DNA of 64,000 nt from Parahaliea mediterranea. GTDB taxonomy: Bacteria > Pseudomonadota > Gammaproteobacteria > Pseudomonadales > Halieaceae. The notes beneath the pieces were generated by a model. It worked only from the letters and a program-made list of their open reading frames with translations. It was not told where the DNA came from and did not search any database. The position numbers were made by a program, and so were the translations under genes. The stretch spans positions 310,001-374,000 of the forward strand of contig NZ_JAFKCZ010000005.1 of NCBI RefSeq assembly GCF_017255185.1, written 5' to 3'. Shown here piece by piece: positions 1 through 64,000 of the stretch (its first letter is position 1; each line of letters opens with the position of its first letter).

Positions 1-2134
1 CCTGGAAGTAGTTGGCGCCCAGGTACAGGGTGTGCTCGCTGGCGCCGGGCAGGGCGACGCCGGGCTCCACCGCGACAAAGGACGTGCCGTCGGCGATGAA
101 CTCCAGCAGGGTGGGGGACAGGGACTTCAGCTCGGTGTCGTTGTAAGTGTAGCTAGTGCGAATTTCCAGGTTGTCGCTGAGGTGGCCGCTGAACTCCGCC
201 TCCACGCCGCGGGACTGGGCCTCGCCGACGTTCACCACGCACAGCAGCCCGAGCCCGGTGCAGGACAGGTTGGACTGCATGTTGTCCCAGTCGATGTCGT
301 ACAGCGCCAGGGAGTAGCGGTAGCGCCCCGCCAGGCTGCCCTTGACGCCGACTTCCAGGTTCTCGGTGGTGTCGGGCTCGTAGAGGAAGGCCTTGTTGTT
401 GATCGCCGCGCCGAAGGCCTCGTTGGGCAGGCCGTTGGCGCCGCCGCGGCGGAAGCCTTCCGACCACACCACGTAGAGGTTGGTGTCGTCGTTGAGGTAG
501 TAGGAACTGTTGAACTTGAACAGCGAGTCCGAGTCCTCGGTGTCGAGGCTGCGCGCGGCGATGCCGCCGGGCACGAACTCCAGGCCGCCCACCTGGGTGG
601 TCTCGAAGGTCTGGTCGTAGTAGCGCACGCCGCCGGTCACCTGCCACTGCTCGGTGATGTGCCAGGTCAGCTCGCCGAACAGGGCGCGGTCCTCGAAGGT
701 GTTGTTCTGGTCCACCAGGTAGGCCTCGTCCTTGACGATGGGCACCGGGCCGTTGGAATCCTGCAAGCCGAACAGGGTGCCCAGGCCGCAGGGGTTGCCG
801 CCGAAGGTGCCGGTCTCGATAAAACAGGCATTGGCGTAGTCGTCGTAGCCGTAGTAGTACTGGCGGGCCGACATCGCCGTGTCCTGCTCCATGTAAAACG
901 CGCCCACCACCCAGTTGAAGGGGCCGTCCCCCTGGGATACCAGGCGCGCCTCGAACACGTCGCCTTCATCGTCGAAGGCGGATTTGTCCTCGATCAGCGG
1001 ACGCGGGCTGTTGCCGTAATAGGCTTCCCAGAAGCTGAACAGCTCGTAGAACCCGGTGAGATCGCGGGAGCCCTGGCCCTCGGACTGGTAGCGCGAGGCC
1101 GAGGCGGTAAAAGTGGCGAAGCCCATGTCGACGTCGACATCCAGGGCGAACACATCCACCTCCCGTTCGAAGGGCTCGGCGATCAGCGCGGCGTTTTTCA
1201 GCGAGTCCTCGCCAAACATCGCGTAGGAGTTCATCTGCGTGCCGCCCACGTCGTCGCTCTGGTGGTGGTAGCTCAGGTGGGCGGCCATCCTGTCGCTGGG
1301 CTGCCAGGCAGCTGCCAGGCGATAGCTTTCGGTCTCGGCGTCGTTGACCCCCTCGGCGTGTTCGAACACCGGCTGGCCGGCGTAGACATTGGCGGAGTCG
1401 TTGATCGGGTCGGTGGCGCCGTTGTCCAGCACCGGCGAGCCGTCGGGGTGGCGTCTGTAGCGCGCCACCTGGTCGATAAACCCGGCCTGCTCGGCGTAGC
1501 CGACGCTGGCGCGCAGGCCGAAGGTGTCGGTGACCGGCAGGTTCAGCATCAGGTCGCTCTCGTAATTGATGCCGTCGCCGTTCTTGGTTTGGCTCACGCC
1601 GCCGCTGAGCTCGCCGTAGAAGGCGCTGAGGTCGGGCTTGTTGTAGATGTAGCGTACCGAGCCGCCGAGGGAACCGGAGCCGTACAGGGTGCCCTGGGGC
1701 CCGCGCAACACTTCCACCCGCTCGATATCGCGCAGGCGCAGGTTGGCGAACAGGGGCGTTTCGTTGATGTAGGTGGAGACCACCGGGGCGGTTTGCATCG
1801 GGCCCTGGTTGCGCGACAGCACTTCCGAGTTGATGCCGCGGATGATGAGGTTGGCGTTGTTCACGCCGCTGCGCGGGCCCTGCTCGATGAAGTTGACCCC
1901 GGTGGTCACGCGGAACAGGTCCGCCGCGGAACTGATGCCCGCCTTGTTGAGGTCGTTGCCGGTCAGGGCGCTGATGTTGTAGGGCACGTCCTGTACCGAG
2001 GCGTCCCTGCGGGTGGCAGTGACCACGACTTCCTCCAGCGCGGGGCCCTGGGCCACGGCGGTGGCGGGCAGGGTGGCCAGGGTTGCGCTGAACACGGCGC
2101 CGGACAGCAGGGTTTTGGAATAGGGTAGGTTCAT
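1..2134 (-). CDS. TonB-dependent receptor, C-terminus cut by window edge
   Basis: Outer-membrane, TonB-energised uptake receptor. The reverse complement starts MNLPYSKTLLSGAVFSATL, a signal peptide ending near AVAQG. A TonB-box-like stretch EEVVVTATRR follows, then a plug domain with the typical VEVLRGPQGTLYGSGSLGG signature and a long barrel region. About 711 codons are visible and the frame runs off the left edge, so the last strands are missing. It starts only 40 bp after the DUF917 gene on the same strand, which makes it the likely last gene of the permease, hydantoinase-like, DUF917 operon. The substrate is unknown; context suggests the compound processed by those enzymes. The family call is secure, the substrate link is inference. 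Confidence 0.9.
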   Translation of the reverse strand, partial: MNLPYSKTLLSGAVFSATLATLPATAVAQGPALEEVVVTATRRDASVQDVPYNISALTGNDLNKAGISSAADLFRVTTGVNFIEQGPRSGVNNANLIIRGINSEVLSRNQGPMQTAPVVSTYINETPLFANLRLRDIERVEVLRGPQGTLYGSGSLGGSVRYIYNKPDLSAFYGELSGGVSQTKNGDGINYESDLMLNLPVTDTFGLRASVGYAEQAGFIDQVARYRRHPDGSPVLDNGATDPINDSANVYAGQPVFEHAEGVNDAETESYRLAAAWQPSDRMAAHLSYHHQSDDVGGTQMNSYAMFGEDSLKNAALIAEPFEREVDVFALDVDVDMGFATFTASASRYQSEGQGSRDLTGFYELFSFWEAYYGNSPRPLIEDKSAFDDEGDVFEARLVSQGDGPFNWVVGAFYMEQDTAMSARQYYYGYDDYANACFIETGTFGGNPCGLGTLFGLQDSNGPVPIVKDEAYLVDQNNTFEDRALFGELTWHITEQWQVTGGVRYYDQTFETTQVGGLEFVPGGIAARSLDTEDSDSLFKFNSSYYLNDDTNLYVVWSEGFRRGGANGLPNEAFGAAINNKAFLYEPDTTENLEVGVKGSLAGRYRYSLALYDIDWDNMQSNLSCTGLGLLCVVNVGEAQSRGVEAEFSGHLSDNLEIRTSYTYNDTELKSLSPTLLEFIADGTSFVAVEPGVALPGASEHTLYLGANYFQ

Positions 2135-2174
2135 GGCTTGTCCCTCTTGGATTAACTTGTATGGGGCTGCGTGC

Positions 2175-3287
2175 TCAGGCGGCTGGCGTGCGCGTGGCCA
2201 CCAGCTCTTCTATGGGGCGGTAGTCGAAATCGAAACCGAAACAGCCCGGCGCGACGAACTCCAGCGCGCGGGCGCTGCGGTAGAAGGCCGGGCAGCCAAT
2301 GCCGAACACCGTGACCCGCTGGCCGAAGCGCAGGCGCTCGGCATTGATCGGGGTGGAGGTCTCGTAGTCGACGATGGTGATCAGGTCCGGCACCGAGGCC
2401 AGCAACTGGCCGTTCAGCTCGGCGGTGAGGTATTCGTTCTTGATACTGATATTGAGCACCCGGGATTCGTCGTCAAAGGCCTGTATGTGGGCCTGGCCAA
2501 TGTCGTAGCCGCCGATGATCCGGGTGCTGCTGTCGACGACCTTGCCGGTAAACAGATGGTGCAAACCGCCGTAGATGGAATCGCGGAACAGCGCCGCCAG
2601 GGGCTCGAAGATCTGCCGGGCATTGCCGCGGTTGGCGCGCAACACCCGCCCCAGGGCGATGGAGAAGCTCACCGTGTTGGGCACGATGGCGGCCTTGAGC
2701 TGGCGCCCGCTCATGGGGTGTTCGGCGGAGGTGATCATGCCGCCGGAACTGAGGGCGCACTGGCGGATGTCCCGCTCGAAGGCGAGGATGTCGGTGGTGT
2801 CGAAGGTGGTGACCTTGCCCTCGTAGTCGGTGGCCACGGCGGGGGTGGGCAGCACGCCGGAGATCGGGTAGGTCATCATCTGCGCTTCGGGCAGGGCCCG
2901 GCCCATGCCGTCGCCGTCGATCACCGGGATGCCGCGGGCGGCGGCCGCCACGATGGGGATTAGGGAGTTGCCGCCGCCGATCTCGAAGGACACCAGGGCG
3001 TCAATGCGCCGGCCAACCCGCTGCTCGAAGGCGTCGAGGGTGGCGATGGCCTCGTCGATGGAGGGCAGCAACTCCAGGCTGACGGTGGGCGCGCCCACGC
3101 CGCCGATGGCCACCACGTAGGCCTCGTCGTCGAGTTCCTCTGGCGCCATCAGGTCCACGGGGCCGTAGGTGTCCAGGGCCTGCTCGGCTACCAGCTGGGC
3201 CACGTAGGGGTCGCCACCGCCGCCGGTGGCCAAAAATACCGCCCCGGCTGAGAGGTCGGCCAGGGATTCACTGCCCAGCTTGATCAT
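2175..3287 (-). CDS. DUF917 / S-methyl-thiohydantoin desulfurase-like protein
   Basis: 370-residue cytosolic protein. Family signatures are the glycine-rich N-terminus FLATGGGGDPYVAQL, the central SFEIGGGNSLIP and the VIDGDGMGRALPE motif, all typical of DUF917. Known members act with hydantoinase/oxoprolinase-type partners, and one branch desulfurises S-methyl thiohydantoins. The start codon overlaps the stop of the hydantoinase-like gene by 4 bases (ATGA), so translational coupling is likely and the two may form a complex. The real substrate cannot be read from sequence; a hydantoin, thiohydantoin or related cyclic amide is the best guess. Confidence 0.85.
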   Translation of the reverse strand: MIKLGSESLADLSAGAVFLATGGGGDPYVAQLVAEQALDTYGPVDLMAPEELDDEAYVVAIGGVGAPTVSLELLPSIDEAIATLDAFEQRVGRRIDALVSFEIGGGNSLIPIVAAAARGIPVIDGDGMGRALPEAQMMTYPISGVLPTPAVATDYEGKVTTFDTTDILAFERDIRQCALSSGGMITSAEHPMSGRQLKAAIVPNTVSFSIALGRVLRANRGNARQIFEPLAALFRDSIYGGLHHLFTGKVVDSSTRIIGGYDIGQAHIQAFDDESRVLNISIKNEYLTAELNGQLLASVPDLITIVDYETSTPINAERLRFGQRVTVFGIGCPAFYRSARALEFVAPGCFGFDFDYRPIEELVATRTPAA

Positions 3288-4843
3288 GCGGCCACTCCTT
3301 TGTTGATGCGTGCAATGTCGCCCACCGCCTTCAGGCGCAGGCGGGTGGAACCCTCGGCCATGTAGGAAATGGTGGTCTCCTCAATGTCCGCGATCCGCAC
3401 CGTGGCGGGGTCGGCGCCCGCCGCCACGGCATTGGCGTGGGCTTCCCGCGACAGGCGGCGGATGGCGTCCTCCCGGGGCTCCTCGCTGTAGGACACCAGG
3501 CGCTCCACCTCGCCGCCGATCTGGGCAATGGCGGCGCCGATGGCATTGGCCACGCCGGCGTGCTCGGGGCGCAGGATGCGCGCCGCGGCCTCCAGTTCGC
3601 CGCTCACCAGCACCGCGCCGCCGCCGACCAGCACCACCGGCAGGCGGTCCTTGCTGGGCAGCATGCGCTCGATGCCCTGGTTGAGCATGCGCCCGATGGT
3701 GGCGAGGCCGTTGGCCACCACTGCCGGCGCCAGGGAGACCGGGCGCGCGTCGCCGCCCAGGTCCAGTTTGCCGGCGGCTACCAGCAGGTCGGTGGCGGTC
3801 AGGGTCGAGCCGCCGAAGGCCAGGCCTTCGGTGACCAGCTTGTGGCCCACCGAGCGCGGGCCGATGCTGTGGCCGTCGTCGCGCACCAGGCTGCCGCCGC
3901 CGAGGCCGATGGCCAGGATGTCGGGCATGCGGAAATTGGTGCGCACGCCGCCCACCTCGATCACCACGTTGGATTCCCGCGGGAAGCCGCCCTGCAGCAC
4001 GCCGATGTCGGAGGTGGTGCCGCCGATGTCGACCACGATGGCATCCTCGAGACCGGTCAGCTTGCTGGCCCCGCGCAGGGAGTTGGTGGGGCCGGAGGCA
4101 AAGGTCAGGGCGGGGAACTGGCGCACGAATTCGGCATCCATCAGGGTGCCGTCGTTCTGGCTGATGTAGAAGGGGCAGCGCAGGCCGCGCCGGACCAGGG
4201 CCTCGCTGAAGGAGCGCACCACGCGGTCGGAAAAGGCCAGCAGGGAGGCGTTCAGCAGGGCGGCGTTTTCGCGCTCCAGCAGGCCGAGGCGGCCGATCTG
4301 GTGCGAGCATGTGATATTCACCCCGGGCAGGGCTGCGCGCAGCTGCTCCGCCACTGCCAGCTCCGGGGCCGCCGCCATCGGCGAGAACGCGGCGCTGATC
4401 GCCACGGTATCCAGGCCCTTGCGGCGGATGTCCGCGACCACGGTGGCGATCTCGCCCGCGTCCAGTTCCGCCAGCGGGCGGCCATCGTACAGGGTGCCGC
4501 CGTGCACCATGTAGGCGTGGCCGCCGAGTTCGCCGGCGATATCCCCGGGCCAGCCGGTCATCGGCGGCAGGCCGCGGCCGGAGGGCAGGCCGATGCGAAT
4601 GGCGGCGACCTCCGACAGCTGCCGGCGTTCGACCACCGCATTGGTGAACTGGGTGGTACCCAGCATCACCGCCTCGATACGGTCGGTTTCCACGGCGCTG
4701 TCGTCCAGCAGGTGTTCCAGGGCGTTGAACACGCCGCCGCTGACATCCGCCGTGGTCAGGGTTTTGATCGCGGAAACCACCTGGTCCCCGTCCAGTAGTA
4801 CCGCGTCGGTATGCGTGCCGCCGACGTCTATGCCAATTCTCAC
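3284..4843 (-). CDS. hydantoinase/oxoprolinase family protein (short HyuA type)
   Basis: Likely ATP-dependent hydrolase of a cyclic amide. With a GTG start at 4843 the protein begins MRIGIDVGGTHTDAVLLDG, the nucleotide-binding motif at the very N-terminus of this family. A GAGGAG ribosome-binding site lies 7 bases upstream. An in-frame ATG at 4870 would add nine residues and overlap the permease gene, so it is less likely. A second actin-fold motif, VVDIGGTTSDIGVL, lies near residue 270, and a glycine-rich LVGGGAVLVSGELE segment near residue 400. At 519 residues it is shorter than classical HyuA (about 690) and matches the short form that travels with DUF917. It follows the permease directly and overlaps the DUF917 start. 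Confidence 0.87.
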   Translation of the reverse strand: MRIGIDVGGTHTDAVLLDGDQVVSAIKTLTTADVSGGVFNALEHLLDDSAVETDRIEAVMLGTTQFTNAVVERRQLSEVAAIRIGLPSGRGLPPMTGWPGDIAGELGGHAYMVHGGTLYDGRPLAELDAGEIATVVADIRRKGLDTVAISAAFSPMAAAPELAVAEQLRAALPGVNITCSHQIGRLGLLERENAALLNASLLAFSDRVVRSFSEALVRRGLRCPFYISQNDGTLMDAEFVRQFPALTFASGPTNSLRGASKLTGLEDAIVVDIGGTTSDIGVLQGGFPRESNVVIEVGGVRTNFRMPDILAIGLGGGSLVRDDGHSIGPRSVGHKLVTEGLAFGGSTLTATDLLVAAGKLDLGGDARPVSLAPAVVANGLATIGRMLNQGIERMLPSKDRLPVVLVGGGAVLVSGELEAAARILRPEHAGVANAIGAAIAQIGGEVERLVSYSEEPREDAIRRLSREAHANAVAAGADPATVRIADIEETTISYMAEGSTRLRLKAVGDIARINKGVAA

Positions 4844-4847
4844 CGCA

Positions 4848-6140
4848 TCACTCCTCGATTGTCTTGCCACTTACCGGGGCGCCCCGCTGCGCCCGCTGCA
4901 ACAGGTAGTACACAGCGCTGGCCACCAGCACCGCGTCGATGGCGGCGATGCTGGACAGGGCGAACCAGCCCCAGGAGCCCATCAGGGCCACCGCCGCGCC
5001 CACCAGCCACGCGCTGATGGCGCTCACGCGGGCCGCTTGTAATTGCCGGATACGCGCGCCGTGGTAGGCCTCGCGCCGGCACAGGCAGTAGTCCACCGCG
5101 ATCACCCCGGAAACCGGCACGAAGGCGATGGACAGGTAAAACAGGAAGTCCAGGAAGTACTCCAGGATGTTGAAGAAGGCCGCCACGGTGCCCAGCGCGC
5201 CGCTGGCCAGGATCAGTACCCGGTTGTTCAGCGCGGGGAGGGTGGACTCCACGCTGAGCATGGTGCTGTAGAGGTTCAGGGAATTGAGCACCCAGCTGCC
5301 GAAGATCACCACCGCGAAGGCGGCCCAGCCGATGCCCAGGGCGACCAGGATATTCAGCAGGTCGTCGTCCACCAGCGCCGTGGAGGCGATAGCGCCGGCG
5401 CCCATGACCACGATGGTGACGAAGAAGTAGGACAGCACCACCCCGTAGATCGCGTGGCGCCAGTGGCGCAGGAAGCGGGTGATGTCGGGCAGGATGACGG
5501 CGCCGACGATAACGCCGCCCACCACCGCTGAAACCCCGTTGCCGTAGGCGGCGAGCGCCGTGGCCGGTCGCGCCATCAGTTCGTCGAGGGAAGCCACGGC
5601 GAGGGAACCCGCGATCAGCTGCACGGTGACCACCATCAGCACCGGCACCAGCAGGATGGACAGCAGGTTGATGGCGCGGAAGCCGAAGAAGGTAGTCAGC
5701 GTCATCAGCGCCCCGGCGAACAGCTCCACTGGCCAGGCCGGGATGTCCCGGGCGAACAGGTCCCGGGACAGGCGCAACACTGCGTCCGAGAACAGATCGA
5801 TATTGACCCCGAACCAGCCCAGCAGGGACACCGCGAAGGCGAGATTGACCAGCGCCGCGCCGCGCTCGCCGAAGGCGATGCGATTGAGCATGTAGGAGCT
5901 CAGGCGCGTGGCGGCGCCGATGCCGCCGGTAATGCAGCCCAGCAGGGTGAGGATGGCGGCGCCGGCGACCAGCACGCTGGCGGTATCGGCGGCGGAGTAG
6001 ACCGCGGCCACTTCCAGGCCGGTGAGGAAGGTGGGCAGGGAAAAAGCCACCATTGCCGATACCATGGCGACCCGGAACCAGCCGACGGTGTTGGCGTCCG
6101 GGACCGGCTCGGTGGCGAATTCGTTGGCCTCTGTCTCCAT
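4848..6140 (-). CDS. NCS1-family cytosine/purine/hydantoin-type permease
   Basis: 430-residue integral membrane transporter, close to CodB-type length, with roughly twelve hydrophobic segments. The N-terminal stretch VSAMVAFSLPTFLTGLEVA and the next glycine-rich helix (LTLLGCITGGIGAATR) fit the nucleobase:cation symporter-1 family. Known substrates of this family are cytosine, allantoin, hydantoins and purines. As first gene of the operon with the hydantoinase-like and DUF917 proteins, it probably imports their substrate across the inner membrane after the TonB receptor has moved it across the outer one. Its stop lies 4 bases before the preferred GTG start of the hydantoinase-like gene. The substrate is inferred from context only. 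Confidence 0.85.
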   Translation of the reverse strand: METEANEFATEPVPDANTVGWFRVAMVSAMVAFSLPTFLTGLEVAAVYSAADTASVLVAGAAILTLLGCITGGIGAATRLSSYMLNRIAFGERGAALVNLAFAVSLLGWFGVNIDLFSDAVLRLSRDLFARDIPAWPVELFAGALMTLTTFFGFRAINLLSILLVPVLMVVTVQLIAGSLAVASLDELMARPATALAAYGNGVSAVVGGVIVGAVILPDITRFLRHWRHAIYGVVLSYFFVTIVVMGAGAIASTALVDDDLLNILVALGIGWAAFAVVIFGSWVLNSLNLYSTMLSVESTLPALNNRVLILASGALGTVAAFFNILEYFLDFLFYLSIAFVPVSGVIAVDYCLCRREAYHGARIRQLQAARVSAISAWLVGAAVALMGSWGWFALSSIAAIDAVLVASAVYYLLQRAQRGAPVSGKTIEE

Positions 6141-6203
6141 CGCGGGTACCAGGCGGTGAGCGTGAGGGGAGAAATTATGCCGAGGCGGCGGGAAAATGGG
6201 TTA

Positions 6204-6231
6204 TTGAACTGCCCTGCCGGTGCTTTAGAAT
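6204..6231 (+). promoter_or_regulatory. sigma70-like promoter of the Lrp/AsnC gene
   Basis: TTGAAC (6204-6209) and TAGAAT (6226-6231) are separated by 16 bases, close to the sigma-70 consensus. They lie 40 bp upstream of the regulator start, in the 130-bp region shared with the divergent permease operon. On the other strand a CATAAT at 6180-6175 could be the operon -10 element, without a convincing -35. Confidence 0.5.
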
Positions 6232-6270
6232 CTTCGGGTCACGCGCTATGAATTGAAAGAAGTTTTTGTT

Positions 6271-6768
6271 ATGGCCAAGAAGAAGTCGGTCAAACTGGAT
6301 GCGATCAACCGCAAGATCCTGGCCACTATCCACCTGCAGTCCGATATCACCAACGCCAAGCTGGCGGAACTGGTGAACCTGTCCCCGGCCGCCTGCTCCC
6401 AGCGCACCAAGGCCCTGCGCGACGCCGGGTATTACTTCAATTGCCACACCGAGGTCGACCTCGACCGCATCTGCGAGCACGTGATCGCCTATGTGGAGTT
6501 CACCCTGCGCGACAACAGCCTGCCCGCGCGCCGGCGCTTCGAGGCCGCCATCGAGACCATGCCCGAATTCATGGATTGCCTGCGCCTGAGCGGCGACACC
6601 GATTATATCTCCTTCACCTGCTGCAGCGACGTCAACGAGCTCAACCGCCTGTGCGATGAGCTCAGCGGCAACGAGGCGCTGGGCATCAGCCGGGTGGTGA
6701 CCCGCATCGTGCTGGAGCGGCCCAAGTTCTACCTGGGCTACCCGATCGAGAAGCTGAAGTGGTTGTAG
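6271..6768 (+). CDS. Lrp/AsnC-family transcriptional regulator
   Basis: 165-residue DNA-binding regulator. The N-terminus (LDAINRKILATIHLQSDITNAKLAELVNLSPAACSQRTKALRDAG) forms the Lrp-type winged helix-turn-helix. The rest matches the RAM ligand-binding and oligomerisation domain, with GDTDYISFTC as the usual G-D-Y signature. The ATG at 6271 is chosen over an upstream in-frame TTG at 6253, because the purine-rich GAAAGAAG just before it can serve as ribosome-binding site and the family starts here. It is divergent from the permease operon and probably controls it in response to an amino acid or the imported compound. Confidence 0.88.
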   Translation: MAKKKSVKLDAINRKILATIHLQSDITNAKLAELVNLSPAACSQRTKALRDAGYYFNCHTEVDLDRICEHVIAYVEFTLRDNSLPARRRFEAAIETMPEFMDCLRLSGDTDYISFTCCSDVNELNRLCDELSGNEALGISRVVTRIVLERPKFYLGYPIEKLKWL

Positions 6769-6770
6769 CG

Positions 6771-6788
6771 GCCGGCCGCTAGGCCGGC
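6771..6788 (+). terminator. possible hairpin terminator after the Lrp gene
   Basis: GCCGGCC, loop GCTA, GGCCGGC forms a 7-bp perfect stem 3 bases after the regulator stop and before the convergent AstE-like gene. There is no T-run, so intrinsic termination is uncertain. Confidence 0.35.
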
Positions 6789-6814
6789 AAGTCGCACCGC
6801 CGCCGCGCCGCCCG

Positions 6815-8449
6815 CTATTCCTCGGCGGCGGCCATGTCGTCCTCGATGGCGTCCGCCGGCGCGGGGTCGGCCTCGAAGTCCTCGTCCTCGGCGCTGGCCG
6901 GCGGTGGTTCCGGGCCCGCATCGGGCGTATCGATCGCGGGGGCGCCCGCCTCCGGTTCGCCGGTGGGCGCGACCGGCACGTCCTCGGGCGCGCTGATCTG
7001 TTCCTGGGGCGCCTGGATGCCAATGTGGTGGGTGGCGAAGCCCGGCTGCACCACCTGGTTCAGGGCCATGCCCAGGATGCGGCCGTTGTAGCTGGAGCGG
7101 ATCTCGGTGCGCACGTTGGTGATCGGGTTGGTCACGGTGCCCAGCAGGTCGCCCTTGCGCACCACCTGGCCCAGGCTCACGCTGCTGAACACGATGCCGC
7201 CCTCGGGCGCGCGCTGCCAGGTGGAGTTGTAGTACACCGGTTCCGGGTCGCCCCAGAGGCTGAATTTGCTCACCATATCCAGGTGGTTGAGCAGGGTGCG
7301 GATACCCTTCACGCTGTGACTGACACTGTCCTCGCTGAGCACCATCGGCGCGCCGGCCTCCAGGGTGACCGCGGGGATGCCGGCCTCGACCGCCGCCCGC
7401 CGCAGCGTGCCCGCGCTGCCCTCGCTGTGCAGCACCACGGTGGAGCCGAAACTCTCGGTGAGTTTCACCACCTGGGGGTTGCGCAGGTCGCCGCGCAGCT
7501 GCGGCAGGTTGGTGCGGTAGAAGGAGCCGGTGTGCAGGTCGACCACCGCGCTGCAGTGCTTGATGACCTCGTGAAAGAAGGAGTGGGCGATGCGCGAGGC
7601 GGAGCTGCCGCCGGGGTCGCCGGGAAAGTAGCGGTTGAGGTCGCGGCGGTCGCTCAGGTAGCGCGAGCTGCGGTGGAAGCCCTGCAGGTTGACGATCGGC
7701 ACGCCGACCACCGTGCCCTTGAGTTTGTCCGCGTCCAGGTTGTAGAGCACCCGGCGCACCGTTTCCACGCCGTTGAGTTCGTCGCCGTGCACCGCGGCGG
7801 TCAGGCACAGGGTGGGGCCGGGCTCGGCGCCGTTGACCACCAGCACGGGAGTGGCGCTGTAGATGCCCTCGAAGGACTGGCTGGGCGCCCAGGCCAGGCG
7901 GGTTGATGTCGCCGGCGGTACCTCGGTGCCCAGCAGGACGAAGGGCGCCGGTGAGTCGGGACCGTCGTCGTCGGCCTCCGTCGCGGGGGTGGGGGACGCG
8001 GCTTCGGCGGGCGCGGGCGGCTGTTCCGCCGCGCCGGCATCGGCGGCGGGTTCCGCCACATCCTCCTGCGCCTCGGTGGTAGGGGCCTCGCGGTCGGCCT
8101 CCGCCGCCGCGGCGCTGGCGGGCGCGGCGCTATTGGGGTCCGCCGGTTCGCTGGCGGGCCTGGAGGCTTCCTCGCTGGAGATCGGTTGATCCAGGGCGAC
8201 ATTGCGCGCCTTGCGCACTTCGGCGGGGCTTGCTTCCCCCGCGTCTTCGCCGGTTCCGCGCGCCCGGGACGCGAGATCGTCGGCCCCGCCAGACGGGTTT
8301 TCGGGTCCGGATTCGCGTTGGCTGGCGGTGGTGGTGTTGGCGGGAGGTTCCGGGCTTGATGTCCCGGTGGGGTCGGAGGCGTGGGCGAACGCCGCCATGG
8401 CGCAAAGTGCCAGGCCGGTCGCCGCTGCCCCCAGGCGGTGATATTTCAT
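6815..8449 (-). CDS. exported succinylglutamate desuccinylase/aspartoacylase-like zinc hydrolase
   Basis: 544 residues. A signal peptide (MKYHRLGAAATGLALCAMAAFAHA) is followed by about 140 residues of low-complexity Ala/Pro/Glu/Ser sequence, then the AstE/aspartoacylase zinc-carboxypeptidase-like fold. Metal-binding motifs are AAVHGDELNG (HxxE) and VVDLHTGSF (second His); VTLEAGAP holds the likely catalytic Glu. The C-terminal part, GGIVFSSVSLGQVVRKGDL to NGRILGMALNQVVQPG, resembles the small beta domain these proteins carry. The last 50 residues are again acidic and Pro/Ala-rich. It probably cleaves an acyl or amide bond in the periplasm or at the surface. The substrate is unknown. The long disordered flanks are unusual for the family. 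Confidence 0.8.
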   Translation of the reverse strand: MKYHRLGAAATGLALCAMAAFAHASDPTGTSSPEPPANTTTASQRESGPENPSGGADDLASRARGTGEDAGEASPAEVRKARNVALDQPISSEEASRPASEPADPNSAAPASAAAAEADREAPTTEAQEDVAEPAADAGAAEQPPAPAEAASPTPATEADDDGPDSPAPFVLLGTEVPPATSTRLAWAPSQSFEGIYSATPVLVVNGAEPGPTLCLTAAVHGDELNGVETVRRVLYNLDADKLKGTVVGVPIVNLQGFHRSSRYLSDRRDLNRYFPGDPGGSSASRIAHSFFHEVIKHCSAVVDLHTGSFYRTNLPQLRGDLRNPQVVKLTESFGSTVVLHSEGSAGTLRRAAVEAGIPAVTLEAGAPMVLSEDSVSHSVKGIRTLLNHLDMVSKFSLWGDPEPVYYNSTWQRAPEGGIVFSSVSLGQVVRKGDLLGTVTNPITNVRTEIRSSYNGRILGMALNQVVQPGFATHHIGIQAPQEQISAPEDVPVAPTGEPEAGAPAIDTPDAGPEPPPASAEDEDFEADPAPADAIEDDMAAAEE

Positions 8450-8608
8450 TGACTAACCAGGCATCCCCTTACCGCCATGACCGCTGGCGGCAGATACATT
8501 GTTGTTTCACGTAATGGTCCGCCACTAGTTTAACAAGCTTGGCGCTGATCAAAAATAGTACAGCGGCGGTATCTTGCCGCAAAGGTGCTTGTTGCGAGGG
8601 GCGGGATG

Positions 8609-8628
8609 CCCGCCGCTGGCGCGGCGGG
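8609..8628 (-). terminator. possible hairpin terminator after the 5'-nucleotidase gene
   Basis: CCCGCCGC, loop TGGC, GCGGCGGG: an 8-bp perfect stem, 15 bases downstream of the nucleotidase stop on the minus strand. It is not followed by a T-run. It lies in the 194-bp gap before the AstE-like gene, which reads in the same direction. Confidence 0.35.
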
Positions 8629-8643
8629 TGGGTGGGGGAGGGC

Positions 8644-10617
8644 TCAGAAGCCCTCGCAGTCGGTGGCGGCGCCGTGATCGCAGCCGTCGCTGCCGATGTA
8701 GGACTGGGTGGAATATTCCTCCGCGGGCAGTTTGCCCAGCGGCATGCCCAGCGCCGTTTGCGCCTCCACGTAGTCGATAAAGCCCTGGGCGTATTCGGTG
8801 AAGGTGTCCACGAAGTTGCCGGCGTCGAAGATGGGGCCGAAGGTGTCGTAGCCGTCCTGGCCCGAGGCGATGAAGTCATTGGTGACCACGGTGTAGACCA
8901 TGCCGGTGTCGATGGGAGCCCAGCTGCCTGCGACCCGGGGGTTGACCTCGACGTTGCTAACCCGGGCGCCGAAGGACTGGGAGGCGTCAACGTCGTAGCG
9001 CAGGCCCGAGGCGTAGGGGTAGGAACCGCTCGAGCCGCCCTCGTCCAGGGCGTTGGCCAGGGCGTCCTCGAGCACGTCGATGATCTCCTGCCCGGTCATC
9101 TCCAGGGTCACCAGGGTGTTGGAGAAGGGCAGCAGGGTGAAGGCGTCGGCGATGGTGAAGTCGCCGGCGGCCACGTCCACCCGCACGCCGCCGCCGTTCT
9201 GGATGCCGATGTCCGCGGTGGGGGTTACGGTCATAAAGGCCTTGGCGACGATGTTGGAGATGTCACTGCCTCTATTATAGGTGGCGGAGACATCGCAAAG
9301 GGTGGACCGGCCCTGGTTGGGGAAGCGCTCCAGGCACAGGTCCCCGGCCACCGTGCCAATCACGGTTTGCTCGAGCACCGAGACCTCTTCGTCGAAGCCC
9401 GCGATCAGCGCGGTGGTGGCGGCGTCGGCCGCGGTGACCACAATCTCGTCTTCCGCGCTCAGGCGATCGGCGACGGCCATGGCGTCGCCGGCGTCGAGGA
9501 TGCGCGTTTCGGCGTCGCTGTATTCGTAGCTGAACTGGTCGGCGACGGGCATCAGCGGGCTGCCCGCGCAGGCGGTCACCATACCCTCGGCGTCGAAGCT
9601 GACGTCGAGTTTGCCCATCAGGTGAGCGTACTCCCAGGCCTGCACCACGCACACCGGCGCGCCGGCTGAGTCGGTGACCTGGGTGGGATACTCGCCAACC
9701 GGGTTGAAGCCCAGGGTGGAAAAGGTGTCGTCACCCAGCAGCGAGTGGGAGTCGCCACCCACGATCACGTCCACGCCATCGAGCGCGCCGGCCATGGCTA
9801 CATCGTTCTGGTAGCCGTAGTGGGTCAGCAGCACGACCTTGTTGACGTCCATGTCGCGCAGTTCGTCGATGTACCGCTGGGCGGTTTCGGTCTCGTCCAG
9901 GAATTCGGTGTCGTCGTCCGGCTGGGAGGAGTTCTTGGTCTTGCCGGCGATGTCGATGCCGATAATGCCAATTTGCTCGCCGCCGCGCTCGACGATGGTG
10001 TAGGGCGCGATGTAGCCCTCGCGGATGGCCGAGGAGTCGCCCGGCACCACGTTCGCCGCCAGTACCGGGGTCGGCGTGTCGCAGGCGCCGCCGGCGAGCT
10101 CGTCCAGGAAGGCGGCCAGGCCGCTGTCGCCGTCGTCGAACTCGTGGTTGCCCAGGGCGAAGGCGTCGAAGCAGATCTGGTTCATCACGTCGGCGTCGGC
10201 GCTGCCGTTGAACAGGCTGTAGTAGAGGGTGCCGGTGATGGCGTCGCCGGCGTGCAGCTTGAGCACGTGCTCGCTGTCGGCGGCCAGTTGGTCGAACAGG
10301 GTGACCATCATCGGGAAGCCGCCGTAGGTGACTTCCACCTCGGCGACGGGTTCGCCGGCCTCGGTGGCGGCGGACAGGCCGAGGCCCGACACGTCGAAGT
10401 CGAAGCGTTCCGCCGGAATGTGCGAGTGGTGGTCGTTGATGTGCAGGATGGTGAGATCCAGTGGCTGTCCCGCGGGCTCGGGCTCGGGTTCGGTGGGGGG
10501 CTCCGTGGTGTCCGGCAGGTCGGGGGTGTTCGGGTTGTCGCTGCTGTCCGAGCAGCCCGCGAGCAGCAACAGGCTGCCCAGGGAGGCCGCGGCTATGGCC
10601 CTCGGTAGGCGTTTCAT
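8644..10617 (-). CDS. bifunctional metallophosphatase / 5'-nucleotidase lipoprotein
   Basis: 657 residues. Lipoprotein signal with lipobox LLAGC (Cys22), then an acidic Pro/Glu linker, so it is probably lipid-anchored in the periplasm or at the outer membrane. The catalytic calcineurin-like metallophosphatase domain shows LTILHINDHHSHI, GNHEFDDG, LTHYGYQND and GGDSHSLLG, which carry the two-metal ligands. The C-terminal 5'-nucleotidase domain (from about residue 400) carries the substrate-binding part, including QNGGGVRVDVAAGDFT and GSYPYASGLRYDVDAS. It likely removes phosphate from external nucleotides so that nucleosides can be salvaged. It is upstream of the AstE-like gene on the same strand but separated from it by about 190 bp. 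Confidence 0.92.
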   Translation of the reverse strand: MKRLPRAIAAASLGSLLLLAGCSDSSDNPNTPDLPDTTEPPTEPEPEPAGQPLDLTILHINDHHSHIPAERFDFDVSGLGLSAATEAGEPVAEVEVTYGGFPMMVTLFDQLAADSEHVLKLHAGDAITGTLYYSLFNGSADADVMNQICFDAFALGNHEFDDGDSGLAAFLDELAGGACDTPTPVLAANVVPGDSSAIREGYIAPYTIVERGGEQIGIIGIDIAGKTKNSSQPDDDTEFLDETETAQRYIDELRDMDVNKVVLLTHYGYQNDVAMAGALDGVDVIVGGDSHSLLGDDTFSTLGFNPVGEYPTQVTDSAGAPVCVVQAWEYAHLMGKLDVSFDAEGMVTACAGSPLMPVADQFSYEYSDAETRILDAGDAMAVADRLSAEDEIVVTAADAATTALIAGFDEEVSVLEQTVIGTVAGDLCLERFPNQGRSTLCDVSATYNRGSDISNIVAKAFMTVTPTADIGIQNGGGVRVDVAAGDFTIADAFTLLPFSNTLVTLEMTGQEIIDVLEDALANALDEGGSSGSYPYASGLRYDVDASQSFGARVSNVEVNPRVAGSWAPIDTGMVYTVVTNDFIASGQDGYDTFGPIFDAGNFVDTFTEYAQGFIDYVEAQTALGMPLGKLPAEEYSTQSYIGSDGCDHGAATDCEGF

Positions 10618-10786
10618 GGTCTCTTCCCTCTTTGACGTATGCGGTTTGGCTGTTGTCGGCCGCGCCGTCCCCCCCGCGTAACAGGAGGCAGTAGGGCGAT
10701 CTGTTAACGGCGGAATTCGAGGGCAGCGCTCCCGCGAGGGTAGCGAGCTTGCGTGTTGCTTTTGTGACCGGGAGGTGACCGGGGGA

Positions 10787-11539
10787 TTAAGGTTGTGTTT
10801 GGGGTCTGTCCGCGACGGCTTCCGGGGTTGGCGTCGCGGCGGTGGACAGGCCGGTGATCGGGTCCATGGCCTCCTCGCCCCGGGCGTGGCGAATGATGCG
10901 GTAAAACATGCCCGAGGCCGAGCCGTAGAGCAGGGCGTGGGTCACCATGTCCCCGGTATCCACCTGCCGGGCCGCGTCCAGCAGGCGCGCGAAGGTCTGG
11001 GAGAAATTGTCGGAGTGGCGCCGCCGCACCTCGGTGCCGAAAAAAATGTCCTGCAGCATGGCGTCGTCGTGCCGGTGTTCCATGGCCAGGGCGATCATCT
11101 TGCGGATGAACCAGGCGTGGTCGCCGGTGGTGGCGTGGGAGCGCTGCTCGGCGAATTCCTCCTGGGTGATTTCTCCGGTACCGGTGGGGCCGCAGACCGA
11201 CATGTAGTGAAAGCCGGCGATGGAACCCAGCTGGTCCTGCACCAGGCTCAACAGCTTGAAGTAGCTGTCGCGCTGGGAGTGTAGCTCCAGCCGGCGGGCG
11301 CTCTGCTCCTGCAGGCTGATGGCCTTGGTGTTGGCGGTGATTTCCTTCTGCTGCATGAAGTGGCCGATCACCAGCCACAGGAAGGCCAGCGGCGCGAAGG
11401 CCCCCTCGAGGAAGCTGCCAATATCCGCGGTGGGCAGGTGCAGGAAGTTGTCCCAGCCGACGATGCCCAGCAGGTACATCAGGCCAGCGCTGATCCAGGT
11501 CAGGGTGACCCCCAGGCCGAAGGCGACGCGCCAGTCCAT
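10787..11539 (-). CDS. unknown membrane protein with two N-terminal helices
   Basis: 250 residues, not recognised. Two hydrophobic segments (about residues 5-27 and 43-65) are followed by a mostly helical, charged cytosolic region with a possible coiled coil (QQKEITANTKAISLQEQSAR). A central part contains two His/Asp-rich stretches, SHATTGDHAWFIRKM and MEHRHDDAMLQDIFFG. The C-terminus is Pro/Thr-rich. It diverges from the CrbS-type sensor gene with an 83-bp gap, so a link to that cluster is possible but unproven. The frame is uninterrupted and codon use matches the neighbours. Confidence 0.6.
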   Translation of the reverse strand: MDWRVAFGLGVTLTWISAGLMYLLGIVGWDNFLHLPTADIGSFLEGAFAPLAFLWLVIGHFMQQKEITANTKAISLQEQSARRLELHSQRDSYFKLLSLVQDQLGSIAGFHYMSVCGPTGTGEITQEEFAEQRSHATTGDHAWFIRKMIALAMEHRHDDAMLQDIFFGTEVRRRHSDNFSQTFARLLDAARQVDTGDMVTHALLYGSASGMFYRIIRHARGEEAMDPITGLSTAATPTPEAVADRPQTQP

Positions 11540-11622
11540 AGTGCCTCTGTTATTATCGCTGTGGGAATGGCCAGTCTAGCAGATGGCCGACACGTGCATA
11601 ACAACCACGGGAGCCGGGCCCG

Positions 11623-14600
11623 GTGACATCCTCGAACCTGCTCAGTCTGGCGCTGCTCTACGTGTGCGTGCTGTTCGTCGTGGCCTGGCGCGTCGATCGC
11701 AATACCGACCGGGGGGCCGCCCGCGGGCCCGCCTGGCGCGGCGTGGTGTTCGCCCTGTCGCTGGCGGTGTACTGCAGCTCCTGGACCTTTTACGGCGCGG
11801 TTGGCAGCGCCACCGCGGAACCCTGGAGCCATGTGCCCATCTACCTCGGCCCCATTCTTGTGTTCCTGCTGGGCTGGCCGCTGATCCGCCGGTTGATGGC
11901 GGTGGGGGAGCAGCACCGCGTGACCTCCATCGCCGACTATATCGGCGCGCGCTTCGGCAAGCGCCAGGGCCTGGCGGTGCTGGCGACGGTGGTCGCCGCG
12001 GCGGCGGTGCTGCCCTACATCGCGCTGCAGTTCCGCGCACTGGCCCAGGCCTGGGCCATTGTCGGCGGCTCGGACCAGCCGCTGCGCGAGATCGGCATGG
12101 ACAGCGCGCTGTTCACCGCCATCCTGCTGGCGGTGTTCACCATCCTGTTCGGCGCCCGTCGCCTGGACAGCCACGAACGGCACCAGGGCATGGTGACGGC
12201 GGTGGCGGTGGAGTCCCTGGTCAAGCTGCTGGCTTTTTTGGTGGTGGCGCTACTGGCGGTGGGCTACCTGGCCAAATTGCCTGCCAGCGAGGAGTTCGAT
12301 GTCGCTACCGCCGCGCTGGGCGAGTTCTCCCTGACGGGGGAATTTCTGGTGCGCACCCTGATCAGCGGCCTCGCCATTCTCTGCCTGCCACGGCAGTTCC
12401 ACGTCATGGTCGTCGAGGCCCAGCCGGGCACCGATACCCGCCTGGCGCGCTGGCTGCTGCCGGTCTACCTGTTGCTGTTCCTGCTGATGGTGGTGCCGGT
12501 CGGCCTCGCCGGCAGCCAGGTGTTCGCGGTGGCCGGGGACGTCAATCCCGACACCTTCGTGCAACTGCTGCCCATCGCGCTGGAGGCGCCGGTGGCGACG
12601 ATGGCGGCATTCCTCGGCGGCATTTCCGCCGCCACCGGCATGGTGATCGTGGCCACGGTGAGCCTGTCGATCATGCTCACCAACGAGGTGCTGGCGCCCC
12701 TGCTGTTGCGCTTCAACCGCGAGTCCCCGACGGCGGTGCTGCGCCTGGGCGACAGCCTGCGCCGCGCGCGGCAGCTGATCATCGTCGCCATCCTGCTGGC
12801 CGCCTGGCTGGTGACGCGGCAGCTGATGGCCCTGCCCTGGCTGACCCAGATCGGCTTTATCTCCTTCCTGGCCGCGGCGCAGCTGGCTCCGGCCCTGGTG
12901 GCGGGGCTCTACTGGCGACGGGCCCACGGCAGCGCGGTGGCGGTGGGAATCCTGGTGGGCATCAGCCTGTGGTTCTACAGCGGGGTGCTGCCGGCGGTGC
13001 TGTCGCCGGAGGCGCCGCTACTGGTCGCCGGACCGCTGGGCATCGAGTGGTTGCGCCCGCTGGGCCTGTTCGGCATTGGGGGTGACGACCGGCTGGTATA
13101 CGCCGCGCTCTGGAGCCTGTCCCTCAACAGCCTGTGCCTGGTGGCGGTCTCCTACCTGCTGCGGCCCTCGCGGGCCGATATTCGCCAGGCCGGCCTGTTT
13201 CTCGGCGAGCCCGGCCAGGGCCACGACCCGGATTCCGAATTCGAATTGAGCCTGATTCGCGGCAGTCAGTTGCAGGCGCTGCTGGGGCCTTTCGTCGAGC
13301 CGGCGGAGCTGCGGGACATGTGGCAGTCCTTCGAGGACCGCTACCAGCAGCGCCTGCTCCCCGGCGACCGCGTGCCCCGCTTCGTGATCAGCCAGGTGGA
13401 ATCGGTGCTGGCCACCATGATCGGGGCGTCCTCGGCGCACAAGGCGATGGCCCAGCTGGAGAGCTTCCAGCAGCTGGCCTACGACGACCTGGCGGCGATG
13501 GTCAGCGACGCCAGCCGCCTGCACACGTTCAACCGCGAACTCCTGCAGACCACGGTGGAAAGCCTGATGCAGGGGGTGTCGGTGGTGGACGAGCAGTTGC
13601 GGCTGGTGGCGTGGAACGGCGTGTACCGGGACCTGTTCAACTATCCCGAGCGCTTCCTGTACATCGGCTGCCCCATCGAGCGCGTGTACCGCTATAACGC
13701 CGAGCGCGGTTACCTGCAGGCGGGACCGGACAGCTCCACCGACGAGCAGATCGCGCGCCGCCTGCAATGGTTGCGGGACGGCAGCCCCTACCGCCTGGAG
13801 CGCACCCTGCCCGACGGCCGGGTCATCGACATCCAGGGCAAGCCGATGCCCACCGGCGGTTTTGTCACCACCTATATCGATATTACCCAGTACCGCGACA
13901 TGCTGGCGGAACTGCAGGACACCAAGGAAGAACTGGAGCAGAAAGTGGTCTCCGGCACCGAGTCCCTCAGCGCCAGCAACGCCCTGTTGCGACGGGAAAA
14001 CCGCCTGCGCGCCGAGGCGGAGGCCCGCCTGCGGGAGGCGCACCTGGGCAAGTCGCGTTTCATGTCGGCCGCCAGTCACGACCTGCTGCAGCCGATCAAC
14101 GCCGCGCGCCTGTTCACCGCCAGCCTGAAGCAGCAATTGACTGACGACGGTGGCGGGGACGGCGGCCGGGTGGTGAGCCAGATCGACCGCTCGCTGCGTC
14201 GCGCGGAACAGATGATCGAGGAGTTGCGCGAGATCGCGCGCCTGGATTCGGGCCGGCAGCAACCGAAGCTCGCGGACTTTCCGGTCGATCGCATCCTCGA
14301 CGCCCTGCGCGACGAATTTGCCGGCGCCGCCGACGCGGCGGCGCGCTTGCGGGTGGTTTCCAGCCATTGCTGGCTGCACTCCGATGAGGCGCTGGTGCAC
14401 CGTATCCTGCAGAATCTGCTGTCCAACGCCCTGCGCTACAACCCCCGCGGCAGGGTGTGCGTCGGTGTGCGCCGGCGGCGCGATGGCGCCGAATTGCAGG
14501 TGCTGGACAATGGCCCGGGTATCGCCGAGGAGGACCGGGTGCGGATTTTCGAGGAATTCCAGCGCCTGGCCAGGCCGGCGGGCGCGGAAGCGGAAGGCCT

Positions 14601-15120
14601 CGGCCTGGGCCTGGCCATCGTCCAGCGTTGCGCCGCGCTGCTTGAGCATCCATTGCGCCTGGACTCCACGCCGGGCCGCGGCACGCTGTTTTCCATCCTG
14701 GTGCCCTACGGCGAGCCCCGGGCGCTGGCCGGCCGCGCCCCCGAGGCGCCGGTCGCGGATCTCGCCGGTGTCGATATCGTCTGTCTCGACAACGATCCGC
14801 TGGTGCTCGAGGGACTGTGTCAGTTGCTGCTGGGCTTTGGTGCCGCGGTGCGCCCGGTGAGTGATCGCGCGGCCCTGCACGAGGTGCTGGCGGAGCGCGC
14901 CCCGGACCTGTTGCTGGTCGATTACCACCTCGACGCCGGCGATACCGGTGTCGACGCGCTCGCGGCCTGGGCGCGGGATTTGCCGCCGGTGGTGGTGTTG
15001 TCGGCGGACGATGGCGCCGAAGTCCGCGAGCGGGTGCGCGCGGCGGGCTACCGCTTCCTGCCCAAGCCGGTGAACACCGCGCGCCTGCGCGCCCTGTTGC
15101 TGGCGCTGCTGCGCGATTAG
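11623..15120 (+). CDS. crbS: CrbS-type hybrid sensor kinase: SSS transporter domain, PAS, kinase, receiver
   Basis: 1165-residue inner-membrane sensor. Residues 1 to about 490 form a sodium:solute-symporter-like bundle. A cytosolic linker follows, with a PAS-like domain from about residue 642 (TVESLMQGVSVVDEQLRLVAWN) and a coiled-coil stretch. The kinase core has H-box ASHDLLQPINAARLF (His819), N-box NLLSNALRYNP, DNGPGIAEED and GLGLGLAIV. The C-terminal receiver has acidic pocket DNDP, phospho-acceptor Asp1100 in LLVDYHLD and Lys1148. The start is GTG after ACGGGAG. Known relatives (CrbS) switch on acetyl-CoA synthetase when acetate is available. The convergent CrbR-type regulator, symporter and acs nearby support this role. 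The stop overlaps the regulator's stop by four bases (TTAG). Confidence 0.9.
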   Translation: MTSSNLLSLALLYVCVLFVVAWRVDRNTDRGAARGPAWRGVVFALSLAVYCSSWTFYGAVGSATAEPWSHVPIYLGPILVFLLGWPLIRRLMAVGEQHRVTSIADYIGARFGKRQGLAVLATVVAAAAVLPYIALQFRALAQAWAIVGGSDQPLREIGMDSALFTAILLAVFTILFGARRLDSHERHQGMVTAVAVESLVKLLAFLVVALLAVGYLAKLPASEEFDVATAALGEFSLTGEFLVRTLISGLAILCLPRQFHVMVVEAQPGTDTRLARWLLPVYLLLFLLMVVPVGLAGSQVFAVAGDVNPDTFVQLLPIALEAPVATMAAFLGGISAATGMVIVATVSLSIMLTNEVLAPLLLRFNRESPTAVLRLGDSLRRARQLIIVAILLAAWLVTRQLMALPWLTQIGFISFLAAAQLAPALVAGLYWRRAHGSAVAVGILVGISLWFYSGVLPAVLSPEAPLLVAGPLGIEWLRPLGLFGIGGDDRLVYAALWSLSLNSLCLVAVSYLLRPSRADIRQAGLFLGEPGQGHDPDSEFELSLIRGSQLQALLGPFVEPAELRDMWQSFEDRYQQRLLPGDRVPRFVISQVESVLATMIGASSAHKAMAQLESFQQLAYDDLAAMVSDASRLHTFNRELLQTTVESLMQGVSVVDEQLRLVAWNGVYRDLFNYPERFLYIGCPIERVYRYNAERGYLQAGPDSSTDEQIARRLQWLRDGSPYRLERTLPDGRVIDIQGKPMPTGGFVTTYIDITQYRDMLAELQDTKEELEQKVVSGTESLSASNALLRRENRLRAEAEARLREAHLGKSRFMSAASHDLLQPINAARLFTASLKQQLTDDGGGDGGRVVSQIDRSLRRAEQMIEELREIARLDSGRQQPKLADFPVDRILDALRDEFAGAADAAARLRVVSSHCWLHSDEALVHRILQNLLSNALRYNPRGRVCVGVRRRRDGAELQVLDNGPGIAEEDRVRIFEEFQRLARPAGAEAEGLGLGLAIVQRCAALLEHPLRLDSTPGRGTLFSILVPYGEPRALAGRAPEAPVADLAGVDIVCLDNDPLVLEGLCQLLLGFGAAVRPVSDRAALHEVLAERAPDLLLVDYHLDAGDTGVDALAAWARDLPPVVVLSADDGAEVRERVRAAGYRFLPKPVNTARLRALLLALLRD

Positions 15121-15788
15121 TTGACCGGGCCCGCCAGGTCCTCCGGTGGTTCCACGCTCAGGCTGGCAAGCGCCAGTACCGCCTGGGTGCGCGAGTGCAC
15201 GCCGAGCTTGCGGAAAATCTCGGTGAGGTGCGCCTTGACGGTGGCTTCCTTTACCGCCAGTTCGTAGGCGATCTGCTTGTTGAGCAGGCCCTCCACCAGC
15301 ATCGAGGCCACGCGGAACTGTTGCGGAGTGAGGCTGGCGAGGGACTCGGCGGCGTCGAGGGATTGCAGGCTGGCGCCCTGGTCGCCCACTGTCAGACCGG
15401 GGTGCAGGCCACGCTCCCCCCGCATGACGGCCGCGATGCAGTCCTGTATCGCCTCGAGGTCCGCCGATTTCGACAGGAAGGCGGCGGCGCCGTGATCGAG
15501 AGCGCGCCGGACGGTGTCGGGGTGGGTGTTGGCGGAAATCATGATGACCGGCGTCCGCGGCGCGTGGGCGCCGAACCAGGACAGGGCGGAAAACCCCACG
15601 GCTCCCGGCATATGCAGGTCCAGCAGCAACAGGTCGATGGGTTCGCCGCCCAGGGTCAGCTGTTGCAATTCGCCCACGTCCGGCGCCAGTCGCACCCGGT
15701 GTTCGGGGAAGTGTTGTGTGACCGCCTGTTCCAGCGCGGCGCGGAACAGCGGGTGGTCGTCGGCGATCAGTATGCAGTGCTCGTTCAC
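15117..15788 (-). CDS. crbR: CrbR-type LuxR/NarL response regulator
   Basis: 223 residues with a GTG start at 15788. The protein then begins MNEHCILIADDHPLFR, the usual receiver N-terminus; a longer frame from 15845 would add 19 unlikely residues. The receiver has Asp10/Asp11, phospho-acceptor Asp57 in LLLLDLHMPG and Lys107. The C-terminal LuxR-type helix-turn-helix reads LTPQQFRVASMLVEGLLNKQIAYEL then VKAHLTEIFRKLGV. It is convergent with the CrbS-like kinase, the expected partner, and divergent from the porin gene. Regulators of this group activate acs and acetate uptake genes. The repeated GACCAARGTC motif in this window is its best candidate binding site. Confidence 0.88.
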   Translation of the reverse strand: MNEHCILIADDHPLFRAALEQAVTQHFPEHRVRLAPDVGELQQLTLGGEPIDLLLLDLHMPGAVGFSALSWFGAHAPRTPVIMISANTHPDTVRRALDHGAAAFLSKSADLEAIQDCIAAVMRGERGLHPGLTVGDQGASLQSLDAAESLASLTPQQFRVASMLVEGLLNKQIAYELAVKEATVKAHLTEIFRKLGVHSRTQAVLALASLSVEPPEDLAGPVN

Positions 15789-15883
15789 ATTCCCGCTCCA
15801 GGGAATTCCGGATGTACCCGGCAATGTAGCCCGTGCCACCGTCAAACGGAAGGTTCGCGCTCCCGCAAGGCGATGGGGGCACT

Positions 15884-15944
15884 AGACTTTGGTCGAATTT
15901 TGACCAAGGTCTAATACCGTTGCCGGCCCTTCGCGTCCAATACT
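15884..15944 (+). promoter_or_regulatory. paired candidate CrbR operators and -10 of the porin promoter
   Basis: Two inverted copies of the motif: AGACTTTGGTCGAA (15884-15897) and TTTGACCAAGGTCT (15899-15912). The second core, GACCAAGGTC (15902-15911), is centred 32.5 bp before the first base of AATACT (15939-15944), a fair -10 element. The same 32.5-bp distance is seen upstream of the DUF4212 and DUF294 genes. Being between crbR and the porin, the pair could also serve autoregulation of crbR. Confidence 0.6.
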
Positions 15945-15983
15945 GTCAGTGTTCAACGGATAAGCACAATAGGAGCGTTGATT

Positions 15984-17303
15984 ATGCACAAGCCTATCAG
16001 GCAGTTACTGCTGGCCGCGGGCGCGGCCATGGTCGCCGGTCCGGTGTTGGCCCAGGGTATCGACGACCGCATCGCCGAGCTGGAGCGGCAACTGGCCGCA
16101 CTCAAGGCCCAGGTAGCCGCGCATGACGAATCCATTACCGACAACAGTCGCGACATCGAGGAGGCCAGGCCCGTGGCCGCCGGCACGAGCATGCGTTACG
16201 GTGGCTTTATCCAGCTCGACGGCATCGCCAGCAATTATTCCGAGGGCAAGCCCGCCAGCGCCCTCATCGACGATTTTGTCGTTGGCTCGTTGATTCCGGT
16301 GGAGCCGTCCTCCGGCGACGCCGATGCCTACAGCGATTTCAACCTGCACGCCAAGTCGTCGCGATTCTTCTTTACCACCAAGACACGCACCGACGCCGGC
16401 GCCATTTCCACCCGCCTGGAGCTCGATTTCATGTTGAGCCCCGGCGGCGACGAGCGCATTTCCAACTCCTGGAACTCGCGGCTGCGCCACGCCTTTGTCA
16501 ACTGGGAATACGGCGAGGGCCGCTCGCTCATGGCGGGACAGAGCTGGAGTACCTTCTTCAACGTCGGCGCGCTGCCCGACGTGCTGGATTTCGTGGGGCC
16601 GGTAGGCACCATCTTCGTGCGCCAGCCCCAGATTCGCTGGACCAGCGGGCCGCTGCAGTTGTCGCTGGAGAACCCCGCGACGCGGCTCAACGAGTCCAGT
16701 GATGGCGGCGTCACCACGCGCCTGGACGATGTCGAGACCCTGCCGGACATCATCGCCCGCTACAACGGCGAGGCGGGCGAGCTGAGTTGGTCGGTGGCGG
16801 CGCTGGGCCGGCAGCTCAGCTATGAGGCCCGCTCCGGTAGCGCGGTGGAGGTGGCCGACGACAGCCGCTTTGGCTATGGCCTCAGCCTCGCCGGCAAGTG
16901 GACCCTGGGGCGCGACGACCTGCGCTTTATGTTCAGCTACGGCGATGCACTGGGGCGTTACCTCGGGCTCAATGCCTACAACGACGGTTATATCGATGCC
17001 GGTGGCAACATCGAGACCATTGACCAGTGGGGCGGGTTTATCGCTTACCAGCACTACTGGAGCGATGCCTGGCGCAGTACCTTCTCGCTGTCCGCCAGCG
17101 CCGCGGACAACCCGGGCCGTGACGATTTTAGCGCCGCCGGCAGCCTGGCCAGCGAATACCAGTCGGTGCACGCCAACCTCAACTGGCTGCCCGCGCCGAA
17201 ACTGCAGATTGGCGGCGAGTACAGCTACGGCAGGAAGGAGCTGGAGGACGGCCGCAAGGGCGATTTGAACCGCCTGCAGTTCGCGGTCAAGTACGCCTTT
17301 TGA
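15984..17303 (+). CDS. DcaP-like outer-membrane porin
   Basis: 439 residues. The ATG at 15984 lies 8 bases after AGGAG. A signal peptide (MHKPIRQLLLAAGAAMVAGPVLA) precedes a short N-terminal coiled coil (IDDRIAELERQLAALKAQVA). A beta-rich barrel follows and ends in VKYAF, the terminal Phe expected for outer-membrane insertion. A coiled coil plus barrel is characteristic of DcaP-type trimeric porins, which pass small carboxylates. With two candidate CrbR operators upstream and the acetate symporter genes downstream, it probably brings acetate or other short organic acids through the outer membrane. The substrate is inference. Confidence 0.85.
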   Translation: MHKPIRQLLLAAGAAMVAGPVLAQGIDDRIAELERQLAALKAQVAAHDESITDNSRDIEEARPVAAGTSMRYGGFIQLDGIASNYSEGKPASALIDDFVVGSLIPVEPSSGDADAYSDFNLHAKSSRFFFTTKTRTDAGAISTRLELDFMLSPGGDERISNSWNSRLRHAFVNWEYGEGRSLMAGQSWSTFFNVGALPDVLDFVGPVGTIFVRQPQIRWTSGPLQLSLENPATRLNESSDGGVTTRLDDVETLPDIIARYNGEAGELSWSVAALGRQLSYEARSGSAVEVADDSRFGYGLSLAGKWTLGRDDLRFMFSYGDALGRYLGLNAYNDGYIDAGGNIETIDQWGGFIAYQHYWSDAWRSTFSLSASAADNPGRDDFSAAGSLASEYQSVHANLNWLPAPKLQIGGEYSYGRKELEDGRKGDLNRLQFAVKYAF

Positions 17304-17328
17304 TGTTTGTCCCCGCGTCGGTGTCTGC

Positions 17329-17371
17329 GACCAAAGTCGAACACAAAGGCGGGGGAGCCCGGTGCTATAGT
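17329..17371 (+). promoter_or_regulatory. candidate CrbR operator and promoter of the DUF4212-symporter unit
   Basis: Core GACCAAAGTC (17329-17338), flanked by CG and GAAC. Its centre is 32.5 bp upstream of TATAGT (17366-17371), which is preceded by TGC as in extended -10 promoters. Assuming a start about 7 bases after the -10, the operator centre is near -44, a class-II-like activator position. Confidence 0.6.
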
Positions 17372-17411
17372 GGGCGCCACTCACCATAACAACGCTAAAC
17401 GGAGATCTGTC

Positions 17412-17678
17412 ATGTCCAAGATGACCGAACAACAGGCCGAGGCCTACTGGAAACGCAACCTCGCGCTAATGGTAAAGCTGCTGGTGATCTGGTTTGTCGT
17501 CAGCTACGGCTGCGGCATCCTGCTGGTGGATGTGCTCAACCAGGTGCAGATCGGGGGCTACAAGCTGGGTTTCTGGTTTGCCCAGCAAGGCTCGATCTAC
17601 GTGTTTGTCGCACTTATTTTCTACTACACACGGCGCATGGCGGCATTGGACCGAGAGTTCAATGTAGACGAGGAGTAG
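17412..17678 (+). CDS. DUF4212 small membrane subunit of a solute:sodium symporter
   Basis: 88 residues, two transmembrane helices (about residues 20-42 and 53-70). The family pattern is visible: AYWKRNLALMVKLLVIWFV, then IGGYKLGFWFAQQGSIYVFVALIFYYTRRM. DUF4212 proteins are encoded just before SSS symporters and are thought to be their small subunit. Here the symporter starts 4 bp after the stop. The pair lies downstream of a candidate CrbR operator, so it is likely induced with acs. No enzymatic residues are expected. Confidence 0.88.
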   Translation: MSKMTEQQAEAYWKRNLALMVKLLVIWFVVSYGCGILLVDVLNQVQIGGYKLGFWFAQQGSIYVFVALIFYYTRRMAALDREFNVDEE

Positions 17679-17682
17679 TCCC

Positions 17683-19413
17683 ATGGATCTTCGCACACTG
17701 ACATACATTGTGGTTGGGGCGACCTTCGTCCTGTACATCGGCATCGCGATCTGGTCGCGGGCCGGCTCCACCAAGGACTTCTACGTGGCGGGCGGTGGCG
17801 TGCACCCCGTCGCCAACGGCATGGCCACCGCCGCGGACTGGATGTCGGCGGCGTCCTTCATCTCCATGGCCGGGCTTATCGCCTTCATGGGTTACGGCGG
17901 CTCGGTCTTTCTCATGGGCTGGACCGGCGGCTTCGTGATTCTCGCGATGCTGCTGGCGCCCTACCTGCGCAAGTACGGCAAGTTCACCGTGCCGGAGTTT
18001 ATCGGCGACCGCTACTACTCCCGCGCCGCGCGGGTGGTGGCGGTGATCTGCCTGATCATTTGCTCGGTGACCTATGTCATCGGGCAGATGAAGGGCGTGG
18101 GGGTGGCGTTCTCCCGCTTCCTCGAAGTGGATTACGACACCGGGCTCTACGTGGGCATGATTATCGTGTTCTTCTACGCCGTGCTCGGCGGCATGAAGGG
18201 CATCACCTACACCCAGATCGCCCAGTACTGCGTGTTGATCCTGGCCTACACCATCCCGGCGATCTTTATCAGCCTGCAGCTGACCGGCAACCCCCTGCCG
18301 CAATTGGGGCTGGGCAGCACCATGGCCGGTACCGATACCTACCTGCTGGATAGGCTCGACCAGGTGGTGACGGACCTTGGTTTCGCCGAGTACACCACCA
18401 ATGCGCGGCTGTCGACGCTGAACATGTTCGCCTACACCCTGTCGCTGATGATCGGCACCGCGGGCCTGCCCCACGTGATCATCCGCTTCTTTACCGTGCC
18501 CAAGGTGCGGGACGCCCGCTCCTCCGCCGGCTGGGCACTGGTGTTCATCGCCATCCTCTACACCACCGCGCCCGCGGTCGCCGGCATGGCGCGCCTCAAC
18601 CTGATGCAGACCATCGAGCCCGAACCGGGCCAATACCTGGCTTACGACGAGCGGCCCCAGTGGTTCAAGAACTGGGAGACCACCGGCCTGCTGGCCTTCG
18701 AGGACAAGAACGGCGACGGCTTGATCCAGTACACGTCCCAGGCCGAGAGCAACGAGATGGTCAAGATCGACAACGACATCATGGTGCTCGCCAATCCGGA
18801 AATCGCCCGCCTGCCCAACTGGGTGATCGCCCTGGTGGCCGCGGGCGGGCTGGCAGCGGCGTTGTCCACCGCGGCGGGGCTGTTGCTGGCGATCTCCTCG
18901 GCGATCTCCCACGACCTGCTCAAGGGCATGATCGCGCCCAATATCAGCGAGAAAACGGAATTGACGGCGAGCCGCGTCGCCATGGCCCTGGCCATCGTCG
19001 GCGCCGGCTATCTCGGCCTCAATCCACCGGGCTTCGCCGCGGGCACCGTGGCGCTGGCCTTCGGTCTCGCCGCCTCGTCGATCTTCCCGGCCTTGATGAT
19101 GGGGATTTTCTCCACCCGGGTGAACAAGGAGGGCGCCATCGCGGGCATGGTGGCCGGTATCGGCGTAACCCTGTTCTATGTCTTCCAGCACAAGGGGATC
19201 ATGTTCATACCCGGCACCGCCTTCCTCGGCGACATGCCGGAGAACTGGTTCCTGGGTATTGAGCCCAACGCCTTCGGCGCGGTGGGTGCGGTGGTGAACT
19301 TCGCGGTGGCCGTGATAGTGGCGCGGGTGACCGCGGAACCGCCGGAGTCGGTGCAGGAGTTGGTGGACCACATCCGCGTACCGGTGGGGGCCACCACGGC
19401 CCACGATCACTGA
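17683..19413 (+). CDS. SSS-family cation/acetate-type symporter (ActP-like)
   Basis: 576 residues, about 13 membrane helices. Typical SSS start: an N-terminal helix, then STKDFYVAGGGVHPVANGMATAADWMSAASFISMAG. It belongs to the DUF4212-partnered branch rather than classical ActP. That branch has a hydrophilic insertion in the middle, seen here around residues 305-365 (PEPGQYLAYDERPQWFKNW and following). It probably imports acetate or a related monocarboxylate with sodium. It is coupled to the DUF4212 gene (4-bp gap) and followed after 19 bp by a small unknown gene. Acetate is inferred from the CrbSR and acs context. Confidence 0.88.
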   Translation: MDLRTLTYIVVGATFVLYIGIAIWSRAGSTKDFYVAGGGVHPVANGMATAADWMSAASFISMAGLIAFMGYGGSVFLMGWTGGFVILAMLLAPYLRKYGKFTVPEFIGDRYYSRAARVVAVICLIICSVTYVIGQMKGVGVAFSRFLEVDYDTGLYVGMIIVFFYAVLGGMKGITYTQIAQYCVLILAYTIPAIFISLQLTGNPLPQLGLGSTMAGTDTYLLDRLDQVVTDLGFAEYTTNARLSTLNMFAYTLSLMIGTAGLPHVIIRFFTVPKVRDARSSAGWALVFIAILYTTAPAVAGMARLNLMQTIEPEPGQYLAYDERPQWFKNWETTGLLAFEDKNGDGLIQYTSQAESNEMVKIDNDIMVLANPEIARLPNWVIALVAAGGLAAALSTAAGLLLAISSAISHDLLKGMIAPNISEKTELTASRVAMALAIVGAGYLGLNPPGFAAGTVALAFGLAASSIFPALMMGIFSTRVNKEGAIAGMVAGIGVTLFYVFQHKGIMFIPGTAFLGDMPENWFLGIEPNAFGAVGAVVNFAVAVIVARVTAEPPESVQELVDHIRVPVGATTAHDH

Positions 19414-19432
19414 GCGCCGCGGGAGCATCGCC

Positions 19433-19909
19433 ATGTTGACCAACAAGCATGTGATTCTCGCCCTGCTGGTCGCGCCGGTGCTCTCGCTCCTGGCCTGGTT
19501 CGCGGTGGGCAACCTGGTGGGGGAACAGCCCCATGCCGCGGTGGCCGGCGGCGTTTACCCCCTGCTGGAAAAGAGCAACTGCCGCTACCCCAGTGGCCGC
19601 TGCCAAATGGTCAATGGCGATGTGTCCCTGACCCTGCGGCTGCTGTCGCCGGATAGCTCCCCGCGGCTGGCCTTGAACTCCAGCGTCGAGCTTCAGGGCG
19701 TACTGGTCGCGGTGGTACCCCCCGGCGCGGCCGCCGGCGACGCTCCCCCTCCCCGCGCCATGGCGTCCTCGGATGCCAGTGGAACGCACTGGCAATTGTC
19801 GCTGCCGGCGGTGCCGCCGGAGGGTGCGCGGCTGCGCCTGGTGGCCGCCACCAGCGACAACCGCTTTACCGCCGAGGTCGCCACCCGCTTTGCCCGGGTG
19901 GACGAGTAG
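19433..19909 (+). CDS. unknown small membrane-anchored periplasmic protein
   Basis: 158 residues, not recognised. One N-terminal hydrophobic helix (about residues 7-28) acts as signal anchor. The rest looks periplasmic and beta-rich, with two cysteines close together (NCRYPSGRCQM) that could form a disulfide, and a Pro/Ala-rich loop near residues 95-110. It starts 19 bp after the symporter stop on the same strand, so it is probably in that transcription unit. A role as accessory to the symporter or its sensor is possible, but nothing in the sequence proves it. Confidence 0.65.
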   Translation: MLTNKHVILALLVAPVLSLLAWFAVGNLVGEQPHAAVAGGVYPLLEKSNCRYPSGRCQMVNGDVSLTLRLLSPDSSPRLALNSSVELQGVLVAVVPPGAAAGDAPPPRAMASSDASGTHWQLSLPAVPPEGARLRLVAATSDNRFTAEVATRFARVDE

Positions 19910-19916
19910 TCCGGGC

Positions 19917-19935
19917 CGTCTACACTTTCTAGACG
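19917..19935 (+). promoter_or_regulatory. inverted repeat before the phospholipase-D-like gene
   Basis: CGTCTA, 7-base spacer, TAGACG: a perfect 6-bp inverted repeat in the 93-bp gap between the small unknown gene and the PLD-like gene. It could be an operator or a weak hairpin. No protein can be assigned. Confidence 0.3.
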
Positions 19936-20002
19936 ACAAGGCGGCTACGCTATCAGTTAGCAGGCGCCGGAGGTGGTGGAAGTTCGCCAACTGGGAGGCG
20001 CG

Positions 20003-22216
20003 ATGAAAGCGCTCGGGATGCCAGCCGTATTGCTGTGCTGCCTGCTGGTGGGTTGTGGTGGTTGTGGCAGTCAACCCGGCGACAGGAATGACGGGGGTGT
20101 GGAGAGTCGCGCCTCGGCGGTACTGGAAGCCAGCGGCGGCGAGCTGTTGCTGGACAACGATGCCGCCTTTGCCAGCAAGCTGGCGTTGGTGGACGCCGCC
20201 AGCCACACCATCGATATCGCCTATTACATCTTTGACCGCGACTACAGTTCCTCGGTGCTGGCGGACGCCCTGCTGCGCGCCGCGCGCCGCGGCGTGCGCG
20301 TGCGCCTGCTCACGGATTACAGCGCGGCCTATAGCCGGCTCGACTGGTTCGACATGCTGGAGGCGGAAAGCGGGGGGCGGCTGGAAGTGCGCTTCTACAA
20401 CCGGCCCACGCGCAACATGGTGATGGACGCGGCCTACGTGACCCTGGGCTGCACCGCGGCGGCCGGTGATCGCGGCGACTGCTCGCCGCGGAAGTTCGCC
20501 GATCTCGAGCGGCGCTTTGCCGAGGAGCGTATCGATGGCGCCAGCGCCGCGGCGCTGAATATTTCCAACCTGAATGTGGCCGGATCGGGCGATTTCCTGG
20601 CGGGGCTGTACGGCCGCGACCCGGAGTTGATGGCGCTGGCGGTTCAGGAAGGCCAGGGCGTGGACCCCGAGGCGCTCAAGGGGCGCGCCGGGGGCGCCGA
20701 CAGCGCCGGGCGGGAGTCGCTCAAGCGCCTGGGCAAGCTGTGGTTCCAGGCGCGTTATGGCGGTGGCCTGGACACGGTGAGCGCGCGCATTCAGCTGGCT
20801 TTTGCCCGCGGCCTCTATGGCGAGCAGATCAACCCGGTGTACGACGCGCTGTCGGCCTATATGCCGCTGGAGCGCCCGGACAACCGCGCCGCCCGCCGCG
20901 ACTGGGATTACCAGAGTGAATTTTTGCACCACAAATTGTTGTGGGTGGATGGGCGGCGGCTGCAGCTCGGCGGGCGCAATGTACAGGACAGCTACCACAT
21001 GCACCCGGGCGAGCTGACCGCGAAATACGTGTTCGAGGACAGTGACCTGGTGGCGGAAATCGCCGGTGGCGGAGACGACATCACCGCCTCCTTCGAGCGC
21101 CTGTGGGATTTTCGCGCGATGGTGGCCACGCTCGGGGAAGTCCGCGCCCACGCGCCGAATGAATCCCTGTCCGCCCTGGCCGCGCACGGCGCGGCAATGG
21201 CCCGCTGCGAGGGCCGGCCGCGGAGCGAGCGGGAAGTCTGCGTCGCCTCGGAGTTCGCCGCGCGCCTGCGGGATCCGGGTGAACGGCTCGCCGACCAACG
21301 CCAGTTGATGCAGCGGCACCTGGCGCGCTATCGCGGGGAATACCGCCCCGCGCCGTCCGCGCCCGCCTTGCCACTGGACCCGGGGGCCCGGCTGTACTAC
21401 CTGGAAAACCTGCCCTTCCGTGACGGGCAGCGTGGCTACGGCGCCGAGGACGACGCCCCCGACGCCTGGAGCAAGCACATCCACGGCCAGTGGCTGGCGG
21501 CGCTGGAGGGCAGTTGCGGTGGCGAGGCCACGCGGGTGGTTATGCACAACGCCTATTTCCTGCTGCCGGCCAATCTGCTGCGTGCCCTGGGCGGCATGCT
21601 CGACGGTAGTCGGGATTGCGGTAACGTTAGCATCGAAGTAGTCACCAATTCTTTCGCCACCACCGATTTAAACGCGGTGAATCTGGCGGCGGCCTGGCAA
21701 CTCAAGGCGCTGGACGATTATCGCCGGGCGCACGACGGCGCGCCGGGCGCCGCCGATTTCAGTTACGGCGAATACCAGGCGCGGCCCGGCGCGCCCCTGC
21801 TCAGCCTGCACAGCAAGGTCATGCTGTTCGGCGATGCACTGTTTGTCGGCTCGGCCAACGCGGACGTGCGCAGCTTCGTAATGGACACCAACAACGGCCT
21901 GTACATCGAAAACGCCCCGCGCCTGGTGGTGGCCTGGGAAGCGTGGCTGCAGACGCAGCGGGAGCGGGGGCGCATTCGCGAGTTGAGTGAAACCCTGGGC
22001 CCCGAGTTGGAGACCCTGATGCGCGACAATCTGGCCGCGGTGGAGCAGCTGGTGGAGAAGTACGATCGGCGGGACCGGGTCGAGCCGCAGCAGATGGCCG
22101 CGCTCAAGGCCCATGCCGCTGAATTCTTCACGCGCATTTACCAGCTCAGCGGGGAGGTGCTGGAGGGTGATGCCGGCGCCGCCGAGCGTTTCAATAGTCT
22201 GCTGAAGGTGATCTAG
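20003..22216 (+). CDS. phospholipase-D-like lipoprotein
   Basis: 737 residues. The ATG at 20003 (GGAGG 4 bases upstream) gives a lipoprotein signal with lipobox LLVGC. The first PLD half has HHKLLWVDG followed by LGGRNVQDSY, a good HxKx4D site. The second half has LHSKVMLFGDALFVGSANADVRS. Here the Asp sits one residue later than in the canonical motif, but the following GSxN is intact. Such periplasmic PLD proteins include cardiolipin-synthase-like and phospholipid-processing enzymes. It is long for the family because of a roughly 180-residue Ala/Arg-rich insertion between the halves. Its stop is 12 bp from that of the convergent DUF900 gene. The exact reaction is unknown. Confidence 0.82.
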   Translation: MKALGMPAVLLCCLLVGCGGCGSQPGDRNDGGVESRASAVLEASGGELLLDNDAAFASKLALVDAASHTIDIAYYIFDRDYSSSVLADALLRAARRGVRVRLLTDYSAAYSRLDWFDMLEAESGGRLEVRFYNRPTRNMVMDAAYVTLGCTAAAGDRGDCSPRKFADLERRFAEERIDGASAAALNISNLNVAGSGDFLAGLYGRDPELMALAVQEGQGVDPEALKGRAGGADSAGRESLKRLGKLWFQARYGGGLDTVSARIQLAFARGLYGEQINPVYDALSAYMPLERPDNRAARRDWDYQSEFLHHKLLWVDGRRLQLGGRNVQDSYHMHPGELTAKYVFEDSDLVAEIAGGGDDITASFERLWDFRAMVATLGEVRAHAPNESLSALAAHGAAMARCEGRPRSEREVCVASEFAARLRDPGERLADQRQLMQRHLARYRGEYRPAPSAPALPLDPGARLYYLENLPFRDGQRGYGAEDDAPDAWSKHIHGQWLAALEGSCGGEATRVVMHNAYFLLPANLLRALGGMLDGSRDCGNVSIEVVTNSFATTDLNAVNLAAAWQLKALDDYRRAHDGAPGAADFSYGEYQARPGAPLLSLHSKVMLFGDALFVGSANADVRSFVMDTNNGLYIENAPRLVVAWEAWLQTQRERGRIRELSETLGPELETLMRDNLAAVEQLVEKYDRRDRVEPQQMAALKAHAAEFFTRIYQLSGEVLEGDAGAAERFNSLLKVI

Positions 22217-22228
22217 CGCCGCGGCTCA

Positions 22229-23311
22229 CTAGAAGCGGTAGAGATTGCGGTCCATATGGTAGGTCAACCCGGCCTCGGCATTGCCGCCCTCGAACATGCG
22301 CCGGAACATCTGCCTCAGCGACGGGTTGCCGGTCACGGGCTTCCCCTGGAAATAGCTGTGATCGGAGCCGACGCCCTTGCTGCCGGTGACGTCGATATAG
22401 TTCGCGTTGCCCGAGACCAGGTTGCGGGTATGTTGGCCCAGGCGTTCCCGCTGTTCGCCGCCGGGCTTGCGCCGGGACCATTTGAGGGCGTAGTCGTTCT
22501 CGTTGATCACCACGTACAGGCGATTGCGGGTGAGGAAATTGCCCAGCCATTCCTCGTGGCCGGGGTTGTTGGCGTCGGCGGCAACCATGGCGATATTGTC
22601 GAACACCAGTTGCCGCAGGCTGCTGGTGCCCGGCTTCGAGGCATACTTGGCCAGGTAGTTGCCCATTGAGTGGCACAGCAGGTTGAGGGTCAGCTTGCAC
22701 TCGCGCTCCAGCAGGCGGGTAAACAGGGCGTGGGCCTCTTCCCGGTTGTCGGGGTGTTTCCGGCGGGCGAGCTCCATCAGGTCCGACTGCAGGCCGCGGG
22801 TCAACAGGCTGTGGTATTTGTGCATCAGGCCGATGGTGCGGTGCAGGGCGGTGGCGGAGGCGCGCGCATCGTCCTTGTCGCTCTTGTAGGCGATGGTGCC
22901 CTCAATCTGGCCGCCGCCGTCGGCGGGCCAGGAAAAGGGAATGACAATCACGTTATACAGCGCTTCCAGTTCCTTGGCGGTGGTGATCACATCCCGCATG
23001 TCGTTGTTGTAGCCGTGGACGAACAGCAGCAGGTGCCGGCTTTCCCGCCGCGCCCGTTCGAACAGTTCGCAGGCCACCTTCAGGCTTACGAACCAGGTTT
23101 CTTGCGGGTCGATGGGCAGGCGGTAGCGTTTTTTCAGGTCTTCCACCTCCGCCTGTTGCAGGCGATCCTCCAGCACGGTGGTGGTGAAGCGCGTCTTGCC
23201 GGTAACCTCCACCAGGCGCAGCTCATTGGGCCCGCTGGGATTGGGCTCCTTGCCAAAGACCTCCAGCCCCCCCCGGCCTTCGTGTAGTACCCGATTGGTG
23301 ACCACGTACAT
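22229..23311 (-). CDS. DUF900-type alpha/beta hydrolase
   Basis: 360 residues, no obvious signal peptide. The oxyanion motif LLLFVHGYNNDMRDV and nucleophile elbow LLCHSMGNYLA (the usual GHSxG with Cys for the first Gly) identify an alpha/beta hydrolase. The spacing fits the DUF900 family. A late His in GSDHSYFQG may complete the triad. It is convergent with the PLD-like gene and divergent from the DUF294 gene. A function in ester hydrolysis is likely, but the substrate cannot be named. Confidence 0.78.
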   Translation of the reverse strand: MYVVTNRVLHEGRGGLEVFGKEPNPSGPNELRLVEVTGKTRFTTTVLEDRLQQAEVEDLKKRYRLPIDPQETWFVSLKVACELFERARRESRHLLLFVHGYNNDMRDVITTAKELEALYNVIVIPFSWPADGGGQIEGTIAYKSDKDDARASATALHRTIGLMHKYHSLLTRGLQSDLMELARRKHPDNREEAHALFTRLLERECKLTLNLLCHSMGNYLAKYASKPGTSSLRQLVFDNIAMVAADANNPGHEEWLGNFLTRNRLYVVINENDYALKWSRRKPGGEQRERLGQHTRNLVSGNANYIDVTGSKGVGSDHSYFQGKPVTGNPSLRQMFRRMFEGGNAEAGLTYHMDRNLYRF

Positions 23312-23429
23312 GGCCCGCCCTCCCCGTGCCTGTTATTGATACAAGGTAGGCCAGCCCGGCGGGGGGCGCCACTTTGCGCATTGAACACCCTTGCAGGTGC
23401 GCCGGCCTCGATACGGGCGGCACGCTATC

Positions 23430-23472
23430 GACCTTGGTCGCCTTGGCTTCGCCACCGCAAGGGCCGCATACT
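23430..23472 (+). promoter_or_regulatory. candidate CrbR operator and promoter of the DUF294-exonuclease unit
   Basis: Core GACCTTGGTC (23430-23439), the complement orientation of the motif. Its centre is 32.5 bp upstream of CATACT (23467-23472), the same distance as at the porin and DUF4212 promoters. The gene starts 30 bp after the -10. Together with acs downstream, this ties the unit to the acetate regulon. Confidence 0.55.
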
Positions 23473-23502
23473 GTGAGTGATTGGATCACGGGAGGGAGCC
23501 GG

Positions 23503-25398
23503 GTGAGCGCGCAAGAGCCTCGAGCGAAGCAGCCTGGAGACACGCGGGTAATCGCGCCGGAGCTGCAGGCGGTGGTCGATTTTCTCAGCCAGACGCCGCC
23601 CTTCGGCGAGCTGTCACCCGAGGCGCTGGTGGCCGCCGCGGCGGCGATGCGGGTCAGTTACCACCGCCAGGGCGAGCAGTTTCACGCCGACAGCGACAGC
23701 GACAGCGCCCTGCGCATTGTGCGCAGTGGCGCGATCGACCTCCGCGACGCCAATAACAAACTGCTGGACCGGCTCGGCGAGGGCGAGAGCTTCCACATTG
23801 GTCGTCTCAATACCGCGGGTGAGGACAAGGTGACGGCCACGGTGATCGAGGATTGCCTGTTGTACCTGTTGCCCGACGCCGATTACCGCGCGCTGCGCGA
23901 TGCCGACCGGCGTTTCGATCGCCACTTCCACGGCCAGCGCGATCGGCGCCTGCGCCGGGCCGCGCGCTACGAACCCGAACCCCACCTGATGACCCAGCCG
24001 GTATCCGCGGTGATGTGCCGCGACCTGCTGACCGTCGCCGCCGACGCCACGGTGCGCGACGCCGCCGTCGTCATGAGCGAGCGCCGGGTGTCCTCCGCTT
24101 TCGTGATGGCGGGCGGTGAGCTGTGCGGCATCGTGACCGACCGCGACCTGCGCGCGCGGGTGCTGGCGCCGGCGCTGTCGCCCGATACCCCGGTGCGCAC
24201 GGTGATGACCGCCGACCCCCTGTGGATCGATGCCGACGCCAGCCTGTTCGAAGCGACGTTGGCGATGACCCGTCACGGCTGCCACCACTTGCCGGTGAAA
24301 CACGACGGCGGCCTGGTCGGAGTGGTCACCACCTCCGACCTGATGCTGGCCCGCCAGGACGACCCGGTCTACCTGGTGCAGCACATCTCGCGCCAGGAGA
24401 CGGTGGCGGGCATGGTCGAGGTGCTGCGGGGGGTGCCCAACCTGATGGTGCAGTGGGTGGGCGCCGGTATTCGCGCGCGCCAGGTCAGCCGGGTGCTGAC
24501 CGCGATCAGCGACGCGGTGGTGGTGCGCCTGCTGCAATTGGCGGAGGAGGAGCTGGGGCCGCCGCCGGTGCCCTACTGCTGGCTCGGCTTCGGCTCCCAG
24601 GGTCGCCAGGAGCAACTGCTCGGCGCCGACCAGGACAACGGCCTGGTCATCGACGACGCCATGGCGCCGGAGCATGCGCCCTGGTTTGAACAGCTGGCGA
24701 CCTTCGTTTGCGACGGCCTCGACGCCTGCGGCTATCCCTATTGCAAGGGCGAGGTCATGGCCAGCAATCCGCAGTGGCGGCAGCCGCTGGAGCGCTGGCG
24801 GGAAACCGTGCGCAGCTGGACCCGCACGCCGACACCGGACGCGGTCATGCGGGTGTCGATCTTCTTCGACTTGCGGGCGATCCACGGCGAGGCGGCGCTG
24901 TGCCGGCAATTGCAGCAGACCATGCTGGAGCAGTCCTCGCGCAATACCATTTTCCTGGCGGCGCTGGCGGCCAACGCCCTGGACCGGCCGCCGCCACTGG
25001 GTATCTTCCGCCGGTTCGTGGTCGATCGCGACGGCCAGCACCGCGACAGCCTCGACCTGAAAAAGCGCGGGGTGCTGCCGATCACCGATATTGTTCGCCT
25101 GCACGCCCTGGCGCGCGGGGTCGGCGCGGTCAACACCGACGAGCGTCTGCAGGCCCTGGCGGACAGCGGCGAACTGGCCCTGGTGGACGCCCGCAACCTC
25201 ACCGACGCCCTGCACTGCCTGCAACGCCTGCGCCTGCAGAACCACGTCGACCAGCAGTTGCGCGGCGAGCCCCTGAGCAACTTCCTCAATCCCCGGCAGC
25301 TGCCGAAAATGGCCCGGGAACAGCTGCGTGACGCCTTCGCCATCATCCACGACGCCCAGGGGGCGGTGCGCCTGCGCTTTCGCCAGGGGCTGGGTTGA
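23503..25398 (+). CDS. cNMP-binding, CBS-pair and DUF294 nucleotidyltransferase-like protein
   Basis: 631 residues from GTG 23503, with GGAGG 7 bases upstream. Domains: a cyclic-nucleotide-binding-like domain (about 20-140), two CBS domains (about 165-290; AVMCRDLLTVAADATVRDA and VMTADPLWIDADASLFEA), then a DUF294 nucleotidyltransferase-like domain with LGFGSQGRQEQLLGADQDN. That last motif resembles the GSxxR..D.D site of GlnD-type uridylyltransferases. The DUF294 C-terminal helical domain ends the protein. Relatives sit beside acs and the DnaQ-like exonuclease in many proteobacteria. It is presumably a signalling protein sensing nucleotides or energy state. The exonuclease start overlaps its stop (TGATG). 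Confidence 0.85.
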   Translation: MSAQEPRAKQPGDTRVIAPELQAVVDFLSQTPPFGELSPEALVAAAAAMRVSYHRQGEQFHADSDSDSALRIVRSGAIDLRDANNKLLDRLGEGESFHIGRLNTAGEDKVTATVIEDCLLYLLPDADYRALRDADRRFDRHFHGQRDRRLRRAARYEPEPHLMTQPVSAVMCRDLLTVAADATVRDAAVVMSERRVSSAFVMAGGELCGIVTDRDLRARVLAPALSPDTPVRTVMTADPLWIDADASLFEATLAMTRHGCHHLPVKHDGGLVGVVTTSDLMLARQDDPVYLVQHISRQETVAGMVEVLRGVPNLMVQWVGAGIRARQVSRVLTAISDAVVVRLLQLAEEELGPPPVPYCWLGFGSQGRQEQLLGADQDNGLVIDDAMAPEHAPWFEQLATFVCDGLDACGYPYCKGEVMASNPQWRQPLERWRETVRSWTRTPTPDAVMRVSIFFDLRAIHGEAALCRQLQQTMLEQSSRNTIFLAALAANALDRPPPLGIFRRFVVDRDGQHRDSLDLKKRGVLPITDIVRLHALARGVGAVNTDERLQALADSGELALVDARNLTDALHCLQRLRLQNHVDQQLRGEPLSNFLNPRQLPKMAREQLRDAFAIIHDAQGAVRLRFRQGLG

Positions 25399-26090
25399 TG
25401 CGGCGCCACCGCTGGCGCCGGTGGTACTACCGCGCCCGGGTGCGCGGTACCCCGCTGGCGGACTGCTGGGCGCGCCCCTGGCCGTCGACGCGGCAGGCGT
25501 GGCTGGACTATGAGTACCTGGTGTGCGATGCCGAGATGTCGGCGCTGGAGGTCGCGCGCGGCGAGCTGCTCAGCCTGGGCTGGGTGGTGGTCGAGGGGGG
25601 GCAGGTGCGGCTCGACAGCGCCGCCCACCACCTGGTGGCCGCCAGCCGCAGCGTGGGCCAAAGCGCCGGCATCCACCAGTTGCGCGACTGCGACCTGCAC
25701 GGCGCGGAGCCGGAAGCACTGGTGCTGCGGCGCCTTTGCGAGGCGGCACGCGGGCGCATCCTGGTGTTCCACCACGCGCCGCTGGATTTGGCCTACCTCG
25801 ATCGCGCCAGCCGGCGCCTGTTCTCGGCGCCGCTGTTGCTACCCTATCTCGATACCCTGGCCATCGAGCAGCGGCGCCGCGAACGGCTGGACACTGCGCC
25901 ACAGCCGGGCGCGCTCACCCTCACCGCCTGCCGGCGCCGCTACGGCCTGCCGGACTACCCGGCCCACAACGCCCTGGTGGACGCCGTGGCCACGGCGGAA
26001 CTGCTACTGGCGATCGCCAGCCACCGCGGCGGGGTGGACCGCCAGGGCCGGCCGCGGCCGGCGCGGCTGGGGGATTTGAGCCGGCACTGA
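25398..26090 (+). CDS. DnaQ-like 3'-5' exonuclease (DEDDh)
   Basis: 230 residues. The ATG shares one base with the upstream stop (TGATG), so the two genes are translationally coupled. After an Arg/Trp-rich N-terminus the exonuclease motifs appear: Exo I YLVCDAEMSALE (Asp44, Glu46), Exo II VFHHAPLDLAYL, Exo III PAHNALVDAVATAEL with the His and Asp of a DEDDh enzyme. All expected catalytic acids are present. It resembles DNA polymerase III epsilon but lacks the polymerase-binding tail, as in the stand-alone forms that neighbour DUF294 genes. Its role in the acetate cluster is unknown. It converges with acs, 6 bp apart. Confidence 0.87.
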   Translation: MRRHRWRRWYYRARVRGTPLADCWARPWPSTRQAWLDYEYLVCDAEMSALEVARGELLSLGWVVVEGGQVRLDSAAHHLVAASRSVGQSAGIHQLRDCDLHGAEPEALVLRRLCEAARGRILVFHHAPLDLAYLDRASRRLFSAPLLLPYLDTLAIEQRRRERLDTAPQPGALTLTACRRRYGLPDYPAHNALVDAVATAELLLAIASHRGGVDRQGRPRPARLGDLSRH

Positions 26091-26096
26091 CCGCCG

Positions 26097-28028
26097 TCAG
26101 GAGGCCCGGTTCTCGACCAGGTGATCCACCACCGTCGGGTCCGCCAGGGTGCTGGTGTCGCCCAGGTTTTCCAGCTCGTTCTCGGCGATCTTGCGCAGGA
26201 TGCGACGCATGATCTTGCCGGAGCGGGTCTTGGGCAGGCCGGGAGCCCACTGGATCACGTCGGGCTTGGCGATGGGGCCGATCTCTTTCACGCACAGGTC
26301 GATGAGTTCCTTGCGCAGTTCGTCGGAGGGTTCCACGCCGGCCATCGGGGTCACGTAGCAGTAGATGCCCTGGCCCTTGATGTCGTGGGGGAAGCCCACC
26401 ACCGCGGCCTCGGCGATCTTGTCGTGCAACACCAGCGCGCTCTCCACTTCGGCGGTGCCCATGCGGTGGCCGGAGACGTTGAGTACGTCGTCGACGCGGC
26501 CGGTGATCCAGTAATAGCCGTCTTCGTCCCGGGAGGCGCCGTCGCCGGTGAAGTAGTAGCCCGGGTAGGCGCTGAAGTAGGTGTCGATCAGGCGCTGGTG
26601 GTCGCCGTACACGCTGCGGATCTGCGATGGCCAGGGCGATTTCACCACCAGGTAGCCGGCCCCGGGGCCCTCGATTTCGGAGCCGTCCTCGTTGAGCAGC
26701 GCCAGGTTCACGCCGAACACGGGGAAGGAGGCGGAGCCGGGCTTGAGGTCGGTGGCGCCGGGCAGCGGGGTGATCATGTGGGCGCCGGTTTCGGTTTGCC
26801 ACCAGGTGTCGACAATGGGGCAGCGGCTGTCCCCGACCACGGTGTAGTACCACTCCCAGGCCTCGGGATTGATCGGCTCGCCCACCGTGCCCAGCAGGCG
26901 CAGGCTGGCGCGGGAAGCGCGCTTGACCGGCTCGTCGCCCACCGCATGCAGGGCGCGGATGGCGGTGGGGGCGGTGTAGAAGGTCGCCACTTGGTGCTTG
27001 TCCACCACTTCCCAGCAGCGGCCGGCGTCGGGGTAGGTGGGCACGCCCTCGAACATCAGCGAGATGGCGCCGTTGGCCAGCGGGCCGTACACGATATAGG
27101 TGTGGCCGGTGACCCAGCCCACGTCGGCGGTGCACCAGTAGACCTCGCCCTCGCGGTAGTCGAAGGTGTATTTGAAGGTCAGCGCGCTCTGCAGCAGGTA
27201 GCCGGCGGTGGTGTGCAGCACACCCTTGGGTTTGCCGGTGGAGCCGGAGGTGTAGAGGATGAACAGCGGGTCCTCGGCGTCCATCGACTCGGGCTCGCAG
27301 TCGGTGCTGGCGCCTTCGGTGGCCTCGTGGTACCAGGTGTCGCGGCCTTCCTGCCACGCGATGTCGCCGCCGGTGCGCCGCACCACCAGGCAGGTGTGGA
27401 CGTTGGGGCAGTGGGCGAGCGCCGCGTCGGTATTGGCCTTGAGCGGGACTCTCTTGCCGCCGCGCAGACCCTCGTCGGCGGTGATCACGGTCCGGCAGTC
27501 GGAGTCGAGGATGCGGTCCTTGAGGGCCTCCGGCGAGAAGCCGCCGAACACCACCGAATGGATGGCGCCGATGCGCGCGCAGGCCAGCATGGCGTAGGCC
27601 GCCTCGGGGATCATTGGCATGTAGATGCACACCCGGTCGCCTTTTTTCACCCCGCGCTCGCGCAGCGCGTTGGCCAGCCTGCATACCGCGTCCTTCAATT
27701 CGGCGTAGGCGATGTGCTTGCTGTCGGCGGGGTCGTCGCCCTCCCAGATGAAGGCGGTCTGGTCGGCCCGCGCGGGCAGGTGGCGGTCGATGCAGTTGAC
27801 GCTGACGTTGAGCTTGCCGCCGCCGAACCACTCGGCCTTGCCCTGGGTGAAATCGGCCTCGACCACGCGGTCCCAGCGCTTGTCCCAGGTCAGGAACTGC
27901 TCGGCCTGTTCCGCCCAGAAAGCCGCCGGGTCGTCGATGGAGCGCCGGTACATCTCCCGGTACTGCTCGGCGTTGATATGGGCGTCCTGGAAGTTGTCGG
28001 GTACTTTATGAAGCGGGAATTCAGACAT
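26097..28028 (-). CDS. acsA: acetyl-CoA synthetase
   Basis: 643 residues, typical Acs length, starting [23 protein letters not shown] longer frame exists but the family start is here. It activates acetate with ATP and CoA to acetyl-CoA. The adenylate-forming signature is [18 protein letters not shown]; further motifs are [13 protein letters not shown] and [21 protein letters not shown]. The conserved regulatory lysine is Lys605 in [13 protein letters not shown], the site acetylated by protein acetyltransferases in relatives. A candidate CrbR operator lies upstream. With the symporter and CrbSR genes in the same 16 kb, this is the central enzyme of an acetate-use cluster. Confidence 0.96.
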
Positions 28029-28064
28029 GTCTCGCGGTCCGTTTGTTATGAATACCGGCCCCCG

Positions 28065-28105
28065 ATGATACTCCTCGGGTGGGGCGGGGCAACTCGACCA
28101 AGGTC
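28065..28105 (-). promoter_or_regulatory. candidate CrbR operator and promoter of acsA
   Basis: On the minus strand the core reads GACCTTGGTC (28105-28096) and TATCAT (28070-28065) is a plausible -10. The distance from operator centre to the first -10 base is 30.5 bp, two less than at the other three units. The predicted transcription start is about 30 bp before the acsA ATG. Confidence 0.6.
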
Positions 28106-28167
28106 GAACGGCGCTCCCGCGGGCCGGGATGGCCCCGGCTCCGCGCCGGGGCCGGTCCCCGCGGGGT

Positions 28168-29673
28168 TCAGGCTTCGCCGTTGGCCGCCGCGGCGAGACC
28201 GGCGCGGCGGCCGAAGAAGGTCGCGTCGCCCACCGACATGCCGCTGGCGTAGCCCTGGGCCGTGCGCGGCAGGCCCGCGGTGGCCCGGCCGGCGGCGTAG
28301 AGCCCGGGAATGGCGCGGTCGTCCTGGTCCAGGACTTCACCGCTGGTGCGGGTTTTCAGGCCGCCGAGGGTGAAGATCAGCGGCCCGGCGGTGCCCGGCA
28401 TGATCACCGCCTTCATTTCGCTGGCGGAGTACTCCAGCAGCGCGTAGGGCGGCTTGTCCAGTGGCTTCAGCCACTCCCCGGTCTTGTGGAACAGCGGGTC
28501 GCGCCCTTCCGCGGCGTGGCGGTTGTAGTAGTCCACTGTCTGCGCCAGCATGCCGGCCGGGAAGGGCGCCTCGGCGGCCACTTCCTCGATGGTGTCGCCG
28601 GTGGCGATAATCGGGGCGCGCTCCAGGTAGTCCGACGGCGCATAGTCCTCTTCCTGGACCAGCAGGTAGAACTTGCGTTCGGCCTGCTGGCAGGAAAACC
28701 AGGCCAGGCGCGCCAGGTAGGCGTCTTCATTGATGTAGCGCTGCCCGAGCTGGTTCAGCAGGATGCCGTGGGTCAGGCTGGCCGGCGGGTACAGGGGAAA
28801 GGACATAAAGGCCTGGTCCATATTGACGACCTGGCCGCCGGCGGCCATGCCCAGCGCGATGCCGTCGCCGACGTCGTAGGTATTGCCGTAGGGTACGGCG
28901 TAGGAGTGGATCTCGGGGAGGTAGTGCCGCGTCATCTGCTCGTTCATCACGAAGCCCCCGGTGGTCAGCACCACCCCGCGGCGGGCGCGAATGGCGATCT
29001 CGCGGTTGTCCCGCTTGGCGATAACGCCGCGCACGGCGCCGGCCCTGTCGACCAGCAAGGCCATTAAACGGCAGTCGTTCACGACCTCCACGCCGGCCTC
29101 GGCCACGCGTTGCATGATCGCGTCCATGAACAGCTTGCCGCCCTCGTCGCCCTCCTTCGAGGGCACGTGGCCCCGGGGAACGGCTTGCGCGACGCGGTTG
29201 AAGGGGTGGGATTTTTCGTTGCCGGTATACAGCAGGGACTCGTCGGTGAGGGGAACCACGGTGCGCTCGAGGAAGGCGGCGCGCCGGTAGCTGACACCCA
29301 GGGACTCCACCCAGTCGAAGTGCGCGGCCGCGCCGTCGACATAGCAGCGGATCTTGTCGTCGTCGCCCCGGGGGCCGAGGGCCTCGCGCAGATAGGCCAG
29401 CATGTTGTCGCTGCTGTCCTCGATGCCCAGGTCCTTCTGCAGCGCGGTGCCGCCGCTGCCGCCCAGGTACATTTCGCAGCTCGACATGGCGGTGGCGCCG
29501 CCGCCCGCGCTCGCCCGCTCCAGCACGGTCACCCGCGCGCCGGCCCGGGCCGCCTCCAGCGCCGCCGCGGCGCCGGCGCCGCCGTAGCCGCAGACCAGGA
29601 CCTCGGTGTCGCAGGCAAAGTCGGATATCCCCTCGAAGGGACGGATCTTGTCGCCGGGCAGGGTGGGGGTCAT
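28168..29673 (-). CDS. FAD-dependent oxidoreductase (fumarate reductase / 3-ketosteroid dehydrogenase-like)
   Basis: 501 residues from ATG 29673, with GAGGAG 6 bases upstream; a longer frame would run into the TetR operator. The N-terminal dinucleotide-binding motif is [22 protein letters not shown] central [14 protein letters not shown] and the C-terminal [22 protein letters not shown] are typical of the flavoprotein family that includes fumarate reductases and 3-ketosteroid delta-dehydrogenases. It probably oxidises or reduces a C=C bond next to a carbonyl. It is divergent from a TetR regulator that likely represses it. The substrate is unknown. Confidence 0.82.
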
Positions 29674-29726
29674 GCTGTCTCCTCGAAAAATGGCGCCGTA
29701 TTTGTATTCGCTGGTTTCAGCGCGTA

Positions 29727-29744
29727 ACTTATCACATGATAAGT
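29727..29744. promoter_or_regulatory. TetR-type operator between the flavoprotein and its regulator
   Basis: ACTTATCACATGATAAGT: two perfect 8-bp inverted arms with a 2-bp spacer. It lies in the 112-bp gap, 54 bp from the flavoprotein start and 42 bp from the TetR start. Size and position fit a TetR-family dimer site controlling both genes. Confidence 0.65.
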
Positions 29745-29785
29745 ATCGGCCGTCAAGCCAGTTCATCGCATCGGGGAAACCATTA

Positions 29786-30412
29786 ATGCCCAAGCCGTCA
29801 TCCAGAGACATCATCATCGACACCGCCACCCGCCTGCTGGCGCGCCGCGGGCTGTCGGTATCCATACGGGAGATCAACGAGGCCGCGGGGCTGAGCGCCG
29901 CGGCGGTGCACTACCACTTCAAGAACCGCGAGCAGTTGATCAACGCGGTGTTGCGCAGCCGGATGCCGCCGTTCGCGGAGCGCGAGGGGCCTATCGATGC
30001 GCTGCTGGCGGGCGCTGAGCCGGCGGTCGAGGATGTGGTGGAGCTTCTGCTGGCGCCGCTGAGCCGGATTTTGCTGGCCGATCCCGAGGGTGGGCGGGAC
30101 TACGTGCGGATTATCGCGCGCCTCTACTCGGAGCAGGGCGAGGAACCGCATTTTCCACTGATCGAGGAATTTCGTTCACCCGTGGACAAGCTGATGGAGG
30201 CCTTGGCGCGCGCGCTGCCGGGGCTGCCCGGGGAGCAGCTGCGCCTGCGCTACGGCTTCGCGCTCGAGGCGATGCTGAACAGTCTCGCCTGTGTCAATTT
30301 TCCCGTTCACGTGTCATCCGGGGAAGGTGTCGGCGCCGCCGACCTGGAAAGCCTCATCGCCGAGTTGAAGCGCTTTATCAGCGCCGGGTTCCAGGCCCCG
30401 TGGCCGAGCTGA
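29786..30412 (+). CDS. TetR/AcrR-family transcriptional regulator
   Basis: 208 residues from ATG 29786. The N-terminal helix-turn-helix reads SIREINEAAGLSAAAVHYHFKNREQLINAVL, the classic TetR pattern. The remaining helices form the ligand-binding and dimer domain. It is divergent from the FAD oxidoreductase and shares an 18-bp inverted repeat with it, so it is likely a repressor of that gene and of itself. The inducer is unknown, presumably the flavoprotein's substrate. Confidence 0.87.
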   Translation: MPKPSSRDIIIDTATRLLARRGLSVSIREINEAAGLSAAAVHYHFKNREQLINAVLRSRMPPFAEREGPIDALLAGAEPAVEDVVELLLAPLSRILLADPEGGRDYVRIIARLYSEQGEEPHFPLIEEFRSPVDKLMEALARALPGLPGEQLRLRYGFALEAMLNSLACVNFPVHVSSGEGVGAADLESLIAELKRFISAGFQAPWPS

Positions 30413-30476
30413 GTCGCGCATGGTTGATCGCGTCTGGATGCCGGTCCGGGAGGAGCCATCGTTTAGAAGACTTGCA

Positions 30477-30495
30477 AATGATAATGTTTATCATT
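30477..30495 (+). promoter_or_regulatory. Fur box upstream of the siderophore receptor
   Basis: AATGATAATGTTTATCATT: 8-bp perfect inverted arms around TGT, 19 bp in all, very close to the Fur consensus. It lies 43 bp before the receptor start and predicts repression by Fur when iron is plentiful. Confidence 0.8.
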
Positions 30496-30538
30496 AAGGT
30501 TCAGGCCTCTTTGAACCTTCATCGCAGGAGTCTTCACC

Positions 30539-32686
30539 ATGCGTTCCGTTCCGCCGCTGACCCGCCGCCCGCTGGTCCTCGCCCTTGCCCTGCTGGGGAG
30601 CCACGCCGCCGCCGCGCAGGTCGCGAACAACAGCACCGCCAGCGGGCAGCTGGAAGAGGTGGTGGTCACCGGCCAGTACACCATTTCCGAGCGCATCGAC
30701 ACCGCCACCGGCCTCGGCCTGACACTGGCCGAAACGCCGCAGTCAGTCAGCGTGGTGACCGCCCAGCGCATTATTGACCAGGACCTGCGCTCGCTCACCG
30801 ACGTGGTCAACAACGCCGCCGGTATATCCGCCCGCGCCCAGGACAGCAGCCGTTACAGCTACGCCGCGCGCGGTTTCGCGATCGACAACTACCAGATCGA
30901 CGGCATCCCGATCAGCTGGGAGCCGGGCGGTAACGCCGGCGAGACACAGACCGACACGACCCTGTTCGAGCGCGTGGAAGTGGTGCGTGGCGCCACTGGC
31001 CTGCTCACCGGCGCCGGCAACCCCTCGGCCTCCATCAACCTGGTGCGCAAGCACGCCGACAGCCGCGAGTTTACTGGCCAAACCATCGTCAGCGCCGGGC
31101 GCTGGAACAGCTACCGGGCGATGGCCGATGTCAGCAGTCCGCTGAACGGCAGCGGCAGCGTGCGCGGCCGGGTGGTGGTTAATCTTGAAGAGAGCGACTC
31201 CTTCCGCGACTACGCCGGTGATGAAAAATCGGTGTTCTACGGGGTGGTCGAAGCCGATCTCGGCCAGGCCACGCTGCTGCGCGTGGGCGGCAGCTACCAG
31301 GATAACTCGCCCACCGCCTCCACCTGGGGCGGGCTGCCGATTTGGCTGGGGGACGGCAGCCTGGCCGACTGGGACCGCTCCGACACCACCGCGCCGCGCT
31401 GGGCGAGCTGGTCCTCCACCGTGGAGAACTACTACCTCGACCTGGTGCACGACTTTGGCGGCGACTGGCAGGCCAAGCTGAGTGTGAACCACAATACCAA
31501 TGCCTCGGAGCAGCTGCTGCTGTATCTGTCCGGCGCCCCGGACCCGGTCACCGGCCTGGGCATGCGCGCCTCCCCGCGCAAGGCGGACACCGAGCGCGAA
31601 CAGCTCAATATCAGCGCCCAGGTTAACGGTACCTATCGCCTGTTCGGCCAGCGGCACGAACTGACCCTCGGGGCCATCGACAGCGAGCAGGACGAGGATA
31701 ATTGGTCCCATGCCCGGAGCAACATTGCCGACCCCGGCGACTTTTTCGCCTGGAACGGCAATTACCCGCAGCCCGACTGGGGCGCGAAGGGCCGGGATGT
31801 GGAGATGACCACGGAGCAGCGCGGCGTCTACGCGGCCACCCGCCTGTCGTTGGCCGACCCGCTGAAAGTGATTCTCGGCGCGCGGGTGGCGGACTGGGAG
31901 CAGTCGGGCAGTACCTACGGGGTTGCGGTCGACTACGGCGACACCGGAGTGGTGGTGCCCTATGCCGGCGTCCTCTACGACCTGACCGACAGCCACCGCG
32001 TCTACGCCAGCTACACGGAAATTTTCCAGCCGCAGTCGCGGCGGGACCGCAATGGCGACTTCCTCGACCCGATCATCGGCACGAGCTACGAGATCGGACT
32101 CAAGAGCCAGTTCCTGGACGGCGCGCTGCAGACCACGGTAGCCTTTTTCGACGTCGAGCAGGACAACCTCGCCCAGGCCGATGGCGTCGTCATCGTCCCC
32201 GGCACCGACAATGAGCAGGCCTATTACGAGGCCGAGGGTGCCAACAGCACCGGCTACGAAGTGGAGGTGACCGGCCTGCTGGCCGAGGGCTGGGATATCA
32301 GCGCCAGCTACACCGACTTCGACGCCGAGGACGCCGACGGCAACGCCGTCAACACCGAAAATCCCCACAAGCTGTTCAAGGTGTTCACCACCTACCGCTT
32401 CCCCGGCGCGTGGAGCCGGCTGACGGTGTCCGGCGGCGTCAATTGGCAGGACGGCAATTACACCGACACCTTCAACGCGGTGACCGGCGCCCCCGAGCGG
32501 GTGGAGCAGGACGATTATGCCCTGGTGAGCATGATGCTGCGCTACGACTTCACCGACCGGCTGTCGGCCCAGCTCAATGTGCAGAATGCCCTCGACGAAA
32601 CCTACTACAGCCAGATCGGTTTCTACCGGCAGCTGGAGTTCGGCGCGCCGCGGGACTACCGTCTGTCCTTCAACTACCGCTTCTGA
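30539..32686 (+). CDS. TonB-dependent siderophore receptor (FhuE/FpvA-like)
   Basis: 715 residues, ATG with AGGAG 8 bases upstream. Signal peptide to about residue 26 (SHAAAAQV), TonB-box-like LEEVVVTGQY, plug with TPQSVSVVTAQRIIDQ and FERVEVVRGATGLLTGAGNPSASINLVRK. These plug motifs are diagnostic of the ferric hydroxamate/pyoverdine receptor group. The barrel ends in the expected RLSFNYRF. A 19-bp Fur box lies just upstream. No biosynthesis, ABC transporter or reductase gene is nearby, so it probably serves uptake of siderophores made by others. The exact ligand is not readable. Confidence 0.93.
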   Translation: MRSVPPLTRRPLVLALALLGSHAAAAQVANNSTASGQLEEVVVTGQYTISERIDTATGLGLTLAETPQSVSVVTAQRIIDQDLRSLTDVVNNAAGISARAQDSSRYSYAARGFAIDNYQIDGIPISWEPGGNAGETQTDTTLFERVEVVRGATGLLTGAGNPSASINLVRKHADSREFTGQTIVSAGRWNSYRAMADVSSPLNGSGSVRGRVVVNLEESDSFRDYAGDEKSVFYGVVEADLGQATLLRVGGSYQDNSPTASTWGGLPIWLGDGSLADWDRSDTTAPRWASWSSTVENYYLDLVHDFGGDWQAKLSVNHNTNASEQLLLYLSGAPDPVTGLGMRASPRKADTEREQLNISAQVNGTYRLFGQRHELTLGAIDSEQDEDNWSHARSNIADPGDFFAWNGNYPQPDWGAKGRDVEMTTEQRGVYAATRLSLADPLKVILGARVADWEQSGSTYGVAVDYGDTGVVVPYAGVLYDLTDSHRVYASYTEIFQPQSRRDRNGDFLDPIIGTSYEIGLKSQFLDGALQTTVAFFDVEQDNLAQADGVVIVPGTDNEQAYYEAEGANSTGYEVEVTGLLAEGWDISASYTDFDAEDADGNAVNTENPHKLFKVFTTYRFPGAWSRLTVSGGVNWQDGNYTDTFNAVTGAPERVEQDDYALVSMMLRYDFTDRLSAQLNVQNALDETYYSQIGFYRQLEFGAPRDYRLSFNYRF

Positions 32687-32706
32687 GTGGCGGATGCTTG
32701 ATGCCG

Positions 32707-32751
32707 CCCCGGCCGGCGGCGGTGTCGTGCCGGTGCCGCCACCGGCCGGGG
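32707..32751. terminator. large hairpin between convergent receptor and dinB genes
   Basis: Arms CCCCGGCCGGCGGCGG (32707-32722) and CCGCCACCGGCCGGGG (32736-32751) pair over 15 of 16 positions around a 13-base loop. The hairpin sits exactly between the two stops and could end transcription from both sides. There is no T-run. Confidence 0.45.
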
Positions 32752-32752
32752 C

Positions 32753-33871
32753 CTAGAAGTCAAAGCGCCCCTGGGCGGGTGCGGGCTCGGCCACCGCGGC
32801 GGCGGGTTCGTCCGCGCTTGCGCTGTCCAGCAGGTTGGAGAGGGTCAGGCCCAGCAGGCGCACGCCGAGGGGAACCGGCAATAGCGCCGCCAGCAGTTCG
32901 CGGCCCAGCTCGCCGAGGTGCGCGCGGTCGCGCACCGGGTCGACGAGGGAGTGGGCCCGGGTGATCTGGCGAAAATCGCTGTACTTCACCTTGAGGGTGA
33001 CGGTGCGGCCGCGGGCCCCGTTCTTGTCGATGCGCTCCCACACCGTGTCGGCGATCACCTCGAGGGCCTGGTACAGGGCCGCGTCCTCCAGCAGGTCCTC
33101 GCCGTAGGTGCGTTCGGCGCCGATCGACTTGCGGATGCGGTCGGGCTTGACCGGGCGGTGATCCACGCCGCGGCTGGCGCGGTAGAGGTATTCGGCGGAC
33201 TTGCCGAAGTGCTGGCGCAGGAAATCGAGGTCGCGTTCGCGCAGCTCCAGGCCGGTGTGGATACCCAGGCGCGCCATCTTCGCCGCGGTTTTGGGTCCCA
33301 CGCCGTAGAAGCGGCGGGCGGGCAGGGCGGCCACGAAGTCGGCGCCCTGGTCGGGGCGCACCACGCAAATGCCGTCGGGCTTGTTCTGGTCCGAGGCGAT
33401 CTTGGCCAGGAACTTGTTGTAGCTCACCCCGGCGCTGGCGGTGAGTCCCGTCTCCCGGCGAATCTCGTGGCGGATTCGCTGGGCGATGCCAGTGGCGCTG
33501 CCCACGCCCCGCTTGTCCGCGGTCACGTCGAGGTAGGCCTCGTCCAGCGACAGGGGTTCGATCAGGTCGGTATAGCGCGCGAAGATGCCGTGAATCTGCC
33601 GCGAGACCTCGCGGTATACCTCAAAACGGTGCTTGACGAAAATCAACTCCGGGCAGCGCCGCCTGGCGGTCACCGAGGGCATCGCCGAGCGCACCCCGAA
33701 CTCCCGCGCCTCGTAGCTGGCCGCCGCCACCACGCCGCGGGCGGAGGAGCCCCCCACCGCAATGGGCTTGCCGCGCAGCGCGGGGTTGTCGCGCTGCTCG
33801 ACGCTGGCGAAGAAGGCATCCATGTCGATATGGATGATCTTGCGGAGATTGTCGCTGGGCTCGGTGGGCAT
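32753..33871 (-). CDS. dinB: DNA polymerase IV (Y-family)
   Basis: 372 residues from ATG 33871, giving MPTEPSDNLRKIIHIDMDAFFASVEQ. Error-prone translesion polymerase. Catalytic acids are Asp16 (IHIDMDAF) and Asp110/Glu111 (SLDEAYLD). Further Y-family motifs are SYEAREFGVRSAMP and ASDQNKPDGICVV, followed by the helix-hairpin-helix FYGVGPKTAAKMARLGI and the little-finger domain. The C-terminal QGRFDF matches a beta-clamp-binding peptide. No LexA-type box was recognised in the 180 bp upstream, so SOS control is unproven. Confidence 0.95.
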   Translation of the reverse strand: MPTEPSDNLRKIIHIDMDAFFASVEQRDNPALRGKPIAVGGSSARGVVAAASYEAREFGVRSAMPSVTARRRCPELIFVKHRFEVYREVSRQIHGIFARYTDLIEPLSLDEAYLDVTADKRGVGSATGIAQRIRHEIRRETGLTASAGVSYNKFLAKIASDQNKPDGICVVRPDQGADFVAALPARRFYGVGPKTAAKMARLGIHTGLELRERDLDFLRQHFGKSAEYLYRASRGVDHRPVKPDRIRKSIGAERTYGEDLLEDAALYQALEVIADTVWERIDKNGARGRTVTLKVKYSDFRQITRAHSLVDPVRDRAHLGELGRELLAALLPVPLGVRLLGLTLSNLLDSASADEPAAAVAEPAPAQGRFDF

Positions 33872-34051
33872 GGCGCAGATAGTAGGCTTCGGTCGCGGGC
33901 GCGGCAAATGTCGCTTGTTTGCCAGTCTTGCGCCCCGCGGGGGAGTATAGTGCCCCCGGACATCCATGTGCGTCGCGGCCGGCCGTGGCCGGCGCTGTGC
34001 TACGCTGCATTAACCGGGAATTGCCTATTGCGATAGGCGGGAGGAAGCGCT

Positions 34052-35515
34052 GTGAACAACCCTGCGACCGTCAGCCCCATGACTGACACCGGAGCCGCCG
34101 AGGCCGTGCGCGCCGAACTGATGGCCTGTTTCGAGAGCCAGCGGGCGGCCTACCTGGAGGCACCCTACCCCAGCTTCGATGAGCGCAAACAGGACCTGCT
34201 CAATCTCAAGCGCATGGTGAGCGAGAACCTCGACGCGATGATCGACGCCATCAGCGAGGACTACGGCAACCGCTCGCGCCACGAGAGCAAGTTCGCCGAG
34301 ATCGTCACCGTCACCGACGGCATCAACGACACCATCAAGCAGCTGAAAAAGTGGATGAAGCCGCAGAAGCGGCATGTGGACAAGTCCATGTACCTCGGCG
34401 CCAAAAACCGGCTCATTCCCCAGCCCCTGGGCGTGGCGGGGCTGATTATTCCCTGGAACTTCCCGGTCAACCTGACGTTCTCCCAGCTCACCGCAGTGTT
34501 CGCCGCGGGCAACCGCGCGATGGTCAAGATGTCGGAGAACTCCATTGCCCTGTCGCGGTTGTTGAAGGAACTGGCGCCGCGCTACTTCCCGGAGGACAAA
34601 CTGGCCTTCTTCGAGGAGACCGGCGGGGTGGGTATCCAGTTCTCCCAGGTGCCCTTCGACCTGCTGATCTTCACCGGCTCCGGCCAGACCGGCCGCGCGG
34701 TGATGGCCTCCGCGGCGCGGAACCTGACCCCGGTGATCCTCGAGCTCGGCGGCAAGGCGCCGGCGGTGATCGACCCGGCCTATCCGCTGAAGAAGGCCGT
34801 CGAGCGGATCATGTTCGTCAAGCAGTTCAACGCCGGGCAGATCTGCACCAATGTGGACTATGTGTTTGTGCACCGGAGCCAGCGCGAGGCCTTTATCGAG
34901 CTGGCCAGGGCCTACGCGGCGAAGCACTGCCCCGACATCAACCACATCGACTACACCTCGATCATCGACGATCGCTCCTTCCAGCGCCTGCGGGACACGC
35001 TGGGGGATGCCCGCGACAAGGGCGCCACGGTGATCAATCTCTGCGAGGGCCAGGAGCCGAACGCGGAACTGCGCAAAATGCCCCTGCACCTTGTACTGGA
35101 CACCACGCCGGAGATGACCATCCGCCAGCGCGAGACCTTCGGGCCGCTGCTGATGGTGCTCGAGTACAGCGAGCCGTCCGAGGTGGTGGACTACGTCAAC
35201 AGCCACGACCGGCCGCTGGCGCTCTACCCCTTCACCAACGACAGCAAGTTGTCCGACATGTATATCGAGCGCATCATGTCCGGTGGGGTGACGGTGAACG
35301 ACGCCCTGTTCCACGTCGGCCAGCACGACCTGCCCTTCGGCGGCGTCGGCCCCTCCGGCATGGGGCATTACCACGGCTACGAAGGTTTCGTGGCCTGCTC
35401 CAAGATGCGCCCGGTGTTCTACCAGGCCAAGCGGACCGCGATGAAACTGCTGGCGCCCCCCTACGGCAAGCTGGCCACCCGCATTCTCGACACCATGGTG
35501 AAAATGAAGGGCTGA
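34052..35515 (+). CDS. coniferyl-aldehyde-dehydrogenase-type aldehyde dehydrogenase
   Basis: 487 residues, GTG start with GGGAGG 7 bases upstream; an ATG at 34079 is a weaker alternative. It oxidises aldehydes to acids with NAD(P). Motifs: cofactor site IIPWNFPVNLTFSQL, general base Glu231 in LELGGKAPAV, nucleophile Cys265 in GQICTNVDYV, and FGGVGPSGMGHYHG near the end. The C-terminal tail with a basic and hydrophobic stretch (QAKRTAMKLLAPPYG) matches the coniferyl/long-chain aldehyde subgroup, which acts on lignin-derived or fatty aldehydes. No linked pathway genes lie beside it, so the physiological substrate is open. Confidence 0.9.
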   Translation: MNNPATVSPMTDTGAAEAVRAELMACFESQRAAYLEAPYPSFDERKQDLLNLKRMVSENLDAMIDAISEDYGNRSRHESKFAEIVTVTDGINDTIKQLKKWMKPQKRHVDKSMYLGAKNRLIPQPLGVAGLIIPWNFPVNLTFSQLTAVFAAGNRAMVKMSENSIALSRLLKELAPRYFPEDKLAFFEETGGVGIQFSQVPFDLLIFTGSGQTGRAVMASAARNLTPVILELGGKAPAVIDPAYPLKKAVERIMFVKQFNAGQICTNVDYVFVHRSQREAFIELARAYAAKHCPDINHIDYTSIIDDRSFQRLRDTLGDARDKGATVINLCEGQEPNAELRKMPLHLVLDTTPEMTIRQRETFGPLLMVLEYSEPSEVVDYVNSHDRPLALYPFTNDSKLSDMYIERIMSGGVTVNDALFHVGQHDLPFGGVGPSGMGHYHGYEGFVACSKMRPVFYQAKRTAMKLLAPPYGKLATRILDTMVKMKG

Positions 35516-35557
35516 CGTAAAACCCCGCCACCTCACCCGTACCCGCGGCGCGCCCCC

Positions 35558-35740
35558 GTAGGGTCGAATTCATTCGACCAAAAAGCGGCGGAATGAATTC
35601 CGCCCTACAGGGGGATGCGCCACCGTCCGTGTAGTCCGTGTAGGGTCGAATTCATTCGACCAAAAGCGGCGGAATGAATTCCGCCCTACAGGGGGATGCG
35701 CCACCGTCCGTGTAGGGTCGAATTCATTCGACCAAAAAGC
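35558..35740. repeat. three bipartite palindromic (REP-like) repeats
   Basis: Copies at 35558-35608, 35640-35689 and a truncated one at 35712-35740. Each full unit is bounded by GTAGGG and CCCTAC and contains two palindromes, GGTCGAATTCATTCGACC and GGCGGAATGAATTCCGCC, joined by AAAAAGC or AAAAGC. The linker between units (starting AGGGGGATGCGCCACC) is also repeated. The third copy keeps only the first palindrome. The cluster fills the 235-bp gap between the convergent ALDH and PspA-like genes. It is probably a mobile REP/BIME-type element and may also stop transcription. Confidence 0.85.
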
Positions 35741-35750
35741 CCCGGCCTCT

Positions 35751-36443
35751 CTATTGCGCCCCGAGACCGCGCAACCTCGACAACACCGCATCCAGCCGCC
35801 GCGACTCGTCGTCCAGCCCCTCCCGCGCCAGTTGGCGCTCCAGCGGGTCCCCGTCGACGCGCTCGATGGCCTCCGCCATGCCCGCTTCCGCGGTGTCGCT
35901 GGCGGCGACGCCGCCGCTGATGTGCTCGCGGGTCTCGCGCAGCGTGGCCAGGTGCCCAGCGACGGTATCGCGGTAGCGCTCCACCACCTGGCAGCCGCCG
36001 CGGGCCACCTCCGAGGCCAATAACTGCACCTCGCGGCGGTGTTCGCGGATTTCGCTGCGCAACTTGCGCAGGGTCAGTTCCTCGTTGTCGATGCGCCCGC
36101 CCAGCGCGGCGAGGCGCCGGCGCAGGTCGACCAGGTGCGACTCGGTGGCGCGTATGTCCCGGGCCGCCAGTTGCAGCACTTCCTCCGAGCGCCGTTCGTG
36201 GGGAATGCCGCCGACCTCGGCCTCGCGCCGCGCGATGCGCTGCTCGCAGCCATCGATCTCGCGCTCCAGGTCCCGGCGGCTGGCGATCATGCCCGCCAGG
36301 CAGAGCCGGCGCCGCTCCAGCAGGTGCTCGGCGTCGGCGATCTCCTGGCGGTAGATGCGAATGGCGTTGGCGTTGGTGACGCGCTCGGCGCTCTCGCGGG
36401 CGCCGGCCCGCAGCAGGGTGTTCAATTTGCGAAACACATTCAT
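35751..36443 (-). CDS. PspA/IM30-family membrane-stress protein
   Basis: 230 residues, almost all helical and heptad-rich, starting MNVFRKLNTLLRAGARESAE, a short amphipathic membrane-binding helix. The order of charged heptads (QEIADAEHLLERRRLCLAGMIASRRDLEREI and onward) fits PspA/IM30 coiled-coil proteins that coat damaged inner membrane. Sequence is diverged from E. coli PspA. It lies 11 bp downstream of a YiaA/B-like membrane protein on the same strand, so they form a small operon. No PspF-type activator or sigma-54 promoter was recognised. An XRE regulator lies just upstream of the pair. Confidence 0.75.
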   Translation of the reverse strand: MNVFRKLNTLLRAGARESAERVTNANAIRIYRQEIADAEHLLERRRLCLAGMIASRRDLEREIDGCEQRIARREAEVGGIPHERRSEEVLQLAARDIRATESHLVDLRRRLAALGGRIDNEELTLRKLRSEIREHRREVQLLASEVARGGCQVVERYRDTVAGHLATLRETREHISGGVAASDTAEAGMAEAIERVDGDPLERQLAREGLDDESRRLDAVLSRLRGLGAQ

Positions 36444-36454
36444 GGTCTGGCCTC

Positions 36455-36730
36455 CTATTCGCTATCCATTTCGCGCAGGATCTTGTGCGTGCGCGCCTCG
36501 TTGATACGGTTATAGAGGCGGTCGGCCTCGTGCTTGTCGCGCGTGGTCTTGGACAGGGTGATGGTGGAGAACACCAGAAACAGCGAGCTGATCAGGAAGT
36601 AGCCCTTGACCACCAGTTCCCCGGGAATCATGTACACCCCGACGGCCGTGGCGGTCACCGCGATGCCAAAGGACAGCCGGACGAAAAAATCCCAGGCCGA
36701 GGTAGTGCTGCTCAGTTCGTATTGATCCAT
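36455..36730 (-). CDS. YiaA/YiaB-like inner-membrane protein
   Basis: 91 residues with two transmembrane helices (about 17-36 and 41-61). The pattern AWDFFVRLSFGIAVTATAVGVYMIPGEL, then VKGYFLISSLFLVFSTITLSKTTRDKHEADR, matches the YiaA/B two-helix domain, including the final K-x-x-RD. The function of this family is not established; members occur in membrane-stress contexts. It is the first gene of a two-gene unit with the PspA-like protein, which suggests it recruits or helps that protein at the membrane. Confidence 0.75.
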   Translation of the reverse strand: MDQYELSSTTSAWDFFVRLSFGIAVTATAVGVYMIPGELVVKGYFLISSLFLVFSTITLSKTTRDKHEADRLYNRINEARTHKILREMDSE

Positions 36731-36851
36731 GTCGAATCCTCCCGTGGTTGTCTCGACGCGGATCAGTATTGGCGGCGGGGAGGGCGGCGGACAACGCCGG
36801 CGCGCGAAGCGCTACCGCGCGCCACCGGCGGTAGCGCGGGGTGATACCGTG

Positions 36852-37595
36852 TTAGGAATCCCCGTCGGAACGCAATGGCGCGAAACCCGCGTAGCGCCAG
36901 TCGCGCAGCGCCAACACCGCGGTGTAGCCGTGGCGGTCGGGGAAGGGCAGGCCGCCGTCCTCGCGGTTGAGCTGGTCGAACTCCCGGGCCAGGCGTTCCA
37001 GCCGGCGGCGGAACTCGGCGTTGGAGGCGTCCGACAGCATGCCGTTGAGCACGATCAGGCTGTGTTCCTCGCGCTCGAAGTTGGCGGCGAAAAAGTCCTT
37101 CTGGATGGTCTTGAGGAAACGCTGCTGGATCGGCCCGCCCGGCAGCCAGCCGAAGTTGGGCGCCACCAGCAGCTTGATGCGGTTGTCCGCCTGCAGCTCG
37201 ATCAGGCGCAGGCGGTCCAGGCGCGCGAGCATCCGCACCAATTGGTGTTGGTCGAACACGTAGAAGGACAGGATGTCCTCGAAGCGCCAGCGATTGAGGA
37301 CGCAGACGGTGACCACCAGCAGCGCCAGGTCGTCGGCGATTTCCCGCTCCTGTGCCACCGTCAGCCGTTGCAGGCGGTCGTGACGCTGTTCCATCAACTG
37401 CACCAGATCGCCGAAATCCAGCGCGCAAAGCGCGCAGATACGGTCGATTTCCGCTATGGTGAATTCCTCGCGGGAGAACTTGCGTTTCACCGAGGACTCC
37501 GACAGCGACAGTGCCCGCGCCACCTGGGCGTAGTTGATGCGGGCGGCCTTCAGGGCGGCCTTGAGGGCCTCGACCAGGGCGCTGACCTGGGCCAT
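36852..37595 (-). CDS. XRE-type transcriptional regulator with C-terminal sensor-like domain
   Basis: 247 residues from ATG 37595; the longer frame to 37751 lacks a credible start. The N-terminus AALKAARINYAQVARALSLSESSVKRKFSREEFTIAEIDRICAL is an XRE/Cro-type helix-turn-helix. The C-terminal 150 residues are not recognised, but a segment (LVVTVCVLNRWRFEDILSFYVFDQHQLVRMLARLDRLRLIEL) resembles a winged-helix or ligand domain seen in similar regulators. It is divergent from the LplT-PlsC fusion and upstream of the YiaA/B-PspA unit on the same strand, so it may control either. Confidence 0.8.
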   Translation of the reverse strand: MAQVSALVEALKAALKAARINYAQVARALSLSESSVKRKFSREEFTIAEIDRICALCALDFGDLVQLMEQRHDRLQRLTVAQEREIADDLALLVVTVCVLNRWRFEDILSFYVFDQHQLVRMLARLDRLRLIELQADNRIKLLVAPNFGWLPGGPIQQRFLKTIQKDFFAANFEREEHSLIVLNGMLSDASNAEFRRRLERLAREFDQLNREDGGLPFPDRHGYTAVLALRDWRYAGFAPLRSDGDS

Positions 37596-37774
37596 GGGGT
37601 GACTCCTTGCGAATGCACCGCGATGCGGTGTGGTGAATAATCCCGTGCGACGAACGTCGGGTATCGCCAAATAGTACCAAAGGTGGCGGTAATCGCTACA
37701 GCTGGCGTACAGGTAGTAAATAGCGGGCCCGGGACATAGCCTGCGCGACAATTTCCGGCAAAGAGAACAAAGAC

Positions 37775-40700
37775 ATGAACAGCAACAAGAAGGGCTACTA
37801 CGCCTACCTGGCGGTGGTGTTCCTCAACGCCTTTGTCGATCTGGGGCACAAGATCGTGATCCAGAACGCCATCTTCAAGAGCTACGACGGCCAGCAGCAG
37901 GTGGTGCTGACCGCCATCGTCAACGGCCTGATCCTGCTGCCCTTTATCCTGCTGTTTTCACCGGCGGGCTTTCTCGCCGACCGCTTCGCCAAGCACCGCG
38001 TGATCCGCCATTCCGCGCTGGTGGCGGTGATCGCCACCGGCCTGATCACCTTCAGCTACTACCAGGGTTGGTTCTGGGCGGCCTTCGCCCTGACCCTGGC
38101 CCTGGCGGTGCAAAGCGCCATCTACAGCCCGGCCAAGTACGGCTATATCAAGGAGCTGGTGGGCGCCAGGAACCTGGCCTCGGCCAACGGCGCGGTGCAG
38201 GCGATCACCATCGCCGGCATCCTGCTCGGCACCCTGGTGTTCTCCATGGCCTTCGAGGCCCTGCTGAGCGGCGCCACGGCCGCCGGCCCGGGGGAGATCA
38301 TGCACCACATCGCGCCTATTGGCTGGGTGTTGGTCGCCCTCGCGCTGGTGGAATGGCTGGCGACGGCGCTGCTGCCGGCCCGCCGCCAGGGCGCGCCGGA
38401 CAACCGCTTCGAACTGAAGCGTTACGCCCGGCTCGACTACCTGCGGCGCAACCTGAAGGTGCTGTCCGAGCGCAATGCCATCTGGCTTTCCATCATCGGC
38501 CTCGCCACCTTCTGGGCTATTTCCCAGGTGATGCTGGCGGCCTTCCCGGCCTTTGCCAAGGAGTCCCTGGGGGTCACCAACACGGTGGTGATCCAGGGGG
38601 TCCTGGCCTGCTCCGGTATCGGTATCGTGCTGGGCTCGATGATCGCCGGCCGCGCCTCGCGCAACTACATCGAGACCGGTTTCATTCCGGTGGGGGCGCT
38701 GGGGATTGCCATCGGTATCGCGATCTTGCCGGGGCTGGGCGGCGCCGTCGCCATGGGCCTGGCCTTCCTGTTCGTGGGCCTGATGGGCGGCCTGTTCATC
38801 GTGCCGTTGAATTCGCTGATCCAGTTCCAGGCGCGCCGGGAGCAGCTGGGCACGGTGCTGGCGGGCAACAACTGGGTGCAGAACGTGGCGATGATGACCG
38901 CCCTGGCCCTGACCGTGGTTTTCGCCACCGTGGGTATCGACAGCGTGGGCCTGTTCTACATACTCACCGGGGTCGCCGTGATCGGCACCGGCTACACGGT
39001 GCGCAAGCTGCCGCACTCCCTGGCGCGCCTGCTGGTGATGGCCATCCTCAAGCGCCGCTACAAGGTGGAGGTGATCGGTTTCGACAACCTGCCGCAGTCC
39101 GGCGCCACCCTGTTGCTGGGCAACCACATCTCCTGGATCGACTGGGCGCTGGTGCAGATCGCCTGCCCGCGGCCCATCCGTTTCGTGATGCTGCGGCGCA
39201 TCTACGACACCTGGTACCTCAAGCCGCTGCTGAAGGCCTTCGGCGTGGTACCCATCGCCGCCGGCCAGAGCGAGGAGGCCCTGCGCACCATCAACGGCCT
39301 GCTCAAGGCCGGGGAGTGCGTGTGCCTGTTCCCCGAGGGGGCGATCAGCCGCAACGGCCACCTGGGCAAATTCCACACCGGTTACGAGCGCACCCTGGAG
39401 GGCGTGGAGGACGGGGTCATCGTGCCCTTTTACCTCCACGGCCTGTGGGGCAGCAGCCTGTCCCGGGCCGACGAGGGCCTGCGGGTGGCCCGCGCCCCGG
39501 ATTTCCGCCGCGATTTGATCGTCGCCTTCGGCGAGTCGCTGCCGCTGCAAACCGGGGCCAAGGCCCTGAAGCAGAAGGTCATCGAACTGTCGCTGCGGGC
39601 CTGGCAGGCCTACAGCGAGGAGCTGGAAACGGTGCCGCTGGCCTTCCTGCGCACCGCCAAACGCCGCGGGGCGGAGCTGGCCTGTGCCGACGCCAGCGGC
39701 GAATCCCTGGGCGCCGCGGCGCTGGCCGTCGCGGCGGCGCGGGTGGCCGGCGGCCTGCCGGGGCGCAAGCCCGGCCGGTTGGGTGTGTTGTTGCCGCCCG
39801 GGCCGGACGCCGCCGTCGCGGTGCTCGCCGCCCTGTGGCGCGGATATACCGTGGTGCCCCTGGACCCGGCGCGCCCGGACACCTGGGAGCCCCGGGCACG
39901 GGCGGCGGGCATCGACCGGGTGCTGAGTACCCGCGCGATAGCGGAAGCCGCCGAATCCGCCGGCGAGGCGCTGTCCGGCAGCCAGTGGCTGTGGCTCGAC
40001 GAGCTGCGGGCGACGGGCTCCGGTTGGTGGCGGCAGTGGCAGTTCCGCCTGCTACCCGGCAGCCTGTTCCACCGGCTGCTGGGCGGCAAGGCCAGTGGCG
40101 GGGCGCCGGCGGTGGTGCTGTTCGACGAGCGCGAGCGGCCGGTGGTCCTGTCCCACCGCAACCTCATGGCCAACTGCAAGCAGCTGTCGGACGTCCTCAA
40201 CACCCGGGTCGACGATGTGCTGCTGGGCAGCCGGGCCATCGATCACCCGGACGGTTTTGTGCTGGGGACCGTGATGCCCCTGGTGGAGGGCATCCCGGTG
40301 GTCGCGCAGGCCGATCGCGACGACGTGCTGTCGCTGGCCCGGGCCGCGGCGCGTTTCGAGGCCACATTGCTGCCGGTGATGCCAGGGCAATTACAGGCCC
40401 TGGCCGCGGAGCCGGCGGCGCATCCCCTGATGCTGGCGTCATTGCGCATGGTGGTGTGTACCGGGGGGCCGGTGGCGCCGGCGCTGCGCGAGGCCTTCGA
40501 GCTGCGTTTCGGGCGGCGCGTGTACGAGGGCCTCGGCGGTCCCGCCACCACCGCCCTGGCCACGCTGAATATCCCCGACGCCCTGGACCTCAAGGACTGG
40601 AAGGTGCAGCAGGGCGACCTGCCCGGCAGCGCCGGCATGCCCCTGCCGGGCACCAGCCTGCGCATCGTCGATGCGCGGACCGGGACGGAGCGGCCCCTGG

Positions 40701-40915
40701 GCGAGGAGGGCGAGTTGTGGATCGGTGGCTCCCAGGTGATGGCGGGACCGGCGGACGAGGACGCCGGCGCGGTGAGCACCGACGACAGCGGCCTGCGCTG
40801 GCTGAACACGGGCTTGCGCGCGCGCCTGAACGAAGAGGGCTTCTTGCTGCTCGCCGACGGACAGGCCGGCGCCTTGGCTAGTCCGGAGGCGGCAGCTCAG
40901 CCGGAACCGGCATGA
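37775..40915 (+). CDS. LplT-PlsC-acyl-ACP-synthetase-like fusion (Aas-type), adenylation domain degenerate
   Basis: 1046 residues. Residues 1 to about 400 form an MFS-type lysophospholipid flippase like LplT. Residues about 430-620 form a PlsC acyltransferase: LGNHISWIDWAL with HX4D (His451, Asp456) and CLFPEGAISRNGHLG. The rest resembles an AMP-binding acyl-ACP synthetase, but key elements are missing. The P-loop is replaced by LFDERERPVVLSHRN, the usual TGD motif reads LNTGLRARL, and the protein ends after LLLADG without the C-terminal lid domain. In E. coli LplT and Aas recycle lysophospholipids. Here flipping and acyl transfer look intact while acyl activation looks lost. There is no frameshift evidence; the stop overlaps the next, convergent gene by 38 bp. 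Confidence 0.85.
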   Translation: MNSNKKGYYAYLAVVFLNAFVDLGHKIVIQNAIFKSYDGQQQVVLTAIVNGLILLPFILLFSPAGFLADRFAKHRVIRHSALVAVIATGLITFSYYQGWFWAAFALTLALAVQSAIYSPAKYGYIKELVGARNLASANGAVQAITIAGILLGTLVFSMAFEALLSGATAAGPGEIMHHIAPIGWVLVALALVEWLATALLPARRQGAPDNRFELKRYARLDYLRRNLKVLSERNAIWLSIIGLATFWAISQVMLAAFPAFAKESLGVTNTVVIQGVLACSGIGIVLGSMIAGRASRNYIETGFIPVGALGIAIGIAILPGLGGAVAMGLAFLFVGLMGGLFIVPLNSLIQFQARREQLGTVLAGNNWVQNVAMMTALALTVVFATVGIDSVGLFYILTGVAVIGTGYTVRKLPHSLARLLVMAILKRRYKVEVIGFDNLPQSGATLLLGNHISWIDWALVQIACPRPIRFVMLRRIYDTWYLKPLLKAFGVVPIAAGQSEEALRTINGLLKAGECVCLFPEGAISRNGHLGKFHTGYERTLEGVEDGVIVPFYLHGLWGSSLSRADEGLRVARAPDFRRDLIVAFGESLPLQTGAKALKQKVIELSLRAWQAYSEELETVPLAFLRTAKRRGAELACADASGESLGAAALAVAAARVAGGLPGRKPGRLGVLLPPGPDAAVAVLAALWRGYTVVPLDPARPDTWEPRARAAGIDRVLSTRAIAEAAESAGEALSGSQWLWLDELRATGSGWWRQWQFRLLPGSLFHRLLGGKASGGAPAVVLFDERERPVVLSHRNLMANCKQLSDVLNTRVDDVLLGSRAIDHPDGFVLGTVMPLVEGIPVVAQADRDDVLSLARAAARFEATLLPVMPGQLQALAAEPAAHPLMLASLRMVVCTGGPVAPALREAFELRFGRRVYEGLGGPATTALATLNIPDALDLKDWKVQQGDLPGSAGMPLPGTSLRIVDARTGTERPLGEEGELWIGGSQVMAGPADEDAGAVSTDDSGLRWLNTGLRARLNEEGFLLLADGQAGALASPEAAAQPEPA

Positions 40916-41741
40916 ACACCCCGGTGTGGCGGCTGAGTACCTCCTCGGTCTCGGCCTCCACGTCGAGGATTTTGTGGGGCCACCAGGTCAGGTTGGCGCC
41001 CACATAGCCGTTCAGTACCACCGGAATGGCAAAATAGCGCGTCTCGGTGGTGTTGCTGCGCAGGTAGTCGTCGTCCGCGCCCATCTCGTCTTCGTAGACA
41101 TAGGTGCGGGTTTCGCGCCGGTCCTTGCCGTAGTCGTTGGGGTTGGATTTCACCGGTACCCGCTCTCCCTCGCGGTTTTTCGCGGTCAGGGTCACCACCC
41201 GGCGCAGGTCCTTGTCGATTTCCACCTTGGCGAAGTGCATGCCCTGGGTCCGGTTTTCCATCAGCGACAGGGTCAACTCCGGGGCCTTGTTCTCGGTGAT
41301 GTTGCGCGGGCAGCGGCCGGCGTCGAAGGCAAAGGTCGCGGTGGTGACCCGGTAGGCATCGCCGCTGTCCTTGCCCTTGCCTTCCGCGGATTCCAGCGAT
41401 TCCAGCGCGCCGATGTCGCTGTGGCAGTATTTGCCCAGCAGGTCGAAAGGCGGCGCGTCGGGGGTTCGGTGGAAGCTGATTCGCAGCCGGTCGCCGTCGA
41501 TGCCGAGCTTGAGGTAGATGTCCTTCAGCGGGTCGCCGTGGGTGTCGCAGTCGCGGCAGGGGTTGACGTTCATGTCGTCCAGCGGCGTGGCGGTGACGGC
41601 GGTGTCGAAGGCGCCCTGGTAGAAGCCCAGGAAGGGTGCCAGGCGCTGTTGTTCCCGGCTGTTTAAGGTATCCCCCGCCAGGGCGGCGGCGCCGGAGGAC
41701 GCGGCGGCGAGGGCCGCCAGTAGTGGGATGATGTGTTTCAT
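40878..41741 (-). CDS. unknown secreted protein
   Basis: 287 residues, not recognised. A signal peptide (MKHIIPLLAALAAASSGAAALAG) is followed by a beta-rich domain. A CxxC (NPCRDCDTHGD) near residue 63 and further Cys in GKYCHSD and GRCPRN could form disulfides. No catalytic motif or membrane anchor is seen. Its 3' end overlaps the convergent LplT-PlsC fusion by 38 bp. The two may be unrelated. Confidence 0.65.
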   Translation of the reverse strand: MKHIIPLLAALAAASSGAAALAGDTLNSREQQRLAPFLGFYQGAFDTAVTATPLDDMNVNPCRDCDTHGDPLKDIYLKLGIDGDRLRISFHRTPDAPPFDLLGKYCHSDIGALESLESAEGKGKDSGDAYRVTTATFAFDAGRCPRNITENKAPELTLSLMENRTQGMHFAKVEIDKDLRRVVTLTAKNREGERVPVKSNPNDYGKDRRETRTYVYEDEMGADDDYLRSNTTETRYFAIPVVLNGYVGANLTWWPHKILDVEAETEEVLSRHTGVFMPVPAELPPPD

Positions 41742-42002
41742 GCCTTGTTCCCGTCGCTTGCGTCGCTGTCATTGTAGCGGCTGCTCAATATGGGCTCAGA
41801 CCCCGGCGGCCGCGCAATGTTCAAAGCGTCGCCAGTCGGCCCCTGCGCGCCCTTGTCGAAAACTACGGTTTTATTGCCTAAAACCGGCGCTGTGCCGGGT
41901 TTGGTGCGGATCGGGCAAGTCAGCCGCCGGCCAGTTGCCTATACTGTGGGGCCAGTGCCGCGGCGTCCGAGATTTGCCCCGGTCGCAGTCAGGAGATCAC
42001 CC

Positions 42003-42461
42003 ATGCCCGAACTGAAAATCAATGGCGAAGTCCACGCGGTGGACGTCGACGCCGATACGCCGCTGTTATGGATACTGCGGGACGAGTTAGGCCTCACCGG
42101 CACCAAGTACGGTTGCGGTATCGCCCAGTGCGGCGCCTGCACCGTGCACTTGGACGGGCAGGCCATCCGCTCCTGCTCGATGCCCGCCCAGGCGCTGGAG
42201 AACAGGGACATCCTCACCATCGAAGGCCTCGATTCGCGGGTTGCCCGCGCGGTGCAGGAGGCCTGGATTCGCCTCGACGTGGTGCAGTGCGGCTACTGCC
42301 AGTCCGGCCAGATCATGTCCGCCGTGGCCTTGCTGGAGAGCAACCCCGCACCCAGCGACGATGAGATCGACAGCGCCATGAGCGGCAATATCTGCCGCTG
42401 TGCCACTTATCAGCGTATTCGCGCGGCCATCCACGCGGCCGCCGATACGCTCGCCGCATAA
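42003..42461 (+). CDS. (2Fe-2S) subunit of a molybdenum hydroxylase (IorA-like)
   Basis: 152 residues. Small iron-sulfur subunit that carries electrons away from the molybdenum site. The plant-ferredoxin-type cluster ligands are Cys38, Cys43, Cys46 and Cys58 ([17 protein letters not shown]). The second cluster uses Cys96, Cys99 (QCGYCQSGQ), Cys131 and Cys133 ([11 protein letters not shown]). All eight cysteines are present. It starts [13 protein letters not shown] at 42003; an upstream extension in frame is not family-like. It is followed after 11 bp by the large subunit, as in isoquinoline 1-oxidoreductase-type enzymes. Confidence 0.92.
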
Positions 42462-42472
42462 GGAGGTCGACC

Positions 42473-44635
42473 ATGAAAGCTTCGCCATCCACAGCCACCA
42501 CCGGTGGTCTTTCCCGTCGCACCTTCCTGCAGTCCACCGCCCTGGGCGGGCTGATGCTGGGCCTGCAATTGCCCCTGGCCGGGCGAGTCCGGGCGGCGGC
42601 GGAATTCGCCCCCAACGCCTTCGTGCGCATCGCCCCGGACGACACGGTCACCCTGATTATCAAACACTTCGAGATGGGCCAGGGTAGCACCACCGGCCTG
42701 GTGACCTTACTCGCCGAGGAACTCGACGCCGACATCGAGCGCGTGGCCATCGAGTACGCCCCGGCCAATGCCCAGCTCTACGGCAACGCGCTGCTGGGTG
42801 GCGCCCAGGGCACCGGCGGCTCCAGCGCCATGGCCGATTCCTGGACCAAGATGCGCCGCGCCGGCGCCACCGCCCGGGCGATGCTGGTGCAGGCGGCGGC
42901 GCAACGCTGGCGGGTGCCCGCGGCTGAGATCGCGGTGTCCCGCGGCGTGGTGTCCGCCGGAAACCGGCGCGCCACTTTCGGCGAGCTGGCCGCGGCGGCG
43001 GCCGAGGTGCCCGTGCCCGAGACCGTGTCGCTCAAAGCCCCCGGGGATTTCATCTACATTGGCCGGGAATCCACCCGCCGGGTGGATTCCCGCGCCAAAT
43101 CCACCGGCACCGCCACCTTCACTATCGATGTGCGACTGCCGGAGTTGCTGACCGCGGTGATCGCCTGGCCGCCGGCCTTCGGCGCCACCCTGAAGTCCTA
43201 CAAGGCCGACAAGGCGCTGCAGGTCAAGGGCGTGGTCGATGTGGTGGAAATCCCCGAGGGGGTGGCGGTGGTGGCCGAGGGCATGTGGCCGGCGATCAAG
43301 GGCCGGCGGGCGCTGGAACTGGATTGGGACACCGCGCGGGCGGGCCCGGCCTCCAGCGAGGCGCTGTATGCCGAGTACGAGGCCCTGGCCGACCAGCCGG
43401 GCCAGGCGGTGGTGGCCAGCGACGACACCGCGCCGCGGCTGGCAAAGGCCGCGCGCAAGGTTACCGCGACCTACCACTTCCCCTACCTGGCCCACGCCGC
43501 CATGGAGCCGATGAACTGCGTGGCCTGGCTGCACGACGGTCGTTTGGAAACCTGGTCGGGGCACCAGTTTCCCTCCATCGATCACCCCTCCGCCGCCCGC
43601 GCGGCGGGCCTGGAGACCTCGCAGGTCACCCTGCACACCCTGGTGTCCGGCGGCAGTTTCGGGCGCCGGGCCAACCCCTGGGCGGACTTCACCGTGGCCG
43701 CGGTGCAGGTGGCGAAGGCGCTCAAGGACAAACACGGTTGGGAGCGCCCGGTGCGCATGCAGATGACCCGGGAGGACGACACCCGCGCCGGGCAGTACCG
43801 CCCGCTGTACGTGCACAAGGCCGAGATCGGCCTGGACGCCAACGGCGCGCTCAGTGCCTGGCGGCACGCCATCGTCGGGCAGTCGATCATGGCCGGCGCG
43901 GGCATGTTGCGGGACGGGCAGGTCGACGAGTCCAGTGTGGAGGGTGTGGAGCCCACGCCCTACAGCATTCCCGCCCACAGCGTGGCACTGCACTCCCCGG
44001 CGCAGCCGGTGCGGCCCCTGTGGTGGCGCTCGGTGGGTCATACCCACACCGCCTTCGCCGTGGAGACGCTGATGGATGAACTGGCGGAGGCCGCCGGCAA
44101 GGACCCGGTGGCCTTTCGCCTGGCGCTGCTGGACGGGGATCCGCGCATGGCGGGTGTCCTGAAACGGGTTGCCGAGGAAGGTAACTGGGGCCGGGAGCTG
44201 CCGGAGGGCCGCGCCCAGGGCATCGCCGTGCACTACTCCTTCCGCTCCTATGTCGCCCAGCTGGTGGAGGTCAGCCTGCGGGCGGATGGCCTGCCGCGGG
44301 TGCACAAGGTGCACTGCGCGGTGGACTGCGGCGTGGCCATCAACCCGGACCAGGTGGCGGCGCAGATGGAGGGCGGCATCGGCTTCGCCCTCGCCGGCGC
44401 GCTCTACGGCGAGATCGATATCGAGCAGGGCGAGGCCAAACAGAGCAACTTCCACGACTACCGGGTGCTGCGCATCGACGAGATGCCCGAGGTGGCGGTG
44501 CACATCGTCGACTCCCGCCTCGACCCCACCGGGGTGGGCGAGCCGGGGGTGCCGCCGCTGGCGCCGGCGGTGGCCAACGCCATGTACCGCCTGAGCGGCA
44601 AGCGGGTGCGGCGCTTGCCTTTCGCGGCCGCCTGA
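42473..44635 (+). CDS. molybdopterin-binding large subunit of aldehyde/isoquinoline oxidoreductase (IorB-like)
   Basis: 720 residues. ATG with AAGGAGG upstream. A Tat signal is visible (GLSRRTFLQSTALGGLML), so the enzyme is exported folded to the periplasm. The catalytic subunit binds the molybdenum-cytosine-dinucleotide cofactor. Motifs include FEMGQGSTTGL, GGAQGTGGSSAM, LVSGGSFGRRANPW, VGHTHTAFAVETLMDELA and the late GVGEPGVPPLAPAVANA, which holds the conserved Glu. It hydroxylates an aldehyde or N-heterocycle. No cytochrome or XdhC-type maturation gene sits beside it. The substrate cannot be given from sequence. Confidence 0.9.
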   Translation: MKASPSTATTGGLSRRTFLQSTALGGLMLGLQLPLAGRVRAAAEFAPNAFVRIAPDDTVTLIIKHFEMGQGSTTGLVTLLAEELDADIERVAIEYAPANAQLYGNALLGGAQGTGGSSAMADSWTKMRRAGATARAMLVQAAAQRWRVPAAEIAVSRGVVSAGNRRATFGELAAAAAEVPVPETVSLKAPGDFIYIGRESTRRVDSRAKSTGTATFTIDVRLPELLTAVIAWPPAFGATLKSYKADKALQVKGVVDVVEIPEGVAVVAEGMWPAIKGRRALELDWDTARAGPASSEALYAEYEALADQPGQAVVASDDTAPRLAKAARKVTATYHFPYLAHAAMEPMNCVAWLHDGRLETWSGHQFPSIDHPSAARAAGLETSQVTLHTLVSGGSFGRRANPWADFTVAAVQVAKALKDKHGWERPVRMQMTREDDTRAGQYRPLYVHKAEIGLDANGALSAWRHAIVGQSIMAGAGMLRDGQVDESSVEGVEPTPYSIPAHSVALHSPAQPVRPLWWRSVGHTHTAFAVETLMDELAEAAGKDPVAFRLALLDGDPRMAGVLKRVAEEGNWGRELPEGRAQGIAVHYSFRSYVAQLVEVSLRADGLPRVHKVHCAVDCGVAINPDQVAAQMEGGIGFALAGALYGEIDIEQGEAKQSNFHDYRVLRIDEMPEVAVHIVDSRLDPTGVGEPGVPPLAPAVANAMYRLSGKRVRRLPFAAA

Positions 44636-44645
44636 GCGGCGGCCG
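44625..44645 (+). terminator. hairpin over the IorB-like stop codon
   Basis: CGGCCGCC, loop TGAGC, GGCGGCCG: 8-bp perfect stem whose loop contains the stop. It lies between convergent genes 31 bp apart. There is no T-run. Confidence 0.4.
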
Positions 44646-44666
44646 TCCCGATGCGCGGAGCCGGCG

Positions 44667-47003
44667 CTAGTTGATGACGCCCGGCTGGCTGTAGTCGCAC
44701 ACGCCCTCGGGGAAGATCGCCTCCAGCGTGGCGCGCTCCTCCGAGCTGGGCTCCCAGCCGCCGTACAGGCCGCTGTCGATCGCCTCGCCAAGCGGCTGCA
44801 GCGCGCACTTGAACACGTCGCCGGTGATCGGCGCGCCGGCGACGATGCGCGAGGTGCTGTAAATCGGGAAGCGCTCGGTGCAGCTCCCCGGCGCCGCGTC
44901 GTCGAGGATGCCGTTCCACACGTCCTCGCCGCTGGCGATCAGGGCGCCGCCGCTGTCGAAGCAGCTGTCCACTGCCTCCGCCGGCCGGTTATCGCCCACC
45001 GAGGCCCCGGGGTTGTCGCGAATGTTGGCCATCCACTCGTCGATGACCGCGAACGCGTCCATGGTGTTGTCGTGGTCGCCACCGTCCGGGTTGCGGTCGA
45101 TAAACCAGATCACCTGGTTCGAGGCGTCGCCATCGTGGTTCAGCAGGCGTTGCCGGGCGGCGAAGGACTGGTGGGAGTTGTGCATGTCCAGCTCCTCCTC
45201 CAGGTAGTGGCGCACGTCGATCAGCGGGATTTCCACGGCCCCGTGATTGACCATGCCCGAATCGAAGGCGGCGCCGATGGCGCCGGGGTCGGCGGCCTTG
45301 CGCGGCGCCGGTTGTCCGGCGCTGCCCGGGGCGTTGGCGTTGCGCCAGCTCCAGGGGTCGATCTGGTCGGGGAACAGGGGCAGGTTGTCATTCAGTGCGA
45401 AGCACAGTTCGATGATATAGGGGCAGCCCTCCTGCACCATCTCCGGTTCGTTTTTCCAGCTGCCGATGTTCCAGTTCAGGTCCAGGAATTCCGCCGGGGT
45501 GATATTGCCCTCGCGCAGGGCCTGCAGGCCGTACTGCACGCCCACGTTGTCCCAGGTGGCGCTGGCAAAGCCGTCTTCGGCGGTGCCGTAGATGTTGATC
45601 AGGTCGGCGAAGTGGGACCATTCAACGGACGCCTGTTGCTCGCCGGTGATGCCCGGCGCCTGGCCAAAATTCGGGTTCAGCGCCAGCGCCGACAGGCCGC
45701 GCCAGGCGGCGGTGCATTCGGTCGAGCCCGGTGCGAGCCAGGGGGTGAGGCCGAAGTCCACCACGTCATTGGGCACGGTATTGCTGGCGTTGAGGCCGAT
45801 CAGCCAGGTCCGGTTTTCCCAGTTGGCCCATTTCGACATCGGGTCGTCCAGCACTTTCATGTCCATCCACCGTTCCAGCAGTTCGCAGTCGCCGATGTGG
45901 ATGGTCTGGGTGACCATGTCGGGGTAGGCGTACTGCGGCACGCCGGCGTCGATCAGTCCCGGGTGGTTCTGGCCGTAGACATATTGCTGGATGCCGCCGC
46001 CGGAACCGCCGACGCCCACCGTGTAATCCGGCGCGCCGTAGGCGGAGACGAAGCGGTCCTTGACCATGAGCGCGGTCTCGCCGCCCAGCTCCAGGTTGTA
46101 GTGGGTACCGGTTTTGGTGCCGGTGGAGTAGGCGACGGCGTAGCCCGCCGCCAGGCCGTCGGCGTAGAGGGCGCGGCGGCGGCTCGGGTCGCCCTGGTAG
46201 TGGCCGATGGCGACGCCGCCCTGGAAGTAGTAGATCAGGCGCTTGTTCCAGGCGCTGAGGTCCGGTTCATCGTCCTCGCCGGGGGCGGGCGAGAGCATGG
46301 CGATCGAATAGAGGAAGCGGTTCAGGCTGCCCCTTTCCCAGCGCACGATAAAGTCGACCTCGTCGCCGTCTATCGTGGTGGTGGTGGCCATGTCGCCGGG
46401 GGCAGCCTGCCCGGGCTCGTAGTCCGCCCAGTCGCCGTCCACGGTGCGGTACTTGTAGCTGATGACCCGTTCCACCGTGCACTGTTCATCCAGTACTGGT
46501 CCCAGTTCCAGGTTGGCAAGGTCGTCGTCCACCGAGCAGAAAAACGGCGTTTGCTGCGGGCCGGAAAAGATCGGTCCGGTGGCGGGGTAATTGGTCAGCG
46601 TGAGTTCCGCTTCCGGCACATTGCCCTCGGCACTGCTGACAGTCAGCGCATTACCGCCCTCGACGAGGCCGTCCACGCGTCCCTCGAGGCCGTGTCCGCT
46701 GGCCATTCCAGTGAAGGCCCCTGATACATCGCGACCGTCCAGGGCTACGTTCACATCATCCAGCGACAAGCCCTCCGGCACCTCAATGGCAATCCGGGCC
46801 TCGCCGCCGCTGACCTGGTCCGGGGCACTGGACAGCACCGCCAGTACGAATTCGCCCAGTGGCGTCGGCGCTTCTCCGCCACCGGCGTCGCCGCCGCTGT
46901 GGTCGCTGCTGTCACTGCAGCCGGCGCCGAGCCCCATGGCCAGCAGTAGCGGTAGCATGCGCAGCGCCGGGTGGCGCAAAGGGAACGATGACTTGCGTTG
47001 CAT
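44667..47003 (-). CDS. DUF6351-family lipoprotein
   Basis: 778 residues from ATG 47003, with AAGGAG 7 bases upstream. The lipobox is GLGAGC, followed by a flexible Gly/Ser/Asp linker. An N-terminal beta domain (about 50-140) resembles an Ig-like fold; the large remainder matches the DUF6351 pattern, with possible alpha/beta-hydrolase features (GVGGSGGGIQQYVYGQNHPGLID as nucleophile elbow). The GxSxG-like VGGSGGG suggests an esterase-type catalytic serine. Relatives are of unknown function, often in polyester or steroid degraders. It is convergent with the molybdenum hydroxylase, but a shared role is unproven. Confidence 0.72.
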   Translation of the reverse strand: MQRKSSFPLRHPALRMLPLLLAMGLGAGCSDSSDHSGGDAGGGEAPTPLGEFVLAVLSSAPDQVSGGEARIAIEVPEGLSLDDVNVALDGRDVSGAFTGMASGHGLEGRVDGLVEGGNALTVSSAEGNVPEAELTLTNYPATGPIFSGPQQTPFFCSVDDDLANLELGPVLDEQCTVERVISYKYRTVDGDWADYEPGQAAPGDMATTTTIDGDEVDFIVRWERGSLNRFLYSIAMLSPAPGEDDEPDLSAWNKRLIYYFQGGVAIGHYQGDPSRRRALYADGLAAGYAVAYSTGTKTGTHYNLELGGETALMVKDRFVSAYGAPDYTVGVGGSGGGIQQYVYGQNHPGLIDAGVPQYAYPDMVTQTIHIGDCELLERWMDMKVLDDPMSKWANWENRTWLIGLNASNTVPNDVVDFGLTPWLAPGSTECTAAWRGLSALALNPNFGQAPGITGEQQASVEWSHFADLINIYGTAEDGFASATWDNVGVQYGLQALREGNITPAEFLDLNWNIGSWKNEPEMVQEGCPYIIELCFALNDNLPLFPDQIDPWSWRNANAPGSAGQPAPRKAADPGAIGAAFDSGMVNHGAVEIPLIDVRHYLEEELDMHNSHQSFAARQRLLNHDGDASNQVIWFIDRNPDGGDHDNTMDAFAVIDEWMANIRDNPGASVGDNRPAEAVDSCFDSGGALIASGEDVWNGILDDAAPGSCTERFPIYSTSRIVAGAPITGDVFKCALQPLGEAIDSGLYGGWEPSSEERATLEAIFPEGVCDYSQPGVIN

Positions 47004-47148
47004 TTTTTTCTCCTTATATGCGGACGGCATCCAGCAAGCATAGACTTCGGTGGGTTGCGAGCCAATCGGGTGGTATAAAAAAATAAACCCGGCGCACAAT
47101 AGTGGTGCGCCTGTAACAGCTTGGGAATGCTTGTGTGGTTGGGCTTGC

Positions 47149-48153
47149 CTAGCTGGCCATCCAGGCAGGGAAGGGCAGTTTGTGGCGCATCAGGAATTCG
47201 GGATTGAACAGCTTGCTGTGGTAGCGGCTGCCGGAATCGCACAGGACAGTGACAATGGTGTGGCCGGGGCCCATGTCGCGGGCCATCGCCATCGCGCCGG
47301 CGATGTTGATGCCGGAAGAACCGCCCACCGAGATGCCCTCGTGCTTGAGCAGGTCGAAGACCAGGGGCAGGGCGGTGTCGTCGTCGATGCGGTAGCTGAA
47401 GTCCACCTCCACCCCTTCCAGGTTGCCGGGCACGAAGGACACGCCGATGCCCTCGGCGATGGAGTGGTCTCCGGTTTCCGGTTCGCCGCCGTGGAAGTGG
47501 CTGTACAGGGCGGAGCCCACGGGGTCCGCGAGGCCGATTTTCACCGCCGGGTTGCGCTCGCGCAGCGCGGCCGACACCCCGGCCAGGGTGCCGCCGGTGC
47601 CCACGGCGCAGATAAAGCCGTCCACGGTGCCCTCGGTCTGGTCCCAGATCTCGGGTCCGGTGGTGTCGAAATGGGCGCGCCAGTTGGCGGGGTTGTCGAA
47701 CTGCCGCGCCCAGGTGGCGCCGTTGGGTTCCTCGTGGGCGCGCCCGCGGGCGACGTTTTCCGCGGTGTGGATGTAGTGGCCGGGACTGCTGTAGGGCACC
47801 GATGGCACCAGGATCAGGTCCGCCCCCAGCATCTCCAGGTGATCGATCTTCTCCTGGCTGGCGGTTTGGGGCATCACGATGACCGACTGGTACCCCAGGG
47901 CGTTGGCGACCAGGGTGAGCCCGATGCCGGTATTGCCCACCGTGCCCTCGACGATCACCCCGCCGGGCCGCAGTTCACCGGAGGCTTCAGCCGCGCGAAT
48001 GATGCCCAGGGCGGTGCGGTCCTTGACCGACCCCCCGGGGTTCATGAACTCCGCCTTGCCGTAGATGTGGCAGCCCGTCTGTTCCGAGGCCTCCCGCAGG
48101 TAGAGCAGCGGGGTGTGGCCGATCAGGTCGAGAATTCTTGGCTGGGTCGGCAT
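47149..48153 (-). CDS. cysteine synthase (PLP-dependent, CysK-type)
   Basis: 334 residues. Makes L-cysteine from O-acetylserine and sulfide with pyridoxal phosphate. The PLP lysine is Lys44 in NPGGSVKDRTA. The substrate loop TVGNTGIGL differs from classical TSGNTG and the phosphate-binding loop is GTGGTLAG. A C-terminal extension (from about residue 290) matches the bacterial branch near 330-350 residues, not E. coli CysK. No obvious operon partner exists; the trHb gene lies 83 bp upstream on the same strand. A sulfur-metabolism neighbourhood is formed with the O-acetylhomoserine sulfhydrylase 0.9 kb away. Confidence 0.88.
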   Translation of the reverse strand: MPTQPRILDLIGHTPLLYLREASEQTGCHIYGKAEFMNPGGSVKDRTALGIIRAAEASGELRPGGVIVEGTVGNTGIGLTLVANALGYQSVIVMPQTASQEKIDHLEMLGADLILVPSVPYSSPGHYIHTAENVARGRAHEEPNGATWARQFDNPANWRAHFDTTGPEIWDQTEGTVDGFICAVGTGGTLAGVSAALRERNPAVKIGLADPVGSALYSHFHGGEPETGDHSIAEGIGVSFVPGNLEGVEVDFSYRIDDDTALPLVFDLLKHEGISVGGSSGINIAGAMAMARDMGPGHTIVTVLCDSGSRYHSKLFNPEFLMRHKLPFPAWMAS

Positions 48154-48236
48154 GGAAGCCTCCTCGGCGAGCTTGGGAACCTACCTGCATTATCGGTGGC
48201 AATCCCGGTCTCCGCCAGTGAGTCCCGGCTGCCGCC

Positions 48237-48653
48237 TCAGCCGGTGGCGATGATGGTGCCGTCCGGTTCTCGCGCGCCGTGCTCGCTGTTCTGCACCGCC
48301 GCGGCGATGCGTTGCAGGGGGATTTCCAGCATCCGCTTGAGTTCCTCGCTGGCGCCGGATTCCTCCAGGGCGCGGTCCATGCACCACAGCCACTGGTCGC
48401 GCTCCACCGGGCCGATGCGATAGGGCGCGTGGGGCTCGGTCATGCACACCGAGCCGTACTTGTCGGCGTAGAGGGGTGGGCCGCCCATCCAGCCGATCAG
48501 GTAGTCGGCGAGTTTTTCCTTCATCGGGCCCAGGTCCGCCGCGTGCATGCGGCGGATAGTGGCGGCCTCGGGGGCCTTGTCCATGATGTCGTAGAAGCGC
48601 GCGCACAGCTCGCGGATGCCGGCCTCGCCGAGGATCTGGTAGGGGGTGTTCAT
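48237..48653 (-). CDS. group II truncated haemoglobin
   Basis: 138 residues from ATG 48653. A compact 2-on-2 globin: heme proximal His in TEPHAPYRIGPVERDQW, and the Trp in QWLWCMDRAL typical of group II. The YADKYGS segment and GGPPLY precede it. Group II proteins bind oxygen, nitric oxide or sulfide, and serve in detoxification. It has its own start region divergent from the sulfhydrylase, and is followed by cysteine synthase on the same strand. This may link it to sulfide handling, which is inference. Confidence 0.88.
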   Translation of the reverse strand: MNTPYQILGEAGIRELCARFYDIMDKAPEAATIRRMHAADLGPMKEKLADYLIGWMGGPPLYADKYGSVCMTEPHAPYRIGPVERDQWLWCMDRALEESGASEELKRMLEIPLQRIAAAVQNSEHGAREPDGTIIATG

Positions 48654-49039
48654 GGCTTGCTCTCCCTGGTGTTCGGGTGACGTCTGCGGTGTCCGCCGGG
48701 TCGATTCTACGCTCCGCGATGCACGCCGGGCCATCCTCGCCGGCCATGGCGTGGCTGTCGCGGGCCCCGGGCGTGGCCTGTTGCGTCGGCCACCGCACTA
48801 CCGTAGCGGGAATCCCGGGGGCGCGCTATATCGGGGTCAACGCGAGCGGGTGCTTTCCGGGGCCGTCGGGGGCACAAACGGGGCGCGGTCTGATTTGCTG
48901 AACGGGCGCGCCGATGGCTGTCGGTGGCGCGTGTGCCTTTGTCCGATGGTCGGCTTCTGCTAGGCTCGCCACTGGCGCCGGCAAACCCGTGGCCGGTCGG
49001 CCGACAATGCAGAACAAAACCACCCAGGAAATACCCTTT
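48654..49039. other. 386-bp divergent gap between trHb and sulfhydrylase genes
   Basis: No supported gene. A 105-codon frame on the plus strand here has no family features or ribosome-binding site. A likely promoter for the sulfhydrylase is listed separately. No SAM-type riboswitch pattern was recognised. Confidence 0.5.
48939..48966 (+). promoter_or_regulatory. candidate sigma70 promoter of the O-acetylhomoserine sulfhydrylase
   Basis: TTGTCC (48939-48944), 16-bp spacer, TAGGCT (48961-48966) with an extended TGC before it. It lies 73 bp upstream of the start codon. Confidence 0.35.
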
Positions 49040-50317
49040 ATGAAACCCGAAACGCTCGCGCTCCACGCCGGTTATCACGGCGACCCGACCAGTCACGCCG
49101 CCACCGCGCCGATCTACCAGACCACCTCCTATACCTTTGACAATACCCAGCACGGGGCCGACCTGTTCGACCTGAAAGTGCCGGGTAATATCTACAGCCG
49201 CATTATGAATCCGACCAATGCGGTACTGGAAGAGCGCCTGGCGGCACTGGAAGGCGGCATCGGCGCGCTGGCCCTGGCCTCGGGCATGGCGGCCATTCGC
49301 TACGCCATCGAGGCCATCGCCGAGGTGGGGACCAACATCGTCAGCACCTCCCAGTTGTACGGCGGCACCTACAACCTGTTCGCCCACACCTTTCCGCGCC
49401 AGGGCATCGAGACGCGTTTCGCCGACGCCGACGATTTCGACGCGGTGGCGGCGCTGATCGACGACAACACCCGCGCCCTGTTCTGCGAGTCCATCGGCAA
49501 CCCGGCGGGCAATATCGTCGATATCGCGCGCTGGGCGGAGATCGCCCACGCCGCCGGTGTGCCGCTGATTGTCGACAACACCGTGGCCACGCCGCTGCTG
49601 TGCCGCGCCTTCGATCACGGCGCGGACATCGTGGTGCACTCGTTGACCAAGTACATCGGCGGCCACGGCACCACGGTGGGCGGCGCCATTGTCGATTCCG
49701 GCAAGTTCGACTGGGCGGCCCAGCCCGAGCGTTTCGCGATCATGAACACCCCGGATCCCTCCTACCACGGGGTGGTGTACACCGAGGCCATGGGCCCGGC
49801 GGCCTACATCACCCGCTGCCGGGTGGTGCCCCTGCGCAACACCGGCGCGGCGCTGTCGGCCCACAGCGCCTTCCTGCTGATGCAGGGGCTGGAAACCCTG
49901 GCTTTGCGCATGGAGCGCCACTGTGACAACGCCCAGCGCGTGGCCGAACACCTGGCCGCGCACCCGCGGGTGAGCTGGGTGAACTACGCCGGCCTGGAGG
50001 GCAGCCCGCACCGGGCGACCTGCGACAAGATCTGCGGCGGCAAGGCCTCGGGCATCCTCAGCTTTGGCATCGAGGGCGGGCAGGCGGCGGGAGCGAAGTT
50101 CATCGACGCCCTGCAATTGATCCTGCGCCTGGTGAACATCGGCGACGCCAAGTCCCTGGCTTGCCATCCCGCGAGCACCACCCACCGCCAGCTCAACCCC
50201 GAGGAACTGGCCTCGGCCGGTGTCAGCGAGGACATGGTGCGCATTTCGGTGGGCATCGAGCACATCGACGACATCCTGGCGGATATCGACCAGGCGCTGG
50301 CGGCGAGCGCCGCCTGA
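49040..50317 (+). CDS. O-acetylhomoserine sulfhydrylase / aminocarboxypropyltransferase
   Basis: 425 residues, ATG with AGGAA upstream. Makes homocysteine from O-acetylhomoserine and sulfide (direct sulfhydrylation to methionine), using PLP. Start KPETLALHAGYHGDPTSHAATAPIYQTTSYTF is typical of the MetY/MetZ clade. The PLP lysine is Lys204 in VVHSLTKYIGGHG; further motifs are SRIMNPTNAVLEERLA and ASTTHRQLNPEEL. Length near 425 favours MetY-type over cystathionine gamma-synthase (about 390). A ChaC-like gene follows after 34 bp. Confidence 0.92.
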   Translation: MKPETLALHAGYHGDPTSHAATAPIYQTTSYTFDNTQHGADLFDLKVPGNIYSRIMNPTNAVLEERLAALEGGIGALALASGMAAIRYAIEAIAEVGTNIVSTSQLYGGTYNLFAHTFPRQGIETRFADADDFDAVAALIDDNTRALFCESIGNPAGNIVDIARWAEIAHAAGVPLIVDNTVATPLLCRAFDHGADIVVHSLTKYIGGHGTTVGGAIVDSGKFDWAAQPERFAIMNTPDPSYHGVVYTEAMGPAAYITRCRVVPLRNTGAALSAHSAFLLMQGLETLALRMERHCDNAQRVAEHLAAHPRVSWVNYAGLEGSPHRATCDKICGGKASGILSFGIEGGQAAGAKFIDALQLILRLVNIGDAKSLACHPASTTHRQLNPEELASAGVSEDMVRISVGIEHIDDILADIDQALAASAA

Positions 50318-50351
50318 GTCGTGCTCGCGGGGACGGGGGGACAGTCCGCCA

Positions 50352-50876
50352 ATGATTGAGGGGCGCAACGCGGCCACCTGGGTGTTCGGCTACGGTTCAC
50401 TGATCTACAAAGTGGACTTTCCCTGGCTGCGGCGGGAGGTGGCGAGCATCACCGGCTGGCAGCGCCGCTTTTGGCAGGGCTCCCACGACCACCGGGGCAC
50501 TCCCGAGCAGCCGGGCCGTGTGGTGACGCTCACCCGCGTGCCCGGCTGGCGGTGCAAGGGCGTGGCCTACCTGGTGGAGCACAGTGTGTTCGATCACCTG
50601 GATCACCGGGAAAAAAACGGCTACGAACGCATCGCCACCGAGATCCGCTTCGAGCGTGACGGCGAAACCGCGGACGGCGTGTTTTACATCGCGACGCCGG
50701 ACAATCACGCCTTCCTCGGCGACGCCCCCATCGAGGAAATAGCCGCGCACATCGCGCGTTCCCGCGGCCCCAGCGGCAGCAATCGCGATTACCTGCTGCG
50801 GCTTGCCGAGGCCCTGCGGGAGCTCGACGATCGCGACGAGCACGTGCAGGCGCTGGCGTCCCTGTTGCGGCAGTAG
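50352..50876 (+). CDS. gamma-glutamylcyclotransferase (ChaC-like)
   Basis: 174 residues from ATG 50352. The N-terminal WVFGYGSLIYKVDFPW is the substrate-binding loop of the cyclotransferase fold. A conserved acid in LDHREKNGYER corresponds to the catalytic Glu region. ChaC-type enzymes release 5-oxoproline and Cys-Gly from glutathione. It lies 34 bp after the sulfhydrylase and is probably co-transcribed, which fits a role in sulfur amino-acid recycling. Confidence 0.88.
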   Translation: MIEGRNAATWVFGYGSLIYKVDFPWLRREVASITGWQRRFWQGSHDHRGTPEQPGRVVTLTRVPGWRCKGVAYLVEHSVFDHLDHREKNGYERIATEIRFERDGETADGVFYIATPDNHAFLGDAPIEEIAAHIARSRGPSGSNRDYLLRLAEALRELDDRDEHVQALASLLRQ

Positions 50877-51286
50877 CGCCGACACCCTCCCTGATCAGGG
50901 ACTATTATCCCCTGTTGGCCTCACACTAGAATGCCCCGCTGTGGCGGCGCGGCTATGGATAGCGTAAGCCGTCGCCGCAACTTCAGCCGGGCATGGGTGC
51001 CTTTTGCCGTGTAATCGTTGAGGTCGTGAGTGTTGTTGTCTTCTGGGTCTGGCAGTCGAGAACGGCAAGTTTTCGGGTTGCTGCAATTACATTCCGCGCG
51101 GGTTATTATTCTTCGCTGTTAAAACTTGTACGCGAGTACCAGGGAGGGCGCGTCTGTTATGCTAAGTCATGCCTGCCGTGGGGCCTGCGCCGCTGGAAAT
51201 CTCTTGGGGGCCTGCGCAACGCCGATTCATCCCGCGTTCTGCCTGGGCTTCGCTAACTCGCTGTTCCGCGTTTATCCGGCCCGCGT
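50877..51286. other. 410-bp gap with a perfect palindrome, otherwise empty
   Basis: No supported gene; an 87-codon frame lacks a family match or ribosome-binding site. CCCTGATCAGGG (50889-50900) is a perfect 12-bp palindrome, 12 bp after the ChaC stop. The second half is less GC-rich than the surroundings. Confidence 0.45.
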
Positions 51287-51820
51287 ATGAGCGCGCCATT
51301 TTCCGCAAGTGGCGGTAGGTCTCCCCGTTACTGTTTGCGTCCGATCACCGAGAGCGACACCGAGGCGCTACTCGCGATGTATAGGGAGGCGCGTTGGCAG
51401 GAGTTGCAGCAAGTCGACTGGAGCAATGAGCAGCGCGACAGATTCCTGGAGATGCAGTTCGAGGCCCAGCATCAATACTACCGGGAGCGCTTCCCCCTCG
51501 CGGCTTTCCAGGTCATTGAAGCGGAGGGCGTCGTGGCGGGGCGGCTGTACCTCGACCGGTGCCGCGACGAGTTGCGTATCGTTGACATTCTTGTGGCGGA
51601 ATCCCACCGCAATGCCGGCCTGGGCGGGCATGTTTTGGACAGTGTGCTCGCCGAGGCGCGCAGTGCCGGACTGCCCGTGCGCATTTATGTGGAAAAGTCC
51701 AGCCCAGCGCTTCGTCTTTACCTGCGCAAGGGCTTTTTCCGCACAGTCGATGCCGGGGTGTACTGGCTGATGGAGTGTGCGCCCGCTGCGGCGGAAACAC
51801 GAAGGGGCAGCAATTCATAG
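51287..51820 (+). CDS. GNAT-family N-acetyltransferase
   Basis: 177 residues. The acetyl-CoA site is in VDILVAESHRNAGLGGHVLDSVL, a good R/QxxGxG/A variant (RNAGLG). The N-terminus YCLRPITESDTEALLAMYREARWQELQ and the C-terminal SPALRLYLRKGFFRTVDAGVYWLME complete the fold. The acceptor substrate is unknown. No clear ribosome-binding site precedes the ATG, so the start is only probable. It stands alone between a long gap and a convergent NTF2-like gene. Confidence 0.82.
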   Translation: MSAPFSASGGRSPRYCLRPITESDTEALLAMYREARWQELQQVDWSNEQRDRFLEMQFEAQHQYYRERFPLAAFQVIEAEGVVAGRLYLDRCRDELRIVDILVAESHRNAGLGGHVLDSVLAEARSAGLPVRIYVEKSSPALRLYLRKGFFRTVDAGVYWLMECAPAAAETRRGSNS

Positions 51821-51977
51821 CAAGGCGTGCCTGGCACGCCGGTTTGGGGCCGACGTTACCGGAATCAGGGTTCAATCCTTCTGGCGAGGGTGCCCGCCCC
51901 GTGCTTGCTACTGTCCTCAGGCCAGTCGCACCGCTGATACATCAGCCGGTATTCGAGCCGTTTGCGACGAGTGCCCA

Positions 51978-52472
51978 CTAGTTCCCGGGTCGATCGGGAA
52001 AGTTGGGCGACATGTCGAGCGTCAGCCGGGTGAGCGTGCGATAGCAGATCAGCCACGTGCCGTCGACCTTGCGGTATTGTTCATGGTAGTGGCCGTAACC
52101 GTGGAGGTACTCCCGGGTCTCGCCGTTCTGCCACCACAGGTGATCCTCCATGGGCCAGATGGCGGTGGCGCTAGTGTCGGAGGTGAATTCAATCTCGGGC
52201 TGGTGCAAGTGGTGGCAGGAGGTGATGGGCGCCGGGCCGTCCATCAGGTCGCGAATCGCCGCGGTCAGTGCCGTCGGCCCGACGACTTTGTTGCCTTCGC
52301 CGCGCGCCCCGCCTTGTCGCCCGGGCGACGCGTTGCCGTAGGCTTCGGAGACCGCGTCCTCGGTATGGACACTGCCGTACCGGTCCCATTGCTTGAGGTC
52401 CATGTAGCGCACGCGCCGTGCCGAGAGCTGCTTGATTTCCTCGATTGCCACCAGCCTTTCCAGGTCGTCCAT
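51978..52472 (-). CDS. NTF2-like / SnoaL-type protein
   Basis: 164 residues from ATG 52472, chosen because AAGGGG lies 6 bases upstream; an ATG at 52490 is possible. The fold is suggested by an N-terminal helix pair (LVAIEEIKQLSARRVRYMDLKQWDRYGSVHTEDAV), a conserved CHHLHQPEIEFTSDTSATAIW strand block and a C-terminal WLICYRTLTRLTLD. Such proteins are often dehydratases, isomerases or dioxygenase small subunits in catabolism. The substrate is unknown and the neighbours give no hint. Confidence 0.8.
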   Translation of the reverse strand: MDDLERLVAIEEIKQLSARRVRYMDLKQWDRYGSVHTEDAVSEAYGNASPGRQGGARGEGNKVVGPTALTAAIRDLMDGPAPITSCHHLHQPEIEFTSDTSATAIWPMEDHLWWQNGETREYLHGYGHYHEQYRKVDGTWLICYRTLTRLTLDMSPNFPDRPGN

Positions 52473-52703
52473 CCCATTCCCCTTGTCCATTGCCGTGCAT
52501 CCGCGCTCGGCCGGTTGGTGCTGGCCGCGGCAGTGCATATGGCGAAGTGTAAAATGAGTTCGTCCCTTAATTGGGCTGTTGTTGGAAACAGTCCATGTTT
52601 GGCGGGGCTGTTTACGCCTCGATCAAGTACACCTTTGATCCTTTTGGCTTCGCTGTCCTATTGCCGCGCGCCGGCTGCGCCAGGGAAGACGATGACTTCG
52701 CTG

Positions 52704-53666
52704 TCAGGCGGGCACCCCCTGCTGCTCCCCGCGCAGGCGGCTCACGTCCGCCCGCGGTGGCGCGCCGAACAGGCGGCTGTATTCGCGGCTGAAGTGGGAG
52801 GGGCTTTCATAGCCCACCCGGTAGCTGGCGGAGGCCGCCTCCAGCCCCTCGCTGACCATCAATCGCCGCGCTTCGTGCAGGCGCAGTTTCTTCTGGAACT
52901 GCAGCGGGGTCATGCGGGTGATCTGCTTGAAGCTGTGGAACAGCGAGGACTCGCTCATATTGGCCTCGTCCGCCAGGTCGCTGATGCGCAGGGGCTCCGC
53001 GTAGCGGTCCTGGAGCGTCGCGATGACCCGGGATACGCGGCTGGCCTGACCGTCGCTGACCGCAAAGCGGCGCATGCGCGGCCCCAGCTCGCCGAGCAGG
53101 GCGCGGTAGAGAATCTCCCGCCGCGCCAGGGGCGCCAGCACCGGGATATGCTCGGGCGTATCCAGTAGCCCCACCAGCCGCGACACCGCCTGCAGCATGT
53201 CCCCGTCCATTTGTGTCTGGCACATGCCGCAGGCGCTGTTGGGGCACTCGGGTACCTTGCCCGATTCCGGCGCCTGGTCGCCCATGCCCAGCAGCAGCTC
53301 GGTCACCTCCCGCGGATCGATCTTCAGTTTGATGCCCAGATAGGGCTGCTCGGGCGAGGCCTCGATGATCTGGCCGAGGACCGGCAGGTGGACCGAGGTC
53401 ACCAGGTAGGACAGCGGTCCGTAGCGGATTTCCCTGTCGCCCAGTTGCACGCTCTTGCTGCCCTGCACCATGAAGGCCAGTGACGGCTCGTAGACCGAGG
53501 ACATGCACTGGCTGCGACTGTCGCTGCGGATCAGGGTGACGCCTTCCAGGCTGGAGTCCAGCGGTCCGGCGTCGGGGACCCAGCGCAGCATGCGCTGCGC
53601 CAGCTGCATGCGCAGGATTTCCAGGTTGGCCTGTTCCTGGTTCAGGGGCGTGGGGGTGCTGGGCAT
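52704..53666 (-). CDS. AraC-family regulator with AraC_N-type sensor domain
   Basis: 320 residues from ATG 53666; a longer frame is not family-like. The N-terminal half (about 30-200) has the cupin-like AraC_N pattern: EGVTLIRSDSRSQCMSSVYEPSLAFMVQGSKSVQLGDREI. The C-terminal double helix-turn-helix contains ISDLADEANMSESSLFHSFKQITRMTPLQFQKKLRL and AASASYRVGYESPSHFSREYSRLFG. A Cys pair in CPNSACGMCQTQMDG might respond to redox or metal. It is divergent from the RND efflux genes and the gap contains a 21-bp-spaced direct repeat, so it probably activates them. Confidence 0.88.
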   Translation of the reverse strand: MPSTPTPLNQEQANLEILRMQLAQRMLRWVPDAGPLDSSLEGVTLIRSDSRSQCMSSVYEPSLAFMVQGSKSVQLGDREIRYGPLSYLVTSVHLPVLGQIIEASPEQPYLGIKLKIDPREVTELLLGMGDQAPESGKVPECPNSACGMCQTQMDGDMLQAVSRLVGLLDTPEHIPVLAPLARREILYRALLGELGPRMRRFAVSDGQASRVSRVIATLQDRYAEPLRISDLADEANMSESSLFHSFKQITRMTPLQFQKKLRLHEARRLMVSEGLEAASASYRVGYESPSHFSREYSRLFGAPPRADVSRLRGEQQGVPA

Positions 53667-54057
53667 CGGTGCGGGCCTCCGGGGCTGCGCGAGTGGTTGC
53701 AGGCAGTATACGCCCCGCTCGGTCTCCTCGCCGGTGGGGCGGGCAAGTTTTGCAGGATTGGGCAAGCACTGTGCAGGAATGGACAATTCGGCAAGCCGTT
53801 GGCAATCAGGTTGGAATAAGGTTATGCCAAAAAACCATTAAATATTAGTGTAATAAAGCTGTTCTCTGGTGTTTTTGGAATATTCCAGAAATCGTGCTTC
53901 CGGCCTCTTTCGGAGAATTGTGCAATCAAGGGCCAGAAACGCGCTACCGCCATCGCGTGCCCGATCCCTATCATTTGCTGCATTGTCGCGGTGGGCCATG
54001 CGGGTCCGCCGACAACTTACAGGTGGCGGGCGCCAGGCCTGCACAGGGAGGAGTAAG
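53667..54057. other. 391-bp divergent control region between araC-type and efflux genes
   Basis: No supported gene. It holds the direct repeat listed separately, an AT-rich stretch near 53815-53885 and a perfect palindrome TGGAATATTCCA (53876-53887). The AT-rich part is a likely promoter zone, but no -35/-10 pair was convincing. Confidence 0.5.
53751..53786. promoter_or_regulatory. 21-bp-spaced direct repeat, probable AraC-type operator
   Basis: TGCAGGATTGGGCAA (53751-53765) and TGCAGGAATGGACAA (53772-53786) are identical at 13 of 15 positions and start exactly 21 bp apart, two helical turns. That is the usual layout for AraC-family dimers. The repeat lies 85-120 bp before the regulator's start. 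Confidence 0.6.
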
Positions 54058-55251
54058 GTGAGGATTGGAGACTATTTTCGGCGCTACCAGGCGCGGCGCC
54101 GCTGGCGCGCGCTGGTCGCGGCGACCGCGACTGCCGCGGTGCTGGGGGGCTGCAATGTGCGCGGCGACAGCGCGCAGGTCGCGTCGCCGCCGGCGGTGGA
54201 CGTGGCGGAAGTGCTGGTGGAGCCGGCGGTGCTCTGGGACAGCTTTACCGGCCGCGTGGCCGCGCCGGAAACCGTGGACCTGCGCGCCCGGGTCAGCGGC
54301 TATATCGACCGCGTGGCTTTCGCCGAGGGTGAACTGGTGCAACAGGGCGAGGTGCTGTTCGAGATTGACCCGCGGCCCTACGCGGCGCGGGAACAGGCCG
54401 CCCGCGCGGAACTGGCCCGGGCGCGCAGCCAGTTGAAGCTGGCCACCAGCGAGGCGCGGCGGGCGCGGCAGTTGCTCGACGGCAAGGCCATTTCCCGGGA
54501 GCAACACGAACAGCGCGACGCCGCCCGCGCCGCCGCGGCCGCCGCGGTGCGCGCCGCGGAAGCGGCCCTGGCCAGCGCCCGGCTGGACCTGCAATACACC
54601 CAGGTCAAGGCCCCCATTACCGGCCGCGTGGGCCGGGCCCTGGTTACCCGCGGCAACCTGGCGGGCGCGGATCAGACGCTGCTCACCACCCTGGTGTCGG
54701 TGGACCCGATGTACGTGTATTTCGAGAGCGACCAGCAGACCCTGCTGCACAGCGGCGACCTGCTCGACCTCGCGCAGCGGCCCGAGGTGCGCATTGGCCT
54801 CGCCGGGGAGGACGGACTGCCGCACCGGGGACGCCTGGATTTCGTGGACAACCGCCTCAACAGCCAGTCGGGCACCATCCAGTTCCGCGCGGTGGTGGAC
54901 AACGGCCGCGGCCTGTTCCGCGCCGGCCAGTTCGCGCGGGTGGAAATGCCCACCGAGCGGGTGCGCGAGGCCCTGCTGGTGGACCGCAAGGCGGTGCTGA
55001 CCGACCAGGACCGCCGCTATGTCTACGTGGTGGATGGCGAGGGCCGGGTGCAGCGTCGCGACGTGGAGCCGGGGCGCGAACTCGAGGGCCTGGTGGTGAT
55101 TCGCGAGGGCCTGTCGCGCGGCGAGCGGGTGATCGTCAACGGTTTGCAGCGCGTGCCCGGCTCCGGTGTCGAGGTGCTGCCGCAACTGGTGGGCATGGTG
55201 CCCGAGGTGCCGGGCAGCCAACTGGCCTCGGCGCAAAACTTCAGTTTCTAG
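54058..55251 (+). CDS. RND efflux periplasmic adaptor lipoprotein
   Basis: 397 residues, GTG start with GGGAGGAG upstream. The lipobox is VLGGC, so the mature protein is anchored in the inner membrane facing the periplasm. The adaptor halves are visible: lipoyl-like VSGYIDRVAFAEGELVQQGEVLFEIDPRPY, an Ala/Arg-rich alpha hairpin, the return ASARLDLQYTQVKAPITGRVGRALVTRGN, then beta-barrel and membrane-proximal domains. It resembles the MexE/AcrA group. The permease starts 10 bp downstream. Confidence 0.93.
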   Translation: MRIGDYFRRYQARRRWRALVAATATAAVLGGCNVRGDSAQVASPPAVDVAEVLVEPAVLWDSFTGRVAAPETVDLRARVSGYIDRVAFAEGELVQQGEVLFEIDPRPYAAREQAARAELARARSQLKLATSEARRARQLLDGKAISREQHEQRDAARAAAAAAVRAAEAALASARLDLQYTQVKAPITGRVGRALVTRGNLAGADQTLLTTLVSVDPMYVYFESDQQTLLHSGDLLDLAQRPEVRIGLAGEDGLPHRGRLDFVDNRLNSQSGTIQFRAVVDNGRGLFRAGQFARVEMPTERVREALLVDRKAVLTDQDRRYVYVVDGEGRVQRRDVEPGRELEGLVVIREGLSRGERVIVNGLQRVPGSGVEVLPQLVGMVPEVPGSQLASAQNFSF

Positions 55252-55261
55252 GGGATCCACC

Positions 55262-58200
55262 GTGAATGTCTCCCGCTTCTTCGTCGACCGGCCGATCTTC
55301 GCCTCGGTGCTGTCGATTATTATTTTCGTGGTCGGCCTGATCAGCATCCCGGTGCTGCCGGTCAGCGAGTACCCGGAGGTGGTGCCGCCCAGCGTGGAGG
55401 TGACCGCGCGCTACCCCGGGGCCAACCCCAAGACCATTGCCGAGACCGTGGCCACGCCCCTTGAAGAGGCGATCAACGGGGTGGAGGACATGATCTACAT
55501 GAAGTCGGTGGCCGGCAGCGACGGCACCCTGTCGCTGATCGTGACCTTCGATCTGGGCACCGATCCCGACCGCGCCCAGGTGCAGGTGCAGAACCGCGTG
55601 TCGCAGGCCCTGCCGCGCCTGCCGGAGGACGTGCGGCGCCAGGGCGTGACCACGCAAAAGCGCTCCCCCAACCTGATGATGGTGGTGCACCTGCTGTCAC
55701 CCGACAACAGCCTCGACGCCACCTATATCCGCAACTATGGCGTGCTGCACATTCGCGACCAGCTGGCACGCCTGCCGGGGGTGGGGGAGGCCGGACTGTT
55801 CGGCTCCGGCGACTACGCCATGCGCCTGTGGGTGGACCCGCAAAGGGCCGCGGCCCTGGGTATCACCGCCGGCGATATCGCCACCGCGGTGCGCGAGCAG
55901 AACGTGCAGGTGTCCGCCGGGCAGATCGGCGCGTCGCCCATGCCCGAGGGATCCGACTTCCTGATCTCCATCAATGCCCGCGGGCGCCTGGAAAGCGCCG
56001 AGGAGTTCGGCAATATCGTGCTCAAAACCGGCAGCGGCGGCGAGATCACCCGCCTGCGCGACGTGGCGCGGGTGGAACTCGAGTCCTCCCAGGACGCCCT
56101 GCGCGCGCTGCTGAACGGGCGCCAGGCGGTGGCGGTGCCCATCTTCCAGTCGCCGGGCTCCAACGCCCTGGACGTGTCGCGCGCAGTGCGCGAGCGCATG
56201 GCGGAACTGGACGACACCTTTCCCGAGGGCCTGGCGTGGGAGGTGGCCTACGACCCCACGGTGTTCGTCAGCACTTCTATCAAGGCGGTGATCCAGACCC
56301 TGCTGGAGGCGGTACTGCTGGTGGTGCTGGTGGTCATCCTGTTCCTGCAGACCTGGCGCGCCTCGCTGATTCCACTGCTGGCGGTGCCGGTGTCCATTGT
56401 CGGCACCTTTGCGGTATTGCAGTTGCTGGGCTACTCCATCAACACACTGACCCTGTTTGGCATGGTGCTCGCCATCGGCATCGTGGTCGACGACGCCATC
56501 GTGGTGGTGGAGAACGTGGAGCGCAATATCGAGGAGGGGCTCGCCCCCCTGGCGGCGGCCCACCAGGCCATGCGCGAGGTGAGCGGGCCGATTGTCGCCA
56601 TCAGCCTGGTGCTGTGCGCGGTGTTCGTGCCCATGGTCTTCCTCGACGGCGTGACCGGGCAGTTCTACCGGCAGTTCGCCACCGCCATTGCCATCGCCAC
56701 GGTCATCTCCGCGATCAATTCGCTGACCCTGTCGCCGGCCCTGGCCGCCGCGCTGCTCAAGCCCCACGGCGCCGCGCCGGACCTGCCGGCGCGGGTCATC
56801 GAGCGGTTGTTCGGTTGGCTGTTCCGGCCCTTCAATCGCTTCTTTATGCGCAATGCCGGGCGCTACCAGCGCTTCGTAAACTGGAGCCTGGGGCGCCGCG
56901 GTGCCGTGTTCGCGGTCTACCTCCTGCTGTTGGGCCTTACCGCGGTGTTGTTCAAGCAGGTGCCCGGCGGTTTCATCCCGGTGCAGGACAAGACCTACCT
57001 GATCGGCAGCATCCGCCTGCCGGAGGGTGCCTCCCTGGATCGCACCGAGGCGGTGGCGAGGGAGGTGACCGAACTGGCGCTGGCCACCGAAGGAGTGGCC
57101 AACGCCGCGGCCTTCGTCGGCTTCAATGCCCTGCAGCGCACCAATACCCCCAATGTGGGCACGGTGTTCATACTGTTCGATGATTTTGGCGAGCGCGACC
57201 GGAGCGCCCGGGAGATCTCCGCCGAACTCAACGACAAATTGATGGCTATCAAGGAGGGTTTTGCCATCACCCTGATGCCGCCGCCGATCTTCGGTCTGGG
57301 CGCCGGCTCCGGGTATTCACTGTACGTGCAGGACCGCAACGGCCTCGGCTACGGCCAGTTGCAGAACGCCGCCAACGGACTGGCGGACGCGCTGGCGCGG
57401 GAATCGGGTCTCGACCGGCCGATCAGCTCCTACCAGGCCAACGTGCCGCAACTGGACGCGGTGGTGGATCGCCTGCAGGCCAAGTCCCAGGGCGTGCGTC
57501 TCGACGACCTGTTCGGCACCCTGCAACTGTACTTCGGCTCGTTGTACATCAACGATTTCAACCTCTTCGGCCGCACCTACCGGGTGATGGCCCAGGCGGA
57601 TGCGAGTTTCCGCGACGAAACCCGCGACATCGACCATCTGTTTACCCGCAACGCCCGCGGCGAGATGGTGCCCATCAGCACTATGGTGGAGCTCCAGCGC
57701 AGCTATGGCCCGGACCCGGTGATCCGCTACAACGGCTACCCCGCGGCGGATTTGATCGGCCAGTCCGATCCGGCGCTGCTGTCCTCCAGCGAGGCTCTGG
57801 CCCGTGTGGCGAAGGTGGCCGGTGCCAGCCTGCCGCCGGGCATGGACATTGCCTGGACCGACCTCAGTTTCCAGCAGATCAGCCAGGGCGGCGCGGCCTT
57901 GATCGTGTTTCCGCTGGCCCTGCTGCTGGTGTTCCTGGTGCTGGCCGCCCTCTACGAGAGTTGGGTGTTGCCGCTGGCGGTGATCCTCATCGTGCCCATG
58001 TGCCTGCTGGCGGCCCTGTTCGGCGTGTGGCTCACCGGCGGTGACAACAACGTCTTTGTGCAGGTGGGGCTGGTGGTGTTGATGGGCCTGGCCTGCAAGA
58101 ACGCGATCCTGATCGTGGAGTTCGCCCTCGAGCTGGAACAGGCCGGGCACAGTCCGGTATCGGCCGCCCTGGAAGCCAGCCGCCTGCGGCTGCGGCCCAT

Positions 58201-58438
58201 CGTCATGACCTCGGTGGCCTTTATCGCCGGCGTGGTGCCGCTGCTCACCGCCAGTGGCGCCGGCAGCGAAGTGCGCAACGCCATGGGTGTGACCGTGTTC
58301 ACCGGCATGATCGGGGTGACCGTGTTCGGGCTGTTGCTGACCCCGGTGTTCTATGTGGCCCTGCGCAAGCTGGCGGGGCACGGCGAGCGCGACGCGGAGC
58401 AGGGCGCCAGGGCCCTGCCCGCGCCGCAAGTGGCTTGA
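55262..58438 (+). CDS. RND efflux permease (HAE-1, MexF/AcrB-like)
   Basis: 1058 residues, GTG start giving MNVSRFFVDRPIFASVLSI. A proton-driven multidrug pump of the inner membrane with 12 helices and two large periplasmic loops. Signature motifs: LPVSEYPEVVPPSVEVTARYPGA, proton-relay aspartates Asp410/Asp411 in GIVVDDAIVVVENVERN, and LACKNAILIVEFA with the conserved Lys in the second half. The adaptor is directly upstream. No outer-membrane channel gene of the TolC/OprM type follows, so an unlinked channel must be used. Expression is probably set by the divergent AraC regulator. Confidence 0.95.
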   Translation: MNVSRFFVDRPIFASVLSIIIFVVGLISIPVLPVSEYPEVVPPSVEVTARYPGANPKTIAETVATPLEEAINGVEDMIYMKSVAGSDGTLSLIVTFDLGTDPDRAQVQVQNRVSQALPRLPEDVRRQGVTTQKRSPNLMMVVHLLSPDNSLDATYIRNYGVLHIRDQLARLPGVGEAGLFGSGDYAMRLWVDPQRAAALGITAGDIATAVREQNVQVSAGQIGASPMPEGSDFLISINARGRLESAEEFGNIVLKTGSGGEITRLRDVARVELESSQDALRALLNGRQAVAVPIFQSPGSNALDVSRAVRERMAELDDTFPEGLAWEVAYDPTVFVSTSIKAVIQTLLEAVLLVVLVVILFLQTWRASLIPLLAVPVSIVGTFAVLQLLGYSINTLTLFGMVLAIGIVVDDAIVVVENVERNIEEGLAPLAAAHQAMREVSGPIVAISLVLCAVFVPMVFLDGVTGQFYRQFATAIAIATVISAINSLTLSPALAAALLKPHGAAPDLPARVIERLFGWLFRPFNRFFMRNAGRYQRFVNWSLGRRGAVFAVYLLLLGLTAVLFKQVPGGFIPVQDKTYLIGSIRLPEGASLDRTEAVAREVTELALATEGVANAAAFVGFNALQRTNTPNVGTVFILFDDFGERDRSAREISAELNDKLMAIKEGFAITLMPPPIFGLGAGSGYSLYVQDRNGLGYGQLQNAANGLADALARESGLDRPISSYQANVPQLDAVVDRLQAKSQGVRLDDLFGTLQLYFGSLYINDFNLFGRTYRVMAQADASFRDETRDIDHLFTRNARGEMVPISTMVELQRSYGPDPVIRYNGYPAADLIGQSDPALLSSSEALARVAKVAGASLPPGMDIAWTDLSFQQISQGGAALIVFPLALLLVFLVLAALYESWVLPLAVILIVPMCLLAALFGVWLTGGDNNVFVQVGLVVLMGLACKNAILIVEFALELEQAGHSPVSAALEASRLRLRPIVMTSVAFIAGVVPLLTASGAGSEVRNAMGVTVFTGMIGVTVFGLLLTPVFYVALRKLAGHGERDAEQGARALPAPQVA

Positions 58439-58477
58439 TAGGGGCCGCTGCCTGGCTATGGGCGGGGGCGGCGACGA

Positions 58478-59509
58478 TTAATCCTCGTTGTCTTCGTCTT
58501 CGTCTTCGTCTTCGTCTTCGTCTTCGTCTTCGTCCTCGTCTTCTTCCTCGCAGTAAGAGTCGGCGTCGTCATCGGGGTTGGCGCAGAAGTCGGCGGCCTC
58601 GGTAAAGGTGGCGTTATCGTCCCCCGCGATGGCGCCCACCTCGACCTTCACGGGTGTGTTCGGCGGCAGGGCAGCGATGTACTCGTCCGGGATTTCCACC
58701 GCCAGCTCTTCGCTATTACCGGCGATCCGCGTGGAGAAAACATGGCTGTTGTAGATCATCGCCAGGCCGATCTCCTCCGCCGAGGCCTCTTCGGGATCGT
58801 CGTTGAAGTCGGGTTCCAGTACGATTTCCCAGCTGTCGGGCTGCTCGACCATCGTGAAAATGTCACCGTTCATGGCCTGGAAGGCATTGTAGAGGCCGTT
58901 GTCGAAAATTTCGCCCCCGTCGTCGATACCGCTGCAGCGGCCCAGGTGGCCCTCCCCGGGTTCGGCCATGGCCCAGTGGACCGTGTAGTCCAGCTCGGGT
59001 TCCTCGCCCATGTCCTCGTCGTCGACCTCGATGTCGAGTTCCACATCGAGGGGGGCGGCCGGCAACAGCGGGCTTAGCACCGTTGCGCCTTGCACACGGT
59101 GATAGCGGTGGGTAAATCCGAGAAAACGGTACTCGCCGAACTCCCAGCGTTCGAGAAAGTCCGCCAGGGTGACCACCTCGTCCGGCTCCTCCTCGGGATC
59201 AAACCAACACAGGGGTTCGGAGCTTTCGGCAAAAACTTCGGTCAGGCGCTGATCCCGCAACGGGCCATAGACCTGGTAGCTGAACAGCCAGCGGCCATTG
59301 TTGGGGGCACGCATTACCAGGCTGCGCAGGTCGTCGCCGTCGACCAGAAAGTGAAAACCCACGTCACCATCGGTGGAGTTGGTTTCAATCAGCACCTTGC
59401 ATTCGCCAAAATCGCCGCAGGGCTCCACCGCGCTGGCATTGAGCGCTGACAGGCCGGCGGCGACGCCAATTACCATGGGTAGCACCGTCATTCGTGTTGT
59501 GGGCGTCAT
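58478..59509 (-). CDS. unknown secreted acidic protein with Glu-Asp repeat tail
   Basis: 343 residues, not recognised. A signal peptide (MTPTTRMTVLPMVIGVAAGLSALNASA) precedes a strongly acidic beta-rich domain with paired Cys (CGDFGEC). The C-terminus is a run of alternating Glu and Asp, encoded by a hexanucleotide repeat. No hydrophobic anchor or catalytic motif is seen. It may bind calcium or other cations outside the cell. It is divergent from the STN-type TonB receptor with a 169-bp gap. Confidence 0.65.
   Translation of the reverse strand: MTPTTRMTVLPMVIGVAAGLSALNASAVEPCGDFGECKVLIETNSTDGDVGFHFLVDGDDLRSLVMRAPNNGRWLFSYQVYGPLRDQRLTEVFAESSEPLCWFDPEEEPDEVVTLADFLERWEFGEYRFLGFTHRYHRVQGATVLSPLLPAAPLDVELDIEVDDEDMGEEPELDYTVHWAMAEPGEGHLGRCSGIDDGGEIFDNGLYNAFQAMNGDIFTMVEQPDSWEIVLEPDFNDDPEEASAEEIGLAMIYNSHVFSTRIAGNSEELAVEIPDEYIAALPPNTPVKVEVGAIAGDDNATFTEAADFCANPDDDADSYCEEEDEDEDEDEDEDEDEDEDNED
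58488..58538. repeat. GTCTTC hexanucleotide microsatellite in the acidic protein gene
   Basis: About eight tandem GTCTTC units, with one C substitution near the end, encode the Glu-Asp tail on the minus strand. Unit length is a multiple of three, so slippage changes the tail length by two residues without breaking the frame. Confidence 0.85.
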
Positions 59510-59599
59510 GGTCTTTGCTCCTCTTTATCCCGGTTAATGGAGATGCGCGTGCTGCGTCGATCGCACACATCCTCTGTCCTGAATTAGAGGGGGACTGCT

Positions 59600-59629
59600 G
59601 GAAATATCTGTCGCCAGGCGGGGCCTTAT
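59600..59629 (+). promoter_or_regulatory. possible ECF-sigma promoter of the STN-type receptor
   Basis: GGAAAT (59600-59605), the -35 element used by FecI-type sigma factors, is followed after 18 bp by CCTTAT (59624-59629). It is 49 bp from the receptor start. The ECF sigma gene at the end of this cluster would be the natural user. Confidence 0.35.
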
Positions 59630-59678
59630 CGAACGCGGTGTTTTGACGTACCACGCCGGGGCGCCTAGATTTGCAGGT

Positions 59679-61967
59679 ATGACGATCCGCGGCTTGCTGG
59701 CGGCCGGTTGCTTGCTGGCCGCGATACCCGGGTTCGCGCAGGAGCGCGAGGTCACGCTTGCGCAGCTCATCGTCGAGCTGCAAAGCCAGGGCTACCGTAT
59801 TATCTACAGCGACCGCCTGGTGCACGGCAATCAGCGGGTGAGTGTGCCGGAGGTGGTGGACCTGGCAGCCTTGCGTGTCGCCCTTGCCGGGCTCGGTCTC
59901 GGCTACCGGCAAATCGGCGATATTCTGACCGTGGTCGCGGTGCCCGCTGGGGCTGTTTCTCCGGCGGGGGCCGCCCCCCTATCGACCGCGGAGCTGCCAC
60001 TCGAAACGGTGATTGTCACCGGCAGTGTGCACCGGCTTTCGCGTCCGGGGCGAGCCAGTAGCGTGTATTCCCTGGGGCCCGAGGAATTAACCGTCGGGCC
60101 CAATATCGCCTCGGACGCGATTCGCGCGGCGTCGCGTCTTCCGGGCATGTCGACGATCGGTGTGTCCGCCAAACCGCGTATACGCGGCGGCCTGCACGAC
60201 GAACTGCTGATCATGCAGGACGGGGTCGAGCTGCTGGAGCCCTTTCACCTGGCCGATTACCACAGCGCCTACAGCAGCTTCGATGATCACACCATTGAGT
60301 CGCTGGATGTCTATACCGGCGGTTTTCCCTCGCGCTACGGCAATCGCATGAGCGGTGTCATGGACATCCGTAACGAGTGGGTGAGCGACGGCTACGATAC
60401 CGATATCGGGGTGTCGTCATTCGCCAATTTCCTTCATACGCGGGGCCGGTTTGGCGAGCAGCGCCCCGGCAACTGGTTGCTGTCGCTCCGCCAGGGGGAC
60501 TTGAGCGATCTCACCGACTATATTCAGTCGCGTTCCGGGGAGCCGGAGTACGCGGATGTCGCCACCCGTGTGACCGTGGCCATGAGCAATGCCATCAGCG
60601 CATCGGCAGGCCTGGCCTACGCCGAGGACGACGTGCTGTTCCGCGACGAGGAGGAGCGATCCTCCGCGCAGGTCACTACCCATTACGGTTGGGGAGCGCT
60701 CGACTGGGCCCTGCAGCCCACCCTGTACACCCGACTCACCGTGTCGTGGCTGGATTTCGAGCGCGAAAAGCAGCTGAGCAGTTTTGAAATGGACGAGGAG
60801 GATCCCGGCAAGGGCGGCGCCCTGGATCATCGGCAGTCGGTTCAGCGCTTTGCGCTGCGCAACGACTGGTCGGCTGTGATGGACAGCGCCCTGCTGGAGT
60901 ACGGCTGGCAGGCGGAATACAGCAGCAGTGAATACCGGCATCGCAGTTTCATTGACCGGGGTGAACTGGCGCTCATCCTGGGCAATCCGCAAGAGGTCGT
61001 CCGGCGCATTGAGGAGAATCCCTCGGGCTGGTCAGGTGGTGCCTATGTCCAGGCGGAATGGGCACCCAACCCGCGCCTGAGCCTGCAACCGAGCCTGCGC
61101 TGGGACTACCAGGATTATTACATCGATACCGGAGCGAAGCACCAGGTGTCGCCCCGGATCGGGCTGACTTGGTCCTTTAGCGACAGCCTGTTGGGGCGCG
61201 TTAGCGCGGGCCGCTTTTACCAGCCCGAGGGCGTGCAGGAATTGCAGGTGCTCGATGGGGTGACGCGGTTCTTTCCGCCGCAGTATGCCGACCAGCTGGT
61301 GACCGCCCTGGAGTGGGAGGGGGATCGCATCCACCTGGGCGTGGAGCTGTACTACAAGCGCTATCGCGAGCAGAAAGAGCGCTTTGAGAACATCTTCAAT
61401 CCCTTTGTACTGCTGCCGGAGATGGAGCCGGACCGGGTGGCGCTGCGGCCGGACAAGGCCCTGGTCCGCGGTGTGGACGTCGACGCGCGCTGGCGCATTG
61501 CGGGCGCCGTCAGCGCCGCGCTGCGCTACAGCTACATGGACGCGCGGGATCGCCTGGAGGGCGAGTGGGTGGATCGGCGCTGGTCCCAGCGGCACACGGT
61601 CAATGCGGGCATCGCGTGGCGGGGTGATACCTTCAGCGCGGCGCTGGCCCTGACCTGGCACTCCGGCTGGCACAGCACCACGTTGCCGGGTTTCGTTCCC
61701 GAGGGCACTGTGATTGCGGTGCCGGCGGTGCTGAACAACACGGAGCTGCCGCGGTATTTTTCCCTGGATGCCAGTGTGCGCAAGCACTGGGTCTGGGGTC
61801 GCTATCGGCTCGAGGTATACGCCGATATCGCCAATATCTCGGACCGTGGGAATGCGGCGGGTATTGATTTTGATATCGAGGAGGTGGAGGGCGGCTATGC
61901 ATTGCTGCCCGACAGGGAGTACGTGCTCGGTACCGTGCCCTCTGTGGGTGTCACGTTGTCGTTTTAG
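59679..61967 (+). CDS. TonB-dependent receptor with N-terminal STN domain
   Basis: 762 residues from ATG 59679. After a signal peptide (to about GFAQ), the secretin/TonB short N-terminal domain appears: REVTLAQLIVELQSQGYRIIYSDRLV to LGYRQIGDILTVV. Next are a linker, a TonB-box-like ETVIVTGS, a plug with IKPRIRGG-like SAKPRIRGGLHDELLIMQDGVEL and GGFPSRYGNRMSGVMDI, and a barrel ending in SVGVTLSF. An STN domain in a receptor is typical of surface-signalling systems that talk to a FecR anti-sigma. FecR and ECF sigma genes converge on it, with the two stops sharing TTAG. The ligand is unknown. Confidence 0.9.
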   Translation: MTIRGLLAAGCLLAAIPGFAQEREVTLAQLIVELQSQGYRIIYSDRLVHGNQRVSVPEVVDLAALRVALAGLGLGYRQIGDILTVVAVPAGAVSPAGAAPLSTAELPLETVIVTGSVHRLSRPGRASSVYSLGPEELTVGPNIASDAIRAASRLPGMSTIGVSAKPRIRGGLHDELLIMQDGVELLEPFHLADYHSAYSSFDDHTIESLDVYTGGFPSRYGNRMSGVMDIRNEWVSDGYDTDIGVSSFANFLHTRGRFGEQRPGNWLLSLRQGDLSDLTDYIQSRSGEPEYADVATRVTVAMSNAISASAGLAYAEDDVLFRDEEERSSAQVTTHYGWGALDWALQPTLYTRLTVSWLDFEREKQLSSFEMDEEDPGKGGALDHRQSVQRFALRNDWSAVMDSALLEYGWQAEYSSSEYRHRSFIDRGELALILGNPQEVVRRIEENPSGWSGGAYVQAEWAPNPRLSLQPSLRWDYQDYYIDTGAKHQVSPRIGLTWSFSDSLLGRVSAGRFYQPEGVQELQVLDGVTRFFPPQYADQLVTALEWEGDRIHLGVELYYKRYREQKERFENIFNPFVLLPEMEPDRVALRPDKALVRGVDVDARWRIAGAVSAALRYSYMDARDRLEGEWVDRRWSQRHTVNAGIAWRGDTFSAALALTWHSGWHSTTLPGFVPEGTVIAVPAVLNNTELPRYFSLDASVRKHWVWGRYRLEVYADIANISDRGNAAGIDFDIEEVEGGYALLPDREYVLGTVPSVGVTLSF

Positions 61968-62953
61968 CGGGATGCCTTGAGCGAGACCCGGAGCTCGCCC
62001 CCGCTAGAAACCTGTGCTGATAATTCGGTGGATAGCAGTACCGGGGTGAGCGCCGCCAATGGCTCGATTTCCCCCAGATCGCCGTGGAGGGTGGTGGTAC
62101 GGGCGTTGATTTCCGCGGCGGAAGAGGCAAAGCGCAGGGCCAGGCCGCTTTCCCTGGCGACCCAGGCGAGAAAGTCGAAGGCGCTGGCGCCTTCCAGGAC
62201 AAAGGGGGCCGCGGCGCGGTGAATCCAGTCCCATCCCTCGCCCCGGGCGGGGGCGCTGTTCACTTCCACGTTGCCGGCCTTGTCGAACGCGGCGTAGCGG
62301 GCTCTGCCACCTTCCGAGGCCACCTCGATATGGTCACCGTCGCGGTCGATGCGCAGCGCTCCCCGGCGGACGGTGGCCCGTGTTTCGCTGGCGTTTGTTG
62401 CCACGATGAACTGGGTGCCGATGTCGCTGACCCGGCCGTGTGGGGTACGAACCTCGAGACCGGGCAGGCGGCCAGGGGCGCGGTCACTTCCCGCAAAGAG
62501 AACACCACTGTCAAGGCCGATGCCGCGCGACAACAACCGGGCGCGGCTGTTCTCGCGCAGGCGCACATCGTAGCCCCCCAAATCAATGGCCAGCGCGGCG
62601 GCGCGGCCGACGTGTATTTGCACGCCGGGCCGCAGATCGGAGGTGCCGTCAGCGACCCGTCCGTCGATGGTCACGGTGCCGGCCAGGTAGGTGAGTCTGG
62701 CGACCATGGAGGGTTGCGGGGAGGGGGGCGTGAGCAGCAGGGCCACTGCGAACACCCCGGCCGCCAGCGATGCCGCCGCGCCGATCAGCAGGCGACGCCG
62801 GCGCAGCCTGCGCCGCGCGATCGCGTCGGCCAGCTCGCGGCGGAAGTGGCTTTCCAGGCGGGCTTTCATGGCTCCGGGCATCTCCGGTCGACGCCCAGCC
62901 GCCCGCAACAGCCGCGCCACGTCCCTTTCGTCCTTCTCGTCGTCGCGATGCAT
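61964..62953 (-). CDS. FecR-family sigma regulator
   Basis: 329 residues from ATG 62953, with GAGGG 5 bases upstream. The short cytosolic N-terminus (about 65 residues, arginine-rich) should hold the sigma factor. One membrane helix follows (LLIGAAASLAAGVFAVALLL), then the periplasmic FecR domain LAGTVTIDGRVADGTSDLRPG through RVSDIGTQFIV. The C-terminal part (FLAWVARESGLALRFASSAAEINARTTTLHG) resembles an STN-type domain. It passes the signal from an outer-membrane receptor to the sigma factor. It starts 8 bp after the sigma gene stop, so both are one unit. Confidence 0.88.
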   Translation of the reverse strand: MHRDDEKDERDVARLLRAAGRRPEMPGAMKARLESHFRRELADAIARRRLRRRRLLIGAAASLAAGVFAVALLLTPPSPQPSMVARLTYLAGTVTIDGRVADGTSDLRPGVQIHVGRAAALAIDLGGYDVRLRENSRARLLSRGIGLDSGVLFAGSDRAPGRLPGLEVRTPHGRVSDIGTQFIVATNASETRATVRRGALRIDRDGDHIEVASEGGRARYAAFDKAGNVEVNSAPARGEGWDWIHRAAAPFVLEGASAFDFLAWVARESGLALRFASSAAEINARTTTLHGDLGEIEPLAALTPVLLSTELSAQVSSGGELRVSLKASR

Positions 62954-62961
62954 GACGTCCC

Positions 62962-63579
62962 TCACAGTGCGGTGCGCAGCGCTTCGCCACACACCTCGCG
63001 AAATGCGCGCCTGGCGCGGGCCAGGAGCGACTGGGTGGCCTCGTCGCTGATCGACAGGCGATCGGCGATCTCTTGTGAATTGAAGCCCTCCACGTATTTG
63101 AGTTCCAGGGCCAGCGCGTAGCGTTCGGGCAGCTGATCCAGCGCGAACTGGATCAGGTGAATGAGTTCGACACGGGAGCTGTCCTGCTCGGGCGAGAGCT
63201 GGCCGTCCGATTCCATCGACTCCACGATGGAGCGCAGCAGGTCATCGTTCAGGAAGGGCAGCGTGACATCCTCGCCGCGCGCCCGGTGCTTCAGCTGCCG
63301 CGCGATTTCGTGGCGGCAGATATGGATCATCCAGGTCAGCAGGGTTGATTCGCCGCGATAGGTCTCCAGCCGGCGCGCGGCCTGTGCCAGGGTCAGCTGG
63401 ACGATGTCCTCGACATCGGCCGGATTGGCCAGTCGCAGGTTGGCGTAGCGGTAGAGCCGGGGGAAGTAGTTGTCGATAAACTCCCGCAGGGCCCTGTCGT
63501 CGCCGGCCAGGATGCACCTGGCCAGGCGGCGGTCGCGCTGGATCTGAAGCTCACTGGTGATAGCGGTTTTATCGGCCAT
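62962..63579 (-). CDS. ECF-type RNA polymerase sigma factor
   Basis: 205 residues. Region 2 is in LREFIDNYFPRLYRYANLRLANPADVEDIVQLTLAQAARRLETYRGESTLLTWMIHICRHEIARQLK, region 4 in LDQLPERYALALELKYVEGFNSQEIADRLSISDEATQSLLARARRAFREV. The linker is longer and more acidic than in FecI. A TATACT sits only 7 bp before the ATG, so the leader may be very short. With the downstream FecR gene and the convergent STN receptor, it forms a likely surface-signalling unit. Confidence 0.9.
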   Translation of the reverse strand: MADKTAITSELQIQRDRRLARCILAGDDRALREFIDNYFPRLYRYANLRLANPADVEDIVQLTLAQAARRLETYRGESTLLTWMIHICRHEIARQLKHRARGEDVTLPFLNDDLLRSIVESMESDGQLSPEQDSSRVELIHLIQFALDQLPERYALALELKYVEGFNSQEIADRLSISDEATQSLLARARRAFREVCGEALRTAL

Positions 63580-63653
63580 ATCACCAGTATAGAGGCGTGG
63601 TTGGCGGTTTTTCCGTCGTGGGCCGGGATCGTCGACCGCGCGGGTCGGGGAGG

Positions 63654-63678
63654 GGGCCGGGCTGCGATTGCCCGGCCC
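63654..63678 (-). terminator. possible terminator after the dipeptidase gene
   Basis: GGGCCGGGC, loop of 7, GCCCGGCCC: a 9-bp perfect stem, 6 bases after the dipeptidase stop on the minus strand. No T-run follows. Confidence 0.4.
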
Positions 63679-63684
63679 GGGGGC

Positions 63685-64000
63685 TCAGGGTCTGGCGAGA
63701 GACGGTTCGCGCTCACCCTGCAGCCGCGCGGCCACCTGCTCCGCGGTGCGCAGGGCGCGCAGCACATTGCCGTTGGCCAGGCCCGCGAGCTCCGATTCGC
63801 TCCAGCCGCGGCGCAGGAGTTCGGCAAACAGCTTGGGGTAGTCCTCCGCCGAGTCGAGCTCGGGCACCATCCAGATGGGATCGCCGAACAGGTCGGCGCC
63901 GATGCCCACGTGGCTCTTGCCGGCCACGGTGGCGATATGCTCGACGTGGTCGGCAACGTCGGCCACCGTCGCCTTGGGCACCGGATGCTCCGTGCGGTAG
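63685..64000 (-). CDS. membrane dipeptidase (M19 family), C-terminal fragment
   Basis: Only the last 104 or so residues are in the window; the N-terminus and most zinc ligands lie beyond the right edge. The visible part YRTEHPVPKATVADVADHVEHIATVAGKSHVGIGADLFGD carries the late M19 signature in which a His and Asp near the metal site are conserved (VGIGADLFGD). The tail SESELAGLANGNVLRALRTAEQVA is also typical of renal-dipeptidase-like proteins. It hydrolyses dipeptides. The operon context is unknown. Confidence 0.82.
   Translation of the reverse strand, partial: YRTEHPVPKATVADVADHVEHIATVAGKSHVGIGADLFGDPIWMVPELDSAEDYPKLFAELLRRGWSESELAGLANGNVLRALRTAEQVAARLQGEREPSLARP

Follow-up and report, generated by a model that had tools for sequence, protein, structure and literature searches.

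Gene arrangement at the locus

The window, by which we mean the whole stretch of 64,000 nucleotides of the Parahaliea mediterranea genome that was analysed, begins with a head-to-tail unit on the minus strand, in which open-reading-frame coordinates and Pfam profiles place an NCS1 permease, a short HyuA protein, a DUF917 protein and a TonB-dependent receptor, with an Lrp regulator diverging from them (Table 1). Pfam profiles back all five families in the window proteins. The NCS1 and HyuA genes overlap by 23 bp and the HyuA and DUF917 genes by 4 bp, and a gap of 40 bp separates DUF917 from the receptor. These coordinates agree with the earlier note, which had described a head-to-tail quartet with overlaps or gaps of at most 40 bp and a divergent Lrp, here an Lrp/AsnC gene on the plus strand that ends at 6768; its proposal that one unit covers outer-membrane uptake, inner-membrane uptake and ring processing is supported by the gene families. 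The receptor is whole in the assembly (805 aa, L002:13717-16134, minus strand) and has no internal stop. Because the complete receptor gene ends directly at a 13-pair terminator-like hairpin, past which an IscR-like regulator and then suf genes follow, we take the operon to consist of four genes.

Table 1. Features of the operon and of its divergent regulator (positions within the window)
Feature	Position	Strand	Details
TonB-dependent receptor	1..2134	-	N-terminal 711 of 805 aa in window; Plug and barrel domains
DUF917 (S-Me-THD-like) protein, proposed HyuA partner	2175..3287	-	370 aa
Short HyuA-type ATPase subunit	3284..4870	-	528 aa; Hydant_A_N and Hydantoinase_A
NCS1-family permease, inner-membrane uptake	4848..6140	-	430 aa; PF02133, 63 bits
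Divergent promoter region	6141..6270	.	motif TTCAATAACCCATTTT, candidate operator
Lrp/AsnC regulator	6253..6768	+	divergent; probable start ATG 6271

For the regulator, the ATG start is favoured and the listed TTG at 6253 is less likely. An Lrp gene stands beside the module on the opposite strand in 25 of the 56 named loci. The motif TTCAATAACCCATTTT, a pattern picked after viewing the sequences, occurs in 13 of 24 intergenic regions, against a mean of 0.025 after shuffling; the count covers 24 of 26 such regions, two with a receptor in between being omitted. Judged by its sequence, the copy in the divergent promoter region is a candidate operator.

The HyuA-DUF917 pair and its permease

In sequence and structure searches, HyuA resembles the N-terminal and central parts of the large subunits of ATP-dependent hydantoinases and caprolactamases. 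The top Foldseek matches of its AlphaFold2 model (pLDDT 84) are NMHase 9h03, acetone and acetophenone carboxylases and caprolactamase 6yra, and both profiles and predicted fold identify the ATP-binding fold of the HyuA subunit of HyuAB-type cyclic amidases. Compared with HyuA/HyuB hydantoinase, 5-oxoprolinase and caprolactamase (7hk5/9h03, CapA 6yra), it has the same fold, sequence similarity over the ATPase part and, as in those enzymes, strongly conserved glycine-rich stretches. However, it measures 528 aa against 658-732 aa for their large subunits, and the window operon has DUF917 in the place where those systems have HyuB. HyuB (PF02538) is absent from the operon, and a lone PF02538 gene was found in the genome about 80 kb off (C5:394254). 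The DUF917 protein (AlphaFold2 model, pLDDT 88) belongs to the S-Me-THD superfamily, with S-Me-THD_N and S-Me-THD_C domains in Pfam; when its model was searched with Foldseek for distant enzyme relatives, the sole match with E < 0.001 was 2o3i, a structure of unknown function.

The permease shares the NCS1 family with CodB (7qoa) and Mhp1 (2jln) but stays below the NCBIfam cut-offs; its nearest relative is CodB (PRK11017, 170 bits, cut-off 326). When compared with solved structures only, it is closer to the cytosine permease 7qoa (E 6e-26) than to the hydantoin permease Mhp1 (E 2e-4).

HyuA adjoins DUF917 in 55 of 56 close loci (in the exception, L042, a 106-codon frame lies between them), and the order NCS1-HyuA-DUF917 is retained in 48 of the 56; these loci, gathered by near similarity to the window DUF917, form a non-random set. 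When 398 Pseudomonadota genomes were sampled evenly, the two genes were adjacent in all ten further loci, and the pair is also carried by plasmids from Bacillota, Actinomycetota and an archaeon. Long open frames in L023 and L156, considered as natural HyuA-DUF917 fusions, proved to be two genes in different frames. The neighbours shared by Pseudohongiella-type loci (KH-domain GTPase, RecO, MazG, adenylate kinase, TsaD-like, BacA, PNPOx) look like housekeeping synteny and were rejected as a pathway.

Candidate substrates and the role of the receptor

In other genomes, peptide-type genes lie next to the pair. A family-5 (Dpp/Opp) binding protein adjoins HyuA-DUF917 in four of the ten even-sample loci, and ten hand-picked transporter proteins comprised seven SBP_bac_5, one OPT and two that were neither. 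An annotated dipeptide ABC transporter and an Lrp accompany the pair in Roseateles, and annotated dipeptidases stand in line with it in Alloyangia and Paenarthrobacter. An Xaa-Pro dipeptidase lies inside the operon in L068, L069 (where the locus is cut), L072 and L075, four cases that probably represent just two events; in L068, L072 and L075 it is the genome's sole copy over the cut-off, whereas 17 of another 50 genomes, and the L078 genome, have an over-cut-off copy outside the fetched locus. When annotated peptidases were scored, two fell short of their NCBIfam cut-offs (an isoaspartyl peptidase with 243 bits against 567, an Xaa-Pro peptidase with 153 against 630), and a membrane dipeptidase had no NCBIfam match at E 1e-30. 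A peptidase-type gene stands in the same gene run in only 3 of the 19 annotated plasmid loci opened, and the window operon has none. Several copies have hydantoin or Asp/Glu racemases and M20 enzymes in their vicinity, which suit hydantoins equally. The gene neighbours suggest cyclic dipeptides and not the thiohydantoins of the earlier note; a hydantoin-like substrate, in the wide sense of a cyclic amide, may still apply.

We tentatively favour, at somewhat below an even chance, the view that the operon imports cyclic dipeptides by way of its TonB receptor and uses ATP to open their rings. The operon would be induced by its substrate, the receptor would admit a scarce cyclic amide across the outer membrane, and the NCS1 permease would move it over the inner membrane. 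HyuA and DUF917, which we infer to act as one enzyme, would then jointly open the ring at the expense of ATP: HyuA, which has the fold of N-methylhydantoinase and caprolactamase, might phosphorylate the amide carbonyl, and DUF917 might substitute for the absent HyuB and finish the hydrolysis. The substrate would most likely be a cyclic dipeptide (2,5-diketopiperazine), yielding a linear dipeptide that ordinary dipeptidases could split, and the divergent Lrp may sense the substrate or the amino-acid product. NCS1 transporters of established specificity carry nucleobases and hydantoins, which counts against the cyclic-dipeptide reading.

The main rival, which we consider rather unlikely, is that the substrates are substituted hydantoins or related ureides, from which the pair would produce N-carbamoyl amino acids by ring opening, with the NCS1 protein as hydantoin permease. 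The HyuA and NCS1 families would both suit such a pathway, Asp/Glu/hydantoin racemase genes adjoin several copies, the genome encodes a carbamoylase-family protein of the allantoate-amidohydrolase subfamily (C6:272016, 532 bits against 452), and a hydantoinase activity is proposed for DUF917 in the available part of PMC11055893. However, the window operon has neither carbamoylase nor racemase, its permease is nearer to cytosine permease than to Mhp1, several loci lacking NCS1 have peptide-type transporters next to the pair, and the Xaa-Pro dipeptidase of some operons has no role in hydantoin breakdown. A different cyclic amide as substrate of the pair (a lactam, a cyclic imide or a pyrimidine-derived ring), supplied by a CodB-like permease, is also unlikely, to a slightly greater degree. 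Cytosine permease is indeed the nearest NCS1 relative, and HyuA relatives have caprolactam and N-methylhydantoin as substrates, according to structure molecule names and the available part of PMC6061476, but no pyrimidine or lactam pathway gene was recognised among the neighbours scanned, which are part of all neighbours.

The window receptor scores 59.4 bits for the Plug domain (cut-off 23.9) and 102.8 for the barrel (cut-off 27), and a signal peptide and a TonB-box-like EEVVVTATR were read by eye. A siderophore role was rejected, as the N-terminal ~710 aa score 122 bits against the 223.5 of the siderophore receptor subfamily TIGR01783 and the suf genes are separated by the terminator-like hairpin. 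The earlier note had looked to the recurrence of the four-gene order, and to conservation of the receptor with the other three genes: the three-gene core does recur, whereas the window's receptor type accompanies the module in Halieaceae only (own locus, L033, L034, L089), and it is receptors in general that return elsewhere, so that the receptor link withstands the note's refuting condition in altered form. The count covers 71 loci, made up of our own, 54 from the set of 56 named loci and 16 regions from Halieaceae; in 23 of them a receptor of some type lies no more than 400 bp from the module. Omitted from this count were L090 and L091 (which lie on the contigs of L034 and L087), L071 (DUF917 with neither HyuA nor NCS1), the ergothioneine-type locus L108, and L088 and L101, in which a core gene escaped gene calling (a receptor does lie near L101).

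Attachment by accident, with the module running on porins alone, would be in keeping with the abundance of receptors (119 plug domains in the genome) and with the 48 loci that have none within 400 bp, some of their flanks being cut by contig ends. We nevertheless regard it as quite improbable: 23 of 124 flanks have a receptor against about 2.9 expected from the receptor density in the P. mediterranea genome, and the 279 kb of flank lying beyond 4 kb contain 4 receptors. The p-value computed for this count treats related loci as independent and is not to be read literally. Moreover, the attached receptors form seven groups at 400-bit linkage and five at 250 bits, two of which sit at opposite module ends in different taxa. 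A receptor is attached in two of the ten even-sample loci, and an independently annotated one stands beside HyuA-DUF917 in Novosphingobium. In several loci a TPR-sulfotransferase adjoins the receptors; having no visible tie to ring chemistry, it was rejected as a pathway member. Diketopiperazines are of a size that permits passage through porins, so the cyclic-dipeptide reading leaves the need for a TonB receptor unaccounted for.

The example offered by the earlier note, a thiohydantoin from ergothioneine breakdown, is extremely unlikely: DUF917 has its superfamily in common with the S-methyl thiohydantoin and thiohydantoin desulfurases (NF058532, NF058529) of ergothioneine utilisation, and the Halieaceae relative L108 shows that an ergothioneine-type locus with its own receptor can occur in Halieaceae, but the window copy is paired with HyuA, reaches about a quarter of the desulfurase equivalog cut-offs (119.9 bits against 450 and 97.2 against 440) and has T21 and E102 where the L108 copies have C21 and H102. 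Of the aromatic-amino-acid lyases, the genome search found HutH alone (663 bits, cut-off 539), and the operon contains no ErtD/ErtE-type gene. An ErtE-family relative in the genome scores 325 bits against a cut-off of 520. Positions 26 and 126 also differ from the L108 copies; the residue comparison counted 87 of 92 sequences, with two L108 copies and three plasmid second copies set aside. In the latter three, position 21 is T or S and position 102 is E. The L108 locus, with ErtD/ErtE and its own receptor, looks unlike that of the window.

Relation to described systems and significance

In Clostridioides difficile, a permease, a DUF917 protein and a hydantoinase bear consecutive numbers (CDR20291_1615-1617), the same three gene kinds as here; the available part of PMC12915319 gives them as an expression table entry, and in this Gram-positive species an outer-membrane receptor is not expected. 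As described in the part of PMC11055893 at hand, cyclodipeptide-oxidase clusters hold DUF917, hydantoin racemase, AroM, dipeptide ABC, OPT and peptidase genes, for which hydantoinases, purine metabolism or secondary metabolites are suggested; 'TonB' is missing from its main text. No such oxidase was seen alongside the pair studied here, its B subunit being matched in none of 36 genomes or records but likewise in no control. The accessible portion of the open-licence literature on DUF917, thiohydantoin desulfurases and diketopiperazine hydrolysis assigns no function to the HyuA-DUF917 pair. Several bacteria hydrolyse diketopiperazines, and which enzymes do so was described as unclear in the part of a 2013 paper available (PMC3852281).

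More broadly, and with less confidence than for the operon itself, it is possible that short HyuA and DUF917 constitute a widespread, unrecognised cyclic dipeptidase that depends on ATP and has two parts, DUF917 having taken over from HyuB, and that it has been repeatedly joined to different TonB receptors in marine Gram-negatives; within the searches made, this would be the first dedicated system for cyclic-dipeptide uptake and catabolism. If so, a pair conserved in bacteria and archaea would yield candidate diketopiperazine hydrolases, and the 'hydantoinase' and 'thiohydantoin desulfurase-like' annotations in the DUF917/HyuA clade would need correction. TonB-dependent uptake would then extend to small cyclic amides through the repeated recruitment of different receptors.

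Gene order and surroundings of the operon

Coordinates and Pfam families agree with the gene content and the divergent Lrp/AsnC regulator that the earlier note had described (Table). The window corresponds to C5:310001-374000 of a 5.03-Mb assembly in 45 contigs, and the closest named relative found for the DUF917 protein is from Parahaliea aestuarii (Halieaceae, 94% identity). The receptor is full-length in the assembly (805 aa), and directly behind its gene lies a terminator-like 13-pair hairpin with a T tail. A tandem array, whose 71-bp unit contains the palindrome-like GGTCGAATGAATTCGACC, separates this hairpin from an IscR-like Rrf2 regulator, which scores slightly under the IscR cut-offs and is accompanied by sufB, sufC, sufD, sufS and sufT. 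Given that the receptor is complete and is followed by the hairpin, the array and the IscR-like and suf genes, the unit consists of four genes and a divergent regulator. Beyond the Lrp gene lie a deacylase-type and a 5'-nucleotidase-type gene.

Table. Features of the window and of the loci fetched for comparison (L-numbers)
Feature	Position	Strand	Remark
NCS1 permease	6140-4848	-	family confirmed by Pfam
Short HyuA	4870-3284	-	family confirmed by Pfam
DUF917	3287-2175	-	family confirmed by Pfam
TonB-dependent receptor	from 2134, running out of window	-	Pfam
Lrp/AsnC gene	likely start ATG 6271, end 6768	+	start chosen by reading
Interval for motif TTCAAWAxCCTATTT	6141-6270		same interval in relatives
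AstE/AspA-type deacylase	6818-8449		convergent with Lrp; long low-complexity N- and C-terminal parts
5'-nucleotidase-type protein	8647-10617		same strand as deacylase and ahead of it
Tandem array, 5.8 copies of 71-bp unit	L002:13216-13619		own region, just left of window
Lrp fragment and DUF917	L071:7916-9062		Aestuariibacter MAG
Locus in Halieaceae relative	L108, G042:C1:14400-31400

Between the Lrp ATG and the permease start are 130 bp. The motif TTCAAWAxCCTATTT, a pattern written after inspecting the sequences, is present in 13 of 24 Lrp-NCS1 intergenic regions, several of them from one genus (mean in shuffles 0.025). The regions bearing it include gamma- and alphaproteobacterial ones (Halieaceae, Alteromonadaceae, Kordiimonas), and it is a candidate Lrp operator.

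Pairing and predicted chemistry of HyuA and DUF917

Among 56 loci from a scan with one genome per species, HyuA precedes DUF917 in 55, NCS1 is found in 48 and an opposite-strand Lrp gene flanks 25. Five of the eight loci without NCS1 are cut by a contig end (L049, L064, L065, L079, L081), and the permease is missing in L058, L071 and L077. L071 is also the exception to the pairing: it lacks NCS1 and HyuA, an Lrp C-terminal fragment overlaps the DUF917 start, and it is apparently a remnant of the operon. A DUF917 match occurs in 27 of 140 Halieaceae genomes (own counted), and the matches belong to several clades. Among 398 evenly sampled Pseudomonadota genomes, 11 (own counted) carry this short HyuA at E 1e-60, and DUF917 adjoins it in all ten other loci. 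Plasmid records with the pair come from Bacillota, Actinomycetota, Alpha- and Betaproteobacteria and Haloferax. Thus, HyuA and DUF917 behave as a near-obligate pair. HyuB is absent from the operon of the window, and the sole HyuB gene found in the genome lies about 80 kb off.

The AlphaFold2 model of HyuA (pLDDT 84) has Foldseek matches to N-methylhydantoinase, acetone/acetophenone carboxylases and caprolactamase, all of them ATP-using. From the chemistry of this superfamily, HyuA would presumably activate an amide carbonyl with ATP, and DUF917, because of its strict pairing with HyuA, might complete the hydrolysis. We consider it likely that both act as one ATP-dependent cyclic-amide enzyme. 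Caprolactamase is described as ATP-dependent in a passage of PMC6061476. For the DUF917 model (pLDDT 88), the sole Foldseek match at E <0.001 is 2o3i, a structural-genomics protein of no known function.

Receptors near the module

The window genome contains 119 plug domains, so a single adjacent receptor could be due to chance. Receptors were counted with profiles of core genes and receptors built from the fetched loci, followed by gene calling, within 400 bp of the module and stepping over Lrp. A receptor is present in 23 of 71 loci. This corresponds to 23 of 124 usable flanks, where the density in this receptor-rich genome would predict 2.9; flanks farther than 4 kb hold 4 receptors in 279 kb. 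Twenty are on the strand of the module and three, in the Alteromonas loci L073, L080 and L086, on the opposite one. Since the loci are related, independent attachment events are fewer than 23. Single linkage sorts the receptors into seven groups with a threshold of 400 bits and into five with 250 bits. The seven are the window's type (the own locus L000, L033, L034, L089); one that lies downstream of the module in L037 and precedes it in L041 and L043; one of roughly 1030-1180 residues, which follows the module in L075 and L081 and precedes it in L093 and L095-L097; two belonging to the more distantly related HyuA-DUF917 clade (L102-L104; L105-L107); the Alteromonas type; and the singleton L054. 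What most strongly indicates a functional connection is that one receptor group occurs at opposite ends of the module from taxon to taxon. Moreover, a receptor adjoins DUF917 in two of the ten even-sample loci (L152, L153), and a Novosphingobium plasmid carries HyuA, DUF917, a racemase and a TonB-dependent receptor in an independent annotation. The link claimed previously holds for receptors of several groups, but it is not universal, since 48 of the 71 loci have no adjacent receptor. In a judgement separate from that on the single enzyme, we consider it very likely that receptor and module handle the same substrate.

A TPR-sulfotransferase gene also lies beside a TonB receptor near the module, in varying order and orientation, in L034, L039, L049, L056, L059, L063, L068, L072 and L089 (domains checked in L059, the others identified by similarity). 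Elsewhere in the own genome, a Sulfotransfer_3 gene stands right before a receptor (C12:146936 with C12:148162). A literature search on this pairing found nothing relevant.

Candidate substrates

In other genomes, the genes around the pair suggest peptides. In four of the ten even-sample loci (L151, L154, L155, L157) it is flanked by family-5 (Dpp/Opp) binding proteins, labelled by similarity to proteins with confirmed domains; three have NCS1, two another ABC transporter and one no recognised transporter. Ten transporter proteins hand-picked from opened loci comprise seven SBP_bac_5, one OPT and two that are neither, and in L077 a dipeptide-type ABC ATPase lies ahead of HyuA. Of 20 plasmid hits opened, 19 were annotated, and three have a peptidase-type gene in the same run as the pair, under the annotators' names isoaspartyl peptidase with dipeptidase, membrane dipeptidase, and M20 aminoacylase; another has an annotated Xaa-Pro peptidase nearby on the other strand. 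Of those checked against NCBIfam, the isoaspartyl and Xaa-Pro peptidases both score under the cut-offs, and for the membrane dipeptidase no match was obtained at E 1e-30. The operon includes an amidohydrolase in L068, L069, L072 and L075, which is an Xaa-Pro dipeptidase equivalog in L068, L072 and L075 (551, 559 and 616 of 500 bits) and reaches 418 bits in L069, where a contig end cuts it. In the three equivalog genomes the operon copy is the only one over the cut-off, but such a dipeptidase outside the fetched locus in the L078 genome and in 17 of 50 other genomes counts against the link.

A diketopiperazine ring as substrate, whose opening would release a dipeptide, accounts for both the peptidases and the transporters near the pair. 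Independently, a passage of PMC11055893 names DUF917, racemase, AroM, dipeptide ABC, OPT and peptidase among the genes in the vicinity of cyclodipeptide oxidases; a search run without a control found the oxidase B subunit in none of 36 genomes or records. Hydantoins may instead be the substrate, and the racemases and M20 enzymes near the pair suit them. In the Enterococcus raffinosus plasmid L147, two tandem cytosine permease-DUF917-HyuA units, each with a PucR regulator ahead, lie near a proline racemase and a glycine/sarcosine/betaine reductase B subunit, an arrangement that may tie the pair, in Bacillota, to substrates containing proline.

A thiohydantoin from ergothioneine breakdown, the example proposed in the earlier note, is rejected, as the DUF917 protein is far under two NCBIfam desulfurase cut-offs (120 of 450 and 97 of 440 bits), the window clade has T21 and E102 whereas both DUF917 copies of L108 have Cys and His there, and the single PF00221 gene of the genome is HutH (663 of 539 bits). 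Conservation is 99% or higher at T21, G22-G24, D26, P27, E72, E102 and D126 in 87 wider-clade sequences. L108 itself is, judging from its gene content, a probable ergothioneine-utilisation locus: it encodes ErtD and ErtE equivalogs (638 of 600 and 540 of 520 bits), a HAL-type PF00221 lyase (274 of 539 bits with the HutH model), a mercaptopyruvate sulfurtransferase-like protein and two DUF917 proteins, whose 282 and 260 bits likewise fall short of the desulfurase cut-off of 450. The TonB-dependent receptor inside it is a candidate for uptake of ergothioneine or its methylated forms.

Apart from this example, the four-gene observation stands and the reading of the architecture as an uptake unit is supported. 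To conclude, we tentatively suggest, at somewhat less than even confidence for the whole statement, that the receptor would supply a cyclic dipeptide for uptake, whose ring HyuA and DUF917 would open at the expense of ATP.
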